Below the pieces are notes generated by a model. The model saw only the letters and a program-made list of their open reading frames with translations, searched no databases and was not told the origin of the DNA. Positions 1-64,000 of a DNA stretch of 64,000 bases are shown piece by piece. This DNA comes from Cystobacter fuscus (GTDB lineage Bacteria > Myxococcota > Myxococcia > Myxococcales > Myxococcaceae). Where the stretch lies: assembly GCF_002305875.1 (NCBI RefSeq), contig NZ_CP022098.1:3348001-3412000 (forward strand), read 5' to 3'. How positions within the stretch are numbered: the stretch's first letter is position 1; each line of letters begins with the position of its first letter. The position numbers and the translations under genes are program-made.

Positions 1-3000
1 GAGGCCCAGCTGCTCGCGGGCCTGACCCATCCGGCCATTGTCGCCCACGTGGCGCATGGCACGCTCGCGGAAGGTCCGCCCTACCTGGCGATGGAGTGGC
101 TCGAGGGGGAGGAACTCTCGCACCGCCTGCATCGCGGGCCGTTGAGCCCCACGGAGAGTCTGGCCATGGTGCGCCGCGCCACCGAGGGCCTCGCCGTGGC
201 CCACCGCCAGGGCGTGGTCCATCGCGACATCAAGCCCTCCAACCTCTTCCTGCGCGCGGGCCGCCCCGAGGACGTGGTGCTGCTGGACTTCGGGCTGGCC
301 CGCTATGCCGCGCCCTCGCTGGATGCGGTCACCGTGGCGGGCACGGTGGTGGGCACTCCGGGCTACATGGCGCCCGAGCAGGCCTCGAGCCAGGACGAGA
401 TCCCCCCCGCGGCGGACATCTTCTCGCTGGGCTGCGTGCTCTACGAGTGCCTCACGGGCCAGCCGCCCTTCTCGGCCCCGCACTTCGCCGCCGTGCTGGC
501 GAAGATCCTCTTCGCCGACCCGGTGCCCCTGCGCAGGCTGCGTCCGGACCTGCCGCAGGGCTTGCGCGGGCTGGTGGACCGGATGCTGGCCAAGGATCTC
601 GCGCGCCGGCCGGCGGATGCCGACCAGCTCTTGCGCCTGCTGGCGGAGCTGGACACCGTGCCCCGCATGCTGTCCTCCGCGACGATCCCCGGTCCCTCCG
701 GCATGGCGGGCGCCGAGCAGAAGCTCTTCAGCGTGCTGCTCGTGTCCACCCATACGCCTGGCCCGGAGGGGGCGACCCGGGTGCTCCAGCCCGGCGCGGC
801 GCCCCGGGATGCCCTGCGCGCGGCCCTCAAGAACTCGGGGGCGCAGGTGGAGTTGCTGGCGGACGGCTCGCTGGTGGCCACGGTGATGCCCGAGCGGGGC
901 ACCGCCACGGATCAGGCGGCGGTGGCGGCCCGCTCCGCCCTGTCCTTCAAGGAGCACTGGCCCGATGCCTCGGTGGTGCTCGTCACCGGCGTGGGGCAGC
1001 TCAACGAGCGCCTCCCGGTGGGCAACGCCATGGACAAGGCCGGAGAGCTGCTGCGCCACGTGGGCAAGGAGCACGCCACCGGCCCGGTGGTGATGGACGA
1101 GGTCACCGCGGGGCTGCTGGGCCCGGGCTTCCAGTTGTCACGCGTGGAGCAGGGCATGTTCGTGCTGCGGGGCGAGCAGCTCGGCGTGGACGAGTCCCGG
1201 CTGTTGTTGGGCAAGCCCACGCCGTGCGTGGGCCGGGATCAGGAGCTGTCCCTGCTGGAGATGACCTTCCAGAACAGCGCGGAGGAGTCCACCGCGAAGG
1301 CGGTGCTGGTGACGGCGTCCGCGGGGACGGGCAAGTCCCGGTTGCGCCATGAGTTCCTCCGTCGCATGGAGCGCAACGCGCCGCGGACCCTGGTGCTCCT
1401 GGGGCGTGGGGATCCGATGAGCGCGGGCGTGGCCTCCGGCCTGCTGGGGCAGGTGTTCCGGCGGCTGTGCGGCATCGTGGAGGGCGAGCCCCTGCAGGTG
1501 CAGCGGGAGCGGTTGCGCGAGCGCATCTCGCGGCACCTGCCGGAGGAGCGGGCCGAGGGGACGGTGGAGTTCATCGGCGAGCTGTGCGCCGTGCCCATGC
1601 TCGACGAGGACGATGTGTTGATGCGCTCCGCGCGCAATGATCCCCGGCTGATGAGCACCCAGGTGGAACGGGCGCTGGTGACCTTCCTCGAGGCGGAGTG
1701 TGCCCAGCACCCGGTGTTGCTGGTGCTGGAGGATCTGCACTGGAGCGACGCGCTGACGGTGCGGCGGGTGGACGCGCTCTTGAGAGACCTGGCCGAGCAG
1801 CCCTTCGGGGTGCTGGCCCTGGCGCGGCCCGAGGTGAAGGACATGTTTCCCTTCCCCTGGACGCGGCGCTTCCAGGAGGTGCCGCTGCAGGGCCTGAGCC
1901 GCAAGGCGAGCGGGCGGCTCGTCCGGGAGGTGCTGGGGCCCCGGGTGGAAGAGAGCGTGGTGCGCTGGGCGGTGGAGATGGCCGACGGCAACGCGCTCTT
2001 CCTGGAGGAGCTCATCCGCGTGGCGTCCGAGGGGCGGGGGACGGAGGCGCCGGAGACGGTGCTGGCGGTGCTCCAGGCGCGTCTGATGCGGATGGAGTCC
2101 GGCGTGCGCCAGGTCTTGCTGGCGGCCAGCATCTTCGGCCGCGACTTCTGGTCGGGCGGCGTGGGCGAGCTGTTGGGCGATCAGTTCTCCAGGGCGATGT
2201 TGGAGGGGCACCTGCGCGCGCTCGTGGATCAGGAGGTCATCGAGCCGCGGGGCGACAGTGTCCTGCCGACCGAGACGAGCTACCGCTTCCGCCACGCGCT
2301 CCTCCAGGAAGCGGCCTATGGCCTGCTGTCCGACGTCTACCGTCCGGAAGGCCACCGGCTGGCGGCCGCCTGGCTGGAGCGGCTGGGCGGGACGGATCCG
2401 CTGGTGCTCGCCACGCACCACCAACGGGGCGGACAATCCGAGCGCGCCGTGCACTACTTCTCCCTGGCGGCCGAGCGGCTCTTCGCCCTGTACGATCTGC
2501 CGGGGACGATGCGGTGCGTGGTGGAGGCGCTGGCCTGCGGGGTGGAGGGGGACCGCTCCGTCCACCTGCGCGCGCTCCAGGCGGTGGTGGCGTTCTGGAT
2601 GGATGATCTGCAGCGCTCGCTGTCGCTCGGCGCCGTGGTGTTGGACGAGCTGGAGCCCGGCAGCCGGCTGTGGTGCTGGTTGGTGGGGGGACAGATCGTG
2701 GGGGGGGCCTACCTGGGAATGGACGCCGAGAAGGCGGCCCGGTTGAACGCCCGCCTGTGGAACACCGCGCCCCTGCCCGATGCCGTGGACGCCCACCACT
2801 GGGCCCTGGCGTGTCTGGGCCTGTCGCTCGTCTACTCGGGAGCGCGGTGGGATCTGGAAGGGTGGCTCGAGCGGATGCGGGGCATGGCCACCGAGGGGGT
2901 GGCGCGCGCCTGGACGCGCTACCTGGATGGCTTCTTCCACTACCTCTTCGAGCCGCGGCCCTGGACGGCCTTCGTGCTGGCCGAGGAAGGCACGCGCTTG

Positions 3001-3732
3001 TTCCGCAAGCTCGGCATGGAGCGCGACGCGCTCATCGTGCAGACCTGCGTGTCCCTGGCGCTGGGGGCCGCGGGCGACATGCCTGGCGCCCTGGAGCGCA
3101 TGCGCGAGGTGCTGGCCACGGGACGGCGGTTGGAGGAGCACCTCGTGGTGGGCTCGGCCCTGGCGTATCGCAGCGTGCTGCTGGCCGGCAGCGCGGATCC
3201 GGAGCTGCGCCGGGAAGCCCATGTGCTGGCGCGAGAGGGAGTGGACGACGGCCTGGCCACGTTCCGTCAGGGCGTGTCGCACGCCGTGCTGGCGAAGACC
3301 TGGAGCGAGCCGGAGACGCTGGCGGAGGCCGAGGCGCACGCGCGCAAGGCGTGCTCCCTGCTGACGCCCTTCCAGGCCGACGTGGTCTTCGCGCGGAGCG
3401 TGCTCAGCACCGTGCTGCTCGCTCGGGGCAACGTGGCGCAGGCGCGGGAAGAGGCGGTGCTCGGGGTGCGCGAGCTGGAGCGCAACCACGGCCAGGGCGT
3501 CTACGCGGTCGCCATGTACCTGGCGCTGGCGGAGGCGTGCCTGCGCGAGGGAGACCGGGCGTTGGCGGAGTCCTCGCTGCGCCAGGCCCTGGAGTGCGTG
3601 CGGGCCCGGGCCGCGGACATCCCCGAGCCCGCCCACCGCGCGCGCTTCCTGCGCGAGATTCCCGAGAATGTCCGGGTGGTGGCGCTGGCCCGGGAGTGCT
3701 GGGGAGACGCCAGCGTGGACGGGCTCTCGTGA
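1..3732 (+). CDS. Ser/Thr kinase - cyclase-like - AAA ATPase fusion (5' truncated by window)
   Basis: The frame is already open at base 1 and its first codons (EAQLLAGLTHPAIV) look like the alpha-C region of a protein kinase, so the true start is upstream and the ATG at 49 is internal. Numbering from base 1: kinase catalytic loop HRDIKPSN with D76, DFG at 96-98, GTPGYMAPE at 118-126. A degenerate class III nucleotide-cyclase-like segment (about 240-400) lacks an obvious metal-binding pair. An AAA module follows (Walker A SAGTGKSR, K445; Walker B LVLEDLHW, E577-D578), then about 650 helical, TPR-like residues. The order kinase/cyclase-like/AAA resembles the 'TOMM system kinase/cyclase fusion' family, but no TOMM biosynthesis genes are visible here. 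Probable role: cytoplasmic phosphorylation-dependent signalling scaffold. It converges on the PstS-like gene with only 3 bases between them. Confidence 0.9.
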   Translation, partial: EAQLLAGLTHPAIVAHVAHGTLAEGPPYLAMEWLEGEELSHRLHRGPLSPTESLAMVRRATEGLAVAHRQGVVHRDIKPSNLFLRAGRPEDVVLLDFGLARYAAPSLDAVTVAGTVVGTPGYMAPEQASSQDEIPPAADIFSLGCVLYECLTGQPPFSAPHFAAVLAKILFADPVPLRRLRPDLPQGLRGLVDRMLAKDLARRPADADQLLRLLAELDTVPRMLSSATIPGPSGMAGAEQKLFSVLLVSTHTPGPEGATRVLQPGAAPRDALRAALKNSGAQVELLADGSLVATVMPERGTATDQAAVAARSALSFKEHWPDASVVLVTGVGQLNERLPVGNAMDKAGELLRHVGKEHATGPVVMDEVTAGLLGPGFQLSRVEQGMFVLRGEQLGVDESRLLLGKPTPCVGRDQELSLLEMTFQNSAEESTAKAVLVTASAGTGKSRLRHEFLRRMERNAPRTLVLLGRGDPMSAGVASGLLGQVFRRLCGIVEGEPLQVQRERLRERISRHLPEERAEGTVEFIGELCAVPMLDEDDVLMRSARNDPRLMSTQVERALVTFLEAECAQHPVLLVLEDLHWSDALTVRRVDALLRDLAEQPFGVLALARPEVKDMFPFPWTRRFQEVPLQGLSRKASGRLVREVLGPRVEESVVRWAVEMADGNALFLEELIRVASEGRGTEAPETVLAVLQARLMRMESGVRQVLLAASIFGRDFWSGGVGELLGDQFSRAMLEGHLRALVDQEVIEPRGDSVLPTETSYRFRHALLQEAAYGLLSDVYRPEGHRLAAAWLERLGGTDPLVLATHHQRGGQSERAVHYFSLAAERLFALYDLPGTMRCVVEALACGVEGDRSVHLRALQAVVAFWMDDLQRSLSLGAVVLDELEPGSRLWCWLVGGQIVGGAYLGMDAEKAARLNARLWNTAPLPDAVDAHHWALACLGLSLVYSGARWDLEGWLERMRGMATEGVARAWTRYLDGFFHYLFEPRPWTAFVLAEEGTRLFRKLGMERDALIVQTCVSLALGAAGDMPGALERMREVLATGRRLEEHLVVGSALAYRSVLLAGSADPELRREAHVLAREGVDDGLATFRQGVSHAVLAKTWSEPETLAEAEAHARKACSLLTPFQADVVFARSVLSTVLLARGNVAQAREEAVLGVRELERNHGQGVYAVAMYLALAEACLREGDRALAESSLRQALECVRARAADIPEPAHRARFLREIPENVRVVALARECWGDASVDGLS

Positions 3733-3735
3733 GCG

Positions 3736-4620
3736 CTACTTCACCGGGAAGAAGCCCGCGTCGGTGACGAGTCGCTGCCCCTCGGGGGACAGGACGTAGT
3801 CGATGAAGGAGCGCGTGAGCCCGGTGGGCTCCCGGGGCAGCTCGAAGTAGAGCTCCCTCGACAGGGGATAGGCGCCGGACTGGAGGGTGGCGGGGGTGGG
3901 GGGCACCGCCTCGCCCTGCTCGCTCACGCGCACCTTCAATTCCTTGACGCCCCGGGCGTAGGCGACGCCGCCATAGCCAATGCCATTCGGCTCGAGGGAG
4001 ACGGCGTTCACCACGGCCGCGGTGCCTGGCAGCGTCTGGGCGCGCTCGGTGAAGTCCTGGCCCTTGAGCACCGCGTCCTTGACGAAGACATAGGTGCCCG
4101 AGGAGCTCTCGCGCGAGTAGACGATGATGGGGGCGTCCGCGCCGCCCACGTCCTTCCAGTTGCGCGTGTCCCCCAGGTAGATGGACTGGAGCTGGGCGAG
4201 CGAGAGGCTGTCCACGGAATTGCCCTCATGGACATAGAAGGTGATGCCATCGCGGGCCACGGCCAGCTCCACGGGGCCGCGGGGCCAGCGCCGGCGCGCC
4301 TGTTGTTTCTCGGCGTCCTGCAGGGGCCGGCTGGACATGGCGATGTCGGTGGTGCCGTTGATGAGCGCGGCGATGCCCGTGCCCGAGCCTCCCCCCGTCA
4401 CCTGGATGCGAGCGCCGGGATTCTCCTTCATGAACTGCTCGGCCCAGCGCTGTCCGAGGACGACGAGGGTATCCGAGCCCTTCACGGTGACGGTGCCCAG
4501 GGAGCCGGGCGCCACGGTGCCGGCCTCCTCGCCGGAGTGGCTCGGGGAGCGCCTGCATCCGCCGAGCAGGGCGAGCAGCACGAGCGGGAGGAGCAGCGGG
4601 CAGCGGCGTGGCCATCTCAT
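3736..4620 (-). CDS. PstS-family phosphate-binding lipoprotein
   Basis: 294 residues. The N-terminus is a type II signal peptide with lipobox LLGGC, so the protein should be a periplasm-facing lipoprotein. The mature part carries hallmarks of short PstS-like proteins: GSDTLVVLGQRW, the ligand-loop glycine stretch VTGGGSGTGIAAL, NGTTDIAMSSR, and a mid-domain SIYLGDTRNWKDVGG. The family binds inorganic phosphate for the PstSCAB transporter. No pstC, pstA, pstB or phoU is adjacent, so this may be an orphan or accessory binding protein. The start ATG leads directly into the signal peptide. It is divergent from the gene at 4765 across 144 bases. Family call is firm; phosphate specificity is inferred. 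Confidence 0.85.
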   Translation of the reverse strand: MRWPRRCPLLLPLVLLALLGGCRRSPSHSGEEAGTVAPGSLGTVTVKGSDTLVVLGQRWAEQFMKENPGARIQVTGGGSGTGIAALINGTTDIAMSSRPLQDAEKQQARRRWPRGPVELAVARDGITFYVHEGNSVDSLSLAQLQSIYLGDTRNWKDVGGADAPIIVYSRESSSGTYVFVKDAVLKGQDFTERAQTLPGTAAVVNAVSLEPNGIGYGGVAYARGVKELKVRVSEQGEAVPPTPATLQSGAYPLSRELYFELPREPTGLTRSFIDYVLSPEGQRLVTDAGFFPVK

Positions 4621-4764
4621 GGCCCCGAGGATACACGCGAGTCCGCTCCCGCCATCCGTCGGGCAAAGGACGTCACGTTCGTGACGCGGATGTCACCGGG
4701 GTTGGGGGAAGCGCGGCGGGTCCGCTACAACCGCGGCATTCGAGGACGGCAAGGAGCGGACACC

Positions 4765-5316
4765 ATGGACTTCATTGGACAACTTTCTCGGCAATTGGGT
4801 GTGGATTCGAATCAGGCGCAGGGGCTCGCGGGCTCGCTGCTCAAGCTGGTGCAGGGCACGGTGAAGGAGAAGATCAGCCCCGAGGCGGCGGACCAGATGG
4901 GCCAGTCGATTCCCGAGATGCAGACGTGGCAGCAGCAGGCGCAGCCCCAGCCCGAGGCGGGTGGGGGGCTGATGGGGGCGCTGGGTGGACTGGGAGGGTT
5001 GCTCGGAGGCCAGGCCCAGGGCGCCTCTGGCGGAGGCCTGATGGGGGCGCTGGGTGGTGCGGTGGGACATGCGGGCGAGATCGCGGGCATCGTGGCCTTG
5101 CTCCAGCGCTTCAACCTCGACGCGGGCAAGGCGGCGCTGGTGGCGCCCCTGCTGCTCGACTTCCTCAAGTCCCGGCTGGACCCCAAGCTCGTGAGCGGCA
5201 TCCTCACGGTGATGCCCGTGCTGACCCAGCTCACGGGGGGCAACAAGCCTCCGGAGGGTGGGGGGACGCCGGGGAGCGGAGGTCTGGGGGGCCTGTTGGG
5301 CGGCCTGCTGCGCTGA
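4765..5316 (+). CDS. DUF2780/DUF937-like glycine-rich protein
   Basis: 183 residues from ATG 4765 (MDFIGQLSRQLG), preceded by AAGGAG at 4751-4756 with about eight bases of spacing. The N-terminus (QLGVDSNQAQGLAGSLLKLVQ, then a proline/glutamine linker) resembles the DUF2780 (VcgC/VcgE-like) pattern. Two glycine blocks LMGALGG.GG surround residues 70-100, a helical stretch follows (ALLQRFNLDAGKAALVAPLL) and the C-terminus ends in another Gly-Leu-rich run. No enzyme motif, signal peptide or membrane segment is seen. Members of these families are small, usually cytoplasmic or surface-associated proteins of unknown function. The longer upstream frame would overlap the PstS gene antisense and is rejected. 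Confidence 0.75.
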   Translation: MDFIGQLSRQLGVDSNQAQGLAGSLLKLVQGTVKEKISPEAADQMGQSIPEMQTWQQQAQPQPEAGGGLMGALGGLGGLLGGQAQGASGGGLMGALGGAVGHAGEIAGIVALLQRFNLDAGKAALVAPLLLDFLKSRLDPKLVSGILTVMPVLTQLTGGNKPPEGGGTPGSGGLGGLLGGLLR

Positions 5317-5379
5317 GCCCTGGGGGCGCGCTCGCGAGGGTTGACCCCATGACCTCCCCGCGCCACCTTTCCCTCCCAC

Positions 5380-7518
5380 ATGAGCACGTCTGACGGAGAG
5401 CTGTCCCCCGAGGAGCAGGCCATCATCGCGGAGGAGGAGGCGGTCCTGCGCCGCGTCCTCGCCGCGGTGGAGGGCGCGAGGCTGCGCAGTGGCCATCGCA
5501 AGCAGGAGACGGAGGATCTCATCACCCGGCTCCAGGAGCTGCGCGACGACGCGGCCACGGCGGCCGTGGCGGACCTGCCGCACCTGTTCTTCCAGATGGA
5601 TCAGACGCGGGCCCTGCTCGAGCGTCAGGAGACGGCGCGGCTGCCGGAGCTCGGCGCCCCGTACTTCGCCCACCTGCGGGTGGCTGGGACGACGGGGGAC
5701 CGGGACTACCTGCTGGGTCGTACGAGCTTCGCGGACGTGTCCGCGGACGTGCGCATCATCGACTGGCGCTTCGCTCCGGTGGCGCGCGTCTTCTACCTGT
5801 ACGGGGAAGGTGACTCGTACGAGGAGTGGTTCGGCGAGCGGCTGTCCGAGGGGACGGTGAAGGTGCGCCGCCTGGTGGTCATCGAGCGGGGAATTCTCAG
5901 CCGCGTGCAGATTGGCACGCGCGTGCTGGTGAGGGGCCCCGGGGGCGTGTGGCGACGGTTGGGGGCGGGGCGGGGCTCGCAGCTCGAGGGGGGCACGGGG
6001 ACGGCGGTGCGGCCGGGCCAGCTCGGGGTGGGGCGGGGGACGCAGCAGCGCGAGGGGGCCCTGGACGTGACGGCCCTGTTGGACGCCGAGCAGTTCGAGG
6101 CGGTGAACGTGGCGGCGGACCAGCCCCTGCTGGTGCTGGGCAGCGCGGGCAGTGGAAAGACGACGGTGGCGCTGCACCGGCTGGCGAAGATCGCCTTCGA
6201 CGAGGCGGAGCGCTACCCCGAGTCGCGCATGAAGGTCATCGTCCCCGAGGAGGGACTCGCCCGGCTTTCCCGGCGACTGCTCGCGCCGCTGGGCCTGGGC
6301 AAGGTGTCCGTCGAGACGCTGGACTCGTGGGCCGCGCTGGCCGCGCGCGTCGCGTTTGGCGCCAAGGCCCTCAAGCCCTGGGAGGACACCCCTCCGCTCG
6401 TCGCGAAGCTCAAGCGCCACCCGGCCCTGCGCCGCGCGCTCGCGGCCCGGCTGGGCGTGCTGTCCTCGTCCGCCACGGCCCTGCCGCGCCTGCGCAAGCG
6501 GCTCGCGGAGCTCTTCACGGACCGGCGCTTCCTGGAGAATGTCGTCGCCCATTCCGGGGGAGATCTGCCGAGCACCGCCGTGGACGAGACGGTGCGGCAC
6601 ACGATGCTGCAGATCGCCACGCCCCTCGCCCACGAGCTGGAGGGCGTGGATCCCGACCGGCTCCAGACGTTGGACGGCAAGTCCCTGGAGAGTGACACGC
6701 CGGACGAGCTGGCGGGCACGGTGGACGTGGAGGATCTGCCGCTATTGCTGTTCCTCCGGGCGCAGGCGGGCAGTCTGGGCGCGGTGGGGCGGCTGGTGCA
6801 CGTCGTGCTGGATGAGACCGAGGACTTCTCGCTCGTGGAGCTGTTCGTGGTGGGACGGCTGCTGGGGGAGGCCCGGAGCTGCACGCTGGCGGGCGACGAG
6901 ATGCAGCAGACCTCGACGAGCTTCGCGGGGTGGCCGGCGGTGCTCGCGGAGCTGGGCATCCAGGACGCGGCCACCTGCCGGTTGCAGGTGTCCTACCGGT
7001 GCCCGGCGCCCATCACCGCGCTGGCGCGTCAGGTATTGGGCGCGCAGGCCCCGGGGGAGCCGCCCACGGCGGGCCGGGAGGGAGCGCCCGTGGGGCTGCA
7101 CCACTTCCCGGACGAGGCCCAGGCCTGGCTGTTCATCGGCGAGGCGCTGCGGGACTTGCTGGAGCGCGAGCCCCAGGCCTCCGTCGCCGTCATCGCCAGT
7201 GGCCGCGAGCAGGCCCGGGCCTTCCATCGCGTCATCTCGGACATGTCCTGGGCGCGCCTCGTGCTGGAGGGAGACTTCTCCTTCGAGCCGGGGGTGGACG
7301 TGACGGACGTGGACAACGTGAAGGGCCTCGAGTTCGACTATGTCGTCATTCCAGACGCCACGGCCCAGGCCTATCCGGCCCATGACGAGGCACGCCGCCG
7401 TCTGCACATCGCGATTACCCGGGCCTCCCACCAGCTCTGGTTGGTTTCGGCGGGCGTGCGCTCCCCGCTGCTCGCTGGCGTCTGGCGGGATGGGGGGAGT
7501 CCGTCGGAATCGATCTGA
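5380..7518 (+). CDS. HelD-type superfamily 1 DNA/RNA helicase
   Basis: 712 residues. Helicase motif I is GSAGSGKTTVALHR with K260; motif II is the variant VVLDETEDFS (D478-E479); motifs V and VI are VKGLEFDYVVIPD and RLHIAITRASHQLW near the C-terminus. The charged N-terminal 120 residues (LSPEEQAIIAEEEAVLRRVL) and the long gap between motifs I and II fit HelD/UvrD-like proteins rather than Rep/PcrA. HelD proteins bind RNA polymerase and help recycle it from stalled complexes; other relatives act in repair. Start ATG 5380 is the only good one after the upstream stop. Motif II is DETED rather than DEQD, which deserves alignment. It appears to be a single-gene unit. Confidence 0.85.
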   Translation: MSTSDGELSPEEQAIIAEEEAVLRRVLAAVEGARLRSGHRKQETEDLITRLQELRDDAATAAVADLPHLFFQMDQTRALLERQETARLPELGAPYFAHLRVAGTTGDRDYLLGRTSFADVSADVRIIDWRFAPVARVFYLYGEGDSYEEWFGERLSEGTVKVRRLVVIERGILSRVQIGTRVLVRGPGGVWRRLGAGRGSQLEGGTGTAVRPGQLGVGRGTQQREGALDVTALLDAEQFEAVNVAADQPLLVLGSAGSGKTTVALHRLAKIAFDEAERYPESRMKVIVPEEGLARLSRRLLAPLGLGKVSVETLDSWAALAARVAFGAKALKPWEDTPPLVAKLKRHPALRRALAARLGVLSSSATALPRLRKRLAELFTDRRFLENVVAHSGGDLPSTAVDETVRHTMLQIATPLAHELEGVDPDRLQTLDGKSLESDTPDELAGTVDVEDLPLLLFLRAQAGSLGAVGRLVHVVLDETEDFSLVELFVVGRLLGEARSCTLAGDEMQQTSTSFAGWPAVLAELGIQDAATCRLQVSYRCPAPITALARQVLGAQAPGEPPTAGREGAPVGLHHFPDEAQAWLFIGEALRDLLEREPQASVAVIASGREQARAFHRVISDMSWARLVLEGDFSFEPGVDVTDVDNVKGLEFDYVVIPDATAQAYPAHDEARRRLHIAITRASHQLWLVSAGVRSPLLAGVWRDGGSPSESI

Positions 7519-7558
7519 CGAGACGAGATGTATCGATTTGTGACAAAATACCGCCGCC

Positions 7559-8158
7559 ATGATGGAGACCCGCCCACAGCTGTTGTCTCGGCTGGCCAGA
7601 TGTCGGCGGGAGCAGGTGGTTCCGGGGATGTTCTTGGAGTCGGTGCTCGCCTCGGCCGGGGAGTATGGGCCGGAGGTGGTCGAGCAGGCTCGTCGGCACA
7701 TCGCCGAGGATGGGCAGTTGCTGGAGAACTACCGCTACCCGGTGAAGGCCATGCTGGAGATGCTCGATGTCGTCGGACAGGCGGCGCAGGAGCGGGGAAT
7801 CCCCTATGGCGAGGCCCTCTTCCAGAGTGGGTGGACCGCGGGGATCTCGTATGTGCGCAGCTCGGTGGGCCGGGTGCGCGCCATGGTGTCCACGGTGTCG
7901 GGCGTGCATCGGGCCCTGGAAGGCATTCCCAACGCGGCCGCGCAGGCGGTCAACTTCGGCCAGCACTCCTACCGCCGGGTCACCCCTGGCTCCGGGGAAC
8001 TGCGCTTCATCGAGGATTTGATTGGCCCGGCCTGGAACACGGGGATGGTGATGGGCAGCGTGAAGGCCGCCTTCGCGCTGGAGCAGGGCCAGTTGAGGTA
8101 CGAAATCAGCGTGACGGATGAGGACGCCAGCAGCTTTTTCGTGCGTCTGGACTGGTAG
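7559..8158 (+). CDS. TIGR02265/DUF2378-like myxobacterial protein
   Basis: 199 residues beginning MMETRPQLL; two consecutive ATGs (7559, 7562) make the exact start uncertain. The size, the N-terminal GMFLESVLAS and central RRHIAEDGQLLENYRYPVKAML, the block RRVTPGSGELRFIEDLIG and the C-terminal TDEDASSFFVRLDW fit my recollection of the family described from Myxococcus paralogs (TIGR02265, DUF2378), whose function is unknown. No signal peptide or transmembrane segment. It is alone on the plus strand and converges with the gene at 8221 over two GC-rich hairpins. The family assignment is from memory of the pattern and would need an HMM search. Confidence 0.7.
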   Translation: MMETRPQLLSRLARCRREQVVPGMFLESVLASAGEYGPEVVEQARRHIAEDGQLLENYRYPVKAMLEMLDVVGQAAQERGIPYGEALFQSGWTAGISYVRSSVGRVRAMVSTVSGVHRALEGIPNAAAQAVNFGQHSYRRVTPGSGELRFIEDLIGPAWNTGMVMGSVKAAFALEQGQLRYEISVTDEDASSFFVRLDW

Positions 8159-8164
8159 GCGCGG

Positions 8165-8205
8165 GGCGCGCCTGGCGGCGCGCCGGAGTCACCCGAGGGG
8201 ACTCC
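8165..8205. terminator. paired GC hairpins between convergent genes
   Basis: Two adjacent dyads: GGCGCGCC (8165-8172) with GGCGCGCC (8177-8184), loop 4; and GGAGTC (8185-8190) with GACTCC (8200-8205). They fill the 62-base gap between two convergent genes. There is no T-tract on either strand, so they may be Rho-assisted or bidirectional transcript ends. Confidence 0.4.
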
Positions 8206-8220
8206 GGGCGCCACGCACAC

Positions 8221-8619
8221 TCACTTGTTTTCCGAGAACGTGTCGCGGATGCGCTCGATGGACTTCTGCGCCATGTCCATGATGCTCTTCTCCACGTGCT
8301 TGTACATGAGCGTCTGGGCCATCAGGTGCTTCTTGGCCTCGGTCGCGATTTCCTCCTTGGTCGCGCCCGGATTGTCCTTCAGGAACTTGTTCATGTTCTG
8401 CTCGACCTTCCGGTAGACCGCGCTCTGGCTCTCCTTGCTCTGGATGGAGCCGACCTGGAGCGCGTACGCCTTGGCGCTGGCCTCATCCAGGCCGTACTTC
8501 TGCAGGCCCTTGGTCACTTCCTCCGGGGTGGACTGCCCGGTGAGGTTCAAGCGCACCTCGCCCGTCGTGGCGGGGGCGACGCTGGGGAGGCGAGAGTTGG
8601 TGTTGATCGGAGCGGTCAT
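8221..8619 (-). CDS. small helical protein of unknown function
   Basis: 132 residues, ATG at 8619. The N-terminal 25 residues are Thr/Pro/Ala-rich; the rest is predicted helical and charged (TPEEVTKGLQKYGLDEASAKAYAL; KDNPGATKEEIATEAKKHLM; SIERIRDTFSENK). No signal peptide, cysteine or membrane segment. I do not recognise the family. Codon use matches the neighbours and it has its own candidate promoter with an overlapping palindrome (8660-8680), suggesting a separately regulated single gene. A cytoplasmic regulatory or stress protein is possible but only a guess. Confidence 0.65.
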   Translation of the reverse strand: MTAPINTNSRLPSVAPATTGEVRLNLTGQSTPEEVTKGLQKYGLDEASAKAYALQVGSIQSKESQSAVYRKVEQNMNKFLKDNPGATKEEIATEAKKHLMAQTLMYKHVEKSIMDMAQKSIERIRDTFSENK

Positions 8620-8659
8620 GACGCACCTGGCGGAATAGGTTGGGTACAGCGTTGAGGGG

Positions 8660-8680
8660 ATTATCTCCCAAGCCTTGGGA
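8660..8680 (-). promoter_or_regulatory. -10-like element with adjacent 15-nt palindrome
   Basis: On the minus strand the hexamer GATAAT (8665 to 8660) lies about 41 bases upstream of the ATG at 8619. Immediately upstream of it is TCCCAAGCCTTGGGA (8666-8680), a perfect palindrome around one central base, placed where the spacer or -35 would be. The layout is typical of a repressor operator overlapping a promoter. No convincing -35 hexamer is seen. Confidence 0.4.
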
Positions 8681-9012
8681 AAAGTTGCGCGGGGGGTGCT
8701 GGTTCACCCCATTTTCCCACATCCTGAGATGACGCGGGGCCCCCGAAGGGGGTCCGGGAGCGGGTAATCCTCTGTGGTTCCAGGGGGTTGAGTCCACTCC
8801 ACCGGTCGCCTGCCTGGTGAACGGGCACGCGTGGAGCTCCCTGCCGGCGTGGGGCCGGGATCGCGGGTGCGTGGGCCCCTCGGGAGGAGGTCGTCGGGCC
8901 CCCCCGGGCCTCCCTGGCTCCCCGCCTTCGTCCGCGCGGTCCCGCGTTCCCCGAACTCTTCGCCCACCCGTCCCTGATGGCCTTCATGGCCTTCCGCCGG
9001 AGTCTGGGAGTT

Positions 9013-9080
9013 CCTCGCCAATCCCTGTCAGTGTGGCGGGCCCGGTGAGAGCTTGATTCCCTTGTATGGGATTGGCGAGG
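9013..9080. repeat. 13-bp perfect inverted repeat in a 670-base non-coding gap
   Basis: CCTCGCCAATCCC (9013-9025) and GGGATTGGCGAGG (9068-9080) are exact reverse complements with 42 bases between them. The palindrome GGGAATTCCC follows at 9086-9095. The surrounding stretch 8620-9291 has no credible gene: its open frames are low-complexity Arg/Gly/Pro shadows. The repeat could form a structured leader for the PilZ gene, be the scar of a small element, or bind a protein. Confidence 0.5.
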
Positions 9081-9221
9081 GGTTCGGGAATTCCCACGGA
9101 CGAGGATCCCTCGGCGTATGCCGCGAGCGGGCGGAGGCCGGGAAATACGACGCGGCCAGGGCGGAGCTTTCGCGTGACAAGGTTTGTTCATCCAGACAGG
9201 TGCAAAGACTGGTGGGTTGGC

Positions 9222-9251
9222 TTGACGACAATCGATGAGAGCCGTTATTGG
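9222..9251 (+). promoter_or_regulatory. candidate sigma70-type promoter for the PilZ unit
   Basis: TTGACG (9222-9227) is a five-of-six match to a -35; with 18-base spacing TATTGG (9246-9251) is a weak -10. The start codon is 41 bases downstream, after a good Shine-Dalgarno. Weak but well placed. Confidence 0.3.
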
Positions 9252-9291
9252 TTTTGTGAGAGAGATTGAACGGCTCGAAAGGAACCCCGCC

Positions 9292-11400
9292 ATGAATGCC
9301 ATCTCGGATCGGCCGGCACGCTCCATGCCCACGGGAAGGGTCGCCGTGACCAGCCCCTACTCGGGCTATTCGTTGTCGGCCCCCGGTGAAATCCAGGTGG
9401 TCCTCGCCGAGCAGGGGGGACGGCGCCTGGGGCCGGCGACCCTGCTGAGTCCCGCGTCGGTATGGGCCCGGTCCGAGACGCGCGTGGAGCCCTGGCCATC
9501 CGAGGGGGCGCTGCGGGTGTGTCTGGAGACGGGCTCGGCGAGCCTCGGGCCCTTGTCGGGGGAGCTGCACTGGCAGCAGGCCGGAGGCGAGGACTCCATG
9601 CTGGGCATCCGGCTCGTGGATGTCTCGCCGGCGCAGGGGCGGGCCCTCCTGACGATGATGGAGGAGCGGCTGCGGCACGGCAGCGCCCTGCCCGAGGCGT
9701 CTCCGCTGCCCGTGCAGGAGGAGATCGCCGACGCCGAGCGCATCGCGAGCCTCCTCGGGACGATCGCCGCGGTGAACAACAAGGCCGTCCTGCGCGAGCC
9801 CGGCCGGATGGTACGGCTGGTGCTGGAGCGCATGGACGCGGAGCGGGGCCTGCTGTTCTGGCGTTGCGCCGAGCCGCTCACGCGGTGGGGCGAGCCCCCA
9901 TGCGAGGTCGAGGTGGTGGGGTACAACTCCGCCTACCGGATGCGCCTGGCGCCCCCCGCCGGGCGGGGAGATCAGTGGGTGACCCCGCTTCCCGAGCGGC
10001 TGTGGCGGGTGCGCCACCGCTGGCACCGCCGCGTGCCGGCGCCCGCGGGGCTGCGCGTGCGCTTCGCCCATCCGCTCTGGTCGGAGCTGGGGTGGCTCGA
10101 GCGCGAGGCCGTGGATCTCTCCTACTCCGGTCTGGGGTTGCTCAGCGGCGCCGAGGATCTGCTCTTCCCGGGGCTCTTCCTGCCACTCGAACTGGAGACG
10201 GCGCGGGGCGAGCGCATCGATCTGCGCTGCGAGGTGCGCCACGTCTCCTTCTCCCAGACGGATGGCCGGCGGTTGTGTGGGCTCGAGGTCCGGCCGTGCA
10301 CCGAGCGAGACACCCTGCGGTGGATGAAGCTCGTCTCCCAGTCGCTCTGCCCCTCCACGCGCACCAGCGAGGACTGGCTCGAGCCGCTGTGGGAGCTGTA
10401 CGCCGCCTCGGGCTACTTCAACCTGGCGGGCAAGACGTCCGCGCACTTCGAGGAGCTGCGCCGCGGCTTCATGGACATGAACACCCGCGCCGCGCGGCTT
10501 CCCCACCTGTCGTGCCAGACGGTGTGGCCCTCGGAGCGGGGCGTGGAGGCGTCGCTCTCCTCGCTCAAGATGTACCAGGCATCCTGGATGCTGCACCAGT
10601 TGGGCCGCCGACCCGGCAAGCCCGCCCATGCCCCGGAGGTGCCGGGACAGACGCTGCGCGACGTCTACCAGCGCACGGTGGAGCACTCCCAGGGCGACCC
10701 GGAGTTCCGCTGGTTGTTCAGCTATGCCGAGTCGACCGTGCCCTGGGTGCGTCGCACGCACGTGCGCTTCGCCGAGCGGATGGCGCAAAGCGGGCAGTCG
10801 CTGGTGATGAACGTGCGGCTGATGGACGTGGAGTGCTCGGAGCCGAGCGGCCTGCCCGTGGGCGAGCTGGAGATCGCCCCCGCATCCATGGGGGAGAAGC
10901 TGCTGCTGGCGCGGGAGATCGCCCGCACGCGGCCCGCCTGCTACGCCGAGGCGTTGGACCTGACCCGGGATCGCCTGGAGATGCGGGGCGCGTCGCGCAC
11001 CTGGTGGGAGGCGGGGCTTCAGCGCGAGCGGCGCATCCTCGTGGCCCGGCGCCACGGCCTGCCGCTCGCGGCCCTGGTGCTCGAGCTGGGCCAGCCCGGC
11101 GCCAACCTCTTCCGCCTGCTCGACTCGGCCCGCCTCTTTCCCCTGTCGCCCGAGGGGCGCGAGGCCTACGTGGCGCTGCTGGACGAGGCGCGCGGCTGGT
11201 TCGCCCTGCGCGAGCGCTCTTCCTTCGTCTACCTGTGCGAGGACGACGGCGCGTACGCCTCCGCCGCCCGCCTGCACGATGACCCGTCCACCCAGCCCGT
11301 CCTGTGGATCATCTCCGCCTCGCTCGTTCCCGAATTCCTGGAGCACATCCAGGAGCAGTCCGCGGGTCGTCCCCGTCCAACCTCTCACGCCGTGCCCTGA
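9292..11400 (+). CDS. large PilZ-domain protein, putative c-di-GMP effector
   Basis: 702 residues from ATG 9292, chosen because AAAGGAA (9278-9284) is seven bases upstream; an in-frame ATG at 9235 has no ribosome site. The PilZ domain spans about 241-345: the RxxxR motif is R243-W-H-R-R247 and the D-x-S-x-x-G motif is D275-L-S277-Y-S-G280, both complete, so cyclic di-GMP binding is likely. The N-terminal 130 residues resemble a degenerate PilZ-like beta domain, followed by a YcgR-N-like stretch. The C-terminal 350 residues are unassigned and may contain a GNAT-like fold. Cytoplasmic; no membrane segment. Only 11 bases separate it from the next gene, so the two are probably co-transcribed. Confidence 0.8.
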   Translation: MNAISDRPARSMPTGRVAVTSPYSGYSLSAPGEIQVVLAEQGGRRLGPATLLSPASVWARSETRVEPWPSEGALRVCLETGSASLGPLSGELHWQQAGGEDSMLGIRLVDVSPAQGRALLTMMEERLRHGSALPEASPLPVQEEIADAERIASLLGTIAAVNNKAVLREPGRMVRLVLERMDAERGLLFWRCAEPLTRWGEPPCEVEVVGYNSAYRMRLAPPAGRGDQWVTPLPERLWRVRHRWHRRVPAPAGLRVRFAHPLWSELGWLEREAVDLSYSGLGLLSGAEDLLFPGLFLPLELETARGERIDLRCEVRHVSFSQTDGRRLCGLEVRPCTERDTLRWMKLVSQSLCPSTRTSEDWLEPLWELYAASGYFNLAGKTSAHFEELRRGFMDMNTRAARLPHLSCQTVWPSERGVEASLSSLKMYQASWMLHQLGRRPGKPAHAPEVPGQTLRDVYQRTVEHSQGDPEFRWLFSYAESTVPWVRRTHVRFAERMAQSGQSLVMNVRLMDVECSEPSGLPVGELEIAPASMGEKLLLAREIARTRPACYAEALDLTRDRLEMRGASRTWWEAGLQRERRILVARRHGLPLAALVLELGQPGANLFRLLDSARLFPLSPEGREAYVALLDEARGWFALRERSSFVYLCEDDGAYASAARLHDDPSTQPVLWIISASLVPEFLEHIQEQSAGRPRPTSHAVP

Positions 11401-11411
11401 AGGAGTCCACC

Positions 11412-12158
11412 ATGGAACTGCTGAAGAAGCTGTACGAGCCCCATGCCGTGAAGGCCCGCGCCCGTCTGGATACCGATCCCGCCCTGTGCCGGCTGCTCTC
11501 GCCCTCCATCGAGCCGAGGGTCCTCGAGCGCTTCCTCATCGAGTGGATGGCGCGCGCGGTGTACATGACCGAGCCGGTGGACGGGTGGATCCGCCGCACC
11601 GGCCAGCGCTGCATCGAGAAGGGAATGGAGAAGATTGGCAACGCGCTCATCATCCACGCCAAGAGCGAGACGGGCCACCACCTGATGACACTCGAGGACA
11701 CCCATGCCCTCGTCAGGCATTGGAACGCCCACCAGCCGCCGCCCGCGTTGACGGTGGAGCAACTGCTCGCCCAGCCCCCCACCGACGCCATGAAGGCCTA
11801 CCGCCAGCTGCATGACGAGACCATCGAGGGCGACTTCCCCGTGGGGCAGATCGCCATCGAGCGCGAGGTGGGCTACCTCGCCGTCTACTTCGGGCCCCGG
11901 CTGATGAAGCAGGTGGACGGCGTGCTGGGCACCCAGGTCTCCTCGCTGCTCTCCTTCATGGCCGAGCACGTGGCGGTGGACGTGGGCCATACCCTGCTCA
12001 ACGAGAAGCTGCTGGCGGAGGCCATCTCCCGCTCGCCCGAGAGCGCGCGCATCTACGCCGAGGCAGGCGCGCGGGCGCTCAATGCCTACATCCGTTTCCT
12101 GGGGGATTGTCTGCGCATCGCGGAGAACCAGCCCGAGCCGCTGCGCTCGGTGGCCTGA
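11412..12158 (+). CDS. heme-oxygenase-fold protein (TENA/PqqC-like, possible diiron enzyme)
   Basis: 248 residues from ATG 11412, with AGGAG at 11401-11405 right after the upstream stop codon. All-helical, no signal peptide. Potential metal ligands are spaced as in heme-oxygenase-like proteins: HAKSETGHH around residue 80, HDETIEG near 136, EREVGYL near 153, and EHVAVDVGH near 190. The Glu/His and D-x-x-H pairs suggest a heme-oxygenase-like diiron oxidase/oxygenase, but a metal-free TENA-like helical protein cannot be excluded. Co-transcription with the PilZ gene suggests a function tied to c-di-GMP signalling. Substrate unknown. Confidence 0.65.
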   Translation: MELLKKLYEPHAVKARARLDTDPALCRLLSPSIEPRVLERFLIEWMARAVYMTEPVDGWIRRTGQRCIEKGMEKIGNALIIHAKSETGHHLMTLEDTHALVRHWNAHQPPPALTVEQLLAQPPTDAMKAYRQLHDETIEGDFPVGQIAIEREVGYLAVYFGPRLMKQVDGVLGTQVSSLLSFMAEHVAVDVGHTLLNEKLLAEAISRSPESARIYAEAGARALNAYIRFLGDCLRIAENQPEPLRSVA

Positions 12159-12251
12159 GGTTTCAATGCCTGCCCGCCCGCCCTGCTCTCGGGCTCGGCG
12201 GGACTTGTTGATTGGGATACAAAGATAGGGGATGCTTTCGCCCGTCTCATT

Positions 12252-12271
12252 CACCCGTGATTTCACGGGTG
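12252..12271. terminator. 8-bp perfect hairpin after the PilZ/heme-oxygenase unit
   Basis: CACCCGTG (12252-12259), loop ATTT, CACGGGTG (12264-12271), about 95 bases past the stop at 12158. No T-run follows, so it could be a Rho-type pause or a protein-binding dyad. The rest of the gap 12159-12448 shows no gene. Confidence 0.4.
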
Positions 12272-12448
12272 TCTGAGCTGGGAGTCAAAGTCACACACGC
12301 GGTTACATCCGCTCTCGTTGATCGGGCCGGTTCCCGATTGGCACGACGAGGGCCCCGCGTTCGAAAGCCAGACTGTTCATCCCCCACCGGCCGTGTGTCG
12401 CGGTCCGGTTTCACCCCCTGTCTGTCCTATCCCCCGGAGCGCCTCATT

Positions 12449-13633
12449 TTGAAGAAGACCCTCCTGCTGGTTGAAGCCCTGTGCGTCCTCGCTGGTGTTG
12501 GTTGCGGACTTCCTGATGAACAAGGGGAAGCCGAAGAGTTCTTCCAGACGATGGGCGCCACGGCGGATGCGCTGAGCGCGCCGAACTGCACCACGCTCTC
12601 CGCGGCCTCGGTCCTGGCCTCTGGCAATGATGGAAATGGCCCGCAGAACACCCTGGATGACCAGCTCGGGACGCGCTGGAGCAACCAGGGGGCGGGCTCG
12701 TGGATTGATTACGATCTGGGCTCGACGCGCACCGTGTCCGGAGCGGCGATCGCCTGGCACCAGGGCAACCAGCGCGCCAACACCTTCTCGATGTCCGTGT
12801 CCCTGGACGGCATGAGCTACACGACCGTCTACTCGGGCACGAGCTCGGGCAAGACGACGGCGGCGGAGACCTACACGTTCTCCCCCACGTCCGCGCGCCG
12901 GCTGCGCATCACCTTCAAGGGCAACTCCGTGAATGACTGGGCGAGCATCGCCGAGGCCCGGCCGTGTGGCGCGGCCTCCGAGTCGGGCGCCAGCGGCGTG
13001 GTGTGGCGGGGCGACTTCGATACGGGCGACCGCTCCCAGTGGACGAGGACGCAGATGGTCAGCTCGGACCGGCTGCAGGTGGTGTCCTCGCCCGCTCGCC
13101 AGGGCAGCTACGCCCTCAAGGCGACGGTGAAGCAGGGTGACAATCCCATCAGCTCGAGCGGCAACCGCAACGAGCTGGTGAAGATGACGAACGAGAAGGA
13201 GGGCGACGAGTACTACTACCGCTGGAGCACGATGTTCGCCTCGGACTTCCCGAGCGCCAAGACGTGGCAGCTCTTCACCCAGTGGCACCAGAGCGGTGAC
13301 AGCGGCTCGCCGCCGGTGGAGTTCTACGTCAACGGAGAGACCATCTACCTGCGCCTGCAGGGCAGCACCGTGGTGTGGAGCACCCCGCTGGTGCGCGGGC
13401 AGTGGCAGGACTTCATCTTCCACGCGAAGTGGTCGTCCAAGTCGAGCACGGGCTTCGTGGAACTCTACTTCAATGGCAAGCTCGTGCTGCCCAAGCGCTA
13501 CATCGCGACGCTGTACTCGGGGCAGACGAACTACTTGAAGGTGGGCCTGTATCGCAACAGCACCATCGCGCCGACGGGCGTGGTGTACCACGACGGCTGG
13601 GTGCAGGGCCGGAGCCTGCAGGACGTGCAGTAG
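12449..13633 (+). CDS. secreted discoidin (F5/8C) plus polysaccharide-lyase-fold protein
   Basis: 394 residues from TTG 12449 (LKKTLLLVEALCVLAG), chosen because GGAG lies nine bases upstream and the signal peptide starts there; the longer frame upstream is unlike coding sequence. The signal ends near VLAGVGC, an imperfect lipobox, so a lipoprotein or Sec-secreted protein. Residues about 45-170 form an F5/8 type C (CBM32-like) domain (DDQLGTRWSNQGAGSWIDYDLG). Residues about 190-394 resemble the Polysacc_lyase (heparin lyase I / PL20) jelly roll (RNELVKM, YYYRWSTMFASDFP, FTQWHQ, YLKVGLYR). Likely an extracellular enzyme cleaving an acidic polysaccharide; substrate unknown. First gene of the hydrolase island. 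Confidence 0.75.
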   Translation: MKKTLLLVEALCVLAGVGCGLPDEQGEAEEFFQTMGATADALSAPNCTTLSAASVLASGNDGNGPQNTLDDQLGTRWSNQGAGSWIDYDLGSTRTVSGAAIAWHQGNQRANTFSMSVSLDGMSYTTVYSGTSSGKTTAAETYTFSPTSARRLRITFKGNSVNDWASIAEARPCGAASESGASGVVWRGDFDTGDRSQWTRTQMVSSDRLQVVSSPARQGSYALKATVKQGDNPISSSGNRNELVKMTNEKEGDEYYYRWSTMFASDFPSAKTWQLFTQWHQSGDSGSPPVEFYVNGETIYLRLQGSTVVWSTPLVRGQWQDFIFHAKWSSKSSTGFVELYFNGKLVLPKRYIATLYSGQTNYLKVGLYRNSTIAPTGVVYHDGWVQGRSLQDVQ

Positions 13634-13651
13634 ACCCCGGCCCCGGGCGGC

Positions 13652-14032
13652 TCAGGCCTTCTGCCCGAGCCGCTCGCGCAGGGAGCCATCCCCCAGCGCC
13701 TTGACGGTGTCGTCATGGCCGCCGATGAGCACGCCACGCACGTAGACCTGGGGGAAGGTGGGCCAGCCGCTCCACATCTTGATGGCGAGCCGCTCCTTCC
13801 ATTTGGCGAAGTAGCTGCCGTACTCGAGATAGGTGAAGGTAATGCCCGCCTGGGTGAGGGCCTGGCGCACCTTCTTGACGAAGGGGTTCTGCGCCATGCC
13901 CACCACCACCACGGGCTCGCGCTCCACGGTGGTGCGGACCTGATCGACGGTGTCCCGGTGGAAGCCGGCCATCGCCTCGGCCACGGCGGGAGCGCGTTTG
14001 TCGTCGGAGAGAAGGGAACGGGGTGTGGTCAT
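13652..14032 (-). CDS. glutaredoxin-fold protein lacking the active-site cysteines
   Basis: 126 residues, ATG at 14032. The C-terminal 90 residues follow monothiol-glutaredoxin architecture: VVVVGMAQNPFVKKVRQAL occupies the active-site loop, GITFTYLEYG the second strand, and WPTFPQVYVRGVLIGG the cis-proline and glutathione-binding region. The position of the CGFS/CPYC motif reads QNPFV and the whole protein contains no cysteine. Classical thiol reduction or Fe-S ligation by Cys is therefore impossible; a glutathione-binding or structural role is plausible. It converges with the polysaccharide-lyase gene 18 bases away and diverges from the GH gene. Family call by eye. Confidence 0.75.
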   Translation of the reverse strand: MTTPRSLLSDDKRAPAVAEAMAGFHRDTVDQVRTTVEREPVVVVGMAQNPFVKKVRQALTQAGITFTYLEYGSYFAKWKERLAIKMWSGWPTFPQVYVRGVLIGGHDDTVKALGDGSLRERLGQKA

Positions 14033-14258
14033 GGGACGCGCACCTTAAGCGGGTCCTTCCCCGGACGTCGAGTGAACCGATACCCCCACGGCGAACTGGG
14101 CTCGAGCCTTGAAAATGGTTCGGGCCCATTGTTTTTTCCGCGGTTGACGCGATGCGTCTCCCGCCTCTGGCCCTCCATCAGGAAAAGTCAATTTCCGAGA
14201 AAAAGTTGAAAGGTTAGAATTCATGAGAAAATCGTGAAAATTGAAATACGGTAGAAAA

Positions 14259-17222
14259 ATGAAATCCTCATTGATCTCTTCGAGATTGCCCCTGCGCTCC
14301 GAGGGAAGGCTGCGTGCGACGGTCGTGTTCACGCTGTCCTGCCTCCTGTCGGCCAGCGCGCTGCCCTCCGCGGCGAGGGCGAGTCCGACGAGCCATTCGT
14401 TCAACACGGGCTCGGGCGCCCTGAACGTCGACTCCGCGGGGTATCTGTCGAAGCATGACGTGGTGTTCAACGCGCCCGTCACGGAGCCCAAGAGCGGGCT
14501 GACCGTGGGCAATGGGCGGGTGGGCGCGATGGTCTGGGACAGCGCCAACGGGCTCACGCTGCAGGTGTCCGGAGTGGATGCCTCCCAGGAGGGGTTCGCC
14601 TCCCAGGGGTGGGTGACGCTCTCCACCAACCCGGGCCTGAACACGGGGTCCTCCACCTTCCAGCAACGGCTCGCCCTGTATGACGGCGTCGTCACCACCC
14701 GATACGACGGCAACCGCACGGTCACGATCCTCGGGGCCCCGAACTCCGAGGTGCTGGGCATCCACGTCGAGGACAGCCGGACGGGTGTCTCCAACATCAC
14801 GCTGGAGCTGAGCCTCTGGGATGTCAGCGCGTTCGGCGGGGGGGACGTCCCGGACATCAACACCTGGCGGAGCGTCTCCACCCTCGTCGAGACCGGCGTG
14901 GCGGGGATCAGCCGGGGGCAGACCGACGCGAACCACTTCGGCTATACGCTGGCCGCGACGGTCGAGGGCGCGAGCTTCACGACCCAGTTCGTGAACAACA
15001 ACAAGGTGCGGCTCACCATCATGCCCACCTCCAGCTATACGATCTGGATCGCCTGCGCCAGCCGGCTGAACGCTCCCGGCTACGACTCGGTCAACCAGGC
15101 CAGGAACCTGCTGAACAGTGTCAAGAGCACGGGGTATGCCACCACCCTGAACGACTTCAAGAGCTGGTGGCATGCCTTCTGGAACAAGTCCTTCGTCCAG
15201 TACGCCAACGCGTCGGGCGATGCGGACTACCTGGAGAACTTCTACTATCTCAGCACCTACATCATCGCGTCGGGTGCCTACGGCAACTATCCCTTCCACT
15301 TCATCAATGGCGTGTACAGCGCCGTCGCCGACGACGACAGCGGCAAGTGGAGCAACGCGTACTGGTATTGGAACCAGCGGGACGTCTACCACTCGTTCCT
15401 GGCCTCCAACCACGCGGACATGGTGAACATCTTCAACAACCTGTACAGCCGCAACTTCGCGGCACTCAAGTCGTACACGATGACGCGGTATGGCATCGAT
15501 GGGATCTGGGTGCCCGAGACGATGGGCTGGGACGGCAACGCGCGGGGAACCATCTACAGCGACTACACGCAGGACACGCTCTCCACCGCGGCGGAGGCGG
15601 CCCTGAACATGTACAGCCAGTACAAGTACACCCAGGACACGGCCTACCTGAGTGGCACGGCCTACCCGTTCATGAGGGAGGCGGCCAAATTCTACGCGGG
15701 CAAGCTGTCGTATGACCCGGGCAGCGGGAAGTACTACATGGCGTCGTCCAACGCCCATGAACAGCACTGGGACGTCCGCAACGCCATCACGGATCTGGCC
15801 GCGGTGCGCGGCCTGTTCCCCAAGACCATCCAGGTCAGCCAGCAACTGGGGCAGGACGCCACCCTGCGCTCGCAGTGGCAGAACATCCTGAACAACCTGG
15901 TGGCCTATCCGGTCGATCCGAGCAACCCGGCCCAGTACTTTCCCCATACGCCGCCGCTGTCGCCGAACCGGAACGGGGAGAACGTCGTCCTGGAGCTGGC
16001 CTGGCCCTATTCCGTGTCCGGCATCGGCGCCTCGGATCAGCAGATGCTGATCAACAACTACTACAACCGGCCCTTCCCCTATGGCGGCAACAACGTCTGG
16101 GACCCGTCCCCCATCCAGGCCGCGCGGCTCGGACTCGGCGACGAGGCCTACCTCGGGATGAAGGCGATGATCCAGCGGTACCAGGACTATCCGAACGGAC
16201 GCACGACGAACACCAACGGCGAGTTCGAGTACATGGGCGTGAACCTGATCGCCATGAACGAGTCGCTGATGCAGAGCTATAACGACAAGATCCGGGTGTT
16301 CCCGGCCCTGCCGACCGACTCGACGATGAACGGCAAGTTCACGCTGCTGGCCAGCGGTGGCTTCCTGGTCAGCTCGGAGAAGGAGGGCAACGAGATCAAG
16401 TACGTTGGCCTCAAGAGCCTGTATGGGAACGCGGCCACGGTCGTGAACCCCTGGGGCACCCAGCAGGTCCAGGTCAGGCGGGTATCCGACAACGCGATCA
16501 TCACGTCGTCCTCGAGTGGTGAGTTCACGTTCAGCACGGCGGCGGACACGGTCTACGTCGTCGAGCGGGTCGCCAAGACGCTCGGCGCCTATGCCTACCA
16601 GTCGCTGAGCGGCAGCCAGAACAACACCCTCAAGACGGTCACCTACAACGGGGTCCCCCGGGCCCTGGGCAGCACGGCTCCATACACGGGCCCCAAGCCG
16701 ACCTTCTATCCGGACCCCAACTTCGGCGGCACCGGCGTCTCCCTGGCGCCGGGAAGCTATGGCATCTCCCAGATGCAGGCGGCGGGCATCGCCAATGACA
16801 ACATCTCCTCGATCCGGGTCCCCGCTGGTGTGACGGTCATCGCCTACGGAGATGGCGCCTTCGACGGGCCCTCCTGGACCTTCACCTCCGACAACGCCAA
16901 CCTGGCCAACACCGGCAACGACAACACCATCTCCTCGATCAAGGTCCTGGCCTCGTCCTCCCCGGGCGTCACCTTCTACCCGGACCCCAACTTCGGCGGC
17001 ACCGGGGTGACGCTGGGCGTTGGCAACTACGACATCGCGCAGATGCGGGCCGCGGGCATCGTCAACGACAGCATCTCGTCCATCCGCGTGCCCACGGGCA
17101 GGACGCTGATCGCCTACGGAGATGGCGCCTTCGACGGGCCCGCCTGGACCTTCACCTCCGACAACGCCAACCTGGCCAATACCGGCAACGACAACACCAT
17201 CTCCTCGTTCCGGATTCAGTGA
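14259..17222 (+). CDS. secreted GH95-like six-hairpin glycosidase with two beta/gamma-crystallin domains
   Basis: 987 residues from ATG 14259; a TTG at 14241 is an alternative. The N-terminus is a Sec signal peptide (VVFTLSCLLSASALPSAARA). Residues about 60-800 resemble GH95-like (alpha/alpha)6 glycosidases: SGLTVGNGRVGAMVWDS at the front, a barrel core with YWYWNQRDVYHSF, GIDGIWVPETMGWDG and NGENVVLELAWP. Residues about 812-897 and 902-987 are two beta/gamma-crystallin domains, each with FYPDPNFGGTG, YGDGAFDGP and calcium-site patterns NDNISS / DNTISS. Probably secreted and calcium-stabilised, acting on host or prey polysaccharide. The two C-terminal domains are nearly identical in DNA over 99 bases. 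Upstream DNA (14105-14240) is distinctly AT-rich, with TAGAAT at 14215-14220 as a possible -10. Confidence 0.75.
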   Translation: MKSSLISSRLPLRSEGRLRATVVFTLSCLLSASALPSAARASPTSHSFNTGSGALNVDSAGYLSKHDVVFNAPVTEPKSGLTVGNGRVGAMVWDSANGLTLQVSGVDASQEGFASQGWVTLSTNPGLNTGSSTFQQRLALYDGVVTTRYDGNRTVTILGAPNSEVLGIHVEDSRTGVSNITLELSLWDVSAFGGGDVPDINTWRSVSTLVETGVAGISRGQTDANHFGYTLAATVEGASFTTQFVNNNKVRLTIMPTSSYTIWIACASRLNAPGYDSVNQARNLLNSVKSTGYATTLNDFKSWWHAFWNKSFVQYANASGDADYLENFYYLSTYIIASGAYGNYPFHFINGVYSAVADDDSGKWSNAYWYWNQRDVYHSFLASNHADMVNIFNNLYSRNFAALKSYTMTRYGIDGIWVPETMGWDGNARGTIYSDYTQDTLSTAAEAALNMYSQYKYTQDTAYLSGTAYPFMREAAKFYAGKLSYDPGSGKYYMASSNAHEQHWDVRNAITDLAAVRGLFPKTIQVSQQLGQDATLRSQWQNILNNLVAYPVDPSNPAQYFPHTPPLSPNRNGENVVLELAWPYSVSGIGASDQQMLINNYYNRPFPYGGNNVWDPSPIQAARLGLGDEAYLGMKAMIQRYQDYPNGRTTNTNGEFEYMGVNLIAMNESLMQSYNDKIRVFPALPTDSTMNGKFTLLASGGFLVSSEKEGNEIKYVGLKSLYGNAATVVNPWGTQQVQVRRVSDNAIITSSSSGEFTFSTAADTVYVVERVAKTLGAYAYQSLSGSQNNTLKTVTYNGVPRALGSTAPYTGPKPTFYPDPNFGGTGVSLAPGSYGISQMQAAGIANDNISSIRVPAGVTVIAYGDGAFDGPSWTFTSDNANLANTGNDNTISSIKVLASSSPGVTFYPDPNFGGTGVTLGVGNYDIAQMRAAGIVNDSISSIRVPTGRTLIAYGDGAFDGPAWTFTSDNANLANTGNDNTISSFRIQ
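16839..17207 (+). repeat. 99-bp intragenic near-identical direct repeat
   Basis: 16839-16937 and 17109-17207 differ at only two positions by eye, 270 bases (90 codons) apart. They encode the second half of each beta/gamma-crystallin domain. The first halves are more diverged, so this is either recent partial duplication or gene conversion. Confidence 0.85.
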
Positions 17223-17343
17223 GTCATCCCAGCCCGAGGAGATCGCGGTGTTCCGCGCGCCGCGTCGTGACTGGAACTCCCCCATGGAAATAAACCCGTC
17301 ATGACGTAAATACATGGAATCGTGTGAAAACGAGGAGGCTCGA

Positions 17344-19512
17344 GTGGCATTGAACTTCAAGAGACGGATGGGAAGCCGTGGGTGGTTGAAGAGCGGAGTG
17401 GGGGGCCTGTTGTGGGCGGCCCTGGCCTGCGCGCCCGAGGGTGGCCCGCCGCGGGCACCCGATGCGAATCCAGCCGATGAGGTGGGGGCGAGCACGCTCC
17501 CGCTGCGACTCAACGCGCAAGGGATCACGGCGGGCAGCTACACTCAGGTCTATGTCGCGACGAACGCGAACGATGGCAATCCAGCTACCTATTGGGAGGG
17601 TGCCGCCAACGCCTATCCCAACTGGATCCGGGTCGATCTGGGCAGCGCGAACAGCGTCAACCAGGTGGTCTTGAAGCTACCGACGACCTGGGGCGCCAGA
17701 ACGCAGACCCTGTCCGTCCTGAGGAGCACCGACGACGTCACCTATACACAGGTGCTCGCTCCCGCCACCTATACGTTCAGCCCGAGCGCCAATACGGTCA
17801 CCTTGAACTTCACGGCGACCAGCGCGAGGTACGTGAAGCTGAACTTCACGGCCAACTCGGGCGCCACGGGCGGTCAGGTCTCCGAGTTCGAGGTCTATGG
17901 CTCCGCTCCCACGACGACTCCTCGTTCCGCGCTCGGCCAGTTGGCGGCCTCGAGCTACGACAGCCAGTCGGGCACGCAGTTGGAGGCGAGCAGTGAAGGG
18001 GGACAGAATGTCGCCTTCATCGACGATGGCGACTACCTCGCGTTCAACAACCTGGACTTCGGCGGAGGCGCGAACACCTTCGAGGCCCGTGTCGCCAGCG
18101 CTGGGGCGGGGGGCAATATCGAGGTCCGGCTCGACAGCCTGACCGGAACGCTCGCGGGCACCTGCTCGGTCCCGGCCACGGGCGGCTGGCAGACCTGGAC
18201 CACCCGGTCCTGCGCCATCAGTGGCGTGAGTGGCGTGCACGACCTGTACCTGAAGTTCACCGGGACCGGGACGGGCGGCCTCTTCAACGTGAGCTGGTTC
18301 AAGTTCTCGACGGCGGCGGCGGGTGACGGCAACGACGTGGTCGGCAAGCTGTTCGCGGGATATCAGGGCTGGTTCAACGCGGCCGGGGATGGCTCTCCGA
18401 ACAACGGCTGGATCCACTGGTCGAAGAACAGCAGCGCGCCGACGCCCAACTCCAACGTCAACTTCGAGATCTACCCGGACCTCCGGGAGTACACCAAACT
18501 GTATCCGACCAATCTGGGGAACCTGGCCAATGGACAGCCCGCCCGGCTCTTCTCTTCCTACGATCCGGAGACGGTCAACAAGCACTTCGAGTGGATGCGG
18601 ACCTACAACATCGATGGCGCCGCCCTTCAGCGGTTCGGCGCTGACGAGAACGATGCTCCGAACGGCTGGAAGACCAACCGCGACAGCGTGGCGGTGAAGG
18701 TGAAGAACGCGGCGGAGGTCTACGGCAGGAAGTTCTATGTCATGTATGACATCACGGGCATGAACCCCACCAACTGGGTGGCCGCGGTCAAGCGTGACTG
18801 GACGGCCCAGGTGGTCAATGCCATGCAGCTGACCTCGTCCCCCGCCTACGCGAGGCAGAATGGCAAGCGGGTCGTCTGCATCTGGGGAATCGGGTTCACC
18901 GATCGGCCTGGCACGGCCGCCGAGGCCATGGATCTCATCAACTGGTTCAAGGGTCAGGGCATGTATGTCATCGGCGGCGTCCCCACCTACTGGCGGACGG
19001 GCACGAACGACTCGAGGGCGGGGTTCGAGAACGTCTACAGATCCCTGGACATGCTCTCCCCGTGGTTCGTTGGCCGCTTCGGGGGGCTCGACGGCGCGGA
19101 CCACTACATGGCGAACCAGTGGCAGCCAGACTTCAACTACACGCAGCAGTATGGAATCGCCTACCAGGCAGTCATCTGGCCGGGGTTCTCCTGGGCCAAC
19201 CTGAACGCGGGGCCGCGCAATCAGATTCCCCGGCTTCACGGCGACTTCATGTGGCGGCAGGCCTACGATCTCAAGCGCGTGGGGATCTCGACCGGGTACG
19301 TGGCCATGTTCGACGAGTACGATGAGGGCACGGCCATCGCCAAGGGGGCGGAGAACAGCTCGATGCTTCCCACCAGCCAGTACTTCCTGAGCCTGGATGC
19401 GGATGGGGTCGCCGTGTCCTCGGACTTCTATCTGCGGCTGGCGGGTGACATCAACCGGCTGTTCAAGGGACAGCTCCCCCTGACCGTCGACCATCCCACG
19501 AGCCATCAATAG
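17344..19512 (+). CDS. CBM - CBM6 - GH71/99-like secreted glycosidase
   Basis: 722 residues from GTG 17344, chosen because GAGGAGG (17332-17338) precedes it by five bases; ATG 17314 has no such site. The N-terminus is a signal peptide ending near AALAC, so probably a lipoprotein. Residues about 50-190: F5/8C-like domain (ANDGNPATYWEGAANAYPNW). About 200-325: CBM6 (SGTQLEASSEGGQNVAFIDDGDYL). About 331-722: a GH71/GH99-like endo-acting catalytic domain (FAGYQGWFNAAGDG, YDPETVNKHFEWMRTYNIDG, YVMYDITG, FDEYDEGTAIAKG). GH71 and GH99 are alpha-glucanase and alpha-mannan-type families; substrate here is unknown. The gene lies 121 bases after the GH95-like gene and may share its transcript. Confidence 0.8.
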   Translation: MALNFKRRMGSRGWLKSGVGGLLWAALACAPEGGPPRAPDANPADEVGASTLPLRLNAQGITAGSYTQVYVATNANDGNPATYWEGAANAYPNWIRVDLGSANSVNQVVLKLPTTWGARTQTLSVLRSTDDVTYTQVLAPATYTFSPSANTVTLNFTATSARYVKLNFTANSGATGGQVSEFEVYGSAPTTTPRSALGQLAASSYDSQSGTQLEASSEGGQNVAFIDDGDYLAFNNLDFGGGANTFEARVASAGAGGNIEVRLDSLTGTLAGTCSVPATGGWQTWTTRSCAISGVSGVHDLYLKFTGTGTGGLFNVSWFKFSTAAAGDGNDVVGKLFAGYQGWFNAAGDGSPNNGWIHWSKNSSAPTPNSNVNFEIYPDLREYTKLYPTNLGNLANGQPARLFSSYDPETVNKHFEWMRTYNIDGAALQRFGADENDAPNGWKTNRDSVAVKVKNAAEVYGRKFYVMYDITGMNPTNWVAAVKRDWTAQVVNAMQLTSSPAYARQNGKRVVCIWGIGFTDRPGTAAEAMDLINWFKGQGMYVIGGVPTYWRTGTNDSRAGFENVYRSLDMLSPWFVGRFGGLDGADHYMANQWQPDFNYTQQYGIAYQAVIWPGFSWANLNAGPRNQIPRLHGDFMWRQAYDLKRVGISTGYVAMFDEYDEGTAIAKGAENSSMLPTSQYFLSLDADGVAVSSDFYLRLAGDINRLFKGQLPLTVDHPTSHQ

Positions 19513-19628
19513 GGCGGTTCCTCAGCGGGCCCGTGTGGGAGGGCTCTCTCCGGACACCTCCGGCGGCGGGTTCATGCGGCGGCGCTGTGGAGCGGGGTGG
19601 CTCCTCCGTTACCGCACCCTCGAGCGCC

Positions 19629-19662
19629 GGCCCCAGGTGCCAGCCACCAGGCACCTGGGGCC
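19629..19662. repeat. 13-bp perfect inverted repeat, loop 8
   Basis: GGCCCCAGGTGCC (19629-19641) and GGCACCTGGGGCC (19650-19662). It is 117 bases past the GH71/99-like stop and just left of the RCC1 relic. It lacks a T-tract; the motif CAGGCACCTG recurs at 19680-19689. It may act as a terminator or mark the edge of the debris region 19513-20149, which contains no intact gene. Confidence 0.6.
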
Positions 19663-19689
19663 AGGGGATGCCCATCCCCCCAGGCACCT

Positions 19690-19815
19690 GTCATCCCCGA
19701 GTTGGTTGAAGGAGTTGGAGCCCCTGGCCCACACGGTGCCGTCGGCCCGCAGTGCCAGCGACTGGTTGCCCCCCGAGGCCACGGCTATCCCCCCACTCAA
19801 TCCCTGTACCTCCTG
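19690..19815 (-). pseudogene. RCC1-repeat relic
   Basis: Minus-strand translation reads EVQGLSGGIAVASGGNQSLA followed by LRADGTVWARGSN and FNQLGDD, a single well-preserved RCC1/alpha-tubulin-suppressor repeat. Flanking sequence on both sides does not continue the propeller, whereas real RCC1 proteins carry several repeats. This is a fragment left by deletion or recombination. Confidence 0.6.
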
Positions 19816-19877
19816 CGAATTCACAGAGAGGACACAATGACGATGCGAGTGGATGCTCCAGCTCAATCAGAGACGCA

Positions 19878-19990
19878 CGGTGAGACAGTCGCTCGGCGCT
19901 TCAGCAGCACCCACCGCACCCGGTGCGGAAAGGACAGCGTCCACTGTCGAAAGGCCCGTGCGGCAGCACTCGCTCCACCAGATGCGCCCG
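19878..19990 (-). pseudogene. frameshifted IS91-like transposase relic
   Basis: Minus strand frame A reads RAHLVERVLPHGP; after a one-base shift frame B continues FRQWTLSFPHRVRWVLL. Together they match the conserved stretch that follows the zinc-binding region in IS91/ISCR-type transposases (typically HLV..V.P..PVRQWVLSLPHRLRYLLA). Only about 37 codons remain. At 20092-20120 there is an IS-end-like TGTCCACTAAAACGGATCA. Evidence for an eroded insertion sequence, not a functional gene. Confidence 0.5.
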
Positions 19991-20149
19991 GAGCAGGCCG
20001 CGCCCCAGCCCGTCCGCTCCCGCCCCCCAAGAAGTCCCCATGTTCCCTCCCCTGGTCTGGAGCACCGAACAGGTTGGGAGGAGACGACTTATGAGTATGT
20101 CCACTAAAACGGATCAGGCCCAGAATCATGCGTGGTAGCTTCCGCGGCC

Positions 20150-20905
20150 ATGCGGACTTCACTCCGACTCTCTTCTCTCCTCCTTGCCTCCTCCCTCGCT
20201 GCCGGCTGCCTCGGCCCCGAGACTGACACCGACACCCTCCAGGCCACCGAGCAGCAGGCCACGGATCCCACGGTCCGCGTCTACAACATCGTCGAGGCCG
20301 TGCTCCCCGCCAGCAACTACGACGGCGTCGCCGGCGACGAGTGCGTTGCCCTCCTGAACCCCGAGCACCGCCTCCGCAAGATCATCCTCGTCGAGACCGC
20401 CGGCGCCAACGGCTCCTGCGCGCTCAACGCCTACATCGCCGGCACCGCCCTCAGCTTCACCTGGGGCGACACCTCCGTCTACCAGGGCTCGTCCGGCATC
20501 ACCGCCATCCGCGCCGCGCTCTCCGACAATGATGGCGCCGTTCACCGCCTCACCGGCTCGATCACCTCCGAGGCCGCCGCCCTCGCCCACCTGCAGTCCT
20601 TCCACACGCTGAGCGACGCTCAACAGGCCAGCCAGCTCGGCACCTTCACCGCCACCCGCGTCCACTCCCTCTACGACTTCGAGGGCCAGGAAGAAGTGTT
20701 CGCCGAGGCCGCCTACCAGGCCGTCCGTGTCAACCAGCCCTGCGAGAACCCCGGCTCGCCCAGCCTCGAGGCCCGTGTCCACAACGGCTTCGTCTACGGC
20801 TACACCGCCAGCAATAGCGGCAGCTGCCACAGCGGCTGGTTCTCCATGTTCCACACCTACAACCGCAACTGGCGCCTCGTCGCCCGGTCCGATTATTCGG
20901 AGTAG
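20150..20905 (+). CDS. putative lipoprotein of unknown function
   Basis: 251 residues from ATG 20150; a GTG at 20132 is possible. The signal peptide SLLLASSLAAGC carries a good lipobox (LAAGC), so an anchored lipoprotein. The mature part has paired cysteines (GDECVALL, NGSCALNAY, NQPCENPG, NSGSCHSGW) that could form disulfides, and a mainly beta pattern ending FHTYNRNWRLVARSDYSE. I do not recognise the family. Third-position usage leans to C rather than the mixed G/C of neighbours. It starts within 150 bases of the IS relics. A strong hairpin at 20991-21034 follows. Confidence 0.7.
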   Translation: MRTSLRLSSLLLASSLAAGCLGPETDTDTLQATEQQATDPTVRVYNIVEAVLPASNYDGVAGDECVALLNPEHRLRKIILVETAGANGSCALNAYIAGTALSFTWGDTSVYQGSSGITAIRAALSDNDGAVHRLTGSITSEAAALAHLQSFHTLSDAQQASQLGTFTATRVHSLYDFEGQEEVFAEAAYQAVRVNQPCENPGSPSLEARVHNGFVYGYTASNSGSCHSGWFSMFHTYNRNWRLVARSDYSE

Positions 20906-20990
20906 CTCGCCGCGCCGCTCTCGTCTGCCCGCTGCCCGTGAGCAGCTCCGCGCCTCGGTCTCGTTGGAGACGCGGAGGAGCCTGAAAACA

Positions 20991-21034
20991 CCGAGGCCGG
21001 AAACCCCTGAGCGCTCAGCGGCTTCCGGCCTCGG
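20991..21034. terminator. 12-bp stem bidirectional terminator
   Basis: CCGAGGCCGGAA (20991-21002) pairs perfectly with TTCCGGCCTCGG (21023-21034); the loop holds a further palindrome CTGAGCGCTCAG (21007-21018). On the minus strand the stem is followed by TGTTTTC, fitting the end of the hydrolase gene 60 bases upstream. On the plus strand it follows the lipoprotein gene. Confidence 0.7.
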
Positions 21035-21040
21035 CTGTTG

Positions 21041-21095
21041 TATCCCCGACGGGATTCGCACCGTGCGAGGCGGGCGTATAAGCCCGATTCCAACT
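21041..21095 (-). other. tRNA-like relic (3' two thirds)
   Basis: Read on the minus strand: an anticodon-arm-like CGGGC/GCCCG stem with loop TTATAC (six instead of seven bases), a short variable segment, a T-arm-like stretch GGTGCGAATCCCGTC, then GGGGATAC as a possible acceptor strand. The 5' acceptor strand and a proper D-arm are missing; the gene stop at 21095 abuts it. Non-functional if real; tRNA 3' ends are common integration scars. Confidence 0.3.
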
Positions 21096-21985
21096 CATGC
21101 GGCCTGGGAAGGACGTGCCAGCTCTTCCAGGAAGCGCGCGACGCGGGTGTTGACGCGCTCGGGCTGCTCGCCGGACAACAGGTGGCCGGCATGGGGGACG
21201 AGCTCGGCCTGGAGGTGGGGGACGAGTTGCCGCGCACGCTCCACCAGGGCCGGGCCGTTGGTGATGACCTCCTTGTCGCCCACCAGCAGCAGTGTGGGCA
21301 CGAGCAGCCGCCGGAGCTCCTCCTCCGGGAAGGGACCCGGCCGCACCCGGAACCGCGAGCGGAAATGCCTCATCCCCGCCGCGAACAGGTCCGAGGATTC
21401 CCGAGGCGGGGTGTTCCCCGGGGCGCACATCCACCGCTCGGCCCAGTCGAAGACGGGGCGGTACGGGAAGAACATGCACGGGACGGCGTGGAGGATGAAC
21501 TGAGTTCCCACCTCCGCGAAGCAGCCCGCGGGCGCGATCAGCACCAGCGCCCTCACGCGTGCGGGCACCTTCAGCGCGAAGTTGAGGCTCAGCCAGCTTC
21601 CCAGCGACTGCCCGCCCACCACGGCTGACTCCACCTTCAACCCGTCCATCACCTCCCCGAGCCAGGCGGCGCAATCGTCACGGCTCTTCAACGGCCGCTC
21701 CACCTCGCTCCAACCGAAGTCCCCCGGCACCTCGGGCATGTAGATCCGATGTGTCCGGGCGAGTGCGGCGATGTTGGGGGCCCACATGGTCGAGGACCCC
21801 GACATCCCGTGCTGCAGGAAGAAGGGAGGCGCCTCGCGAGGCCCGCTCACGAGCACGTGCGTCCGCCCGAAACGCGTGGGCACGAAGAGCCTCTCGACGG
21901 GGACGGGCCAGCGCTCCAGGGCCCTGTCGTAGACGGTCGTGAACGCGCTCTGCCCTGCCTGCGTCTTGAATGAGGGATTCATCAT
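21095..21985 (-). CDS. alpha/beta-fold hydrolase
   Basis: 296 residues from ATG 21985, chosen because AAAGG lies eight bases upstream; the longer frame to 22066 runs into the REP cluster. Oxyanion region FFLQHGMSGSS, nucleophile elbow GGQSLGSWL, acid in LLLVGDKE and histidine in VPHAGHLLSGEQP give a complete Ser-Asp-His triad. Cytoplasmic, no signal peptide; a possible hydrophobic patch HAVPCMFFPY lies in the cap. Substrate cannot be told from sequence. A terminator lies 60 bases beyond the stop. Confidence 0.85.
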   Translation of the reverse strand: MMNPSFKTQAGQSAFTTVYDRALERWPVPVERLFVPTRFGRTHVLVSGPREAPPFFLQHGMSGSSTMWAPNIAALARTHRIYMPEVPGDFGWSEVERPLKSRDDCAAWLGEVMDGLKVESAVVGGQSLGSWLSLNFALKVPARVRALVLIAPAGCFAEVGTQFILHAVPCMFFPYRPVFDWAERWMCAPGNTPPRESSDLFAAGMRHFRSRFRVRPGPFPEEELRRLLVPTLLLVGDKEVITNGPALVERARQLVPHLQAELVPHAGHLLSGEQPERVNTRVARFLEELARPSQAA

Positions 21986-22031
21986 GATGGGTGCCTTTGC
22001 GCACGGATGATGGACGAGCGTAAGAGGGCCT

Positions 22032-22139
22032 CCTCTGGTGTCAAAGGACTCGAAACGCCCCGCCAAGTGTCAAAGGACTCCTCTCGCCAGGTGTCAAAGG
22101 ACTCCTCTCTCTCCTCTGGTGTCAAAGGACTCGAAACGC
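22032..22139. repeat. REP cluster A: four copies of GGTGTCAAAGGACTC-type core
   Basis: The 14-mer GTGTCAAAGGACTC occurs at 22038-22051, 22067-22080, 22091-22104 and 22119-22132, with irregular spacing of 24-29 bases. Copies 1 and 4 share the longer context CCTCTGGTG(core)GAAACGC, copies 2 and 3 are followed by CTCTC. It lies 130 bases upstream of the RAYT start codon and next to the 5' end of the divergent hydrolase. Confidence 0.9.
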
Positions 22140-22267
22140 GGAACCCGAGCCAGAACGAGACTCGGCGTGGACGGTTGAACCCACTCCCGTTGAATGCTTC
22201 CGCGGGCTTGCGAGTTGGCGCGAGGGGTGCATCCGGCCCGGCGGAGCGCAAGCAGAGGGGGACGAGG

Positions 22268-23197
22268 ATGGGCTGGCCGCTGAGGATGTTCCAAGAGGAG
22301 GGCTACTACTTCGTCACCTCCAGGTGCTTCCAGGGACGGCTGCTGCTACGCCCCAGCGCGGAGGTGAACGAGGTCGTGGGCGGAGTGCTGGCCCGCGCCG
22401 TCCAGCAGAGCGCCGGCACCATCCGGCTGTACGCCTTCACCTTCGCCTCCAACCACTTCCACTTGTTGGTGTGGGCACGAGGAGCCGCGCTCGCCGGTTT
22501 CATGCAGTACCTGCGCGCCAACCTCTCCAAGAAGGTGGGGAAGTTGGTGGATTGGAGTGGAGGTTTCTGGGAGCGGCGCTACTCCGCGGAACCGGTGCTG
22601 GACGACACCGCGCTGGTGGGCCGGTTGCGCTACGTGCTGGCCCATGGGGTGAAAGAGGGGCTGGTGGAGAGGAGCGCCGAGTGGCCGGGTCTCACGTGCC
22701 TGCCGCAGTTGTTGGGGCCAGCACGGCGGCTGTTCCGATGGTTCAACTGGACGAAGCGATGGAGCAAACGCGGAAGCGAGGACATGGCGGGTGAGGGGCG
22801 CTTCGCTCAGGAATGGGCCGAGCCGGTGGAACTGGAACTCGCGCCACTGCCGTGCTGGGAAGGACTGAAGGAGGAGCAGAGGCAGCGTGCGGTGCGGGGG
22901 CTCGTGGAGCAAGTGGAAGCCGAGGCTCGAACCCGGGGCACGCCCGTGTTGGGCGTGAGCGCCGTGAGGGCGCAGCACCCGCATACCCGGCCCGAGCACC
23001 TCGAGAGGAGCCCGAGGCCGTTGGGACATGCCTCCACGCGTCAGGCGTTGAAGGAACTGCGCGAGCAATACCGGGCCTTCGTTACGGCATTTCGAGAGGC
23101 GGCGGCTCGGTGGAGTCAGGGGGACTTCTCGGTCTGCTTCCCTCCCTTCTCCTTTCCGCCACGTGTCGTGCCGGGTCGTGCTGCTCAAGTTCTTTGA
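22268..23197 (+). CDS. REP-associated tyrosine transposase (RAYT, HUH family)
   Basis: 309 residues from ATG 22268, preceded by a purine-rich AGAGGGGGACGAGG. The N-terminus MFQEEGYYFVTSRCFQGR is the standard opening of IS200/RAYT Y1 transposases. The HUH motif is SNHFHLLVW with H63 and H65; Y122 in RLRYVLAHGVKEGLV aligns with the family's catalytic Tyr region (RYI..NPVRA). The C-terminal 130 residues are a charged extension longer than in E. coli-type RAYTs (about 165 residues). RAYTs nick and join single-stranded REP hairpins and are usually single-copy domesticated genes. REP-type repeats lie on both sides. No frame damage is seen, so it should be functional. Confidence 0.85.
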   Translation: MGWPLRMFQEEGYYFVTSRCFQGRLLLRPSAEVNEVVGGVLARAVQQSAGTIRLYAFTFASNHFHLLVWARGAALAGFMQYLRANLSKKVGKLVDWSGGFWERRYSAEPVLDDTALVGRLRYVLAHGVKEGLVERSAEWPGLTCLPQLLGPARRLFRWFNWTKRWSKRGSEDMAGEGRFAQEWAEPVELELAPLPCWEGLKEEQRQRAVRGLVEQVEAEARTRGTPVLGVSAVRAQHPHTRPEHLERSPRPLGHASTRQALKELREQYRAFVTAFREAAARWSQGDFSVCFPPFSFPPRVVPGRAAQVL

Positions 23198-23717
23198 CTC
23201 CCTCGCGGAGACTCCCTCGCGGGGCTTTCCTGGCGTTCCTCAACCCCCACCTCTTCCCAGACGACTGAGCGCTCAATCCCGACACATTCTTGGGGTTCCG
23301 CACTTCTCTCATGAACTCCCACGCCCGCTCTTCCATATGGCGGACAGCAATCTTGAAGAGGATGGGCTTGGATGCGATCCGCTCCAGGTCGGAGTCCGGA
23401 GTGTTCGTCCTGTGATTGCCCTTGGGTTCGGCATTCTCATCCAGATGGTGATTCCTATTTCGAAGGAGCACCGCCAACGCGGCCTGAAGTCGAAGGGGCG
23501 CGGCGACATCAGCGAGCATGCTCGTCCGCCCCACGTAGTCGCGGTGGGTCATCTTGTTGAGCTTCGTGTAGGTGACATAGATGCGCCCCAGCCTTTTCCC
23601 ACCTTTCTCGTTGGGCTTCAGCCTGGGTGCTGTGCCAGGCGGAGGCGCCACGTCCGGGTATTGACCTTGAACCCACCTCTTCATGTCTCCGAAGTGTGTG
23701 CCGTAATACTCATCCAC
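23082..23717 (-). pseudogene. GIY-YIG-like nuclease-domain gene fragment
   Basis: The minus-strand frame opens after a TAG just upstream; GTG 23717 is the first usable start, which gives 211 residues. Residues 45-70 (GRIYVTYTKLN, then RDYVGRTSM) have the spacing of a GIY-YIG motif, followed by Arg and His positions (LLRNRNHHLDENAE) as in that nuclease family. Similar modules occur at the C-termini of secreted or polymorphic toxins, from memory. The region is visibly less GC-biased than its neighbours. The last 40 residues overlap the RAYT 3' end antisense and are probably not native. Imperfect direct repeats flank it (near 23199-23230 and 23738-23768). Best read as a truncated, transferred gene. 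Confidence 0.45.
23187..23201 (-). repeat. degenerate inverted REP core over the RAYT stop codon
   Basis: AAGTTCTTTGACTCC matches the reverse complement of the REP core (GAGTCCTTTGACACC) at 12 of 15 positions and contains the RAYT stop TGA. RAYT is thus bracketed by direct copies upstream and an inverted relic downstream. Confidence 0.5.
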
Positions 23718-23854
23718 GAGCTCGGGGTCTTTCGCGCCCTCGCAGACACCCTCTCGGGGCTGCGGCTACTTCCTTGTAAGAGCAGGAAATCATGGTTCAT
23801 ACTCCAGGTGAACCTGGTGGAATGATCCATCCAGGAGCCCTGGAGTCGAGCCTT

Positions 23855-24244
23855 ATGAAGACGCTTCGCTTGTCCCTCATGGTGATGTGCACCTTGTCGC
23901 TGGCCGCGTGTGGTGGGAGCGACTCGAACTCCGAGGCGGCTCCCTCCGAGGCAGCTGAACAGCCGGGAGTGCACGCCATGGCCACGTGCTACGCGTACCT
24001 GCTCGATGGCACCAACCTCTCCGGGCCGACGCTCAACCCCTTTCCGGTGACGGGAGCGGTGGGCCAGTGCATCAACCTTCCGGTGGCCTCGGACAACCTG
24101 ACGTCCTCCTTCCGCCTTGCCAACTGTGGGGCATTCTTCTTCGATGGCGCCAACTGCACGGGAGCCTCCTTCGCGGCGCCGACCAGCAGCCTCACGATGC
24201 CTCCCGGCTTCGACAACGTCACGACCTCGCTGCGCTTCTATTGA
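23855..24244 (+). CDS. small lipoprotein with one beta/gamma-crystallin-like domain
   Basis: 129 residues from ATG 23855 (MKTLRLSLMVMCTLSLAACGG): signal peptide with lipobox LAAC. The mature 85-residue domain has two Greek-key-like halves (YLLDGTNLSG / FFFDGANCTG) and two motifs of calcium-site type, SDNLTSS and DNVTTS. This matches beta/gamma-crystallin or inhibitor-I36-like folds. Three cysteines (CYAYLL, GQCINL, ANCGAF) and a fourth (ANCTG) may pair. Likely an envelope lipoprotein; function unknown. The crystallin fold is shared with the glycosidase at 14259. REP repeats begin ten bases after its stop. Confidence 0.7.
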   Translation: MKTLRLSLMVMCTLSLAACGGSDSNSEAAPSEAAEQPGVHAMATCYAYLLDGTNLSGPTLNPFPVTGAVGQCINLPVASDNLTSSFRLANCGAFFFDGANCTGASFAAPTSSLTMPPGFDNVTTSLRFY

Positions 24245-24253
24245 TTCGCGCAG

Positions 24254-24437
24254 GCCGGAGAAGGTGTGCCGGAGAAGGTGTCCGGAGAAGGTGTCAAAGG
24301 ACTCGTACCAACACCTCGCTCCCTACGAGTCGTCTGACACCCTAACGGGACACCCTAACGGGAGAAGGTGTCAAAGGACTCGTACCAACACCTCGCTCCC
24401 TACGAGTCGTCTGACACCCTAACGGACACCCTAACGG
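24254..24437. repeat. REP cluster B: triplicated left arm plus 77-bp tandem REP unit
   Basis: Three tandem copies of (G)CCGGAGAAGGTGT start at 24254, 24268 and 24282. The third opens a 77-base unit (24284-24360) repeated almost exactly at 24361-24437. Each unit contains an imperfect palindrome: GGTGTCAAAGGACTCGTA (24290-24307) and TACGAGTCGTCTGACACC (24324-24341), complementary except for three central bases, loop 16. That mismatch-interrupted stem is the classic shape of a REP/BIME hairpin. The tail repeats ACACCCTAACGG. The gap 24245-24557 otherwise holds nothing recognisable. Confidence 0.9.
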
Positions 24438-24557
24438 GACCATCCGGAAGACTCAGCCCCTGAGAAGATCCGAACCGGCGGAAAGCTACCGCCAGACGGA
24501 ACAGCCGATTTCAACGGGTATCGATTCCCCGCGCCTCTTTGTTTTATGAGGCCGGGC

Positions 24558-27044
24558 ATGACGACGATCCCCCTGCGAATGACGACTTCCCAGGCTCCGG
24601 CCGAAGCACCCACGCCCCCGCGAGCCACGGCCCACCCCTCCCTCTGGCCCCAGGCGCGCAGTCCCGAGGCCCTGACCGACGCCCAGACCGAGGCGCGCAT
24701 CGAGTCCCTGCTGGCCCGGCTCAGTCTCGAGGAGAAGGTCGGCCAGGTGATCCAGGCCGACATCGGCTCGATCAAGGCGGAGGACCTGCGGACCTATCCG
24801 CTGGGTTCCATCCTCGCGGGCGGCAACTCCGGCCCGAACAACGACGATCGCGCCCCCGCCGCCGAGTGGCTGAAACTCTCTCGTGACTTCCGCGCGATCT
24901 CGCTCGAGGAGCGCCCGGGCCACACGCCCATTCCCGTCATCTTCGGTGTGGACGCCGTGCACGGGAACAACAACATCCCCGGTGCCACCATCTTTCCGCA
25001 CAACATCGCCCTGGGCGCGATGCGAGCTCCGGAGCTGATCCGGCGCATCGGCGAGATCACCGCGCTGGAGAGCGCCGTCACCGGCATCGACTGGACGTTC
25101 GGCCCCACGTTGGCCGTGCCTCGCGATGATCGTTGGGGCCGCACCTACGAGGGCTATTCCGAGGACCCCGAGTTGGTGGCGAGCTACGCGGGCCCGATGA
25201 CGCTGGGGCTCCAGGGCGAGCTCCGTCCGGGTCAGCCGCTGGCGCAGGGCCGCATCGCCGGCTCGGCCAAGCACTTCCTCGCCGACGGTGGCACCACGGG
25301 AGGCAGGGACCAGGGCGACGCGGAGCTCAGTGAGGAGGAACTCGTGCGCCTCCACGCCGCGGGTTATCCCCCGACCATCAACGCCGGCATCCTGTCGGTG
25401 ATGGCCTCCTTCTCCAGCTGGAACGGGGTCAAGCACACCGGCAACAAGACGCTGCTGACGGATGTGCTGAAGGGCCGCATGGGCTTCAATGGCTTCGTCG
25501 TGGGTGACTGGAACGCCCACGGCCAGCTGCCTGGCGCCACCAACGAGAACTGCCCGCAGGCGCTCATCGCCGGGCTCGACATGTACATGGCCCCCGACAG
25601 TTGGAAGGGGCTGTTCCACAACACGCTCGCCCAGGCGCGCGCCGGAGAGATCCCCCTGGCGCGCCTGGAGGATGCCGTGCGCCGCATCCTCCGCGCCAAG
25701 TTCAAGGCCGGGCTGTTCCACACGGAGCGCCCGCTGGAGGGCCGGTTCGAACTGCTCGGCGCCCCCGAGCACCGGGCCGTTGCTCGCGAGGCCGTGGCCA
25801 GATCGCTCGTCCTGTTGAAGAACGAGGGTGTGCTGCCCATCAAGTCGACCGCCCGCGTCCTCGTGGCGGGGGATGCCGCCGACGACATCGGCAAGCAGTG
25901 CGGAGGTTGGACCCTGAGCTGGCAGGGCACGGGCAACACGAACAATGACTTCCCGAACGCGCATTCCATCTACGCGGGCATCCGCGACGCGGTGGCGGCC
26001 GGTGGCGGCAGCGCCGAGCTGAGCGTGGACGGCTCGTTCACGAAGCGGCCGGATGTGGCCATCGTGGTCTTCGGCGAGAACCCCTACGCCGAATTCCAGG
26101 GCGACATCGCCACGGTCGAGTACCAGCCGGGGAACAAGAGCGACCTGGCCCTGCTCAGGAAGCTCAAGGCCCAGGGCATCCCCGTGGTGTCCGTGTTCCT
26201 GTCGGGACGGCCGCTGTGGGTGAATCCGGAGATCAACGCCTCGGATGCCTTCGTGGCCGCGTGGCTGCCCGGCACCCAGGGCGAGGGCGTGGCGGATGTC
26301 TTGATGGGCGACGCGAACGGCAAGCCCCGGCGCGACTTCACCGGCAAGCTGTCCTTCTCCTGGCCCAGGAAGGCCATGCAGACGTCGGTGAACCGGGGCG
26401 ACGCGAACTACGAGCCGCAGTTCCCCTACGGCCATGGACTCTCCTACGCCCAGCCCGCCCGGGTGGAGATGCTGTCGGAGGATCCGGGACCGACGGTCGC
26501 CGCCACCAGCACGGATCTGTTCTTCGGCTCGGGCAAGGTGGCCGAGCCCTGGTCGCTGGTGCTGTCGGACACGGGCGGCTCGAGCCCCGCGTTGAAGGCC
26601 AACGGAGAGAGCCCCCACCGCGTGCTCTCGGTCCGGGTGGTGGACGCGGGGGCCCAGGAGAATGGCCGCACCCTGACCTGGTCGGGGACACAGCAGGCCA
26701 CCGTGGCCATCATCGGTCCGGCCGTGGACCTCAGCCGTCAGACCACGGGCGACATGGCGGTCGCCTTCCGTTACCGCCTCGACCGCGCACCGGTGGCACC
26801 GGTGAAGCTGATGCTGACGAGTGGCGAGCGTCCGGCCTCGCTCGACATCACGCGGCTGCTGACGACCCTGGGCTCGGCGACGGAGTTCCGCATGCTCAAG
26901 GTGAAGCTCAGCAGCTTCCGCGACGCGGGCGCGAACATGTCGTCGGTGACGTCTCCGCTCGCCCTGACGACTTCGGGGGCGTTGACCCTGACCGTCACCG
27001 ACCTGCGCCTGGCCACCAACGACGGCGACGCGGTCAGCCCCTGA
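24558..27044 (+). CDS. glycoside hydrolase family 3 beta-glucosidase with ExoP-type C-terminus
   Basis: 828 residues from ATG 24558, six bases after GAGG; ATG 24546 lies on top of that site. Domains: GH3 N-terminal barrel about 40-390 (LSLEEKVGQVIQADIG; GVDAVHGNNN; nucleophile D317 in GFVVGDWNAHG), GH3 C-terminal sandwich about 400-620 (SLVLLKNEGVLPI; AWLPGTQGEGVADVL; FPYGHGLSY), then a galactose-binding-like domain of the ExoP_C type (about 640-828). This matches periplasmic exo-1,4-beta-glucosidases. No convincing signal peptide is seen at either start, so location is uncertain. A strong terminator lies about 80 bases beyond the stop. It closes the hydrolase island. Confidence 0.9.
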   Translation: MTTIPLRMTTSQAPAEAPTPPRATAHPSLWPQARSPEALTDAQTEARIESLLARLSLEEKVGQVIQADIGSIKAEDLRTYPLGSILAGGNSGPNNDDRAPAAEWLKLSRDFRAISLEERPGHTPIPVIFGVDAVHGNNNIPGATIFPHNIALGAMRAPELIRRIGEITALESAVTGIDWTFGPTLAVPRDDRWGRTYEGYSEDPELVASYAGPMTLGLQGELRPGQPLAQGRIAGSAKHFLADGGTTGGRDQGDAELSEEELVRLHAAGYPPTINAGILSVMASFSSWNGVKHTGNKTLLTDVLKGRMGFNGFVVGDWNAHGQLPGATNENCPQALIAGLDMYMAPDSWKGLFHNTLAQARAGEIPLARLEDAVRRILRAKFKAGLFHTERPLEGRFELLGAPEHRAVAREAVARSLVLLKNEGVLPIKSTARVLVAGDAADDIGKQCGGWTLSWQGTGNTNNDFPNAHSIYAGIRDAVAAGGGSAELSVDGSFTKRPDVAIVVFGENPYAEFQGDIATVEYQPGNKSDLALLRKLKAQGIPVVSVFLSGRPLWVNPEINASDAFVAAWLPGTQGEGVADVLMGDANGKPRRDFTGKLSFSWPRKAMQTSVNRGDANYEPQFPYGHGLSYAQPARVEMLSEDPGPTVAATSTDLFFGSGKVAEPWSLVLSDTGGSSPALKANGESPHRVLSVRVVDAGAQENGRTLTWSGTQQATVAIIGPAVDLSRQTTGDMAVAFRYRLDRAPVAPVKLMLTSGERPASLDITRLLTTLGSATEFRMLKVKLSSFRDAGANMSSVTSPLALTTSGALTLTVTDLRLATNDGDAVSP

Positions 27045-27063
27045 GGTCCGCCGCCTGAGTGGC

Positions 27064-27148
27064 GGTGGATGGGCCCCGGTTGCACCCCTGGCTGTCGGGG
27101 TGCATCCACCGTCATGTCAACGGGCACCGGCTCCGCCACCGGTGCCCG
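27064..27148 (+). terminator. two hairpins, the second with T-run, after GH3
   Basis: Hairpin 1: GGTGGA (27064-27069) and TGCACCCC (27081-27088) with GGGGTGCATCCACC (27097-27110). Hairpin 2: CGGGCACCGG (27121-27130), loop 8, CCGGTGCCCG (27139-27148), then ATTTTCTT. The second is a textbook intrinsic terminator for the plus-strand GH3 gene, placed before the convergent CAP gene. Confidence 0.8.
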
Positions 27149-27158
27149 ATTTTCTTCG

Positions 27159-28199
27159 CTAGGGGCAGTTCACCGGCTGCACGGTGTAGCGGATGGGGTT
27201 GGTCAGTCCCGGCGCGGTGATGGTCACCTCATAGGTATGGCCCGCCTGGGTGGTCCAGCCCTGTGGGTTGAAGCGGATGGCGTAGGCGGAGCCGTAGTTG
27301 GCGAGCAACTGCGTCACGGTGACCGGAGCGGGCTGCCCGTTGTCCGTGACCGTGACCTGCGCGCTCCCGAGGTTGTAGCTGGACGCGTAGGTCTGTACGG
27401 ACCACCCGGTGACATCGACCGAGGTCTTCCCCGGGATGTGGATGGCTCCGAGGGGGACGGGGCCCGGCGGTGGCCACGCGGTCCAGGCGCGGTTGGCGGT
27501 CCCGCTGCCGCCAATGACCCAGTGGCAGGAGCCTCCTGTCGTTCCTCCGATTCCCACCGCTCCGAGCTGATTGGAGAGGAACCAGCGGCGGTGGCCGAGC
27601 GTGGTCGCGTTGCCGGAGTCCGACATGTACAGGTCGATGCATCCCACGGCCCGGCCCGAGCAGATGTTGCTCTTGCCAGCAGCCTCCGCGCCACCGGAGG
27701 AGTAGCAGCTCCAGCTGGAGGGCGGGCTGTGATTCAGGCTGTTGTTGGCGTCCATCATGAGCGCGCACTCCTGGGCCTTCTGATTGCGCGCCGCATCGGT
27801 GCTCACCGCGGGCAGCTCGGCGAGGAAGCGGTAGAGGTTGATGAGTCGCAGCGAGTTGGCGCGGGCGTTCGCCCCCAGGTCGCCCGCGATGCACCCGTTC
27901 ACGGCTCCGCTCCAGCTGCCTTCGGAGAGGTCCGCGCGGTCACACTTCCAGCGCAGGCACACCTGGGTGGCGCGATCGCCGGTGATATTCGAGCAGGAGG
28001 GAGTCCCCGCATCCGGAACCTCCGAGCCCGGCCCCGCATCTGGAAGCTCTGTGCCTGGCCCTCCATCGCCGGGTGCGTTGATTTCGCCGCCCACCTTGTC
28101 GTCATCACGGACGTCCCCCACGCAGGCGGATGCCTGCACCGCGGCGGCGACGACGAGGCACGACATTCGGAACGAGCCCAGGCTTGGGAGGTAGCGCAT
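27159..28199 (-). CDS. CAP/SCP-domain secreted protein
   Basis: 346 residues from ATG 28199; the longer frame upstream is not coding-like. The N-terminus is a signal peptide ending ASAC (possible lipobox), then an Asp/Gly/Pro linker of about 45 residues. The CAP (PR-1/antigen 5) signature is visible: LRLINLYRFLAELPAVS, QECALMMDANNSLNHSPP (the CAP His), GRAVGCIDLYMSDSG, TLGHRRWFLS. A C-terminal beta region (residues about 255-346) may be a separate Ig-like domain. CAP proteins are stable extracellular proteins with varied lipid-binding or lytic roles. A partial REP arm lies just upstream (28228). Confidence 0.8.
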   Translation of the reverse strand: MRYLPSLGSFRMSCLVVAAAVQASACVGDVRDDDKVGGEINAPGDGGPGTELPDAGPGSEVPDAGTPSCSNITGDRATQVCLRWKCDRADLSEGSWSGAVNGCIAGDLGANARANSLRLINLYRFLAELPAVSTDAARNQKAQECALMMDANNSLNHSPPSSWSCYSSGGAEAAGKSNICSGRAVGCIDLYMSDSGNATTLGHRRWFLSNQLGAVGIGGTTGGSCHWVIGGSGTANRAWTAWPPPGPVPLGAIHIPGKTSVDVTGWSVQTYASSYNLGSAQVTVTDNGQPAPVTVTQLLANYGSAYAIRFNPQGWTTQAGHTYEVTITAPGLTNPIRYTVQPVNCP

Positions 28200-28227
28200 G
28201 GAGTCAGGATATTCGAGTCGAGCTTCC

Positions 28228-28277
28228 CTACGAGTCGTCTGATACACCCTGGCTGGCTGGCTGATACACCCTGGCTG
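28228..28277. repeat. isolated REP right arm plus 17-bp duplication
   Basis: CTACGAGTCGTCTGA (28228-28242) is identical to the right arm of REP cluster B. It merges into CTGATACACCCTGGCTG, which occurs twice (28239-28255 and 28261-28277). It sits 29 bases upstream of the CAP gene start, where it may affect its promoter. Confidence 0.75.
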
Positions 28278-28341
28278 CCTTTTTCTGCTCCAGTCCCTTG
28301 GCGTCTTGCCGCGGCGCGGTGCGGGTGGGTAGGTTCGCCCC

Positions 28342-29082
28342 GTGCGACTCGAGACAACGCTCGTGGGCAACGGCCCCCGCCGCATCGGCCTGGTACATGG
28401 ACTCGGGGTCGACTCGTCCACCTGGGAGCCCTTCATCGAGCAGCTCCGCGCGGCGGGCGAGGTGACGGTTTTCGCGCCCGATCTGCGGGGCCATGGCCGC
28501 AGTCCGCGGTCGGACTCGTGGGGGCTCGCCGAGTTCGCCGACGATCTCGTCGAAACCCTCCCGCATGACCTCGACGTCGTCGTGGGACACTCGCTCGGAG
28601 GCGCGGTGCTCGCGGCCGCGGTGGAGCGGTTGCGGCCCGGCCACGCGGTGTATCTGGATCCGGGCTTCCAACTGGGCCTGCCGACCTCCGGGCTCTGGGG
28701 CCGGCTGTTCTGGGCGGCTCCGGCCCTGACACTCGGTGTCGCCGCCCTCATCACCGCGCGCTCGAACGCGGCGGCGCGCAAGGGCTACCCGGAGCGCACG
28801 CAGCGCCTCATCGCGGACGCGACAGCGCGCTTCGACAAGCGGATGGCGACGAGCGTCTTCCGGGACATCGCCTTCCACCCGGTGGTCGCCGCCAGGCCCC
28901 TCGTGCCCTCCACTGTCGTGCTCTCCGCGGACAGCAAGGCCGTGTTGCCGGAGGCGCTTGCCACGGCACTGACGGGGTTCGGGTGGGATGTGCGCAGGCT
29001 GCCCCACCTGCGCCACGACATGCAGCTGCAGGATCCGGCGGCGACGTTCGCGCTCCTGCGGGACGTGCTGCTCGGCGAGTGA
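28342..29082 (+). CDS. alpha/beta-fold hydrolase
   Basis: 246 residues from GTG 28342. Canonical features: LVHGLGVDSSTWEPF (oxyanion region), DLRGHGRSPRSDS, nucleophile elbow VVGHSLGGAV, histidine in PHLRHDMQLQDP. The acid is likely in VVLSADSKAVL. A short hydrophobic run ALTLGVAALI lies in the cap. Cytoplasmic, esterase or C-C hydrolase-like; substrate unknown. Divergent from the CAP gene, with the REP arm in the 142-base gap between them. Confidence 0.85.
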   Translation: MRLETTLVGNGPRRIGLVHGLGVDSSTWEPFIEQLRAAGEVTVFAPDLRGHGRSPRSDSWGLAEFADDLVETLPHDLDVVVGHSLGGAVLAAAVERLRPGHAVYLDPGFQLGLPTSGLWGRLFWAAPALTLGVAALITARSNAAARKGYPERTQRLIADATARFDKRMATSVFRDIAFHPVVAARPLVPSTVVLSADSKAVLPEALATALTGFGWDVRRLPHLRHDMQLQDPAATFALLRDVLLGE

Positions 29083-29098
29083 GTTCTGAGCCGGCCCT

Positions 29099-29287
29099 TC
29101 ACGGTGGCGGCTTCGCTTCCCGTCGCCTCCACTTGACGCCGTGGCTCAACTCATGGGCGAGCACGTCGACCGGGTTCAGGGACTTGTTGTGGTTGGGATT
29201 GCGCGGGAGGCTTCCGATGGACATGGGTTCCACTCCACCGGACTGTGTCGAGGAATCCTTTGACACCTTCTTGGGGGCGTAGAACAT
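29099..29287 (-). pseudogene. 62-codon relic with HExxH metallopeptidase motif and embedded REP core
   Basis: Minus-strand frame starts MFYAPKKVSKDSS, where the REP core is read as codons, then continues VEPMSIGSLPRNPN and VDVLAHELSHGVKWRRREA. HELSH is a zinc-peptidase HExxH motif in the usual hydrophobic-helix context. No upstream domain or third ligand is present. It overlaps the next plus-strand gene start by two bases. Probably the remains of a metallopeptidase or toxin-like gene cut at a REP; a real small ORF is less likely. Confidence 0.3.
29253..29266 (-). repeat. single inverted REP core
   Basis: GAATCCTTTGACAC, the reverse complement of GTGTCAAAGGATTC, one mismatch from the cluster A/B core. 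It lies 19 bases before the ATG at 29286. Confidence 0.75.
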
Positions 29288-30578
29288 GGGCGCCATGCCA
29301 TTCGTCCTGCCCTCGTTGCTGTGGACGCTCCTGGGCGTCGCGCCCACGGCATCCGATCCGCTGTGCACCGGACGCGCGCCCTGCCAGGTCGTCGAAACAC
29401 TCCATGGAGGCACGGATGCCCGGGGCCAGCCCCTGCGCGTGGTGCGCCTGGACCTCGGGTGGTTCTCCTCCGACGATGCCCCCGAGGAGAAGGGCCGCAA
29501 GTTCGGCGCGGGTCGCCGGGCCAAGGGCAGCCTCGTGGAGGATGACTGCGCGGCCTCCGAGTGGTGGTTGGTCTCGCCGGACACCTCCCAGCTCCTGCTC
29601 TCGGTGTGCAACGACGGCTACGGCAGCGCGCAGAAGGGCGAGGACGTGGTGAAGGTGAAGAACGGCCTGTTCTCCCACGTGCAGTCGGGGGGGGACAGTC
29701 AGCGCTGGCTGCACACCCGCGTGTGGCGGTTGTCGCCGCTGGAGCGGGTGCGCGAGGGGCACGTGAACTTCCTCATGGGCCAGGACGACGTGGAGGATCG
29801 GACCGCGTGGGACTTCAGCACGCTCCAGGGCAGCCGGTTCCTCGGGCCGGACACCTGCCAGGATGGCCCGTTCGCGCCCAGCAAGCGCACGTTGCCCTAT
29901 CTGCCCCGGGTGTCCATGGACGCGGCCTACGTGGACGAGGGGTGGAAGCGGGTGGGGCTGGGCTCTTGTGCGTTGCAGGCGAAGAACGTGACGCTCGGCA
30001 AGCTCAATGGCGCGCGGGATGCTTCGCTCAAGGCACTGCTGGTGGCGCCAGGCACGTTGATCCTCGAGGTGCGCGACAACCTGTGGGTGGGCACGGACGG
30101 CAAGACGTGGCGCGAGGATGACCACCTGGAACTGTGGCTGGGCGCGAAATCCCCGGAGGAGCTGACGGGGTGTGGCAAGCCCGAGGCCGATGAGCGGCTG
30201 GTGCAGTGGGGCATCGGCATCACCACGGGACTGGTGTTCCCGGGGTATGGGCCACCGCGTGGAGAACTGGGAGTGGAGCGGGTGGAGTTGCGCGGGAAGT
30301 CCGGTGAACTCGAGGGCTACCGGCTCAAGCTGACGCTGCCCGGGCGCTTCGCGGGCATCAGCATCGCCTATAACGACAGCGACGAGAGCGGGAAGCCGCC
30401 GGTGCGAACGCTGGCCACCAGTCCGTTGAAGTTCTCGCGGCCGGAGACGCTCAACATCGTGCGAGACGTGCCGCGTGCGGAGGGCACCTGCGTGGTGCGG
30501 GGTCATGAGTTGGAGGTGGTCGTCACGCCCCCTCGGCTCGAGGGGCTGGAGGTCGCCGTGCTCCCCTCGGGTCCGTGA
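29286..30578 (+). CDS. secreted protein of unknown function, possible carbohydrate-binding C-terminus
   Basis: 430 residues from ATG 29286; ATG 29295 is an in-frame alternative. Begins with a short signal peptide (FVLPSLLWTLLGVAPTAS). The middle (SQLLLSVCNDGYGSAQKGED, VEDRTAWDFSTLQGSRFLG) is unfamiliar. Residues about 250-390 contain LILEVRDNLWVGTD and REDDHLELWLG, a pattern seen in CBM9/DOMON-like sandwiches; this is tentative. Several cysteines suggest a periplasmic or extracellular location. The gene converges with the HAD gene seven bases away. Confidence 0.7.
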   Translation: MGAMPFVLPSLLWTLLGVAPTASDPLCTGRAPCQVVETLHGGTDARGQPLRVVRLDLGWFSSDDAPEEKGRKFGAGRRAKGSLVEDDCAASEWWLVSPDTSQLLLSVCNDGYGSAQKGEDVVKVKNGLFSHVQSGGDSQRWLHTRVWRLSPLERVREGHVNFLMGQDDVEDRTAWDFSTLQGSRFLGPDTCQDGPFAPSKRTLPYLPRVSMDAAYVDEGWKRVGLGSCALQAKNVTLGKLNGARDASLKALLVAPGTLILEVRDNLWVGTDGKTWREDDHLELWLGAKSPEELTGCGKPEADERLVQWGIGITTGLVFPGYGPPRGELGVERVELRGKSGELEGYRLKLTLPGRFAGISIAYNDSDESGKPPVRTLATSPLKFSRPETLNIVRDVPRAEGTCVVRGHELEVVVTPPRLEGLEVAVLPSGP

Positions 30579-30585
30579 TTGGATT

Positions 30586-31248
30586 TCATGAAGGAAGGCA
30601 CATGCCGCGCGTCTCGATCCATCGCAGGAACTTCGTCAGGTCCTCCACATGGAACGACGCGGATTCCGCGGCCTGCTTCCGCCCCCGCAGGATTTGTACG
30701 GTCGGTATTCCCAGTTTGTTCCCAGCGTCTATCTCCGAATGGGGGTTGTCTCCCAGTACGACGACCTCCGCTGGTCTCAATTGATAGGTCTCGAGGAGCT
30801 CGCGGAAGATCGCCTGCTTCCCTCTGCGCCCGGGTTCATCGAGGGCATCGACGATGATGCGGTCGAAGTAATGAGCAATCCCAAGACACTCGATCTTGCT
30901 CTCTTGCAGTCGCCGGAATCCCGTCGTGACGAGGAAGCGCCATCCGGGAATCTGCCCAATCACTTGGATATCGGGATAGGGTATCAGCTCACAGCTCAGG
31001 CGGAATCCCGTGAACAGACCTCCGACCCTGGCCTGGACTTCCGTTGACAGACCATGGCGCCTGGCGATCTCGTCGAGAGGACGCTCCCGTAGCATGTTCA
31101 GGATATTGGCGACCTGAGCTGCCTTCAACTCACCGCAACCCTCGAGAACTTCCCGCAGCGCGGTGAGCATCGGTCTGGACACTTCTTCGGGAACGCTCCG
31201 CGTCGGAAACAGTGTATCGTCCAGGTCATAGATCACTGCTTTCAACAT
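30586..31248 (-). CDS. HAD-superfamily hydrolase (phosphatase)
   Basis: 220 residues from ATG 31248. Motif I is IYDLDDTLFP (nucleophile Asp in residues 8-12), motif II VTTGFRRL, motif III lysine in KQAIFRELL, motif IV VVLGDNPHSEIDAG. The helical cap after motif I marks subfamily IA. Such proteins are cytoplasmic phosphatases acting on small phosphometabolites. Base composition (about 60% GC by eye) is lower than in most neighbours, hinting at acquisition. Substrate unknown. Confidence 0.85.
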   Translation of the reverse strand: MLKAVIYDLDDTLFPTRSVPEEVSRPMLTALREVLEGCGELKAAQVANILNMLRERPLDEIARRHGLSTEVQARVGGLFTGFRLSCELIPYPDIQVIGQIPGWRFLVTTGFRRLQESKIECLGIAHYFDRIIVDALDEPGRRGKQAIFRELLETYQLRPAEVVVLGDNPHSEIDAGNKLGIPTVQILRGRKQAAESASFHVEDLTKFLRWIETRGMCLPS

Positions 31249-31301
31249 GGGGTCGGTTCCGCTCTTCTTGACGAGTGAGCTGGGCGGACGTGAGCGCGGG
31301 A

Positions 31302-31802
31302 CTACCCGGCCTGCGAGCACCCATTCAAATCCACGTCGCTGTACACGCCCTTGTTGAACATATAGGCTTCAATGAAGTCATGGTGACGGCTCACGATCCG
31401 GTTGATGTACAATTCGAGTCCCTCGGACGGCGTCCCCTTGACACCCAGGGCCACGGCTTCGAAGGAGAAGTCACCGGTTCGTGGACTGTTCACCACGGAA
31501 ACCAGCCCATAGGTGAAGTGACAACCCCCCACGACATTCGACCCAGACACGCGCACACGCGAGCCATCCGGACACGCCGCGGGCAGGTATCCCGCTGCGA
31601 GCAAATCCGTCAGATTGACCGCGTAGGCATTGTTCTGCGCCAGGATGGACTGTTGCTTCTCGACCAGCGCTTTCAACTCATGAATGGCTTCGCATTCGAG
31701 GCTCCCGCTGTTGACCGGTTGGTTCTCCGCCAGCGCGGGGAGCGCCCACGAGAAGGACAACCCGACGACCACGGAGAACGAGCGCATTGTACGACGTCGC
31801 AT
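31302..31802 (-). CDS. secreted pilin-like protein
   Basis: 166 residues, ATG 31802 (MRRRTMRSF; Met at 31787 possible). A Sec signal peptide (VVVGLSFSWALPALA) rather than a type IV prepilin leader. The mature part recalls the globular part of type IV pilins: a helix (LKALVEKQQSILAQNNAYAV), then NLTDLLAAGYLP and a beta sheet (CHFTYGLVSVVNSPRTGDFSFEAVALG). Two cysteines near residue 85 and one at the C-terminus may pair. Function unknown. Probably co-oriented with the DUF2381 gene 100 bases upstream. GC content is lower than average. Confidence 0.6.
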   Translation of the reverse strand: MRRRTMRSFSVVVGLSFSWALPALAENQPVNSGSLECEAIHELKALVEKQQSILAQNNAYAVNLTDLLAAGYLPAACPDGSRVRVSGSNVVGGCHFTYGLVSVVNSPRTGDFSFEAVALGVKGTPSEGLELYINRIVSRHHDFIEAYMFNKGVYSDVDLNGCSQAG

Positions 31803-31902
31803 GGAATTCCTCTCTTTTTGCTCTCGAGCGTATTACTGCCATCCCCACGACGTCGCCATCCCCCAATCGTGCGATGCCACTCTCCCCCAATCGAGGGAGG
31901 AG

Positions 31903-32802
31903 TCAGGGCAGGGGAATGTTCTCCATGGTGATGGAGCGCGGTCCTTCTTCGTTCAGCGTCAGTGTCAGTGCCTCGAGCGGAGTTCCCGGTGCGGCCCTGG
32001 CCTCGACGAAGATGGCCCTCGTCACTCCGGGGTAGATGGCCTGCGGGGGGCCAAAGCGGATACCTTCCAACCGCTGTCCCTGGTTCGCCACCAACATGGC
32101 CTTCTCCACCTTCCAGGGGGCGGTTCCGCTGTTCTTGACGGAGACCTGCACGGCCACGCTGTTGAATGAGCGGAACACCGTCCCATCCAGGATGGTGAGG
32201 GAGTTCTCCACGTTCCACGACACATTCACGCTCAATACCCTCGAGACGATCCCCTGGCGACCCAGTTCTCCGTTGAGGAAGACCCTCAACAGTCCGCCAG
32301 GTGCGTTCAACTGGCCGTGCAGGGACTGGTTCTCTTCACCCAGGCGCTGATTCTTCGCCCGTTCCTCCTCGATTTCCTGCCAGAGCGAGGCCCGGGAGCG
32401 ACCGTCATGGAAGACATCGACCTGGTGGGTCACCTGACCTGGATGCGCGACCAGCATGAAGGTCACCCCCTGCTCGGGCGGCTCCCTCTCGAAGCGCACC
32501 GAGAGTCTCAGCCGTTCCCCGGGAGCCAGATCCGGTGGTGACACGAAGCTGATGCTGTCCCGTCCCCGGAGCACCCTGCCGAAACGCACTTCCTCTTCCA
32601 GGTCGACCGAAGCCGGTTGATCAAAGACAAATCCCGTCAGGCTGCCGGGAGCGATACAGATCTCCTGGACTCCCGCGGCGGCCCGTGCGGATAGATCAAT
32701 GCGTTGTCTGTCCACACAGGATGGCCGGGGAGCCGGCATCGGCTCGGGAGTCGCTTGCCTCAGCACCAGGGTCAATAGAAGATACAGGGGGGCGGGGTGC
32801 AT
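31903..32802 (-). CDS. DUF2381-family (TIGR02268-like) secreted protein
   Basis: 299 residues, ATG 32802. Signal peptide (PLYLLLTLVLRQATPEP). The order VQEICIAPGSLTGFVFDQPA, EVRFGRVLRGRDSISF, PPDLAPGERLRLSVRF, a coiled stretch (EEERAKNQRLGEENQSLHGQ), then a beta-rich end with WKVEKAMLV and LEALTLTLNEEG, is the pattern of the Myxococcus paralogous family TIGR02268/DUF2381. These periplasmic proteins commonly sit beside Ser/Thr kinase genes, as here (24-base gap to the kinase stop). Function unknown; probably the extracytoplasmic partner of a kinase system. Confidence 0.75.
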   Translation of the reverse strand: MHPAPLYLLLTLVLRQATPEPMPAPRPSCVDRQRIDLSARAAAGVQEICIAPGSLTGFVFDQPASVDLEEEVRFGRVLRGRDSISFVSPPDLAPGERLRLSVRFEREPPEQGVTFMLVAHPGQVTHQVDVFHDGRSRASLWQEIEEERAKNQRLGEENQSLHGQLNAPGGLLRVFLNGELGRQGIVSRVLSVNVSWNVENSLTILDGTVFRSFNSVAVQVSVKNSGTAPWKVEKAMLVANQGQRLEGIRFGPPQAIYPGVTRAIFVEARAAPGTPLEALTLTLNEEGPRSITMENIPLP

Positions 32803-32826
32803 GGAAGACGAAACTCCAGGAGGCTG

Positions 32827-34563
32827 TCAGTAGTAGAAACGATTCACGGTCTCCACGGCCGGTATGAGGTTGATGATGGCCTTGCCCTTGCTCGGCTGGC
32901 TCCCGGGTTCCATCGGCATCCCCGGATGGATCCCCTCCGTGAGGCGCATACAGATGGGCAGGACTTCTCCCGTGCGAAGGATGAGTTGGGTGAAATGGCC
33001 ATGAATCCGGTTGTCTTTGAAGTAGAGCTCCCCGTAGAGCTTCGTCTGATCCGGGATGCCCTCCCAGTCCCCGTGGACCTGGGCGGTGGTGAAGGGGCCT
33101 TCCTGGACGGTGAGGGTCTCGATGCGTGACTTTCTGGATTCCTCCAATGGGATGAGGATGACCGTATGCCAGCTGGGCCATACGACGCCGAAGCGCTTGA
33201 GCGTCTCCTGATGGCCCGGAGGGCACTCGGGGGAGGGGCGGGGACGGGGGGGAGGGGTGCTCGCGCAGCCCGTGCCCACACACGCGGCGGAGACCAGGGT
33301 GGACTTGAGCAGGGAACGGCCCGGGTGGGGTTTTCGCATCGGTTGATCCTCGCGGTGCGGCGCGTGGGTGGGCGCGGGGGGTGGTGACTCCAGAAGTTCC
33401 GCGCGTGGACCAACTTCGGCCGTCTTCGAGGTGTCTGCCAATTCCTGGCGGAACCCGGCTTCGTGTGGCGGGAGGGGCACAGGCAACCCAGTGCGTGGGA
33501 TCATGGCCCTCGTCTCCGAGGGAAGAGGCTGGGGGCCCGGCGGGAGGACCAGCGCCGCGAACAGGCTCAGGAGCAGGGCGCGGCTCCTCCCGGACGTGGC
33601 CGTGGGCGCGGGCGCCGCCGGGGCGCGGGGAGGCTCGGAAACCGGCCGCACCGGCTCCTCGGCGAAGAGCGGCACCCTCCAGGCGTCGTCCGCCTGGGCG
33701 AGGGCCTCGTCCACGGCGCGCGCGAGCGCCTGGGCGTCGGCGTAGCGGGCCGCGGGTGCCTTCTCCAGCATGCGCAGGCACAGCTCCCCCAGGGCCCGGG
33801 GGACGCGAGGATTGCGCACGTGGGGCGCCTCCGGCGTGTGCTCGAGGATGGTGCGCGTCAGGGGGCCGTGCCGGTCTCCGAAGGGCAGGGTGCGCGTGAG
33901 CAGGACATGGAGGGTGACTCCCAGGGCCCACAGATCGTCCGCGGGCTGGGAGTCATAACGCTCTCCTTCCCACTCCCGGGCGAAGCGCACGATCTCGGGG
34001 CTGCGGTACTCGGGCGTGCCCGGAGGCAGCCGCATCGTCAGGCGCGGGGCGCCCTCGTACCGGGCCGAGCCGAAGTCCACCAGTACCGGCCGCCCGTCCT
34101 CCCGGCGCATGAGGATGTTGGCCTCCTTCACGTCCCGATGCACCACCCCCGCCGCATGCACCTGCCCCAGGGCTTCCACCATGGGACGCAGCACCTGCCG
34201 GGTCAGTTGCTCCGCCGTGCACCGAACCTCCCGGGCCCAGACATCCAGCGCCGGGCCGTCCACCCACTCCAGCGCGAGCACCAGGAAGCTCGGCTTGTCC
34301 TCGGGCCACTGGCCATAGCCGAGCACTCCCACCACCGAGGTGTGCCGCACCCGGCGCAGCGCATCCACCTCGCGCTCGCCCCACATCCCCATGGGTACCA
34401 GCTTGAGGGCGAAGCGTCTGCCGCCGCGCTCGGCCCGGTACACGCTGCCCGAGCTGCCCGTGGCCAGACACTCCTGGAGGGTGAACCCCGCCACCTGGGT
34501 ACCCGGAGCGGGCTCGTTCCTCCTCCGCCCGCCCCCGTCCTGTTCGCCGCGTTCGTCAGACAT
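32827..34563 (-). CDS. Ser/Thr protein kinase reading in frame into a lipoprotein-like module
   Basis: 578 residues from ATG 34563 (MSDERGEQDG). Kinase domain about 25-290: glycine loop LATGSSGSVYRAE, catalytic D144 in VHRDVKEAN, DFG at 163-165, activation segment PPGTPEYRSPE. A hydrophobic segment about 328-342 (RALLLSLFAALVLPP) could cross the membrane, then a Pro-rich linker. At residue 409 (ATG 33339) a new MRKPHPGRSLLKSTLVSA appears, with the lipobox-like VGTGC and its own GAGGA eight bases upstream, followed by about 140 residues of beta-rich domain. Either one long protein or a kinase plus an independently started 170-residue lipoprotein. Same strand and 24 bases from DUF2381. Confidence 0.85.
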   Translation of the reverse strand: MSDERGEQDGGGRRRNEPAPGTQVAGFTLQECLATGSSGSVYRAERGGRRFALKLVPMGMWGEREVDALRRVRHTSVVGVLGYGQWPEDKPSFLVLALEWVDGPALDVWAREVRCTAEQLTRQVLRPMVEALGQVHAAGVVHRDVKEANILMRREDGRPVLVDFGSARYEGAPRLTMRLPPGTPEYRSPEIVRFAREWEGERYDSQPADDLWALGVTLHVLLTRTLPFGDRHGPLTRTILEHTPEAPHVRNPRVPRALGELCLRMLEKAPAARYADAQALARAVDEALAQADDAWRVPLFAEEPVRPVSEPPRAPAAPAPTATSGRSRALLLSLFAALVLPPGPQPLPSETRAMIPRTGLPVPLPPHEAGFRQELADTSKTAEVGPRAELLESPPPAPTHAPHREDQPMRKPHPGRSLLKSTLVSAACVGTGCASTPPPRPRPSPECPPGHQETLKRFGVVWPSWHTVILIPLEESRKSRIETLTVQEGPFTTAQVHGDWEGIPDQTKLYGELYFKDNRIHGHFTQLILRTGEVLPICMRLTEGIHPGMPMEPGSQPSKGKAIINLIPAVETVNRFYY

Positions 34564-34681
34564 CCCACCTGTCCTCCGGAGGCTGCGGAGGCTACCAGTG
34601 AGATGACCACATTCCCTGGACCCATCAGGTAGGCGGTCGCGGGGCCGACCCCATCGGGGCACTCGTCCCCGTCCGAGGCGC

Positions 34682-35548
34682 CTACCCGCGGGCCCCGCGC
34701 TCCACGGTGTCGATGTGCCCCAGGAGTGCCGCCGCGAGCGAGGGCATGAGGACGCGGGGAAGCGCATGGCCCATGCCCTCGAGGGTCACGAGCGTCGAGT
34801 GGGGCAGGTTCGCCGCCAGGTGCCGCGCGTTGGGCGCCGGATTGATGGGATCCTCCGGGGTGGCGATGACGAGCGTGGGCACGGTGACGTGGGCCAGCTC
34901 CGCGCCGCGCTCCAGGCCGGTGGTGCTGGCGCGTGCGTGGGCGCCCGGGTTGTCGTGCCGGCCGGCGTGGCGGATGATGCGGCGCTCGAGCGCGCGGTAC
35001 TCCTCCGCGTCGAAGGGCAGCACCCGCCCGTGGAGCCTCCGCCAGTTCTCCACCCGCCAGTCCAGCTCCGCCTCGAGCTCGCGCGGCTCGAACATGTGGC
35101 TCCAGAACTCGAGCAGTCCCTTGTCGATGGGGACGGGCGCCGTGCCGTCCGCGGGCGTGCCACCGAGGGCGGGGATGCCGAAGACGGTCGCGCTGAGCAG
35201 CCGCTGGGGGTGATCGAGCAGCAGCAGTTGCACGAGCAGACCACCCAGCGACATGCCCACGACGTGCGCGCGGGAGATGCCGAGCGCATCGAGCACGGCC
35301 ACGGCGTCCTCGGCCAGCCGGGTGATGGGATAGGGTTTCGTGTCGAAGGCCCAGGTGGAGGCGCCGGTGTCCCGGTGGTCATAGCGGATGACCCGGTGCC
35401 GTCTGGACAGCAGCGCCATGAGCTCGTCCGGCCAGGCGAGGCCCGAGGCATTGGCTCCCATGATGAGCAGGATGGTGGGCGCGTCCTCCGGGCCCCAGGT
35501 CTCGACCCAGAGCGAGACACCGTCGGCGACTTCGACGAAGCGTTGCAT
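34682..35548 (-). CDS. alpha/beta hydrolase, RdmC/esterase-like
   Basis: 288 residues, ATG 35548. Motifs: LWVETWGPEDAPTILLIMG, DHRDTGASTW, nucleophile elbow VVGMSLGGLL, acid in IATPEDPINP, histidine in EGMGHALPR. These match small-molecule esterases and methylesterases (RdmC/DnrP, haloperoxidase-like). Cytoplasmic. Sits between rho (upstream) and the kinase (downstream), all on the minus strand but separated by 130 and 118 bases, so probably its own unit. Confidence 0.85.
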   Translation of the reverse strand: MQRFVEVADGVSLWVETWGPEDAPTILLIMGANASGLAWPDELMALLSRRHRVIRYDHRDTGASTWAFDTKPYPITRLAEDAVAVLDALGISRAHVVGMSLGGLLVQLLLLDHPQRLLSATVFGIPALGGTPADGTAPVPIDKGLLEFWSHMFEPRELEAELDWRVENWRRLHGRVLPFDAEEYRALERRIIRHAGRHDNPGAHARASTTGLERGAELAHVTVPTLVIATPEDPINPAPNARHLAANLPHSTLVTLEGMGHALPRVLMPSLAAALLGHIDTVERGARG

Positions 35549-35637
35549 GTGGCGATTCCTCCTGTTCCCGAGGAGCGGAACACCAAGGGCCCGCCCCCGT
35601 CAGATGATGACGTGAAACGGGCCCTCGGGCTGATGCG

Positions 35638-35657
35638 CTCCGCTCCGGAAAGCGGAG
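35638..35657 (-). terminator. 7-bp hairpin after rho
   Basis: CTCCGCT (35638-35644), loop CCGGAA, AGCGGAG (35651-35657), 23 bases past the rho stop. A second dyad AGGGCCCG / CGGGCCCT lies just beyond (35585-35625). No T-run. Confidence 0.4.
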
Positions 35658-35679
35658 GTGGCTCAATCCTTCACGACGC

Positions 35680-37206
35680 TCACAACTCCTCGAGGAACTC
35701 GTCGTTGTAGGTGTAGCGGCTGAGCCGCTTGACGAGCGCCTCCATGGCCTCCACGGGCTTCACCGCGAAGAGCATCTGGCGCATCTTCTTCACCTTCTCG
35801 TATTCCTTGTGGCCGAAGAGCTTCTCTTCCTTGCGCGTGCCCGACTGGCCGATGTTGACCGCCGGGAAGATGCGCTTCTCCGCCAGGAACCGGTCCAGGG
35901 TGACCTCGGAGTTACCCGTGCCCTTGAACTCCTCGAAGATGACCTCGTCCATGCGGCTGCCGGTGTCGATGAGCGCCGTGCCCACGATGGTGAGGCTGCC
36001 CGCCTCCTCGGTGGCGCGCGCCGCGCCGAAGATGCGCTTGGGGCGCTCCAGCGCGCGGCTGTCCACGCCGCCCGACAGCGTGCGTCCCGAGTTGTCCACT
36101 TCCTTGTTGTAGGCGCGCGCCAGCCGGGTGATGGAGTCCAGGAGGATCATCACGTCCTTGCCTCCCTCCACCAGGCGCCGTGCCCGCTCCAGCGCCAGCT
36201 CGGCGATCTTCAGGTGATCGCCCGTGGGCCGGTCCGAGCTGGACGCCAGCACCTCGGCCTTGATGTTGCGGCGCATGTCCGTCACCTCCTCGGGGCGCTC
36301 GTCGATGAGCAGCACCATGAGGTGGATTTCCGGATGGTTGGCCACCACCGCCTGGGCAATGCGCTGCAGCATGATGGTCTTGCCCGTCTTGGGCGGTGCC
36401 ACGATGAGCGCGCGCTGCCCCTTGCCGATGGGCGAGATGAGATCCAACACCCGCGTCACCATCTCCCGATGGCCATTCTCCAGCTTGATGCGGTCCACCG
36501 GATCCACGGACGTGAGGTCGGCGAAGTGCGGCAGGCGGCTCATCAGGTCCAACGGGCGGCCATCCGCCTGCTCCACGCGCTGGACGATGCCCTTGGGGCC
36601 CTTCATCTGGGCGAAGGCATGCAGGTACTGCCCCGGGCGCAAGCGCAGCTTCTGCACCAGGTTCTTGGGAATCTCCGCGTCATCCGGAGAGGGCAGCAGG
36701 TTGCGCTTGAGCTGGCGCAGATAGGCGTTGGGCCCCTTGGCCTCGGTGTCGAGCACCCCTTCCACCGGGGCGAGCGAGGGCTGGGCGGCCACCTGCGGGG
36801 GCCTCTGCTGCCGCTCCCCATGGTGCTGCGGCGCGTGCTGGGGCGCCTGCTGCCCGTGGTGCTGGGCCTGCTGTTGCTGCTGCGCCAGGCGCTGCTGGTA
36901 CTGCTGCAGTTCCTGCGGCGTGAGGAACACCTGCTGGGGCTGACCGTCCGGACCGGCCACCATGCGGTAGGCCTGTCCTTCGGGGGTGAAGAGCACCTGG
37001 GCTCCCCGGCGGCGGCGGCGGCGACGGCGGCGGCGGCCTCCCGGTCCGGGCGCGGCGCCCGCGGGCTGTCCAGGCGAGGCCGAGCCCTCGCCTTCATCGG
37101 GTCCCTCGTCGCCCTCGTCATCACCGTCATCCACGTCCGGTGCATCGGCGTGGGCGGCCATGGGGGAGGGGAGCTCGGAGGGATCGCGGTTATCGGTTTC
37201 GCTCAT
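35680..37206 (-). CDS. rho: transcription termination factor Rho
   Basis: 508 residues, ATG 37206. The C-terminal two thirds is clear Rho: Walker A APPKTGKTI with K276, Walker B region KDVMILLDSITRLARAYN, Q-loop VDSRALERPKRIFGAARA, R-loop region TGSRMDEVIFEEFKGTGN. The RNA-binding cold-shock-like domain is present but divergent (EGVLDTEAKGPNAYLRQL, NLVQKLRLRPGQY). The usual N-terminal helix bundle is replaced by an acidic stretch (DVDDGDDEGDEGPDEGEG), a run of about ten arginines and a Gln/His-rich linker. Rho is an ATP-driven hexameric RNA translocase. The 261-base upstream gap (37207-37467) holds no gene and may be an autoregulatory leader. Confidence 0.97.
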   Translation of the reverse strand: MSETDNRDPSELPSPMAAHADAPDVDDGDDEGDEGPDEGEGSASPGQPAGAAPGPGGRRRRRRRRRRGAQVLFTPEGQAYRMVAGPDGQPQQVFLTPQELQQYQQRLAQQQQQAQHHGQQAPQHAPQHHGERQQRPPQVAAQPSLAPVEGVLDTEAKGPNAYLRQLKRNLLPSPDDAEIPKNLVQKLRLRPGQYLHAFAQMKGPKGIVQRVEQADGRPLDLMSRLPHFADLTSVDPVDRIKLENGHREMVTRVLDLISPIGKGQRALIVAPPKTGKTIMLQRIAQAVVANHPEIHLMVLLIDERPEEVTDMRRNIKAEVLASSSDRPTGDHLKIAELALERARRLVEGGKDVMILLDSITRLARAYNKEVDNSGRTLSGGVDSRALERPKRIFGAARATEEAGSLTIVGTALIDTGSRMDEVIFEEFKGTGNSEVTLDRFLAEKRIFPAVNIGQSGTRKEEKLFGHKEYEKVKKMRQMLFAVKPVEAMEALVKRLSRYTYNDEFLEEL

Positions 37207-37419
37207 GGTCTACTGGGGTGAGGTGCGTTCCTTGGAGGGAGGAATCCCCGGCGGAAGCCCTCGTGGTGCAGCGGGCTGTGGGACAGGAGCCCACCGCGGG
37301 ATCCTCGGGGACGACCTCGCGCGTCTGGCGCGAACCACCCGATGACCGAACCGCTGGCTCCTGGAGCGTCCCGGTGGCCTGGGCCTACCGGGAAGCGCGA
37401 GGTGATACTAACAAAGGAC

Positions 37420-37454
37420 ACACCGGAAGCCGGGAGAATTTCGTCTTCGGGTGT
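37420..37454 (-). terminator. terminator-like stem after sppA
   Basis: On the minus strand ACACCCGAAG (37454-37445) pairs with CTTCCGGTGT (37429-37420) with one mismatch, loop 15, followed by GTCCTTTGTT. It lies 14 bases past the sppA stop. Confidence 0.35.
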
Positions 37455-37467
37455 CGTCCGGTCGACT

Positions 37468-39948
37468 TCAGCGCACCGTGAGGGTGTAGGGCTGGACCGC
37501 CTTGAGTCCGGGTTCCAGCATCCACGGGGACTCCAGGCCGGCCTCCCGCAGGAATGCCTGCACGGTGGGCGGGAGGAGGGGCTCGGGGGGTCTCAGTGCG
37601 GCGCTCACGCCGGGCTCTCCCCCCAGGGAGGAGAAGAAGCCCCTGGCGTCCCCCATCACCTTGAGCTCCAGCTCCTCGTCGGCGGGCACCCCGGCCCGCT
37701 TGCGCGCCGCCTCCACCGCCTCCATCAGGCCTCCGAGCTGGTCCACCAGGCCCCGCTCGTGCGCCGCCACGCCCGTCCACACCCGCCCCCGGGCGATGGC
37801 GTCCACCCGGGCCTTGTCCAGCTTGCGAGACAGCGACACCTGGGTGATGAAGTCGTCATAGGCCGAGTCCACCCAGGCCTGGACGGCCTTCTGCTCCGGC
37901 TCCGTCCAGGGCCTCCACAGGTTCACCAGGTCCGGCATGGGGGCGCGGCCAATGGTCTCCGTGCTCACGCCCAGCTTGTCGCCCAGCAGGCCGCGCAGCG
38001 CGGGCTTGAGGAAGAAGACGCCGATGCTGCCCGTGAGCGTGGTGGGCAGGGCCCACACCTCGTCCGCGCCCATGGCCGCGTAGTAGCCACCCGAGGCCGC
38101 CACGTCGCCCATGGAGGCGATGACGGGCTTGTGCTTCCTGGCCTCGAGCACGGCGCGGTACATCAGGTCCGAGGCCAGCACCTCGCCGCCTCCCGAGTCC
38201 ACGCGCACGACGATGGCCGCCACGGACGGGTCGGACTGGGCGTGCTCCAGGGCGAGCACCACCGTCTCCGCGCCCACGGACAGCTCGCCGCCCAGCGGCG
38301 ACTGGCGGCTCTTGCCTCCGACGATGGTGCCGAGCACCGGCACCACGGCGATGCGGCGCCTCGGGCTCCAGCGCCCGTCCCGCTCGTCGCGCGGCGAGTA
38401 GCGGGCGTCATAGCGGGCGCCGGGCACCAGCGCCTCCAGCCGGGTGTCGAACTCCTCGGGCGTCAGCACCCCATCCACCAGCCCCAGCTCCTTGGCCCGG
38501 TTTGCCGTGAGGATGCCCTCGCCCCATGCCTCCCGGAGGCGCTCGGGCGTCAGGCGGCGCGCCTTCGTCACCCGCTCCACGTCGTGGGCCGTCTGCGTGT
38601 CCAGGAAGGCCTCGAGCGTCTCGCGCTGCGCGGGGCTCAGGTCCCGGCGGGTGAGCTGCTCGGGCGCCGTCTTGTAGTCGCCCACCCGGGCCACGTCCCA
38701 GCTCACCCCCAGCTTCTCCATCGTCCCGCCCAGGTACGTCACCTGGGCCGACAGGCCGTTGACGAGCAGCGAGGAGGCGGACAGGGCATACACCTCGTCC
38801 GCGGCCGCGCCCACGAAGTAGGCCCGGTCATCCACCTGGTACAGCATCGCCATCACCTTCTTGCCCGCCGCGCGCAGCCGGAGGATGGCCTGGTGCAGCT
38901 CGTCCGCCTTGCCCCAGTCCACGCCGGGCAGGCCCGCCACCTTGAGCACCACGCCCCGCAGCCGCTCGTCCCGCGTGGCCCCGTCGAGCCAGCGCATCAG
39001 CTCCAGGTAGGGGTCTCTCCCCACGCCGCCGAGCAGCGTGCCGAGCCCACCGCGCGCCACCAGCCGATCATCCAGGTCCAACAGCGCCACCGTGCCCCCG
39101 TCGAGCCGTGGCGCCGGGTACTTCTGTCCCGACAGGCGCACCGCCACCACGTGGTCCGCTCCGCCGCTCGTGGCGCCGCCGGCCGCGTAGGTGAGGCCCC
39201 AGTGCGTGCTGTCCAGGGTGGCCGAGAGCTGCAGGGCCAGCGGGCCCGCCGGGCCCAGGCCATGGGACACGCCCGCGCCCAGGCTCACGCCCGGAATCAC
39301 CGTGGCGCGCGCCGTATAGGTGAGCTGTCCCGTGCTCCAGTTTCCCTCGGTCGCCGCGTAGTCCACGCCCAGCGTCACGCGCTCGCCCAGGGGCCGCACC
39401 CCCACGGCGAGGTTGTAGACGCGCGGCAGGAGGAAGCCGCCCTGCCGGGGCGCGTTCACGTCCCGCACCACCGCGCCCACGGACACGTGGCGCGAGGGGC
39501 GCAGCGTGAGGCCCAGATCGAAGCCGGACAGCCGGGAGAGCGTGGCGTCCGCCGAGGAGATGTCGTGGTAGCCCACCCCCAGTGACAGCGCCCCCGCGCC
39601 GAGCGCCAGGCCGAAGGACGTCTTGCGGTAGTCGGGCAGCCCGCGGCCCCGCATCCACTCGAGGCTGAAGCCCGCCCCCAGGCCCCCTCCGAGCGAGGTG
39701 CCCAGGAAGAGCCCATCCGCCACCTGGTCGCGCGCGAGGTTGCGCTCGTGCAGCCAGGTGAGCTGCCCGGGCCCCACCAGACGCAGGCTGGCGGGGTTGA
39801 GGGCCAGCGCCGTGGCTTCGTCCACCAGCGCGGCGGACGTGGGTGGCAGCGTCACCCCGCGGGGTGGCACGGCGGGCTGGAGGATGAGCCCCGTCTGGGC
39901 GAGCACGAGGCTGGGAAACAGCAGCGACAAGGCGGAAAGGGCTCGCAT
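37468..39948 (-). CDS. sppA: outer-membrane-barrel/SppA (S49) fusion protein
   Basis: 826 residues, ATG 39948, signal peptide LSLLFPSLVLA. Residues about 20-285 are alternating beta strands (LFLGTSLGGGLGAGFSLEW, FDLGLTLRPSRHVSVGAVV) resembling an outer-membrane barrel. Residues about 290-800 are a two-domain S49 peptidase of the 67-kDa SppA type. The catalytic lysine is K426 in GDYKTAPEQLTRRDLSP and the nucleophile S619 in GDVAASGGYYAAMGADE; their spacing (193) matches E. coli SppA (200). SppA degrades cleaved signal peptides in the inner membrane; attaching it to a barrel-like domain changes the likely location to the periplasm or outer membrane. Confidence 0.9.
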   Translation of the reverse strand: MRALSALSLLFPSLVLAQTGLILQPAVPPRGVTLPPTSAALVDEATALALNPASLRLVGPGQLTWLHERNLARDQVADGLFLGTSLGGGLGAGFSLEWMRGRGLPDYRKTSFGLALGAGALSLGVGYHDISSADATLSRLSGFDLGLTLRPSRHVSVGAVVRDVNAPRQGGFLLPRVYNLAVGVRPLGERVTLGVDYAATEGNWSTGQLTYTARATVIPGVSLGAGVSHGLGPAGPLALQLSATLDSTHWGLTYAAGGATSGGADHVVAVRLSGQKYPAPRLDGGTVALLDLDDRLVARGGLGTLLGGVGRDPYLELMRWLDGATRDERLRGVVLKVAGLPGVDWGKADELHQAILRLRAAGKKVMAMLYQVDDRAYFVGAAADEVYALSASSLLVNGLSAQVTYLGGTMEKLGVSWDVARVGDYKTAPEQLTRRDLSPAQRETLEAFLDTQTAHDVERVTKARRLTPERLREAWGEGILTANRAKELGLVDGVLTPEEFDTRLEALVPGARYDARYSPRDERDGRWSPRRRIAVVPVLGTIVGGKSRQSPLGGELSVGAETVVLALEHAQSDPSVAAIVVRVDSGGGEVLASDLMYRAVLEARKHKPVIASMGDVAASGGYYAAMGADEVWALPTTLTGSIGVFFLKPALRGLLGDKLGVSTETIGRAPMPDLVNLWRPWTEPEQKAVQAWVDSAYDDFITQVSLSRKLDKARVDAIARGRVWTGVAAHERGLVDQLGGLMEAVEAARKRAGVPADEELELKVMGDARGFFSSLGGEPGVSAALRPPEPLLPPTVQAFLREAGLESPWMLEPGLKAVQPYTLTVR

Positions 39949-39995
39949 GGCCCGCGGACTCTAGGAGGCGCGGGGGCCCACACAAGCGCCTTGGC

Positions 39996-41216
39996 TCACC
40001 AATCTTCGGTACCGTTCACTCCGTCCAGCGGATCGCCCCCCTTGGACTTCTTCTCCTGGGCGCGCCGCTTGCCGCCGCGATCCTCGCGGTTCCACTCGTC
40101 CATGCCGTGGGAGTTGTCCAGCGGATCCGACGACTTCACCACCTTCTCCGAGCCCCCCTCGGAGTTGTTCATCAGGTGATTGACGATGCGCGACAGCTCC
40201 GACTTGAGCTGGCCGAACTCATCGCCCTGCAGCACCACGCGCCGCACGCCGAGCCGCTTGCCGCTGCTCGTCTCGTACAACCCCAGCACCAGCTCGGTGG
40301 CGCCGTTCTCCTTCATGTCGCGCAGCGTGCCCACCAGGGCCCGCTCCAGTCCGAGCGCCTTGCCGAGCGAGGACACCGCCGGGCTGGCGCCCTTGTCCGC
40401 GCGCATCACCTCCGTGGCCACCGTGTCCATCCGGGCGTCGAAGGCCTTGTACTCCTCGGTGGGCTGCAGATCGGTGCTCGACTCGACGTCGTCCGGGCTC
40501 ACCTCCAGCACCTGCCCGGCCACGCGGAAGCCCGGGCGCTCCAGGCGCAGCAGGTGCTTGCCCACCGCGAGCGTGGGCACCGTCATCGGCGTATAGCCCT
40601 GGAACTCGTTGTCGATGAAGACGCGCGCCCCGGCCGGACGCGACTTCACCGTCGCCGTGCCACGCAGCGCCGCGTTGATGCCCGTGGCCACCTGCAGCCG
40701 CAGCGCGATGAACTCCCGGTTGAAGCGCTTGGTGTTCAGCTCGAAGGTGGGGTGGAGCGCCAGCAGGTCCAACAGCGCGAGCTTCGCCTCCTCCACGTCG
40801 CCGCGCTGGTGCATCACCGCGGCGTAGAGCGCGATGGCGTCGCACAGGGGGGTGCACGAGGCCGTCATCGCCGCGGTGGCCGCCTGCAACTCCTTGAGCG
40901 TGGCGCGCAGCTTGCGCTCGGCGTCCTCGTAGTCCTTCTTCTCGAAGGCGGCGAGGCTCTCCTGATAGCCCTGCTGGCCCCGCTTGAGCGAGGCCTCCGC
41001 CTCTCCATCCCGCGGCAGGCCCAGGAACTGCTCGGACTTGCTCACGGTGTAGCCCTGGAACTGTCCCAGGGCCTCGTTCATGTAGCTCTCCATCTTCGGT
41101 CCACCCGCCTCGGCGGCGGAGTCCATCGGAATGAGGATGGAGGTGATGCGCCGGGGCGCACTGGGGGGGGCCGCCAGGGCGAGGGAGGGAAGCAGCAGGA
41201 GCGCCAGGATCTTCAT
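39996..41216 (-). CDS. PEGA-domain secreted protein with duplicated DPLD tail motif
   Basis: 406 residues, ATG 41216, signal peptide (MKILALLLLPSLALA). Residues about 75-185 are helical TPR-like repeats (YQESLAAFEKKDYEDAERKL). Residues about 185-235 form a PEGA domain (ATVKSRPAGARVFIDNEFQG, HLLRLERPGF), a surface-associated beta module. The C-terminus has two related motifs, SDPLDNSHGMDEW and GDPLDGVNGTEDW, separated by a lysine/arginine linker. Probably periplasmic. It lies 24 bases from the next PEGA gene on the same strand, so the two are likely co-transcribed. Function unknown; may scaffold an envelope complex. Confidence 0.8.
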   Translation of the reverse strand: MKILALLLLPSLALAAPPSAPRRITSILIPMDSAAEAGGPKMESYMNEALGQFQGYTVSKSEQFLGLPRDGEAEASLKRGQQGYQESLAAFEKKDYEDAERKLRATLKELQAATAAMTASCTPLCDAIALYAAVMHQRGDVEEAKLALLDLLALHPTFELNTKRFNREFIALRLQVATGINAALRGTATVKSRPAGARVFIDNEFQGYTPMTVPTLAVGKHLLRLERPGFRVAGQVLEVSPDDVESSTDLQPTEEYKAFDARMDTVATEVMRADKGASPAVSSLGKALGLERALVGTLRDMKENGATELVLGLYETSSGKRLGVRRVVLQGDEFGQLKSELSRIVNHLMNNSEGGSEKVVKSSDPLDNSHGMDEWNREDRGGKRRAQEKKSKGGDPLDGVNGTEDW

Positions 41217-41240
41217 GTGATGAACCTCTGAGAACGGGCG

Positions 41241-42608
41241 CTACCAGCCCGCGCCGAAATTGCCCAACCGCGCCCCGAGGGGCTTGCTCCCCTGGTTGGC
41301 CAGAACGATGCCAGCGGTGGTGGCCACGGCCACTCCGCCCACCGCCGCCCAGAACCAGGGCTTCTTCACCACCGCCACCACCTCGGGAGGAAGGGTCAGC
41401 CCCTTGGAGAACCTGCCGGTGACGAAGTCATTCACCTGGCTCACCACGCGCTGCTGCTCGGTGGCGGACCCGGGGTTCCACTTCACGCCGCGCAGGCGGT
41501 TCTTGCCCTGCACGTCCCAGGCATCCAGCGTGGCGCCCAGGACACCCGGCGCCGTGTGCTCCACCCGGGCGAGCACCACATAGCGCGCGCCAATCTTCTC
41601 TCCCAGCGCGACGAGCTCCGCGGGCGGCGCCCCGGCCGGAGGGGTGTCGAGCGTCTTGGACGTGGCCACCTGGGTGGCCTGCTCCCGGAACTCGCCCAGG
41701 CCCGGCACGGGCGTCAACGTGGGGCGCACCTCCGCGCGCTGTCCCGAGGCCACCTCCTGGAAGGTGCCGAAGGGCAGGTGGCCGGGGAGGGTGATGACCA
41801 CCTGGTGCGGGCCCGGCGGCAGCTCCACGTCCTTGAGCGGCGTGGTGCCCAGGGACTCGCCGTGCACCGTCACCTGCGCGCCCTGGGGCACCGAGTCGAT
41901 GGCGAGCGTGCCCCGGGCCTGGCTGGCCAGGGCCGTCTTCGCGGCGGTGAAGGCGTCGTCCACGTCCTGTCCGAAGAGCTCGGACTCGGGCTTGACGTTG
42001 GGCTCGGCCAGCATCGCCCGGGTGAAGAACGTCTGGGCCCCGGCGGTGTCTCCATCGAGCAGGCGCGAGGCACCCAGGAAGATGTAGACGCGCGCCAGGC
42101 GCTCCGGCTTCGTGTCCACCGGAAGCCGCTGGTAGTAGGAGGCCAGCGTGGTGAACTTCTTCGCCGCGCCCTCGGGATCCAGGTTGTCGTAGAGCCCCTT
42201 GCCCTCGTTGTAGAGGACCTCGCCGCGCTCGAGCGACAGGGGCGGGGGCGGGGGAAAGCGCTCCACGGGATTCAACAGGAAGACGTTGGCCTGTCCGACG
42301 AGCGCCTCGTTCAGCGACGCCTCGAGCCGGGAGGCGTCGAGGGCCTCGGCGGCGGTGGCGGGCACGGCCAGCACCACGGTCCTGCCGGCCCACGGCGTGG
42401 AGGGCAGCTCGGGCAGGGCGGGGGGCGCGGGCGGCGGCTGGGGCTGCGGCAGCGGCTCCTCGACGGGCGGAGGCGGCTGGACCGGCACCGCGGCGGGTTT
42501 CTTCTTCTTGGCCGCGGCCACGAGCACGCCGGGGGCCGCCTGGGGGGCACTGGGGATCGCGCCGAGCAGCAGCGCGAGCGACAGGGAAAGGGGGGTCTTC
42601 AATCGCAC
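41241..42608 (-). CDS. second PEGA-domain secreted protein
   Basis: 455 residues from GTG 42608 (VRLKTPLSLSLALLLGA), chosen because the signal peptide starts there; ATG 42647 would place 13 atypical residues before it, and TTG 42602 is also possible. After a Lys/Pro-rich linker (AAAKKKKPAAV, PPPPVEEPLPQPQPPP), residues about 110-240 are TPR-like (LYNEGKGLYDNLDPEGAAKK). A PEGA domain follows (about 235-300: LAIDSVPQGAQVTVHGESLG, GPHQVVITLPGHLPF). Near the C-terminus a hydrophobic helix (FWAAVGGVAVATTAGIVLA) may anchor it. The same domain order as its neighbour suggests ancient duplication. Role unknown. Confidence 0.8.
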   Translation of the reverse strand: MRLKTPLSLSLALLLGAIPSAPQAAPGVLVAAAKKKKPAAVPVQPPPPVEEPLPQPQPPPAPPALPELPSTPWAGRTVVLAVPATAAEALDASRLEASLNEALVGQANVFLLNPVERFPPPPPLSLERGEVLYNEGKGLYDNLDPEGAAKKFTTLASYYQRLPVDTKPERLARVYIFLGASRLLDGDTAGAQTFFTRAMLAEPNVKPESELFGQDVDDAFTAAKTALASQARGTLAIDSVPQGAQVTVHGESLGTTPLKDVELPPGPHQVVITLPGHLPFGTFQEVASGQRAEVRPTLTPVPGLGEFREQATQVATSKTLDTPPAGAPPAELVALGEKIGARYVVLARVEHTAPGVLGATLDAWDVQGKNRLRGVKWNPGSATEQQRVVSQVNDFVTGRFSKGLTLPPEVVAVVKKPWFWAAVGGVAVATTAGIVLANQGSKPLGARLGNFGAGW

Positions 42609-42690
42609 GGGGCCCGATGCTATCCGAGCCAGGGGCCCGGGCACCATGGCCCCGGCGGGGGCGCCCGGCCGGGGCGCCCGTCCCCCCCCG

Positions 42691-44631
<1,941 letters not shown>

Positions 44632-44643
44632 GACTCTCTCCGG

Positions 44644-47040
<2,397 letters not shown>

Positions 47041-47454
47041 GTGTTCAGGCCAGGACTGGTGGTATCCCTCTAGAACGCGGGGCGCGGCTCACGCACTCCG
47101 GGTGCCGGGACGAGTGAAGATGAGCCGGCGGGACTACCACGGCCCATCATGAAAAGGAACAAATTCGAGGGGTTGCGAAGCCTCGGGGGTGGGATTCCTA
47201 TACTTCCGTTCAGTGTTCGGGGCCACGAAAAGCCACGGGGGAGGGCTCCTCGGGTCATCTCATGAGACTGGCCTGCCTGGGGAGGGGCCGGGGTTTTTCG
47301 CCGGACCGGTTCGCCCAGGCAGGGGGCCCTCGAAGGGGAGGGCCAACCTCGATCCGGCGACCATGGGCGGATACTGCACCGGGGGGCTGACATGACCCGT
47401 GGAGTTCGCTTGCCCGCTGGGGAGCCCCGGCCGCCAGGACGCGGAGCGGCCGTG
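47041..47454. other. gene-free interval upstream of parC
   Basis: No credible coding frame. It holds two dyads: GGCCCTC (47325-47331) / GAGGGCC (47338-47344), loop 6; and GGCCGC (47429-47434) / GCGGCC (47446-47451), which begins four bases past the stop of the secreted-protein gene and may end its transcript. TATACT at 47198 on the plus strand has no suitable -35 or downstream gene. Must contain the parC promoter, which I could not place. Confidence 0.5.
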
Positions 47455-48141
47455 CTACCTGGGCTCGGTGTGGGGCTCGGGCGAGACGCGCGTGCCCCCC
47501 TGGGGCGCCTGGCCCCAGCTTCCGCGGCGGAAGATCATCACCTTGCCCTGGCTCGAGCCACCGGCCATGCCGGCGAGCGAGGCCTGGACCGCCTTGTCGC
47601 CGGGGGGATGGTAGACGATGCGGGCCTTGCGGCCCGAGGGCAGGTCGCCGCTCGCGTCGATGAGCAGGAAGACCGTGTTGCCCTCGACGTGGATGCGGTC
47701 GGGATCCTTGCGGTGATCCAGCTCGGCGATGAGCTCCCCCTCGTCCACGGTCCGCGCCTCGTTCGACAGGTGCCGCACCTTCACGCGCAGGTAGCTGTCC
47801 CCACTCGCGCCGGAGAGATCCCTCGCGCCCTGGATGATGATGGCCAGGTCCGCGCCGTTCTCGGCCTGCTTGCCCTCGAGCTTCAGGCCCGAGCTGGTCG
47901 TGGCATCCGTATCGAGCAGCAGGGTGGAGTTGGCGCAGCGCGTGCCGCACTCCGCGCCGAAGGGGGGCTTGTTGAAGGTCAACCGCAGCGCGAAATCGTT
48001 GCCCTGGGGGCCCACGACGGCCTCGGTGATCACGGGGCGCTCATCCCCCGGCAGGGGCGTGTAGCGGAAGGTCACGCGGTCCTTGGCCCCAGCGCTCATG
48101 GAGAACAGGGCGAGGGCCAGGGTCGGCAGCATTCGTCTCAA
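47455..48141 (-). CDS. secreted protein of unknown function
   Basis: 228 residues from TTG 48141, favoured because GGAGG (48149-48153) lies seven bases upstream; ATG 48132 would leave 16 bases. Signal peptide (LPTLALALFSMSAGA). The mature protein is beta-rich (VTFRYTPLPGD, DFALRLTFNKPP, TLLLDTDATTSSGLKLEGKQ, DLAIIIQGARDL) with one cysteine pair (ECGTRC). Resembles periplasmic DOMON/CBM9-like sandwiches in strand order only; family not recognised. The C-terminal 40 residues are Gly/Pro-rich and probably disordered. Divergent from the MBL gene. Confidence 0.65.
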   Translation of the reverse strand: MRRMLPTLALALFSMSAGAKDRVTFRYTPLPGDERPVITEAVVGPQGNDFALRLTFNKPPFGAECGTRCANSTLLLDTDATTSSGLKLEGKQAENGADLAIIIQGARDLSGASGDSYLRVKVRHLSNEARTVDEGELIAELDHRKDPDRIHVEGNTVFLLIDASGDLPSGRKARIVYHPPGDKAVQASLAGMAGGSSQGKVMIFRRGSWGQAPQGGTRVSPEPHTEPR

Positions 48142-48266
48142 GGGATGACCTCCTCGGGGTCGTCACGGGGGGGGCACATTCAAATGCGAACGGGTGTTGC
48201 GTCTCAAGAGCGACCTCCCGCCTTCGCATGGGGCATAAATGCGATCCGGACACCTGGAGGATGCCA

Positions 48267-48926
48267 ATGCACGCGCTGTACACGCGCCAGTTGAAGCTCG
48301 GAGCCATGGACAACTTCGTCTACCTCGTGGGGCCGAAGGACTCCGACGAGGTGCTGGTGGTGGATGCCGCCTGGGACGTGCCCGCCATCGAGAAGGCCCT
48401 CGAGCAAGATGGCAAGCGTCTGGTGGGCGCCTTCGTGTCTCACTGTCATGGTGATCACACCAACGGCCTGCCGGAGCTGCTCTCGCGCCATGACGTGCCG
48501 GTGTACGCCCAGCGCGAGGAGGTGGACTTCTCCGCGGATCTGCGCGGCCTGGCGCCGGGCGCGCTGCGGCCGCTGGATCCGGGCGCGGAGCTGGTCGTCG
48601 GGGGGAGGACCTTCCAGGCGCTGCACACCCCGGGACATACGCCGGGCTCGCACTGCCTGCTCGCCCAGGACGCGCTGGTGTCGGGGGACACCGTCTTCAT
48701 CAACGGCTGTGGCCGGTGCGACCTGCGCGGCGGCGATCCCGAGGCCATGTACCGCTCGCTGTCCCAGGTGCTCTCCAAGGTGCCGGACACCACCCGGCTG
48801 CTTCCCGGGCACGACTACGCGAACGTGCCGGTGGCGTCCCTTGGCGAGGTGCGTCAGCACAACCCCTACTTCGCCTTCCCCGACGTGGCTTCCTTCGTGG
48901 CCTACCGGATGCGCCCCCGGCGGTGA
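48267..48926 (+). CDS. metallo-beta-lactamase-fold hydrolase (glyoxalase II-like)
   Basis: 219 residues from ATG 48267, chosen because GGAGG ends seven bases before it; ATG 48261 falls directly on that site. Metal motif SHCHGDH (H59, H61, D63, H64), third His in LHTPGHTPGSH, bridging Asp in LVSGDTVFING, last His in LLPGHDY. The layout matches glyoxalase II / persulfide dioxygenase-like MBL proteins: cytoplasmic thioester or persulfide hydrolysis with two metals or one iron. GQ-type substrate residues cannot be judged. An inverted repeat TCGCAT / ATGCGA (near 48223-48243) lies in the divergent promoter region. Confidence 0.85.
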   Translation: MHALYTRQLKLGAMDNFVYLVGPKDSDEVLVVDAAWDVPAIEKALEQDGKRLVGAFVSHCHGDHTNGLPELLSRHDVPVYAQREEVDFSADLRGLAPGALRPLDPGAELVVGGRTFQALHTPGHTPGSHCLLAQDALVSGDTVFINGCGRCDLRGGDPEAMYRSLSQVLSKVPDTTRLLPGHDYANVPVASLGEVRQHNPYFAFPDVASFVAYRMRPRR

Positions 48927-49006
48927 GCCAGGGGGCCCCTCACTCCTCGTGGGAGAGGGCCGAAACGATCGCCAGCGGGCGGAAGAAGCGATAGGGAGAG
49001 CACCCC

Positions 49007-51178
49007 ATGAAGAAGGCGCTCCTGTTCCTATCGCTCCTGTCCGCTCCGGCCCTGGCTGGAGAGGGCAAGTGGACCCCCCAGCAGGTTCTTCAACTCGACG
49101 CGGCCGCGCTCAAGAAGCAGGGCCTTCAGCTCTCCCCCCAGAAGCTGTGGGATCCCAAGCGGGGCACCGGCCTGCTGGCGGGCACGGTGAACGTGGGCGG
49201 GTGCTCGGGGGCCTTCATCTCCGAGGCGGGTCTGGTCATCACCAACCACCACTGCGCCTTCTCCATCATCCAGGAGCACAGCACGCCCCAGCGCGATCTG
49301 CTCACCCAGGGCTTCCTGGCCCGGACGCGCGAGGAAGAACTGCCGGGCAAGGGCGCGCGCATCCAGGTGCCCCGGGCCTTCACGGACGTGACGAAGCAGA
49401 TGCTCGAGGCGGTGCCCGCCGGGGCGGACGATCTCGCGCGGCAGAAGGCGCTGGAGCGCAAGGAGAAGGAGCTGGTCGCCGAGTGCGAGAAGCGCCCCGC
49501 CACGCGCTGCAAGGTGGCCCGCTTCGAGGGCGGACTGCAATTCACCCTGCTCGACTCGGTGGAGTTGGCGGACGTGCGCCTGGTGTACGCGCCCCCGCGC
49601 TCGGTGGGCGAGTATGGCGGCGAGGAGGACAACTGGATGTGGCCGCGCCACACCGGGGACTTCTCCATCCTGCGCGCCTATGTGGCCCCGGATGGCTCGG
49701 CGGCGCAGTTCAGCGCCCAGAACGTGCCCTACAAGGCGGAGTTCTTCTTCCCACTGGCCCCCGAGGGCGTGAAGCCCGACGACTTCGTGATGGTGCTGGG
49801 CTACCCGGGCATCACCTTCCGCGCCATGCTCGCCGACGAGATGGCCGATCGCCAGTCGCGCTACTACCCGCGCGTCATCGACGTGTACGGCGAGCTCATC
49901 CGCATTCTCGAGGAGCAGGGCGAGAAGGATCCCGCGGGGAAGATCGCCGTGGCCTCCAACCTCAAGAGCCTCCACAACCGCTACAAGAACGCGGGGGGAC
50001 AGCTCGCGGGGCTCAAGCGGGGCCACCTCGTGGAGAAGCAGCGCGAGGCCGAGGCGGCGGTGGTGGCGTGGGCGAGCACGCGCAAGGAGTGGGCCGCGGC
50101 GCTCCAGGCGCGCACGGAGCTGCTGGCCCTGCGCGACGAGGACGCGAAGACCTTCGAGCGCAACTTCCTGCTCGATGCCCTCCGAGGCGCGACCAAGGGC
50201 CCGGGCCTCGCGGCGATGCTGGTGCGCATGGCGCAGGAGCGGGTGAAGCCGGACCTCGAGCGCGAGCCCGAATTCATGGAGCGCGAGCTGCCCCGGCAGA
50301 AGGACCGGCTGGAGCGCGAGCAGAAGAACTTCTTCCCTCCGGCGGACAAGCGCGTGGTGCTCGCGCTGGTGCGGCGGGCGCAGGCGCTGGGCGGGGGCGA
50401 GCGCATCGCGGCGATCGACAAGGCCTTCGGCCACACGTTCTCGGAGAAGGACGCGTCCGCGAAGGTCGATGCCCTGTACGCGGGCTCGAAGGTGATGGAC
50501 CTGGCCGAGCGGCAGAAGATGGCGGGCGAGAGCGAGGCCCAGCTCCGGGCGCGCAAGGATCCCCTGCTGGAGCTGGGCTTCGACCTGGCGGCCGAGCTGG
50601 TGGCGTTGGATGACCTGCGCGACCGGCGCGAGGGCTCGGGCGTGCGGTTGATGCCCCAGTGGCGCCGGGCGGTGCTGGCCCACGCGGGCAAGCCGGTGGC
50701 TCCGGACGCCAATGGCACGCTCCGGGTGACGTTCGCCAAGGTGAAGGGCTATGCGCCGCGCGACGGCGCCTTCTACCTGCCGCAGACCACGCTCGCGGGC
50801 GTCCTGGAGAAGAACACCGGCGAGGAGCCCTTCGACGCCCCCTCGAAGGTCGTGGCGGCGGCCGAGGCCCGGAAGTACGGCCCGTGGCTCGATCCCCGGC
50901 TCAAGGACGTGCCGGTGAACTTCCTGGCGGACGCGGACACCACCGGAGGCAACTCGGGCAGCCCCACCGTCAACGGCAAGGGCCAGCTCGTGGGCGTCAA
51001 CTTCGACCGCGTGTGGGAGAACGTGTCCAATGACTTCGGCTATAATCCCGACGTGGCGCGCAACGTGAACGTGGACGTGCGCTACGTGCTGTGGCTGTTG
51101 GATCAAGTCGAGGACGCGGACGCCCTGTTGCGCGAGCTGGGCGTGCGCAAGGGCGCCCAGGCGCAGGAGCGTCGCTGA
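49007..51178 (+). CDS. family S46 dipeptidyl-peptidase (DPP7/DPP11-like)
   Basis: 723 residues, signal peptide LLFLSLLSAPALA. Family S46 signature: GGCSGAFISEAGLVITNHHC (catalytic His is one of H81/H82) near the N-terminus, and the nucleophile S650 in GGNSGSPTVNGKGQLVGVNFD near the C-terminus; the helical insert 280-560 between them is typical. Periplasmic or outer-membrane enzymes of this family remove dipeptides from oligopeptides (hydrophobic P1 for DPP7, acidic P1 for DPP11); specificity cannot be told. Fits nutrition on prey protein. Followed two bases later by the Cys-cluster gene, so the two are translationally coupled. Confidence 0.9.
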   Translation: MKKALLFLSLLSAPALAGEGKWTPQQVLQLDAAALKKQGLQLSPQKLWDPKRGTGLLAGTVNVGGCSGAFISEAGLVITNHHCAFSIIQEHSTPQRDLLTQGFLARTREEELPGKGARIQVPRAFTDVTKQMLEAVPAGADDLARQKALERKEKELVAECEKRPATRCKVARFEGGLQFTLLDSVELADVRLVYAPPRSVGEYGGEEDNWMWPRHTGDFSILRAYVAPDGSAAQFSAQNVPYKAEFFFPLAPEGVKPDDFVMVLGYPGITFRAMLADEMADRQSRYYPRVIDVYGELIRILEEQGEKDPAGKIAVASNLKSLHNRYKNAGGQLAGLKRGHLVEKQREAEAAVVAWASTRKEWAAALQARTELLALRDEDAKTFERNFLLDALRGATKGPGLAAMLVRMAQERVKPDLEREPEFMERELPRQKDRLEREQKNFFPPADKRVVLALVRRAQALGGGERIAAIDKAFGHTFSEKDASAKVDALYAGSKVMDLAERQKMAGESEAQLRARKDPLLELGFDLAAELVALDDLRDRREGSGVRLMPQWRRAVLAHAGKPVAPDANGTLRVTFAKVKGYAPRDGAFYLPQTTLAGVLEKNTGEEPFDAPSKVVAAAEARKYGPWLDPRLKDVPVNFLADADTTGGNSGSPTVNGKGQLVGVNFDRVWENVSNDFGYNPDVARNVNVDVRYVLWLLDQVEDADALLRELGVRKGAQAQERR

Positions 51179-51180
51179 TC

Positions 51181-51849
51181 ATGTCGGATGGCACCGGGAG
51201 CGTTCTGCCCGCCCTTCCAGTCTTCGGACCGGAGGAGAAGGTGTGCGGCAACTGCAAGCTGTGGGCGGCGCACTCGGTGGATCACCGCGGCTGGGTGGGC
51301 GTATGCCGGTTGCAGTCCGAGCGTGGGCTGTTCCCGCCCTCGGCGCCCCTGTGCAACAAGTTCCTGCCGCGTGGCGTGGCCACCCAGGCGGCCGTCGCGG
51401 AGACGGCCCGGCGCCAGCGCGCGGTGCGCAACGTGGCTCCGATTGTGCGCCGGCGCGAGCACTCGCCGGATGACGTGGTGGACCTGGAAGGGCTGGAGCT
51501 GAACATGACGCGCGCGGAGTTGATGGAGCTGATCCGGGAAGCGGTGGGCGACAGTGGAGATGCTCCGCTGGCCAGCAAGTGGGAGGGCGGCACCCTGAAG
51601 CTCGTGCCCGGCAAGGCGGAGCTGCAAGGCCGCGACATCCCCATCGATACCTTCTTCCACAAGATCGTCATGGTGCGCGACAAGCTCCGGGTGATGGAGC
51701 AGAAGCTCAACTCCCACCCGAAGCTGTCGGACGCCGAGAAGGTGGAGATGCAGAGCCACATCACTCGCATCTACGGCTCGCTCACGAGCTTCAACCTCCT
51801 CTTCCGCGACAAGGACGATCAGTTCGTCGGGGCGAAGTCGGAGGACTGA
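51181..51849 (+). CDS. cytoplasmic Cys-cluster protein of unknown function
   Basis: 222 residues from ATG 51181, two bases after the S46 stop. Residues about 21-60 hold a four-cysteine array: C-G-N-C, then a Cys in VGVCRLQSE and one in PLCNKFLP, reminiscent of a zinc ribbon or Fe-S site. The rest is helical and charged (LNMTRAELMELIREAVGD; VRDKLRVMEQKLNSH; LTSFNLLFRDKDDQFVG). No signal peptide. Not recognised. Coupling to a secreted peptidase is odd for a cytoplasmic protein and may be incidental to tight packing. Confidence 0.6.
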   Translation: MSDGTGSVLPALPVFGPEEKVCGNCKLWAAHSVDHRGWVGVCRLQSERGLFPPSAPLCNKFLPRGVATQAAVAETARRQRAVRNVAPIVRRREHSPDDVVDLEGLELNMTRAELMELIREAVGDSGDAPLASKWEGGTLKLVPGKAELQGRDIPIDTFFHKIVMVRDKLRVMEQKLNSHPKLSDAEKVEMQSHITRIYGSLTSFNLLFRDKDDQFVGAKSED

Positions 51850-51874
51850 GTCTCCTCTGCCTCCGCTCCTCGCT

Positions 51875-52384
51875 TCAGGGCTTCTGGCCGCGCTCTTCCA
51901 GCTCGGCCTGGGCCCGCTGGCGGCCCCGGTGCAGGGCGCTCTTCACCGTGCCCTCGGGGATGCGCAGCAGGGTGGCGATCTCCGGGTAGCTGTAGCCGCG
52001 CATCTCCCGCAGCCACAGCACCTGACGCTGCTGCTCGCTCACGTGACGCAGGGCCTGCTCGAAGTGGCGCTGCATCTCGGTGCCCACCGCGCTCGCCTCG
52101 GGCGAGACGGATTCCTCGGGCTCGTGCCGCAACCGCTCGCGGCGCCGCCGGGCTCGCAGCCAGTTGATGCTGCTGTTCACCATCACCCGGTGCAACCACG
52201 TGCTCGACGACGCGCGGCCATCGAAGCCGCTCGGACGCTGGGCCAGGCGTGCGAAGACATCCTGGACCACGTCTTCCGCGTCATCCGCATCCCCCACAAT
52301 GCGGCGCGCGATGGCCAGGGCCCGTGTACGGTACTGTCGGTACAACTCGGTGAATGACGGAAAAGGGAGGACCGCTACATCCAT
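51875..52384 (-). CDS. ECF-type RNA polymerase sigma factor
   Basis: 169 residues, ATG 52384 with GAGGAGG seven bases upstream. Region 2: LYRQYRTRALAIARRIVGDADDAEDVVQDVFARL with the DAEDVVQD core that contacts polymerase. Region 4: LRHVSEQQRQVLWLREMRG, YSYPEIATLLRIPEGTVKS, ending RGRQRAQAELEE. The linker is long and proline-rich (RLRHEPEESVSP). No anti-sigma factor gene is adjacent, and the C-terminus has only a short tail. Upstream, on the minus strand, TTGCAACC and a CGAT element lie close before the start codon and might be an autoregulated ECF promoter; this is speculative. Confidence 0.9.
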   Translation of the reverse strand: MDVAVLPFPSFTELYRQYRTRALAIARRIVGDADDAEDVVQDVFARLAQRPSGFDGRASSSTWLHRVMVNSSINWLRARRRRERLRHEPEESVSPEASAVGTEMQRHFEQALRHVSEQQRQVLWLREMRGYSYPEIATLLRIPEGTVKSALHRGRQRAQAELEERGQKP

Positions 52385-52530
52385 GGTGTTGCCTCCTCGG
52401 CACCCTCATCGAGTGCCTGGAGGGTTGCAACGGATGGGCCGCGAGAAGGATCTAATCGCTTTTTCCGCGACAGCTCAGAATAGATGCCTCTCCCTTCTGG
52501 AGGAAGGAAATCCGTACTATCTGGAATTTT

Positions 52531-54165
<1,635 letters not shown>

Positions 54166-54308
54166 GGCAGCCCTCGCTGACAAATCGAGCGCCCCTCCTA
54201 TCCCGTGAAGCAGGGGGCTCGCAACTGGAGAAGGCCATTTTTGAGGTAGACCCGAGCAGGCCGACTCCAAGAGTCAGTTTCCGGGGGCGAGCGTGCTGCC
54301 ATCTCCGC

Positions 54309-55577
54309 TCATGCGGGCTCCGCGGCCACGGGTGCACGAGGCGAGCCGCGGCCGATGCGCAGAACGAGCAGGGAGGCGGCCATGCAGATGACGCCGGCAA
54401 CCACCCAGGCCGGCGTGTACGTCGCCAGGCTCGTGCGAATCACGCCGGCGCTCAGGGCTCCGGCCCCGGCGCCCACCTGATGCGCGGCGACGATCCAGCC
54501 GAAGGCGATGGGTCCGTCCGCGGGCCCCAGGGTCTGGGTCGTGAGACGGACGGTCGGCGGCACCGTGGCGATCCAATCCAGGCCATAGAAGATCGCGAAC
54601 ACGGGAAGTCCCAGGAACGACATCCCGAACGCCGCGGGCAGGTAGAGCAGCGCGAGTCCTCTCAAGCCGTAGTACCAGAAGAGCAGCCACCGGTTGTCAT
54701 AGCGGTCCGACAGCCATCCGCTCGTGGTCGTGCCCACGAGATCGAAGACTCCCATCACCGCCAGCAGTCCGGCGGCGCGCACCTCGGGAATCCCGTGGTC
54801 CATGCACGCGGGCACCAGGTGCGTCCCCACCAGTCCATTCGTCGTCGCCCCACAGATGAAGAAGCTCCCCGCGAGCAGCCAGAAGTCACCGCGCCTGGAG
54901 GCGCGGCCCAGGGTGGCGAGTGCGTTCACCAGGGGATTCGTGGTGGGGGCCGCCTGCTCTTCCACGCCGGGCTCGGCGCCGTAGGGCCGCAGTCCCACAT
55001 CCGAGGGGCGGTCTCGCACGACGAGCGCCACGAGCGGTACCACCAGCGCGACGACGGCGGCGATGCCGAGCGAGACGAGGCGCCATCCGTGGCGCTCGAC
55101 CATGGCCGCGAGGATGGGCAGGAAGATGAGTTGACCCGTCGCCGTGCTGGCGGTGAGCATCCCCATGACGAGCCCGCGACGGGCCACGAACCAGCGGTGC
55201 ACGACCGTCGCGCCGAGCACCATGGCGGTCGTCCCCGTCCCCAGCCCCACGAGCACTCCCCAGAACGCGAAGAGCTGCCATGGCGTGTTCATCAGGTTCG
55301 TCAGCGCCACCCCCACCGCGATGATGACGAGCGAGACGATCACCGTCCGGCGAATGCCAAAGCGTTGCATGATCGCGGCGGCGAAGGGACCGACGAGCCC
55401 GTAGAGCACGAGGTTGAGGGACACGGCCCCGGAGACGAGCGTCCGGCTCCAGCCGAACTCCCGCTCGAGCGGGACGATGAACACGCTCGGGGTCGCGCGC
55501 ACTCCGGCCGCGCACAGCAAGACGACGAACACGGCGGCGGCAACCAGCCAGGCATGGTGCAACTTGCGCGGGCTCAT
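54309..55577 (-). CDS. MFS transporter
   Basis: 422 residues from ATG 55577, seven bases after GAGGAGG; ATG 55583 falls on that site. Twelve hydrophobic segments can be counted (first at VAAAVFVVLLCAAGV, last at WVVAGVICMAASLLVL). The loop between segments 2 and 3 (MQRFGIRRTVIVS) fits the MFS motif-A area, and a long cytoplasmic middle loop (RDRPSDVGLRPYGAEPGVEE) is the oxalate/monocarboxylate-transporter style. Inner-membrane secondary transporter; likely substrate a small organic acid or drug. Divergent from a MarR regulator, which probably controls it. Confidence 0.9.
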   Translation of the reverse strand: MSPRKLHHAWLVAAAVFVVLLCAAGVRATPSVFIVPLEREFGWSRTLVSGAVSLNLVLYGLVGPFAAAIMQRFGIRRTVIVSLVIIAVGVALTNLMNTPWQLFAFWGVLVGLGTGTTAMVLGATVVHRWFVARRGLVMGMLTASTATGQLIFLPILAAMVERHGWRLVSLGIAAVVALVVPLVALVVRDRPSDVGLRPYGAEPGVEEQAAPTTNPLVNALATLGRASRRGDFWLLAGSFFICGATTNGLVGTHLVPACMDHGIPEVRAAGLLAVMGVFDLVGTTTSGWLSDRYDNRWLLFWYYGLRGLALLYLPAAFGMSFLGLPVFAIFYGLDWIATVPPTVRLTTQTLGPADGPIAFGWIVAAHQVGAGAGALSAGVIRTSLATYTPAWVVAGVICMAASLLVLRIGRGSPRAPVAAEPA

Positions 55578-55672
55578 GTGCATTCCTCCTCGGGTCGCGC
55601 GTCGCGGCGCGTCCTCACGTTCCGCATGAAACGGCTGTTGCGAGTGGCTACACTCCGACGTGGAGCGCCAAC
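55578..55672. promoter_or_regulatory. divergent MFS/MarR intergenic region
   Basis: 95 bases between the MFS and MarR start codons. It must hold both promoters. A weak dyad CGTTCCGCATGAAACG (55618-55633, five of eight pairs) and CTCC/GGAG around 55652 are the only operator-like sequences I see. The MarR gene has GGAG seven bases before its ATG. Confidence 0.4.
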
Positions 55673-56155
55673 ATGCCCTTCGATGAAGAGTCCACCCAGA
55701 CACCGTGCAATTGCCTGGCGCTGAGGCAGGCGTCCCGTCACGTCACCCAGTTCTACGATCAGGCGCTCGCGCCGAGTGGCATTCGAACGACGCAGTACTC
55801 GATCCTCAACCGCGTGTACACGCAGGGGCCGCGGACGGTGAAGGAACTCGCCGAGCAGCTCTTCATGGATCCCTCGACGCTCACGCACAACCTCCGGCCG
55901 CTGCTCAAGGAGGGGTTCGTCGAGCTTCAGGTGGGCACGGATCGCCGCAGGCGTGTCATCGCCCTGACGCCGCGAGGCGAAGCCGTCCGCGAGAAGGCCC
56001 GGGCTCTCTGGCTTCGGGCCCAGGTCCGGTTCGAGCAGGAGTTCGGTGACACCCAGGCCGCCACCTTGCGCGAGATGATGTCCGCCGTCGTTCGCACACA
56101 CCTGGGCGATGGGGTGGGCACCACCGGGAAGGCCGCCGCGAAACGCCGCCGGTAG
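55673..56155 (+). CDS. MarR-family transcriptional regulator
   Basis: 160 residues, ATG 55673. Winged-helix core: helix region LAPSGIRTTQYSILNRVY, recognition helix LAEQLFMDPSTLTHNLRPLL, wing VGTDRRRRVIALTPRG, with dimerisation helices at both ends. The N-terminal CNCLALRQASRHVTQFYD has two closely spaced cysteines (CNC), as in some redox-sensing MarR proteins. The C-terminus is basic (KAAAKRRR). It likely represses the divergent MFS exporter and is released by its ligand or by oxidation. Family call is firm; signal is inferred. Confidence 0.9.
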   Translation: MPFDEESTQTPCNCLALRQASRHVTQFYDQALAPSGIRTTQYSILNRVYTQGPRTVKELAEQLFMDPSTLTHNLRPLLKEGFVELQVGTDRRRRVIALTPRGEAVREKARALWLRAQVRFEQEFGDTQAATLREMMSAVVRTHLGDGVGTTGKAAAKRRR

Positions 56156-56184
56156 GCCGTCACCTGGCGGGTGGGGCGCGGTCT

Positions 56185-57327
56185 TCATTCGGGCGCTTCC
56201 TCGACGTATGCCAGGAAGGACGCGACCTGCTCCGCCCACAGTTCGGGGTGGGCCTGCGTGAAGTGTCCGAACGAGTGCTCATGGCCTTCCTGGATGACGA
56301 AGCGGCCCCGTTTCACGCGGGGCATCAAGCGCTCCAGGGTGTGCAGCGCCACGGGATTGAACTCGTCATCCGAGAAGTTGAGCGCGAAGACCTTGGCCTG
56401 GATCTCTCCGAGCGCGGGTTCCGGGTCGTAGTCCGCCGATGACTCGAGGGCGTACAGGATGTCATTGGCATCGGTCCGGGCCGCCTGGGTCCTGGCCTCT
56501 CGGATGAAGGCGTCGGCCGCGGCACCATCCGGAATCGTGGCCTGGAGATGCGGCACTCCATCCAGGAGCATGCGAAAGACCGGGAACGCTTCCCGCCAGC
56601 CTCTCGGCGACGCCGCGTAGTCGCCGCCCTTCCAGTCGGGATCTCCGCGGATCTGCTGCGTGACGAAGCGGCGCCACAGCAGGTTGCGGCCGGAGAGCCG
56701 CGTCGGGAGCGACACGATGGGCATCAAGGCCTCGACGGCCTCGGGGTACAGCTCGCCCCACATCCAGGCGTTCATTCCGCCCATGGAGACGCCGATGATG
56801 GCGTGAAGCCTCTCGATGCCGAGTGTCTCCGTGACGACCCGGTGCTGGAGGTCCACCATGTCCCGATAGCCGTAGGCGGGAAACCGGGCGCGTGCGCCGT
56901 CACTCGGCTTGCTCGAGCGCCCGTGCCCGATGCTGTCGGGGAAGATCAGGAAGTACTTCGTCGCGTCGAGCGGCTTGCCGGGAGCGAACAGCTCTTCGAC
57001 GAAGGGCTTGCCGCGCAGCACCTCGCCGCTCGAACCGGTCCAGTGCAGGAGCAGCACCGCGTTCGTCACCCGGCCCGTCGCGTCGCGTCGCGGAGTCCCC
57101 GCGGTGGCGTAGTGGATACGCACCTCCGGCAGCACCGTCCCATCACTGAATCGGTAGTGGGTGAACGTCGCGTCCCCCTCCTGCGTCGCGAGTTCCGAGA
57201 CCGTGCTGAACGGGGCCGCCGTGGAGAGCCCGTCCCCGGTGGCCTTCCCCGGCGGGCGTGTGGCGGCGCACCCCGCCAGGAGAACGAGAAGAGGGAGCGA
57301 GAGGGAAAAAAGACGCATGCCCCTCAT
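56185..57327 (-). CDS. MetX-like alpha/beta-hydrolase lipoprotein
   Basis: 380 residues from ATG 57327 (MRGMRLFSLSLPL; ATG 57318 possible). Signal peptide with lipobox LLAGC, so envelope-anchored. The fold matches homoserine O-acetyltransferase-type alpha/beta hydrolases: VLLLHWTGSSGEVL, FPDSIGHGRSSKP, nucleophile elbow GVSMGGMNAWMWG, acid in LNFSDDEFNP, histidine in EGHEHSFGHF. Cytoplasmic MetX enzymes lack signal peptides, so this is not methionine synthesis; a secreted esterase is more likely. The start codon lies three bases from an 18-bp palindrome that overlaps its ribosome site. Confidence 0.85.
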   Translation of the reverse strand: MRGMRLFSLSLPLLVLLAGCAATRPPGKATGDGLSTAAPFSTVSELATQEGDATFTHYRFSDGTVLPEVRIHYATAGTPRRDATGRVTNAVLLLHWTGSSGEVLRGKPFVEELFAPGKPLDATKYFLIFPDSIGHGRSSKPSDGARARFPAYGYRDMVDLQHRVVTETLGIERLHAIIGVSMGGMNAWMWGELYPEAVEALMPIVSLPTRLSGRNLLWRRFVTQQIRGDPDWKGGDYAASPRGWREAFPVFRMLLDGVPHLQATIPDGAAADAFIREARTQAARTDANDILYALESSADYDPEPALGEIQAKVFALNFSDDEFNPVALHTLERLMPRVKRGRFVIQEGHEHSFGHFTQAHPELWAEQVASFLAYVEEAPE

Positions 57328-57329
57328 GT

Positions 57330-57347
57330 TACCTGCATATGCAGGTA
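57330..57347. promoter_or_regulatory. perfect 18-bp palindrome, candidate operator
   Basis: TACCTGCATATGCAGGTA, exact dyad over all nine pairs, directly upstream of the lipoprotein start (57327). It covers the AGGT that would act as its ribosome site. Typical size and shape of a TetR or MarR dimer site. No regulator gene is beside it; the nearest is the MarR gene at 55673. Confidence 0.7.
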
Positions 57348-57507
57348 TTTCAAGCCAACGCACGGGCGTCCACCGGGCCGTGAGGGCTCGGAGGGGACAA
57401 CTCGTGCGTGGGGGGCTTGTCAGGGGGTGGGGGGAAGCGGGCACCGCGAGGCGTCGAGCACCTGGGCGGCGGCACGGGGACTCGGCGAGCGTCCCCCCGG
57501 AGGTGAA

Positions 57508-58488
57508 CTAGCGCAGCTGCTGGCGGGCCGGGCCGAAGGTGGGCCGGTTGAGGAAGCCCGACAGGTGCGCCACGCGGAACTTCGGGTTGGTCTTGTCCGC
57601 GGGCAGGATGGTCAGGCCCGCGCCGATCAGCCCCAGCCGCTTGACGAACTCCGGCTCGGCGCCGAGCTTGATCTCCATGTCGGGCTGGCTCACGTCCAGC
57701 CGCTGGCCGAGCTTCAGCGTCCCCGAGCCCTGGACCTCGAGGTCCTCGCTCTTGCTCTGCAGGGCCTCCACGGTGCCCAGGCCCTTCTCGATGCGGATGC
57801 GCGCGTCGATGTCACCCAGGGCGATGCGCGGCAGGTCCATGGGCGTGGGCGTGCCGTACATGGGCACGGTGACGTTGCCGCCCTGGATGATGAGCCCGCG
57901 CGAGTCCAGCGACAGCTGGCCATTGGCCTGGCTCAGGTCCGGCTGTCCCCGGGTCTTCGGCAGGGTGAGGTCGAGCGAGCCATTGAGCTTGCCCACCAGA
58001 TCCAAGCCGCTGAAGCCCTTGAGGTTGCCTCCCGAGGGATCCAGGTCCGACAGCTTCACCGCCACCTTCACGTCGCTCAATCCACCCACGCTGCCGCTGG
58101 CGCTGCCACCCAGCAGGCTGGCGCGGAAGGCCACCCCGAGCGGGAACAGCGCCGGCCGCACCGCCACCGAGTCGATGGTCAGCGGCTCGCCGAGCTCCTC
58201 GGGGCCAGGCAGCATGCCCGAGTTGCTCTCCAACATGCTGTGCAGCTCGGGCGTCATGCCGTTGGGCACCTTGCTCAGGCGCACCTGGGTGGCCGTCAGC
58301 CCGAAGAGCCCGGGTCGCAGCGAGCCGATGCGCAGCGCATACCCCGCGTCCGCCGCCGTGCCCACGGCGCGCGCGCGCAAGGTGTCATAGGGGAAGGTGA
58401 GCAGCAGGCACAGCACGAAGGCCACGAGCGAGAACGCCCCGTAGCCCAGCACCAGCTTCCAGCGTGCGATCTTGGTCTCGGTTGCCAT
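57508..58488 (-). CDS. gspN: type II secretion protein GspN
   Basis: 326 residues from ATG 58488 (MATETKIARWKL). One N-terminal membrane segment (VLGYGAFSLVAFVLCLLLTF), then a periplasmic beta-rich domain typical of GspN (SLRPGLFGLTATQVRLSKVP, DSVAVRPALFPLGVAFRAS, ALGDIDARIRIEKGLGTVEA). GspN is an accessory inner-membrane component found in some systems; its role is not settled. Start is two bases after the gspM stop. Last gene of the T2SS unit in the window; a 160-base gap without features follows. Confidence 0.85.
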   Translation of the reverse strand: MATETKIARWKLVLGYGAFSLVAFVLCLLLTFPYDTLRARAVGTAADAGYALRIGSLRPGLFGLTATQVRLSKVPNGMTPELHSMLESNSGMLPGPEELGEPLTIDSVAVRPALFPLGVAFRASLLGGSASGSVGGLSDVKVAVKLSDLDPSGGNLKGFSGLDLVGKLNGSLDLTLPKTRGQPDLSQANGQLSLDSRGLIIQGGNVTVPMYGTPTPMDLPRIALGDIDARIRIEKGLGTVEALQSKSEDLEVQGSGTLKLGQRLDVSQPDMEIKLGAEPEFVKRLGLIGAGLTILPADKTNPKFRVAHLSGFLNRPTFGPARQQLR

Positions 58489-58490
58489 GG

Positions 58491-59051
58491 TTATTGCGGC
58501 TTCAGCTTGTAGGTGGCGACGGTCGTCCACGCCGTCAGGGTTTCGGTGGCGTCGTGGGGCTCCAGGCGCAGGTTCTTCACCTTCACCACGCCCGGTCCGC
58601 GCTCCACCGCCATCAGGAAGTCATGCAGCTTCTGGATGTCCACGTCGGTGAACGTCAGCTCCACCGAGCTCTCGACGATCTGCCCGTCACCCAGGGCCAC
58701 GTCGTTCTTGGGCGTCATGTTCGGCACGGTCAGCCCCGAGAGCGTGGCCTTCTCCTCCACGTAGCTCATCAGGCGCACGTCGCCGCCGGTGAGCTGCTGC
58801 TCCATGGCCTGGCGCTCCTGGGCGGCCTCGCGGTAGCTGGCCGCGAGCACCTGCACCTCGCGCAGCTTCTCCAGCTTCTGGTCCGTGCGCTTGCGGTAGC
58901 TGTTGGCCGTGTTGGAGAAGGAGAAGAAGATGAGGAACACCACGAAGGCCGCCACCGCGCCGCCCGTGGCCATCACCATGCGGCGCTCGCGGGTGCTCAG
59001 CCGCTCGAACCAGACGCGGGCGTCGTTGAGGAGTGTCTTGAGCTGTTCCAT
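58491..59051 (-). CDS. gspM: type II secretion protein GspM
   Basis: 186 residues. A short basic N-terminus (LLNDARVWFERLSTRERRM), one transmembrane segment (AVAAFVVFLIFFSF), then a coiled coil (YRKRTDQKLEKLREVQVLAA) and a ferredoxin-like periplasmic domain. Length and layout match GspM, which binds GspL in the assembly platform. Three bases separate it from gspL. Confidence 0.9.
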   Translation of the reverse strand: MEQLKTLLNDARVWFERLSTRERRMVMATGGAVAAFVVFLIFFSFSNTANSYRKRTDQKLEKLREVQVLAASYREAAQERQAMEQQLTGGDVRLMSYVEEKATLSGLTVPNMTPKNDVALGDGQIVESSVELTFTDVDIQKLHDFLMAVERGPGVVKVKNLRLEPHDATETLTAWTTVATYKLKPQ

Positions 59052-59054
59052 GTC

Positions 59055-60638
59055 CTAGCCCTCTCTCGCCTGGAGCTGCTCGGCGCACTGCACCTGGATG
59101 TCCAGGCGGAAGGAGACCTTGTTGCCCTCGCGGGTCTTCTCCACCTTGCCCTCCTTCACTTCCTTGAAGCAGCGGTGGCCCCGGAGCGCGGCGGCGATGG
59201 TGTCGATCTGCTTGGAGCTGTCCGTCACGCCGCGCACGCTGATGCGCTCCAGGTCGATGTCGATGCGGTCGAACGTCACCGCCACGTCCGCCGGCACCCG
59301 CTGCGTCAGCTCCGCCAGCAGGTTCACCGCCGACAGCTTCGGCAGCGCCGCGGCGGGGCTCTCCACGCCCTTGAGCCGGTTGAGCGCGATGTCGTAGTTC
59401 TTCTCGCACGAGCCGAGGATGCGCTGGGTGACGTCACACAGCACCTTGTCCACCTGCGCCTCGCGCCGCGCCAGCACCGAGTTGCGCACCACGCCGCTGG
59501 CGATGAGCAGCAGCAGCAGGGTGACGCCAAACGAGGCCAAAAGGCCCATCTTGTCCTTCAGGTAGTCGTAGTCGCCCTTGAAGGCGAACTCGCCCCGGCG
59601 CAGGTTGAAGCGCGGGGCCTTGGCGCCCGAGGCCTGGCCCCGCAGCGCCAGCGAGTAGGCCTGCGCCGCCAGCGGCTGAGCCCCGGGGGGCACGGCGGCC
59701 GCGGCCTCCTGGGGCAGCGTCACCACCTTGGCGGGAATGCCCAGATCCCGCGTCAACTGCTCGGCGATCCCGGGGATGCGCGCCGTGCCTCCGCAGACCA
59801 GCACCGCCGTCACCTGCCGGCGCGTGCGCGCGGTGAAGGACTTGAAGGACGGACGCAGCTCGCGCAGCACCGGCTGCAGGCCGCGCACGAACGCCGCCGC
59901 GGCCCGCTCCCCGTCCGGCCCCTGTGCCTGGGCCGCGCTCGCCAGCGCCCCGTGCGTCTCCTTCCAGTGGTGGGCCTCCTGCAGCGGCGTCTGGAACTCG
60001 GCGGCCAGCGCGCGGCTGAGGTTCAACCCGCCTCCGGAGAAGGTGCGCGCGAACTCCACGCCCATCCCGGGCCGGCCAATGGCCAGCGTCGTGCGCTCGT
60101 GGCCGATGTCCACGATGGCCACCGTCTCCTCGTCCACGCCCTGCTGCAAGAGCATGTTCTGGTAGGTGATGCCCGGGTGCGTCACCACCCGCGGATCCAC
60201 CCCCACCTCGTTGAGCAGCCCCATGAGCGTGGCCAGCTCCTCGCGGCGCACCACGCCCACCAGCAGCTCGCTCCCCTTGTCCTTCACCTGCGTGGCGATC
60301 TGGTAGTCGTAGATGGCCTCGCCCAGATCGAACGGAATCTGGCTCTCCACCTCGAAGGGGATGGTGGCCTCGATGCGCTTGGGATCGGTGAAGGGCAGGG
60401 AGAGCTGGTGGGTGGCCAGGGTGGGGCCGGGCAGTGCCACCACCACCTGGTCGGGGTGGCTCAGCTCCTGGTGCTCGAGCAGCGCGCGCAGCGCCTGACG
60501 CAGCGTCTCCTGACGGTCACCCTCCGCGGCGCGGCGCACCTCGACGAAGGCCTTCACGGCCGCGCCCCGTGTGCTCGTATCCAACAGCAGCCCCTTCACC
60601 GCGTGGCTGCCCAGGTCCAGACCCAGAATCCGGGCCAT
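59055..60638 (-). CDS. gspL: type II secretion protein GspL
   Basis: 527 residues. Residues 1-350 are the actin-like cytoplasmic domain (LGLDLGSHAVKGLLLDTS; VAIVDIGHERTTLAIGR; VLVCGGTARIPGIAEQL), PilM-like in type. One transmembrane segment at about 370 (GLLASFGVTLLLLLIASGVV), then a periplasmic ferredoxin-like domain (VTFDRIDIDLERISVRG). GspL recruits the GspE ATPase and pairs with GspM. It is longer than E. coli GspL (about 400). Two bases after gspK. Confidence 0.92.
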   Translation of the reverse strand: MARILGLDLGSHAVKGLLLDTSTRGAAVKAFVEVRRAAEGDRQETLRQALRALLEHQELSHPDQVVVALPGPTLATHQLSLPFTDPKRIEATIPFEVESQIPFDLGEAIYDYQIATQVKDKGSELLVGVVRREELATLMGLLNEVGVDPRVVTHPGITYQNMLLQQGVDEETVAIVDIGHERTTLAIGRPGMGVEFARTFSGGGLNLSRALAAEFQTPLQEAHHWKETHGALASAAQAQGPDGERAAAAFVRGLQPVLRELRPSFKSFTARTRRQVTAVLVCGGTARIPGIAEQLTRDLGIPAKVVTLPQEAAAAVPPGAQPLAAQAYSLALRGQASGAKAPRFNLRRGEFAFKGDYDYLKDKMGLLASFGVTLLLLLIASGVVRNSVLARREAQVDKVLCDVTQRILGSCEKNYDIALNRLKGVESPAAALPKLSAVNLLAELTQRVPADVAVTFDRIDIDLERISVRGVTDSSKQIDTIAAALRGHRCFKEVKEGKVEKTREGNKVSFRLDIQVQCAEQLQAREG

Positions 60639-60640
60639 GT

Positions 60641-61987
60641 CTATTCCTCTCTCCAGTAGACGAGCTTGCCCAGCCCGTCGTCGAGCCGGATGACGGCGGT
60701 CAGGGTCTTCTGGACCGAGCCTGCCTCACCCACGGACTTGATGCTGAACGTCGTCGTCTTGTCACTCAGGAAGCGGTTGCCCGCCACGTTCGCCTTGATG
60801 TTCGGATTGACGGCGATGCCCGCGGCCTCGATGGCGGTCACGAAGTCCGCCACGCCCATGCCGAAGAAGCTGAAGGCCCGCGCCGCGCGGATGCGCGAGA
60901 TGAGCTCCTGCACGAACACCGGATCCTTCAAGCGGGGATCCGGCCGCGCCGGGTCCGCCGCCGACAGGATGGCCATGTGCATCATCAGCGGATCATCCGT
61001 GTTGACGTTGGGCTTGGCATTCATGTCCGGGTACACCGTGAGCCGATCCCGGAACGCGGCCATGAAGCGGTCGTTCACGCCATGCACCCGGTACAGCTCG
61101 TCCAGGCTGTCGAAGCGCGAGTTCTTCGGCTCGTAGCGCGGCTCGTAGCGGCTGTAGGGCGAGCCCTCGTCGGAGAAGCCATCGGCGAAGGGGCCCGAGG
61201 CCGAAACGAGATCCAGCGCGGACTGCGTCTTGTTGTCGTCCATCCAGTCGCGGATGGCGATGACCACGTCCTGCGGACTGACGCGCACGCGGTTGGCGTC
61301 CTCGCGCGAGAACAGGAACTCGAAGCGCTTGTCGCTGAGCATGTCCAACAGGCGCATCGCCGTGGGCATGGCATCTCCCTGGCCCGCGTTGAGGCGCAAG
61401 AGGTTGAGCTTCTCCTCCTCGTCCTGGATGGTGGACAGGAAGCAGCCGCTGAAGCTGCCGAAGGAGCGCCGCGCGCCCGTGACGGCCAGCTCGGCGGCGC
61501 CTTCTCCCTCCTCGTCCTCGTGGAGCGTGGGGGCGGGGGCCTTCTCTTCCTCCTCGGCGCCCTCACCGCCACTGGCCACCATGCCCTTGAGCATGTGGCA
61601 GTCCACGCGCGCCAGCTTCCACAGCTGGATGTTGAGCGAGGACGCGGGCTGCTGCCCTCCGGGCGGCGTGCCTCCTCCGGTGATGCTGCTGAGGATGCCG
61701 CCGATGTTGGGGATGGGCGTCTGGTCCACCTGCTTCTGGAAGCGCAACAACAGACGCGACAGCGCCACGCCCGAGCGGGCCATGTACAGCGCCTGCACCT
61801 CGTCGCGCTGGTTGGTGGCGAGCTGCAGGTCCACGCGCGTGTTGTAGGCGAACTCCGTGGCCACCACGGTGAGCAGGGTGATGGACACCACCGCGATGAT
61901 GAGCGCCACGCCCCGCTCCCGTCGCGAGGACCGGGCGGAGCGGCGGGCCGCCGTCCGCTCGCCGTTGCTGTTCTGGGGGGTCGTCAT
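60641..61987 (-). CDS. gspK: type II secretion minor pseudopilin GspK
   Basis: 448 residues from ATG 61987, three bases past the gspJ stop. The N-terminus has the prepilin-type sequence RRERGVALIIAVVSITLLT with the cleavage site before VAL. The body matches GspK: TNQRDEVQALYMARSGVALS, DEEEKLNLLRLNAGQGD, ANPN-like VNTDDPLM and a helical domain near SRIRAARAFSFFGMGVADF. A glutamate-rich insert (GEGAEEEEKAPAPTLHEDEE) is unusual. GspK caps the pseudopilus tip with GspI and GspJ. Confidence 0.9.
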   Translation of the reverse strand: MTTPQNSNGERTAARRSARSSRRERGVALIIAVVSITLLTVVATEFAYNTRVDLQLATNQRDEVQALYMARSGVALSRLLLRFQKQVDQTPIPNIGGILSSITGGGTPPGGQQPASSLNIQLWKLARVDCHMLKGMVASGGEGAEEEEKAPAPTLHEDEEGEGAAELAVTGARRSFGSFSGCFLSTIQDEEEKLNLLRLNAGQGDAMPTAMRLLDMLSDKRFEFLFSREDANRVRVSPQDVVIAIRDWMDDNKTQSALDLVSASGPFADGFSDEGSPYSRYEPRYEPKNSRFDSLDELYRVHGVNDRFMAAFRDRLTVYPDMNAKPNVNTDDPLMMHMAILSAADPARPDPRLKDPVFVQELISRIRAARAFSFFGMGVADFVTAIEAAGIAVNPNIKANVAGNRFLSDKTTTFSIKSVGEAGSVQKTLTAVIRLDDGLGKLVYWREE

Positions 61988-61989
61988 CG

Positions 61990-62664
61990 TCAGAACCTGG
62001 GGAGTTCCGTGTTGAGCATCACACGGGTCTGGGTGGAGTAGCGGACTTCCTTGCCGTTCTCGTCGAGCGCCACCAGGGTGATGCGCACGCGCGTGGGGAG
62101 GATGGACTTCTTCTCCGTGCGCCGGGTGTCCCACTCGTCCTCCCACTCCTTGCGCTCCGAGTCCCAATATTCGAACTCCACCTTCTTGGCTCCCTCGAAG
62201 AGCACGTCCGTGGTGCCGCCGCGATCCATCCGGTCCCCGATGTTCGGGTTCTCCCGCCGCATCAGATCCATGCGGCCGTTGGCCCCGCGCTCCGTGGACG
62301 TCTGCAGCGAGTACTCCACCACGGCCTGGTCCGACTCCTTGGCGTCCGTGTACAGCCGCTGGTGCGCGAAGGTGGTGAAGGTCAGCGAGTCCGACTCGCC
62401 GATGAAGTTGGTGGGCCGGTCGTTCTGGTCCCGGAAGCGCGAGCCGTCGTAGCGGTCGCTCACGTACGCCGAGCCGATCTCCCGCGCCATGCGGTTCATC
62501 GCCGCGCGCAGCATGCGGTAGTGGTCCGCTTCCGTCTCCACCACTTCCTTGGCGTGGAAGCCCGTCTGGAAGGCCATGCTCACCATCGCGCCCATCAGCG
62601 CGGTGATGGCCACGGCGATCATGATCTCCAGCAGCGTGAAGCCCCGTCGGGAAGCCCTTCTCAT
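61990..62664 (-). CDS. gspJ: type II secretion minor pseudopilin GspJ
   Basis: 224 residues from ATG 62664, overlapping the gspI stop by four bases (ATGA). Prepilin motif RRGFTLLEIMIAVAITALMG. The rest matches GspJ (REIGSAYVSDRYDGSRF; LTFTTFAHQRLYTDA; KKVEFEYWDSERKEWEDEW; PTRVRITLVALDENG). Part of the pseudopilus tip. The long upstream in-frame extension is gspI antisense-frame noise and not used. Confidence 0.92.
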   Translation of the reverse strand: MRRASRRGFTLLEIMIAVAITALMGAMVSMAFQTGFHAKEVVETEADHYRMLRAAMNRMAREIGSAYVSDRYDGSRFRDQNDRPTNFIGESDSLTFTTFAHQRLYTDAKESDQAVVEYSLQTSTERGANGRMDLMRRENPNIGDRMDRGGTTDVLFEGAKKVEFEYWDSERKEWEDEWDTRRTEKKSILPTRVRITLVALDENGKEVRYSTQTRVMLNTELPRF

Positions 62665-63518
62665 CGCGTCCTCCCTTGCAACTGGCCGCCGCCCGGCACG
62701 ATTCCTCCCGCGCCTGGCTGACCCCCGCCCCGGCCACCCGAGCGCGACAGGAAGTCGGTGCGCCGCATGAGCGGCTGGCCGTTGGCCGGGTTGATCATCT
62801 GCCCGTTGGGGCCGGGAGCCGCGTTCTGCACGATGAAGCCCGTGGCCGGGTCCACCCACTGCTCGGACATCCCGGGAGGCTGCGTGCCGTTGTTGGGCTG
62901 GAAGCCGCCATTGCGGTCCGAGCCCGGCCCCAGCGACACCATGTGCGTGACGAGATCCAGGCTCTCCACCTGCGTGCCCTCGCGCCAGTACACCGTGAGG
63001 TGCAGCTCGCGCACCGTCTGGGTGATCTGCTGCACCATCTGCGTGAACATGGGCTGGGCCATGCCCATCGCCGCGCCCGCCATCGGGTTGGCCGTCGTCT
63101 GGGAGCTGCTCGAGCCGTCCTTGCCCGTGCCCCCGCCGCCGAACATGGAGGCCAGGCCGCTCAGGTCCCCGCCCTCGCCGATGGGCAGGTTGAAGATGGC
63201 GCCGATGAGCTGCTCGGGCGACACCCCCTCCGTCTGCGGGGCGATGATCTTCGCCCGCCACTTGAAGCCCTCCCACCCCTCCGCGGAGAAGTCGCCCGAC
63301 TCCTCCTGATCGTCGTTGGAGAAGCCCTCGTCGTAGAGCTTCTGCTCCAGGTCCGTCATCTTCGAGCGGGCCAGGAGCGTGGCCACGGTGAGCTTCTTGG
63401 CGTAGGCGTGGTTGGCCACCGCGCCGGAGTTGATGTCGAAGATGGCCATGAGCGCGAGCGCCAGGATGGCGAGCGCCACCACCGTCTCCAACAGGGTGAA
63501 GCCACGTGTGCGTCTCAT
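62661..63518 (-). CDS. gspI: type II secretion minor pseudopilin GspI (unusually long)
   Basis: 285 residues from ATG 63518, overlapping the gspH stop by four bases. Prepilin motif TRGFTLLETVVALAILALAL. The N-terminal third and a HLTVYWREG strand correspond to GspI. GspI proteins are usually about 120-130 residues; here there is a central low-complexity stretch (MFGGGGTGKDGSSSSQTT, then Met/Ala/Gln-rich) and a C-terminal tail of about 90 residues rich in Gly, Pro, Asn (NGQMINPANGQPLM; GGRGGGQPGAGGIVPGGGQL). Role in initiating tip assembly; the extension is unexplained. Confidence 0.85.
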   Translation of the reverse strand: MRRTRGFTLLETVVALAILALALMAIFDINSGAVANHAYAKKLTVATLLARSKMTDLEQKLYDEGFSNDDQEESGDFSAEGWEGFKWRAKIIAPQTEGVSPEQLIGAIFNLPIGEGGDLSGLASMFGGGGTGKDGSSSSQTTANPMAGAAMGMAQPMFTQMVQQITQTVRELHLTVYWREGTQVESLDLVTHMVSLGPGSDRNGGFQPNNGTQPPGMSEQWVDPATGFIVQNAAPGPNGQMINPANGQPLMRRTDFLSRSGGRGGGQPGAGGIVPGGGQLQGRTR

Positions 63519-64000
63519 GACCGGGGAACCTCCAGCGCCTCGCCCACGATGTTGACCTTGCCCGTCAGCGGAGAGATGGCGAGCGTCCACACGTTCTCTC
63601 CCTGGCGCACGTACACCTGGGCCTTCTCCGTGAAGCCCTGGGGAAAGAAGTAGAGGTAGGCCAGGCCCTTGTCCGCGGGCTCGCGCTGGTGGCGCGTCCA
63701 CACGGACACGTTCACCCCCGCGGGCAACTGCCGGGGAGAAATCTCCTCGCCGGTGAACTCGGAGAAGCGCGCGGCGTTCTCCACCCGGTCCTGCTCCTGG
63801 GCCATCAGCTCGTCCAGGCCGGGCTCGTCGTCGTCGCCCCGGGTGAAGTTGCGGCGCGGATCGTTCCGGGGCCGGCCCTTCTTCGCGTCCTCGCGGGCGG
63901 TGTCGTCCTCGCGCAGCTGCGTGTCGCGGTCGCGCGCGGTGGTCACGTTGCCCGCGGCGCACTCGGCGCGGTAGCGCGACACGCCTTCCTCGGTCTTCGG
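63515..64000 (-). CDS. gspH: type II secretion pseudopilin GspH (5' beyond window)
   Basis: The frame runs off the window at 64000; the GTG at 63982 is internal to KTEEGVSRYRAEC. Visible part: a charged linker (REDDTAREDAKKGRPRND; RGDDDEPGLDELMAQEQD) inserted in a GspH-like body, then VSVWTRHQREPADKG, LAYLYFFPQGFTEKAQVYV and WTLAISPLTGKVNIVG, which is the usual GspH/FimT C-terminal beta region. Its prepilin leader and the rest of the operon (gspC-G) should lie beyond the edge. Confidence 0.85.
   Translation of the reverse strand, partial: PKTEEGVSRYRAECAAGNVTTARDRDTQLREDDTAREDAKKGRPRNDPRRNFTRGDDDEPGLDELMAQEQDRVENAARFSEFTGEEISPRQLPAGVNVSVWTRHQREPADKGLAYLYFFPQGFTEKAQVYVRQGENVWTLAISPLTGKVNIVGEALEVPRS

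Follow-up and report, generated by a model that had tools for sequence, protein, structure and literature searches.

An open reading frame of Cystobacter fuscus joins a kinase to what looks like a complete lipoprotein gene, which raises the question of whether a stop codon between two genes has been lost or whether one gene gives rise to two products. Both options were put forward in the original prediction, in which the second product was a free lipoprotein form of the periplasmic sensor carried by a membrane kinase. The frame lies in a window of 64,000 nucleotides, a term used here for the whole stretch of DNA that was analyzed, and its features are collected in Table 1.

Composition of the frame and its relatives

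The uninterrupted frame of 578 codons proved to be real, with the kinase and lipoprotein parts in the same frame. Its first part is matched by the Pfam family Pkinase (E 2.5e-32) and contains FALK from residue 51, HRDVK from residue 142, and DFG from residue 163, which we take to be the motifs of Hanks kinases. By this domain and the Lys, HRD, and DFG motifs, the protein is classified as a Hanks-type Ser/Thr kinase with predicted activity; NF033483 also matches the kinase part, at 100 bits against a cut-off of 450. The description of the protein as a transmembrane kinase holds for the kinase and for the presence of a transmembrane segment, yet this segment is weak in the window copy, in which the best 17-residue hydropathy (KD17) is 1.51, compared with a mean of 2.18 in 78 family representatives, 69 of which reach the value of at least 1.6 assigned to a transmembrane segment. 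Residue 409 is encoded by an ATG, from which MRKPHPGRSLLKSTLVSAACVGTG continues in the same frame to Cys433. The GAGGA preceding it is likewise present, although the gap to the ATG is 7 nt rather than the eight originally given.

Table 1. Coordinates in the window of the kinase–lipoprotein frame, its internal features, and the downstream gene.
Feature	Coordinates	Strand	Basis
Whole frame, fusion of kinase, transmembrane segment, linker, and lipoprotein domain, 578 aa	32827..34563	-	Open reading frame
Hanks-type Ser/Thr kinase domain, residues 30-281	33721..34476	-	PF00069; motifs FALK, HRDVK, DFG
First hydrophobic segment ALLLSLFAALVL, residues 329-340, presumed transmembrane	33544..33579	-	Hydropathy, weak here
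Pro/Ala-rich linker, presumed periplasmic in the full-length product	33340..33543	-	
Bipartite element GAATTGGCA-N18-GAAGTTG, promoter- or operator-like	33411..33444	-	PWM score 35.5, spacer shift 0
Shine-Dalgarno GAGGA, coded within the kinase frame	33347..33351	-	
Internal start codon ATG (M409)	33337..33339	-	
Signal-peptide-like segment MRKPHPGRSLLKSTLVSAACVGTG and lipobox Cys433	33265..33339	-	
Nested lipoprotein gene, 170 aa; mature domain with predicted VirB10-CTD-like fold	32827..33339	-	
Downstream gene DUF2381/TIGR02268; N-terminal domain with predicted VirB9-like fold	31903..32802	-	

A first scan of genome contigs with the window protein as query returned no relative. Family matches were present in 64 of the 96 genomes searched within the taxonomic family of the host, with up to 42 in a single genome. 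For the comparison of gene arrangements, 147 loci were collected by the outer domain alone, independently of the kinase. The kinase is fused in the same open frame in 132 of these loci, is placed in another frame in three (L014, L110, and L145), and does not occur in the DNA examined in the remaining 12, so that 132 of the 135 loci containing both parts have them in one frame. The recent loss, in this genome, of a stop codon between two neighboring genes would fit the complete appearance of the lipoprotein part and the occurrence of standalone lipoprotein genes (L012, L017, L118, L127, L144, and L151). Nevertheless, an in-frame stop between the kinase and the lipoprotein was found in none of the 147 loci, all 63 held-out loci from other genomes are fused, and the two closest orthologs, L031 and L032, are fused as well and carry the identical ATG and GAGGA. 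The lost stop is rejected on this absence of interrupted copies among the loci searched and is considered extremely improbable.

Conservation of the internal start region

A single start-like site could arise by chance, since the Shine-Dalgarno energy reaches -4 or lower at 33% of the 4,653 Met, Val, or Leu codons that the representatives contain in their kinase parts; it is the comparative sequence tests, not the single site, that show the start-like site to exceed chance. In the column of M409, which was taken from an alignment built on amino acids only, Val is encoded by GTG in 40 of 42 representatives (background 0.692) and Leu by TTG in 6 of 9 (background 0.099). Clustering on the linker only, at less than 60% identity, gave GTG in 33/35 and TTG in 5/8 at this column, and the held-out loci gave 45/46 and 2/3, respectively. 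ATG, GTG, or TTG stands at the site in 77 of the 78 representatives, where the sites were placed by rule, with four placed by hand, and 22 of the 77 were chosen on account of their Met. Shine-Dalgarno sequences are enriched at the site (85%, compared with 27% and 33% at other Met, Val, or Leu sites). Synonymous resampling gives a stronger Shine-Dalgarno (-6.46) than that observed (-5.32), which indicates that its strength is not maximized at the codon level, and some lineages (L009, L010, L104, L113, L115, L122, and L146) have an ATG without a Shine-Dalgarno sequence. Orthologs without a Met and a ribosome site at this point, which had been named as an argument against a second start, were sought and not found. 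A conserved start codon in the same frame, by which a gene with an internal in-frame translation start can be recognized, is present, and the family is a candidate for this class.

The folding of the mRNA follows the same pattern. In windows of 41 nt, the mean folding energy rises to about -5 kcal/mol at the site from values of -10.6 to -15 a few dozen bases to either side. Among the 78 representatives (42 nt), the value at the site is -5.77; two synonymous nulls give -8.59 and -7.67, and in neither did any of 200 draws reach the site value. Weaker folding than under the synonymous null is also seen in a control window placed 25 codons upstream (-13.8 versus -15.4), with a smaller gap than at the site. 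The dip is present but smaller at DUF2381 starts (n = 12) and absent at start codons inside the kinase whose Shine-Dalgarno energy reaches -4 or lower (400 of 686). A second internal start at the conserved QE[VLM]A column was considered and rejected, as only 17% of the sites in this column reach such an energy and the folding shows no dip there; this column forms part of a DNA element further upstream.

This element is bipartite and conserved at the nucleotide level (GAAnTGGCG-N18-GAAnnT), and its window copy is located 105 nt upstream of the internal start. It is present in 101 of 132 fused loci and missing by score in 23 of 78 representatives, and the spacer length is constant in all 105 loci having the element. 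Among the 52 representatives with Glu in the first element column, the codon is GAA in 51 (background 15%), and the wobble T is likewise kept in 51. The synonymous-site deviation per codon amounts to 3.09, 2.34, and 3.72 in three key element columns, compared with a maximum of 1.21 over 234 kinase columns; two linker columns outside it, 104 and 114, are likewise above all kinase columns (1.43 and 1.35), so the element is not the only codon-biased place. Wobble bases are kept within the element, and neighboring wobble bases are mixed. In the held-out loci, searched over 150-330 nt, the element was found in 57 of 63, with one at 147 nt, just beyond this range. A downstream DUF2381 gene occurs in all 30 fused loci with the element, compared with 4 of 13 without it, and the element is retained in L013, L084, L014, and L145, which lack the kinase or have it in another frame. 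A role as a genome-wide promoter motif was rejected: the genome contains nine exact matches, eight of them in family copies, compared with two in the control, and with at most one mismatch there is no excess (22+20 versus 28+27 in the control). Better examples of the family exist than the window copy, which has a folding value of -9.4 at the site, the weak transmembrane segment, and GCA instead of GCG in its element.

Downstream of the start, a Cys lies near the expected lipobox place in 146 of 147 loci, and the residue preceding it is Gly, Ala, or Ser in all 78 representatives and all 63 held-out loci. The number of Lys and Arg residues before the hydrophobic run is higher than that after the Cys in 62 of the representatives, equal in nine, and lower in seven. 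The nested product shows the sequence features of an Lgt/Lsp lipoprotein and is predicted to be lipidated. Of the kinase-less copies, L144 aligns with L146 from the internal ATG onward (at 15 nt resolution), and in L140 the match to its relatives sets in about 45 nt upstream of the start codon rather than at the codon itself. Sequence comparison shows the in-frame fusion and the region of the internal start to be conserved, and it likewise reveals the nucleotide-level element, the lipobox, and the linkage to DUF2381.

Predicted folds of the outer domain and DUF2381

The mature lipoprotein domain, modeled with AF2 at a pLDDT of 91.9, is predicted to fold like the C-terminal beta-barrel domain of VirB10, which is shared by TrbI, ComB10, CagY, and DotG in the outer-membrane core complexes of type IV secretion systems (T4SS). 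In the VIA comparison of this predicted model, T4SS core chains, which we take to be of the VirB10 type from entry titles and residue numbers, occupy the top 14 places with Z values of 10.5-6.8, followed by 3.1; the best Foldseek E value is 1.1e-3. Pfam TrbI is touched at E<=1 by 8 of 78 members (best 0.0011), and the domain of the window copy itself has no match. In a profile search of PDB sequences with the outer domain, the top matches were fatty-acid-binding proteins (E 0.04), which were regarded as chance matches beside the fold result. The full-length layout also resembles that of VirB10, in which a cytoplasmic part, a transmembrane segment, a Pro-rich linker, and an outer domain follow one another. 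The myxobacterial protein differs from VirB10 in having a Hanks kinase in the cytoplasmic place, in a probable second, lipoprotein form of its outer domain, and in its up to 42 family matches per genome. It also differs in the helical antenna, which forms the outer-membrane pore in VirB10/TrbI: the inserted helix pair is absent by DSSP from the model, which contains one helix of at least four residues (19-25) and a short HHH at 125-127. PASTA-type receptor kinases (PknB/Stk1) exhibit a comparable plan of Hanks kinase, transmembrane segment, and extracytoplasmic sensor, whereas here the outer domain is VirB10-like in prediction rather than PASTA and is apparently also made separately.

No function is given for DUF2381 in Pfam and NCBIfam. 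A resemblance to VirB9 was recorded as a guess before the structures were compared, and chains that we take to be of the VirB9 type then occupied VIA ranks 1-7 and Foldseek ranks 1-5 for the DUF2381 model. The N-terminal beta domain (residues about 29-135) gave compact VIA matches with Z values of 11.3, 10.5, 10.5, and 10.4 and is predicted to fold like VirB9; the likeness to VirB9, CagX, DotH, and TraK lies in the predicted fold of this domain. With regard to the C-terminal domain, by which VirB9 binds VirB10 and VirB7, whole-length matches have an rmsd of 16-20 and the model has a pTM of 0.45. DUF2381 differs from these proteins in carrying a second beta domain and a helix about 29 residues long. 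In the literature searched, no paper names DUF2381, TIGR02268, or PF09544. As judged from the opening portions of abstracts, none deals with myxobacterial kinases of the VirB10 type or with a double product of kinase and lipoprotein, and the portion of the PMC2877116 text considered contains neither "lipoprotein" nor "TrbI".

The two-product reading and its alternatives

A large kinase family of soil myxobacteria appears to carry a complete second gene in its own frame. The two-product option is backed, at the level of sequence, by start-codon conservation, the mRNA dip, the upstream element, the lipobox, and the kinase-less copies, and it is likely that one gene yields two proteins, a VirB10-like kinase that spans the envelope and, from the internal start, a free lipoprotein. 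The upstream element and the likeness to VirB10 and VirB9 go beyond the original prediction. Translation from position 34563 would produce a Hanks-type kinase whose single transmembrane segment is followed by a Pro-rich linker and a VirB10-C-terminal-like domain, corresponding to the VirB10 layout with the kinase as the cytoplasmic part, while translation from 33339 would yield that outer domain alone, in the form of a free lipoprotein exported by its own signal peptide and anchored at Cys433. The nested lipoprotein unit, consisting of the element, Shine-Dalgarno, start, signal peptide, and lipobox, probably has its own promoter, from which a second transcript would carry the lipoprotein and the VirB9-like DUF2381. 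Many free lipoprotein subunits and DUF2381 would probably form an outer-membrane assembly, which a few full-length subunits would tie to a cytoplasmic kinase reporting the state of this assembly. We infer the making of both proteins and the role of the element as a promoter, as well as this topology, assembly, and signaling. The broader proposal that these are VirB10-plan receptor kinases with nested transcription and translation units, assembling with VirB9-like DUF2381 in a T4SS core repurposed for sensing, is tentative and held at slightly less than even confidence.

The fused membrane kinase might instead be the sole product, with the start-like site a relic of an old fusion of kinase and lipoprotein genes. 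Such a relic would account for the Shine-Dalgarno and lipobox in close relatives and would agree with the prevalence of single-frame loci, the transmembrane segment of most representatives, and a Shine-Dalgarno strength not above synonymous expectation. It is nevertheless quite doubtful, as start codons are kept through Met, Val, and Leu changes in linkers less than 50-70% identical, the folding dip is kept at the synonymous level, and the element preserves its wobble bases among mixed neighbors. Moreover, the lipobox could not be processed if its segment were the second, outside-to-inside pass of the fusion, and by the rule relating charge to membrane passes, the charge pattern opposes such a pass. 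Release of the lipoprotein through cleavage of the full-length protein by lipoprotein signal peptidase at the internal lipobox, in place of an internal translation start, would explain the conservation of the Cys and its preceding residue in fused forms, and the weak first transmembrane segment of the window copy could leave the second as the membrane anchor; this is unlikely, since it leaves the start-codon conservation, mRNA dip, and upstream element unexplained, and standalone lipoprotein genes exist, of which L144 begins at the start codon.

As for the element, a promoter or operator for the second transcript is the most likely interpretation of the sequence. Its A and T sit at the places of the conserved -10 bases, and these, together with two boxes separated by an 18-bp gap and a purine 7 bases downstream in 48 of 52 representatives, suit a promoter, as do its co-occurrence with DUF2381 and its survival in the four loci without an in-frame kinase. 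Another nucleotide-level signal, such as an operator bound by a regulator specific to the family, an RNA element, or a recombination site for exchanging outer domains, is a possible but less favored explanation: the element is almost confined to the family within this genome, a scan for sigma-70 consensus hexamers (TTGACA and TATAAT-like) found no site in 32750-34800 of the window, and L005 and L008 have an identical linker and different outer domains, as domain exchange predicts, whereas RNAalifold gave no consensus structure for the element.

If the two-product reading is true, many predicted myxobacterial receptor kinases would each yield two proteins, in two places, from one apparent gene, offering a sequence case of a same-frame nested gene with its own upstream signals. 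It would also suggest for the first time what structure DUF2381/TIGR02268 and the unnamed outer domain may have, and would connect Ser/Thr kinases to type IV secretion core folds. A parallel is found in Cas11b, a part of the larger protein encoded by cas8b that is also produced on its own by in-frame internal initiation and serves as a second subunit of the same complex (PMC11899642). Compared with Cas11b, the nested gene here has a conserved upstream DNA element, and a signal peptide and lipobox belong to the short form itself, so that the two products would go to different places.

The fusion gene and its family

Features of the fusion gene and its neighbour, with positions in the window
Feature	Position	Strand	Details
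Single open frame, 578 codons	32827-34563	-	Frame read from sequence
Protein kinase domain, residues 30-281			PF00069, E 2.5e-32; motifs FALK, HRDVK, DFG
Hydrophobic run, residues 329-340			C-terminal of kinase domain, followed by Pro/Ala-rich linker
Internal Met M409	33339	-	C-terminal of Pro/Ala-rich linker
GAGGA	33351-33347	-	7 bases before M409 ATG
MRKPHPGRSLLKSTLVSAACVGTG then Cys433			Downstream of M409 ATG
DUF2381/TIGR02268 gene	31903-32802		Starts 24 bases past fusion stop

The original prediction placed M409, with its own ribosome site, inside an uninterrupted 578-codon frame, and this was borne out, with GAGGA, the ATG and Cys433 all in frame. At the thresholds applied, neither Pfam nor NCBIfam gave a family match for the last 170 residues of the protein. 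The outer part, which carries the lipobox Cys433, has 20 matches at E <0.004 in the window's own genome, the window gene included, and is found (E <= 1e-5) in 64 of the 96 genomes and 8 of the 26 genera of the taxonomic family, the highest count per genome being at least 42 matches, as 42 candidates were scored; carriers by name include Archangium violaceum, a member of the Myxococcales, and A. lansinium. A total of 158 loci were collected, of which 147 carry the outer domain, 132 of these with the kinase in frame; 78 loci less than 70% identical, which are still related to one another, served as representatives.

One explanation offered earlier was the loss of a stop codon between kinase and lipoprotein. 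As fused loci are open by definition, the useful count covers every locus recovered with the outer domain: no in-frame stop between the two parts was found among these 147, and all 63 held-out loci, later recovered in the same way from other genomes, are fused with the kinase in frame, which speaks against a lost stop. Both parts share one frame in 132 of the 135 loci having a kinase and an outer domain. The linker between the kinase-domain end and the internal start ranges from 97 to 271 codons, and for its 12,790 codons in the representatives, random sequence of the same composition would give about 261 stops. The distance from an upstream element to the start takes 12 sizes, from 78 to 123 nt, every step being a multiple of three in one frame. 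In comparisons of the window copy with each of its two orthologs, dN/dS is 0.41 and 0.34 in the linker, 0.15 and 0.19 in the kinase, and 0.66 and 0.62 in the rest of the lipoprotein; the corresponding values for the pair L003/L049 are 0.71, 0.10 and 0.27. These ratios, together with the open-frame and in-frame-step counts, indicate that the fused frame is kept, with a fast-changing linker and outer domain.

The other 15 outer-domain loci have no in-frame kinase. Twelve show no kinase in the locus DNA examined, L123 lying at a contig edge, and in L014, L110 and L145 the kinase and lipoprotein are in different frames, which may reflect frameshifts, assembly errors or decaying kinases that keep the nested gene.

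Probable internal start codon and local mRNA folding

For the start region, 131 linkers (L077 excluded) were aligned on amino acids only, and codons were inspected afterwards. One column consists mostly of V, L or M. Of its 42 Val codons in the representatives, 40 are GTG (background 0.692, p 3.7e-5), and TTG encodes 6 of its 9 Leu residues (background 0.099, p 6e-5); these p-values assume independence although the sequences are related. The three Leu exceptions lie one or two residues past a Met or Val better suited as the start. Since different copies can share linkers, re-clustering was performed on linkers alone, giving GTG in 33/35 and TTG in 5/8 below 60% identity. Start codons account for 54 of the 59 M/V/L codons in this column (92%), compared with 84% in the best kinase column among those listed (at least 40 M/V/L required). 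When sites are placed by rule, including clades shifted by one residue or starting at an upstream Met, a start codon (ATG, GTG or TTG) is seen in 77 of 78 representatives; this figure is descriptive only because 22 were chosen as the nearest Met and 4 were placed by hand.

The usual anti-Shine-Dalgarno sequence was assumed for this genome's 16S tail. On that basis, 50 of 59 start-column sites have a Shine-Dalgarno energy of -4 or better, against 27% of 553 other linker M/V/L codons and 33% of 4,653 kinase ones. Synonymous resampling yields stronger sites than observed (-6.46 vs -5.32), so the enrichment lies in amino-acid choice rather than codon choice, and the codon-level result goes against simple maximisation. 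Local folding is more telling for the internal start than Shine-Dalgarno strength. In 41-nt windows, mean folding energy is about -5 kcal/mol at the internal start and -10.6 to -15 kcal/mol from 24 nt upstream and 48 nt downstream outward. The site value in the 78 representatives is -5.77; two synonymous nulls give -8.59 and -7.67, and none of 200 draws from either reaches the observed value. At a control window 25 codons upstream, folding is likewise weaker than its null predicts, by a smaller gap (-13.8 vs -15.4); DUF2381 start codons (n=12) show a smaller dip, and no dip was seen at 400 sampled of 686 kinase-internal in-frame start codons with a Shine-Dalgarno energy of -4 or better. The dip is weaker in the window copy (-9.4), an average to weak family member in this respect and in its transmembrane segment.

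A conserved element upstream of the internal start

The element GAAnTGGCG-N18-GAAnnT lies 105 nt 5' of the internal start in the window copy; translated in frame, the element gives (Q/R)E(V/L/M)A...E(x). Of the 52 representatives with Glu in the first element column, 51 encode it as GAA (background 15%), and 51 have T at the wobble position of the final element codon. Synonymous deviation per codon reaches 3.09, 2.34 and 3.72 in the three key columns, with 1.43 and 1.35 in linker columns 104 and 114 and a maximum of 1.21 over 234 kinase columns. Shared ancestry does not explain the element, because the adjoining wobble bases are mixed, also at <60% linker identity; some Glu-less copies, judged by eye, retain its bases as AAAnTGGCG. 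A second codon-level bias is found between element and start, in linker columns 103-106, where Val is nearly always GTC (34/35 representatives in column 104) and Ala in column 106 is mostly GCC (31/45).

Position-matrix scoring finds the element in 101 of 132 fused loci and 4 of the 15 others (L013, L014, L084 and L145, with the kinase gone or out of frame), its spacing identical in 105/105 loci with one-base shifts permitted; it is missing by score in 23 of 78 representatives. Among fused loci up to L058, DUF2381 lies downstream in 30/30 with the element and 4/13 without it. One subclass (L016, L018-L021, L041-L043, L058) has neither the element nor a downstream DUF2381, and several of its members carry another in-frame ribosome site, AAAGGA, coded as Lys-Gly, before the start. 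The element has a promoter-like layout, its two boxes being 18 bp apart and a purine following 7 bases after the second; a promoter scan found no sigma-70 consensus at the element, and 8 of 9 exact matches in the genome fall within the family. The element appears promoter- or operator-like.

The 63 held-out loci, drawn from previously unused genomes and scored with unchanged alignment and matrix, belong to the better domain matches; 24 of them share 70% identity or more with earlier loci. Val in the start column is GTG in 45/46 and Leu is TTG in 2/3, with another residue or a gap in 11/63; the element occurs in 56 at 150-330 nt before the Cys, with wobble T in 56/56, and in one more at 147 nt. 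In the 27 held-out representatives, the counts are GTG in 17/17, a sole Leu encoded by CTC, another residue or a gap in 7, and the element in 22.

Predicted lipoprotein form, predicted folds and proposed assembly

Of 147 loci, 146 have a Cys close to where the modelled domain starts, and the preceding residue is G, A or S in 78/78 representatives and 63/63 held-out loci. Lys plus Arg are more numerous before the hydrophobic run than after the Cys in 62 representatives, equal in 9 and fewer in 7, which by sequence is signal-peptide polarity. The reverse polarity would be expected of another membrane pass following the first transmembrane segment, so the pattern opposes such a pass. In the alignment beginning at the lipobox Cys, Cys15, Pro16, Gly79 and Cys106 are also invariant, which points to a disulfide bond outside the cytoplasm. 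There are also standalone lipoprotein genes, two of which (L012 and L017) have DUF2381 upstream. Kinase-less L144 resembles L146 of the same genome from the internal ATG onward (15-nt resolution). The likeness of L140 to its relatives starts about 45 nt upstream of the start codon, and that of L084 extends upstream past the element. The short form is, judged from these signatures, a predicted lipoprotein. L117 and L120, also without a kinase, have retained a hydrophobic segment and the linker as well as the in-frame start and the lipobox, and each locus contains a DUF2381 frame.

For the model of the mature outer domain (pLDDT 91.9, pTM 0.84), type IV secretion core complexes occupy the first 12 places in Foldseek (best E 1.1e-3) and the first 14 rows in VIA (Z 10.5 to 6.8; next 3.1); judged by entry titles and residue numbers, the matched chains are probably the VirB10-type subunits. 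The Pfam family touched by most members is TrbI (8/78, best E 0.0011), the window's domain not being among the 8. From the predicted VirB10 likeness of the outer domain, DUF2381 was expected, before modelling, to be VirB9-like; its model (pLDDT 79.5, pTM 0.45) matches type IV core chains, presumably of VirB9 type, at Foldseek ranks 1-5 (E 8e-10 to 1e-6) and VIA ranks 1-7, with compact matches over residues 29-140. Its putative second domain (~193-299) has VIA matches to copper-binding PmoF1 PCuAC and coat-appendage Ig-like folds (Z 8.9-8.0). In VirB10 a helix pair forms the pore; this pair is absent from the outer-domain model, so the outer domain is not a full VirB10. In its predicted layout, the full-length protein shares the plan of VirB10 (cytoplasmic part, one transmembrane segment, Pro-rich linker, outer domain), the kinase here being the cytoplasmic part.

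Sequence comparison shows conservation of the frame, the start region, the element, the lipobox and the linkage of the genes. We infer that both products are expressed, with promoter activity upstream of the internal start. The full-length product would place its kinase in the cytoplasm, with one transmembrane segment, a Pro-rich linker spanning the periplasm and the outer domain, and the nested unit would supply free, lipid-anchored outer domains together with DUF2381. In a mixed assembly of few kinase-linked and many free subunits, the state of the outer membrane could reach the kinase. A parallel is Cas11b within cas8b, where an internal start reportedly yields a further subunit of the same complex (PMC11899642).

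In the window's genome, L005 and L008 have an identical linker before the lipobox and outer domains that clearly differ, as though these had been exchanged or converted between copies.
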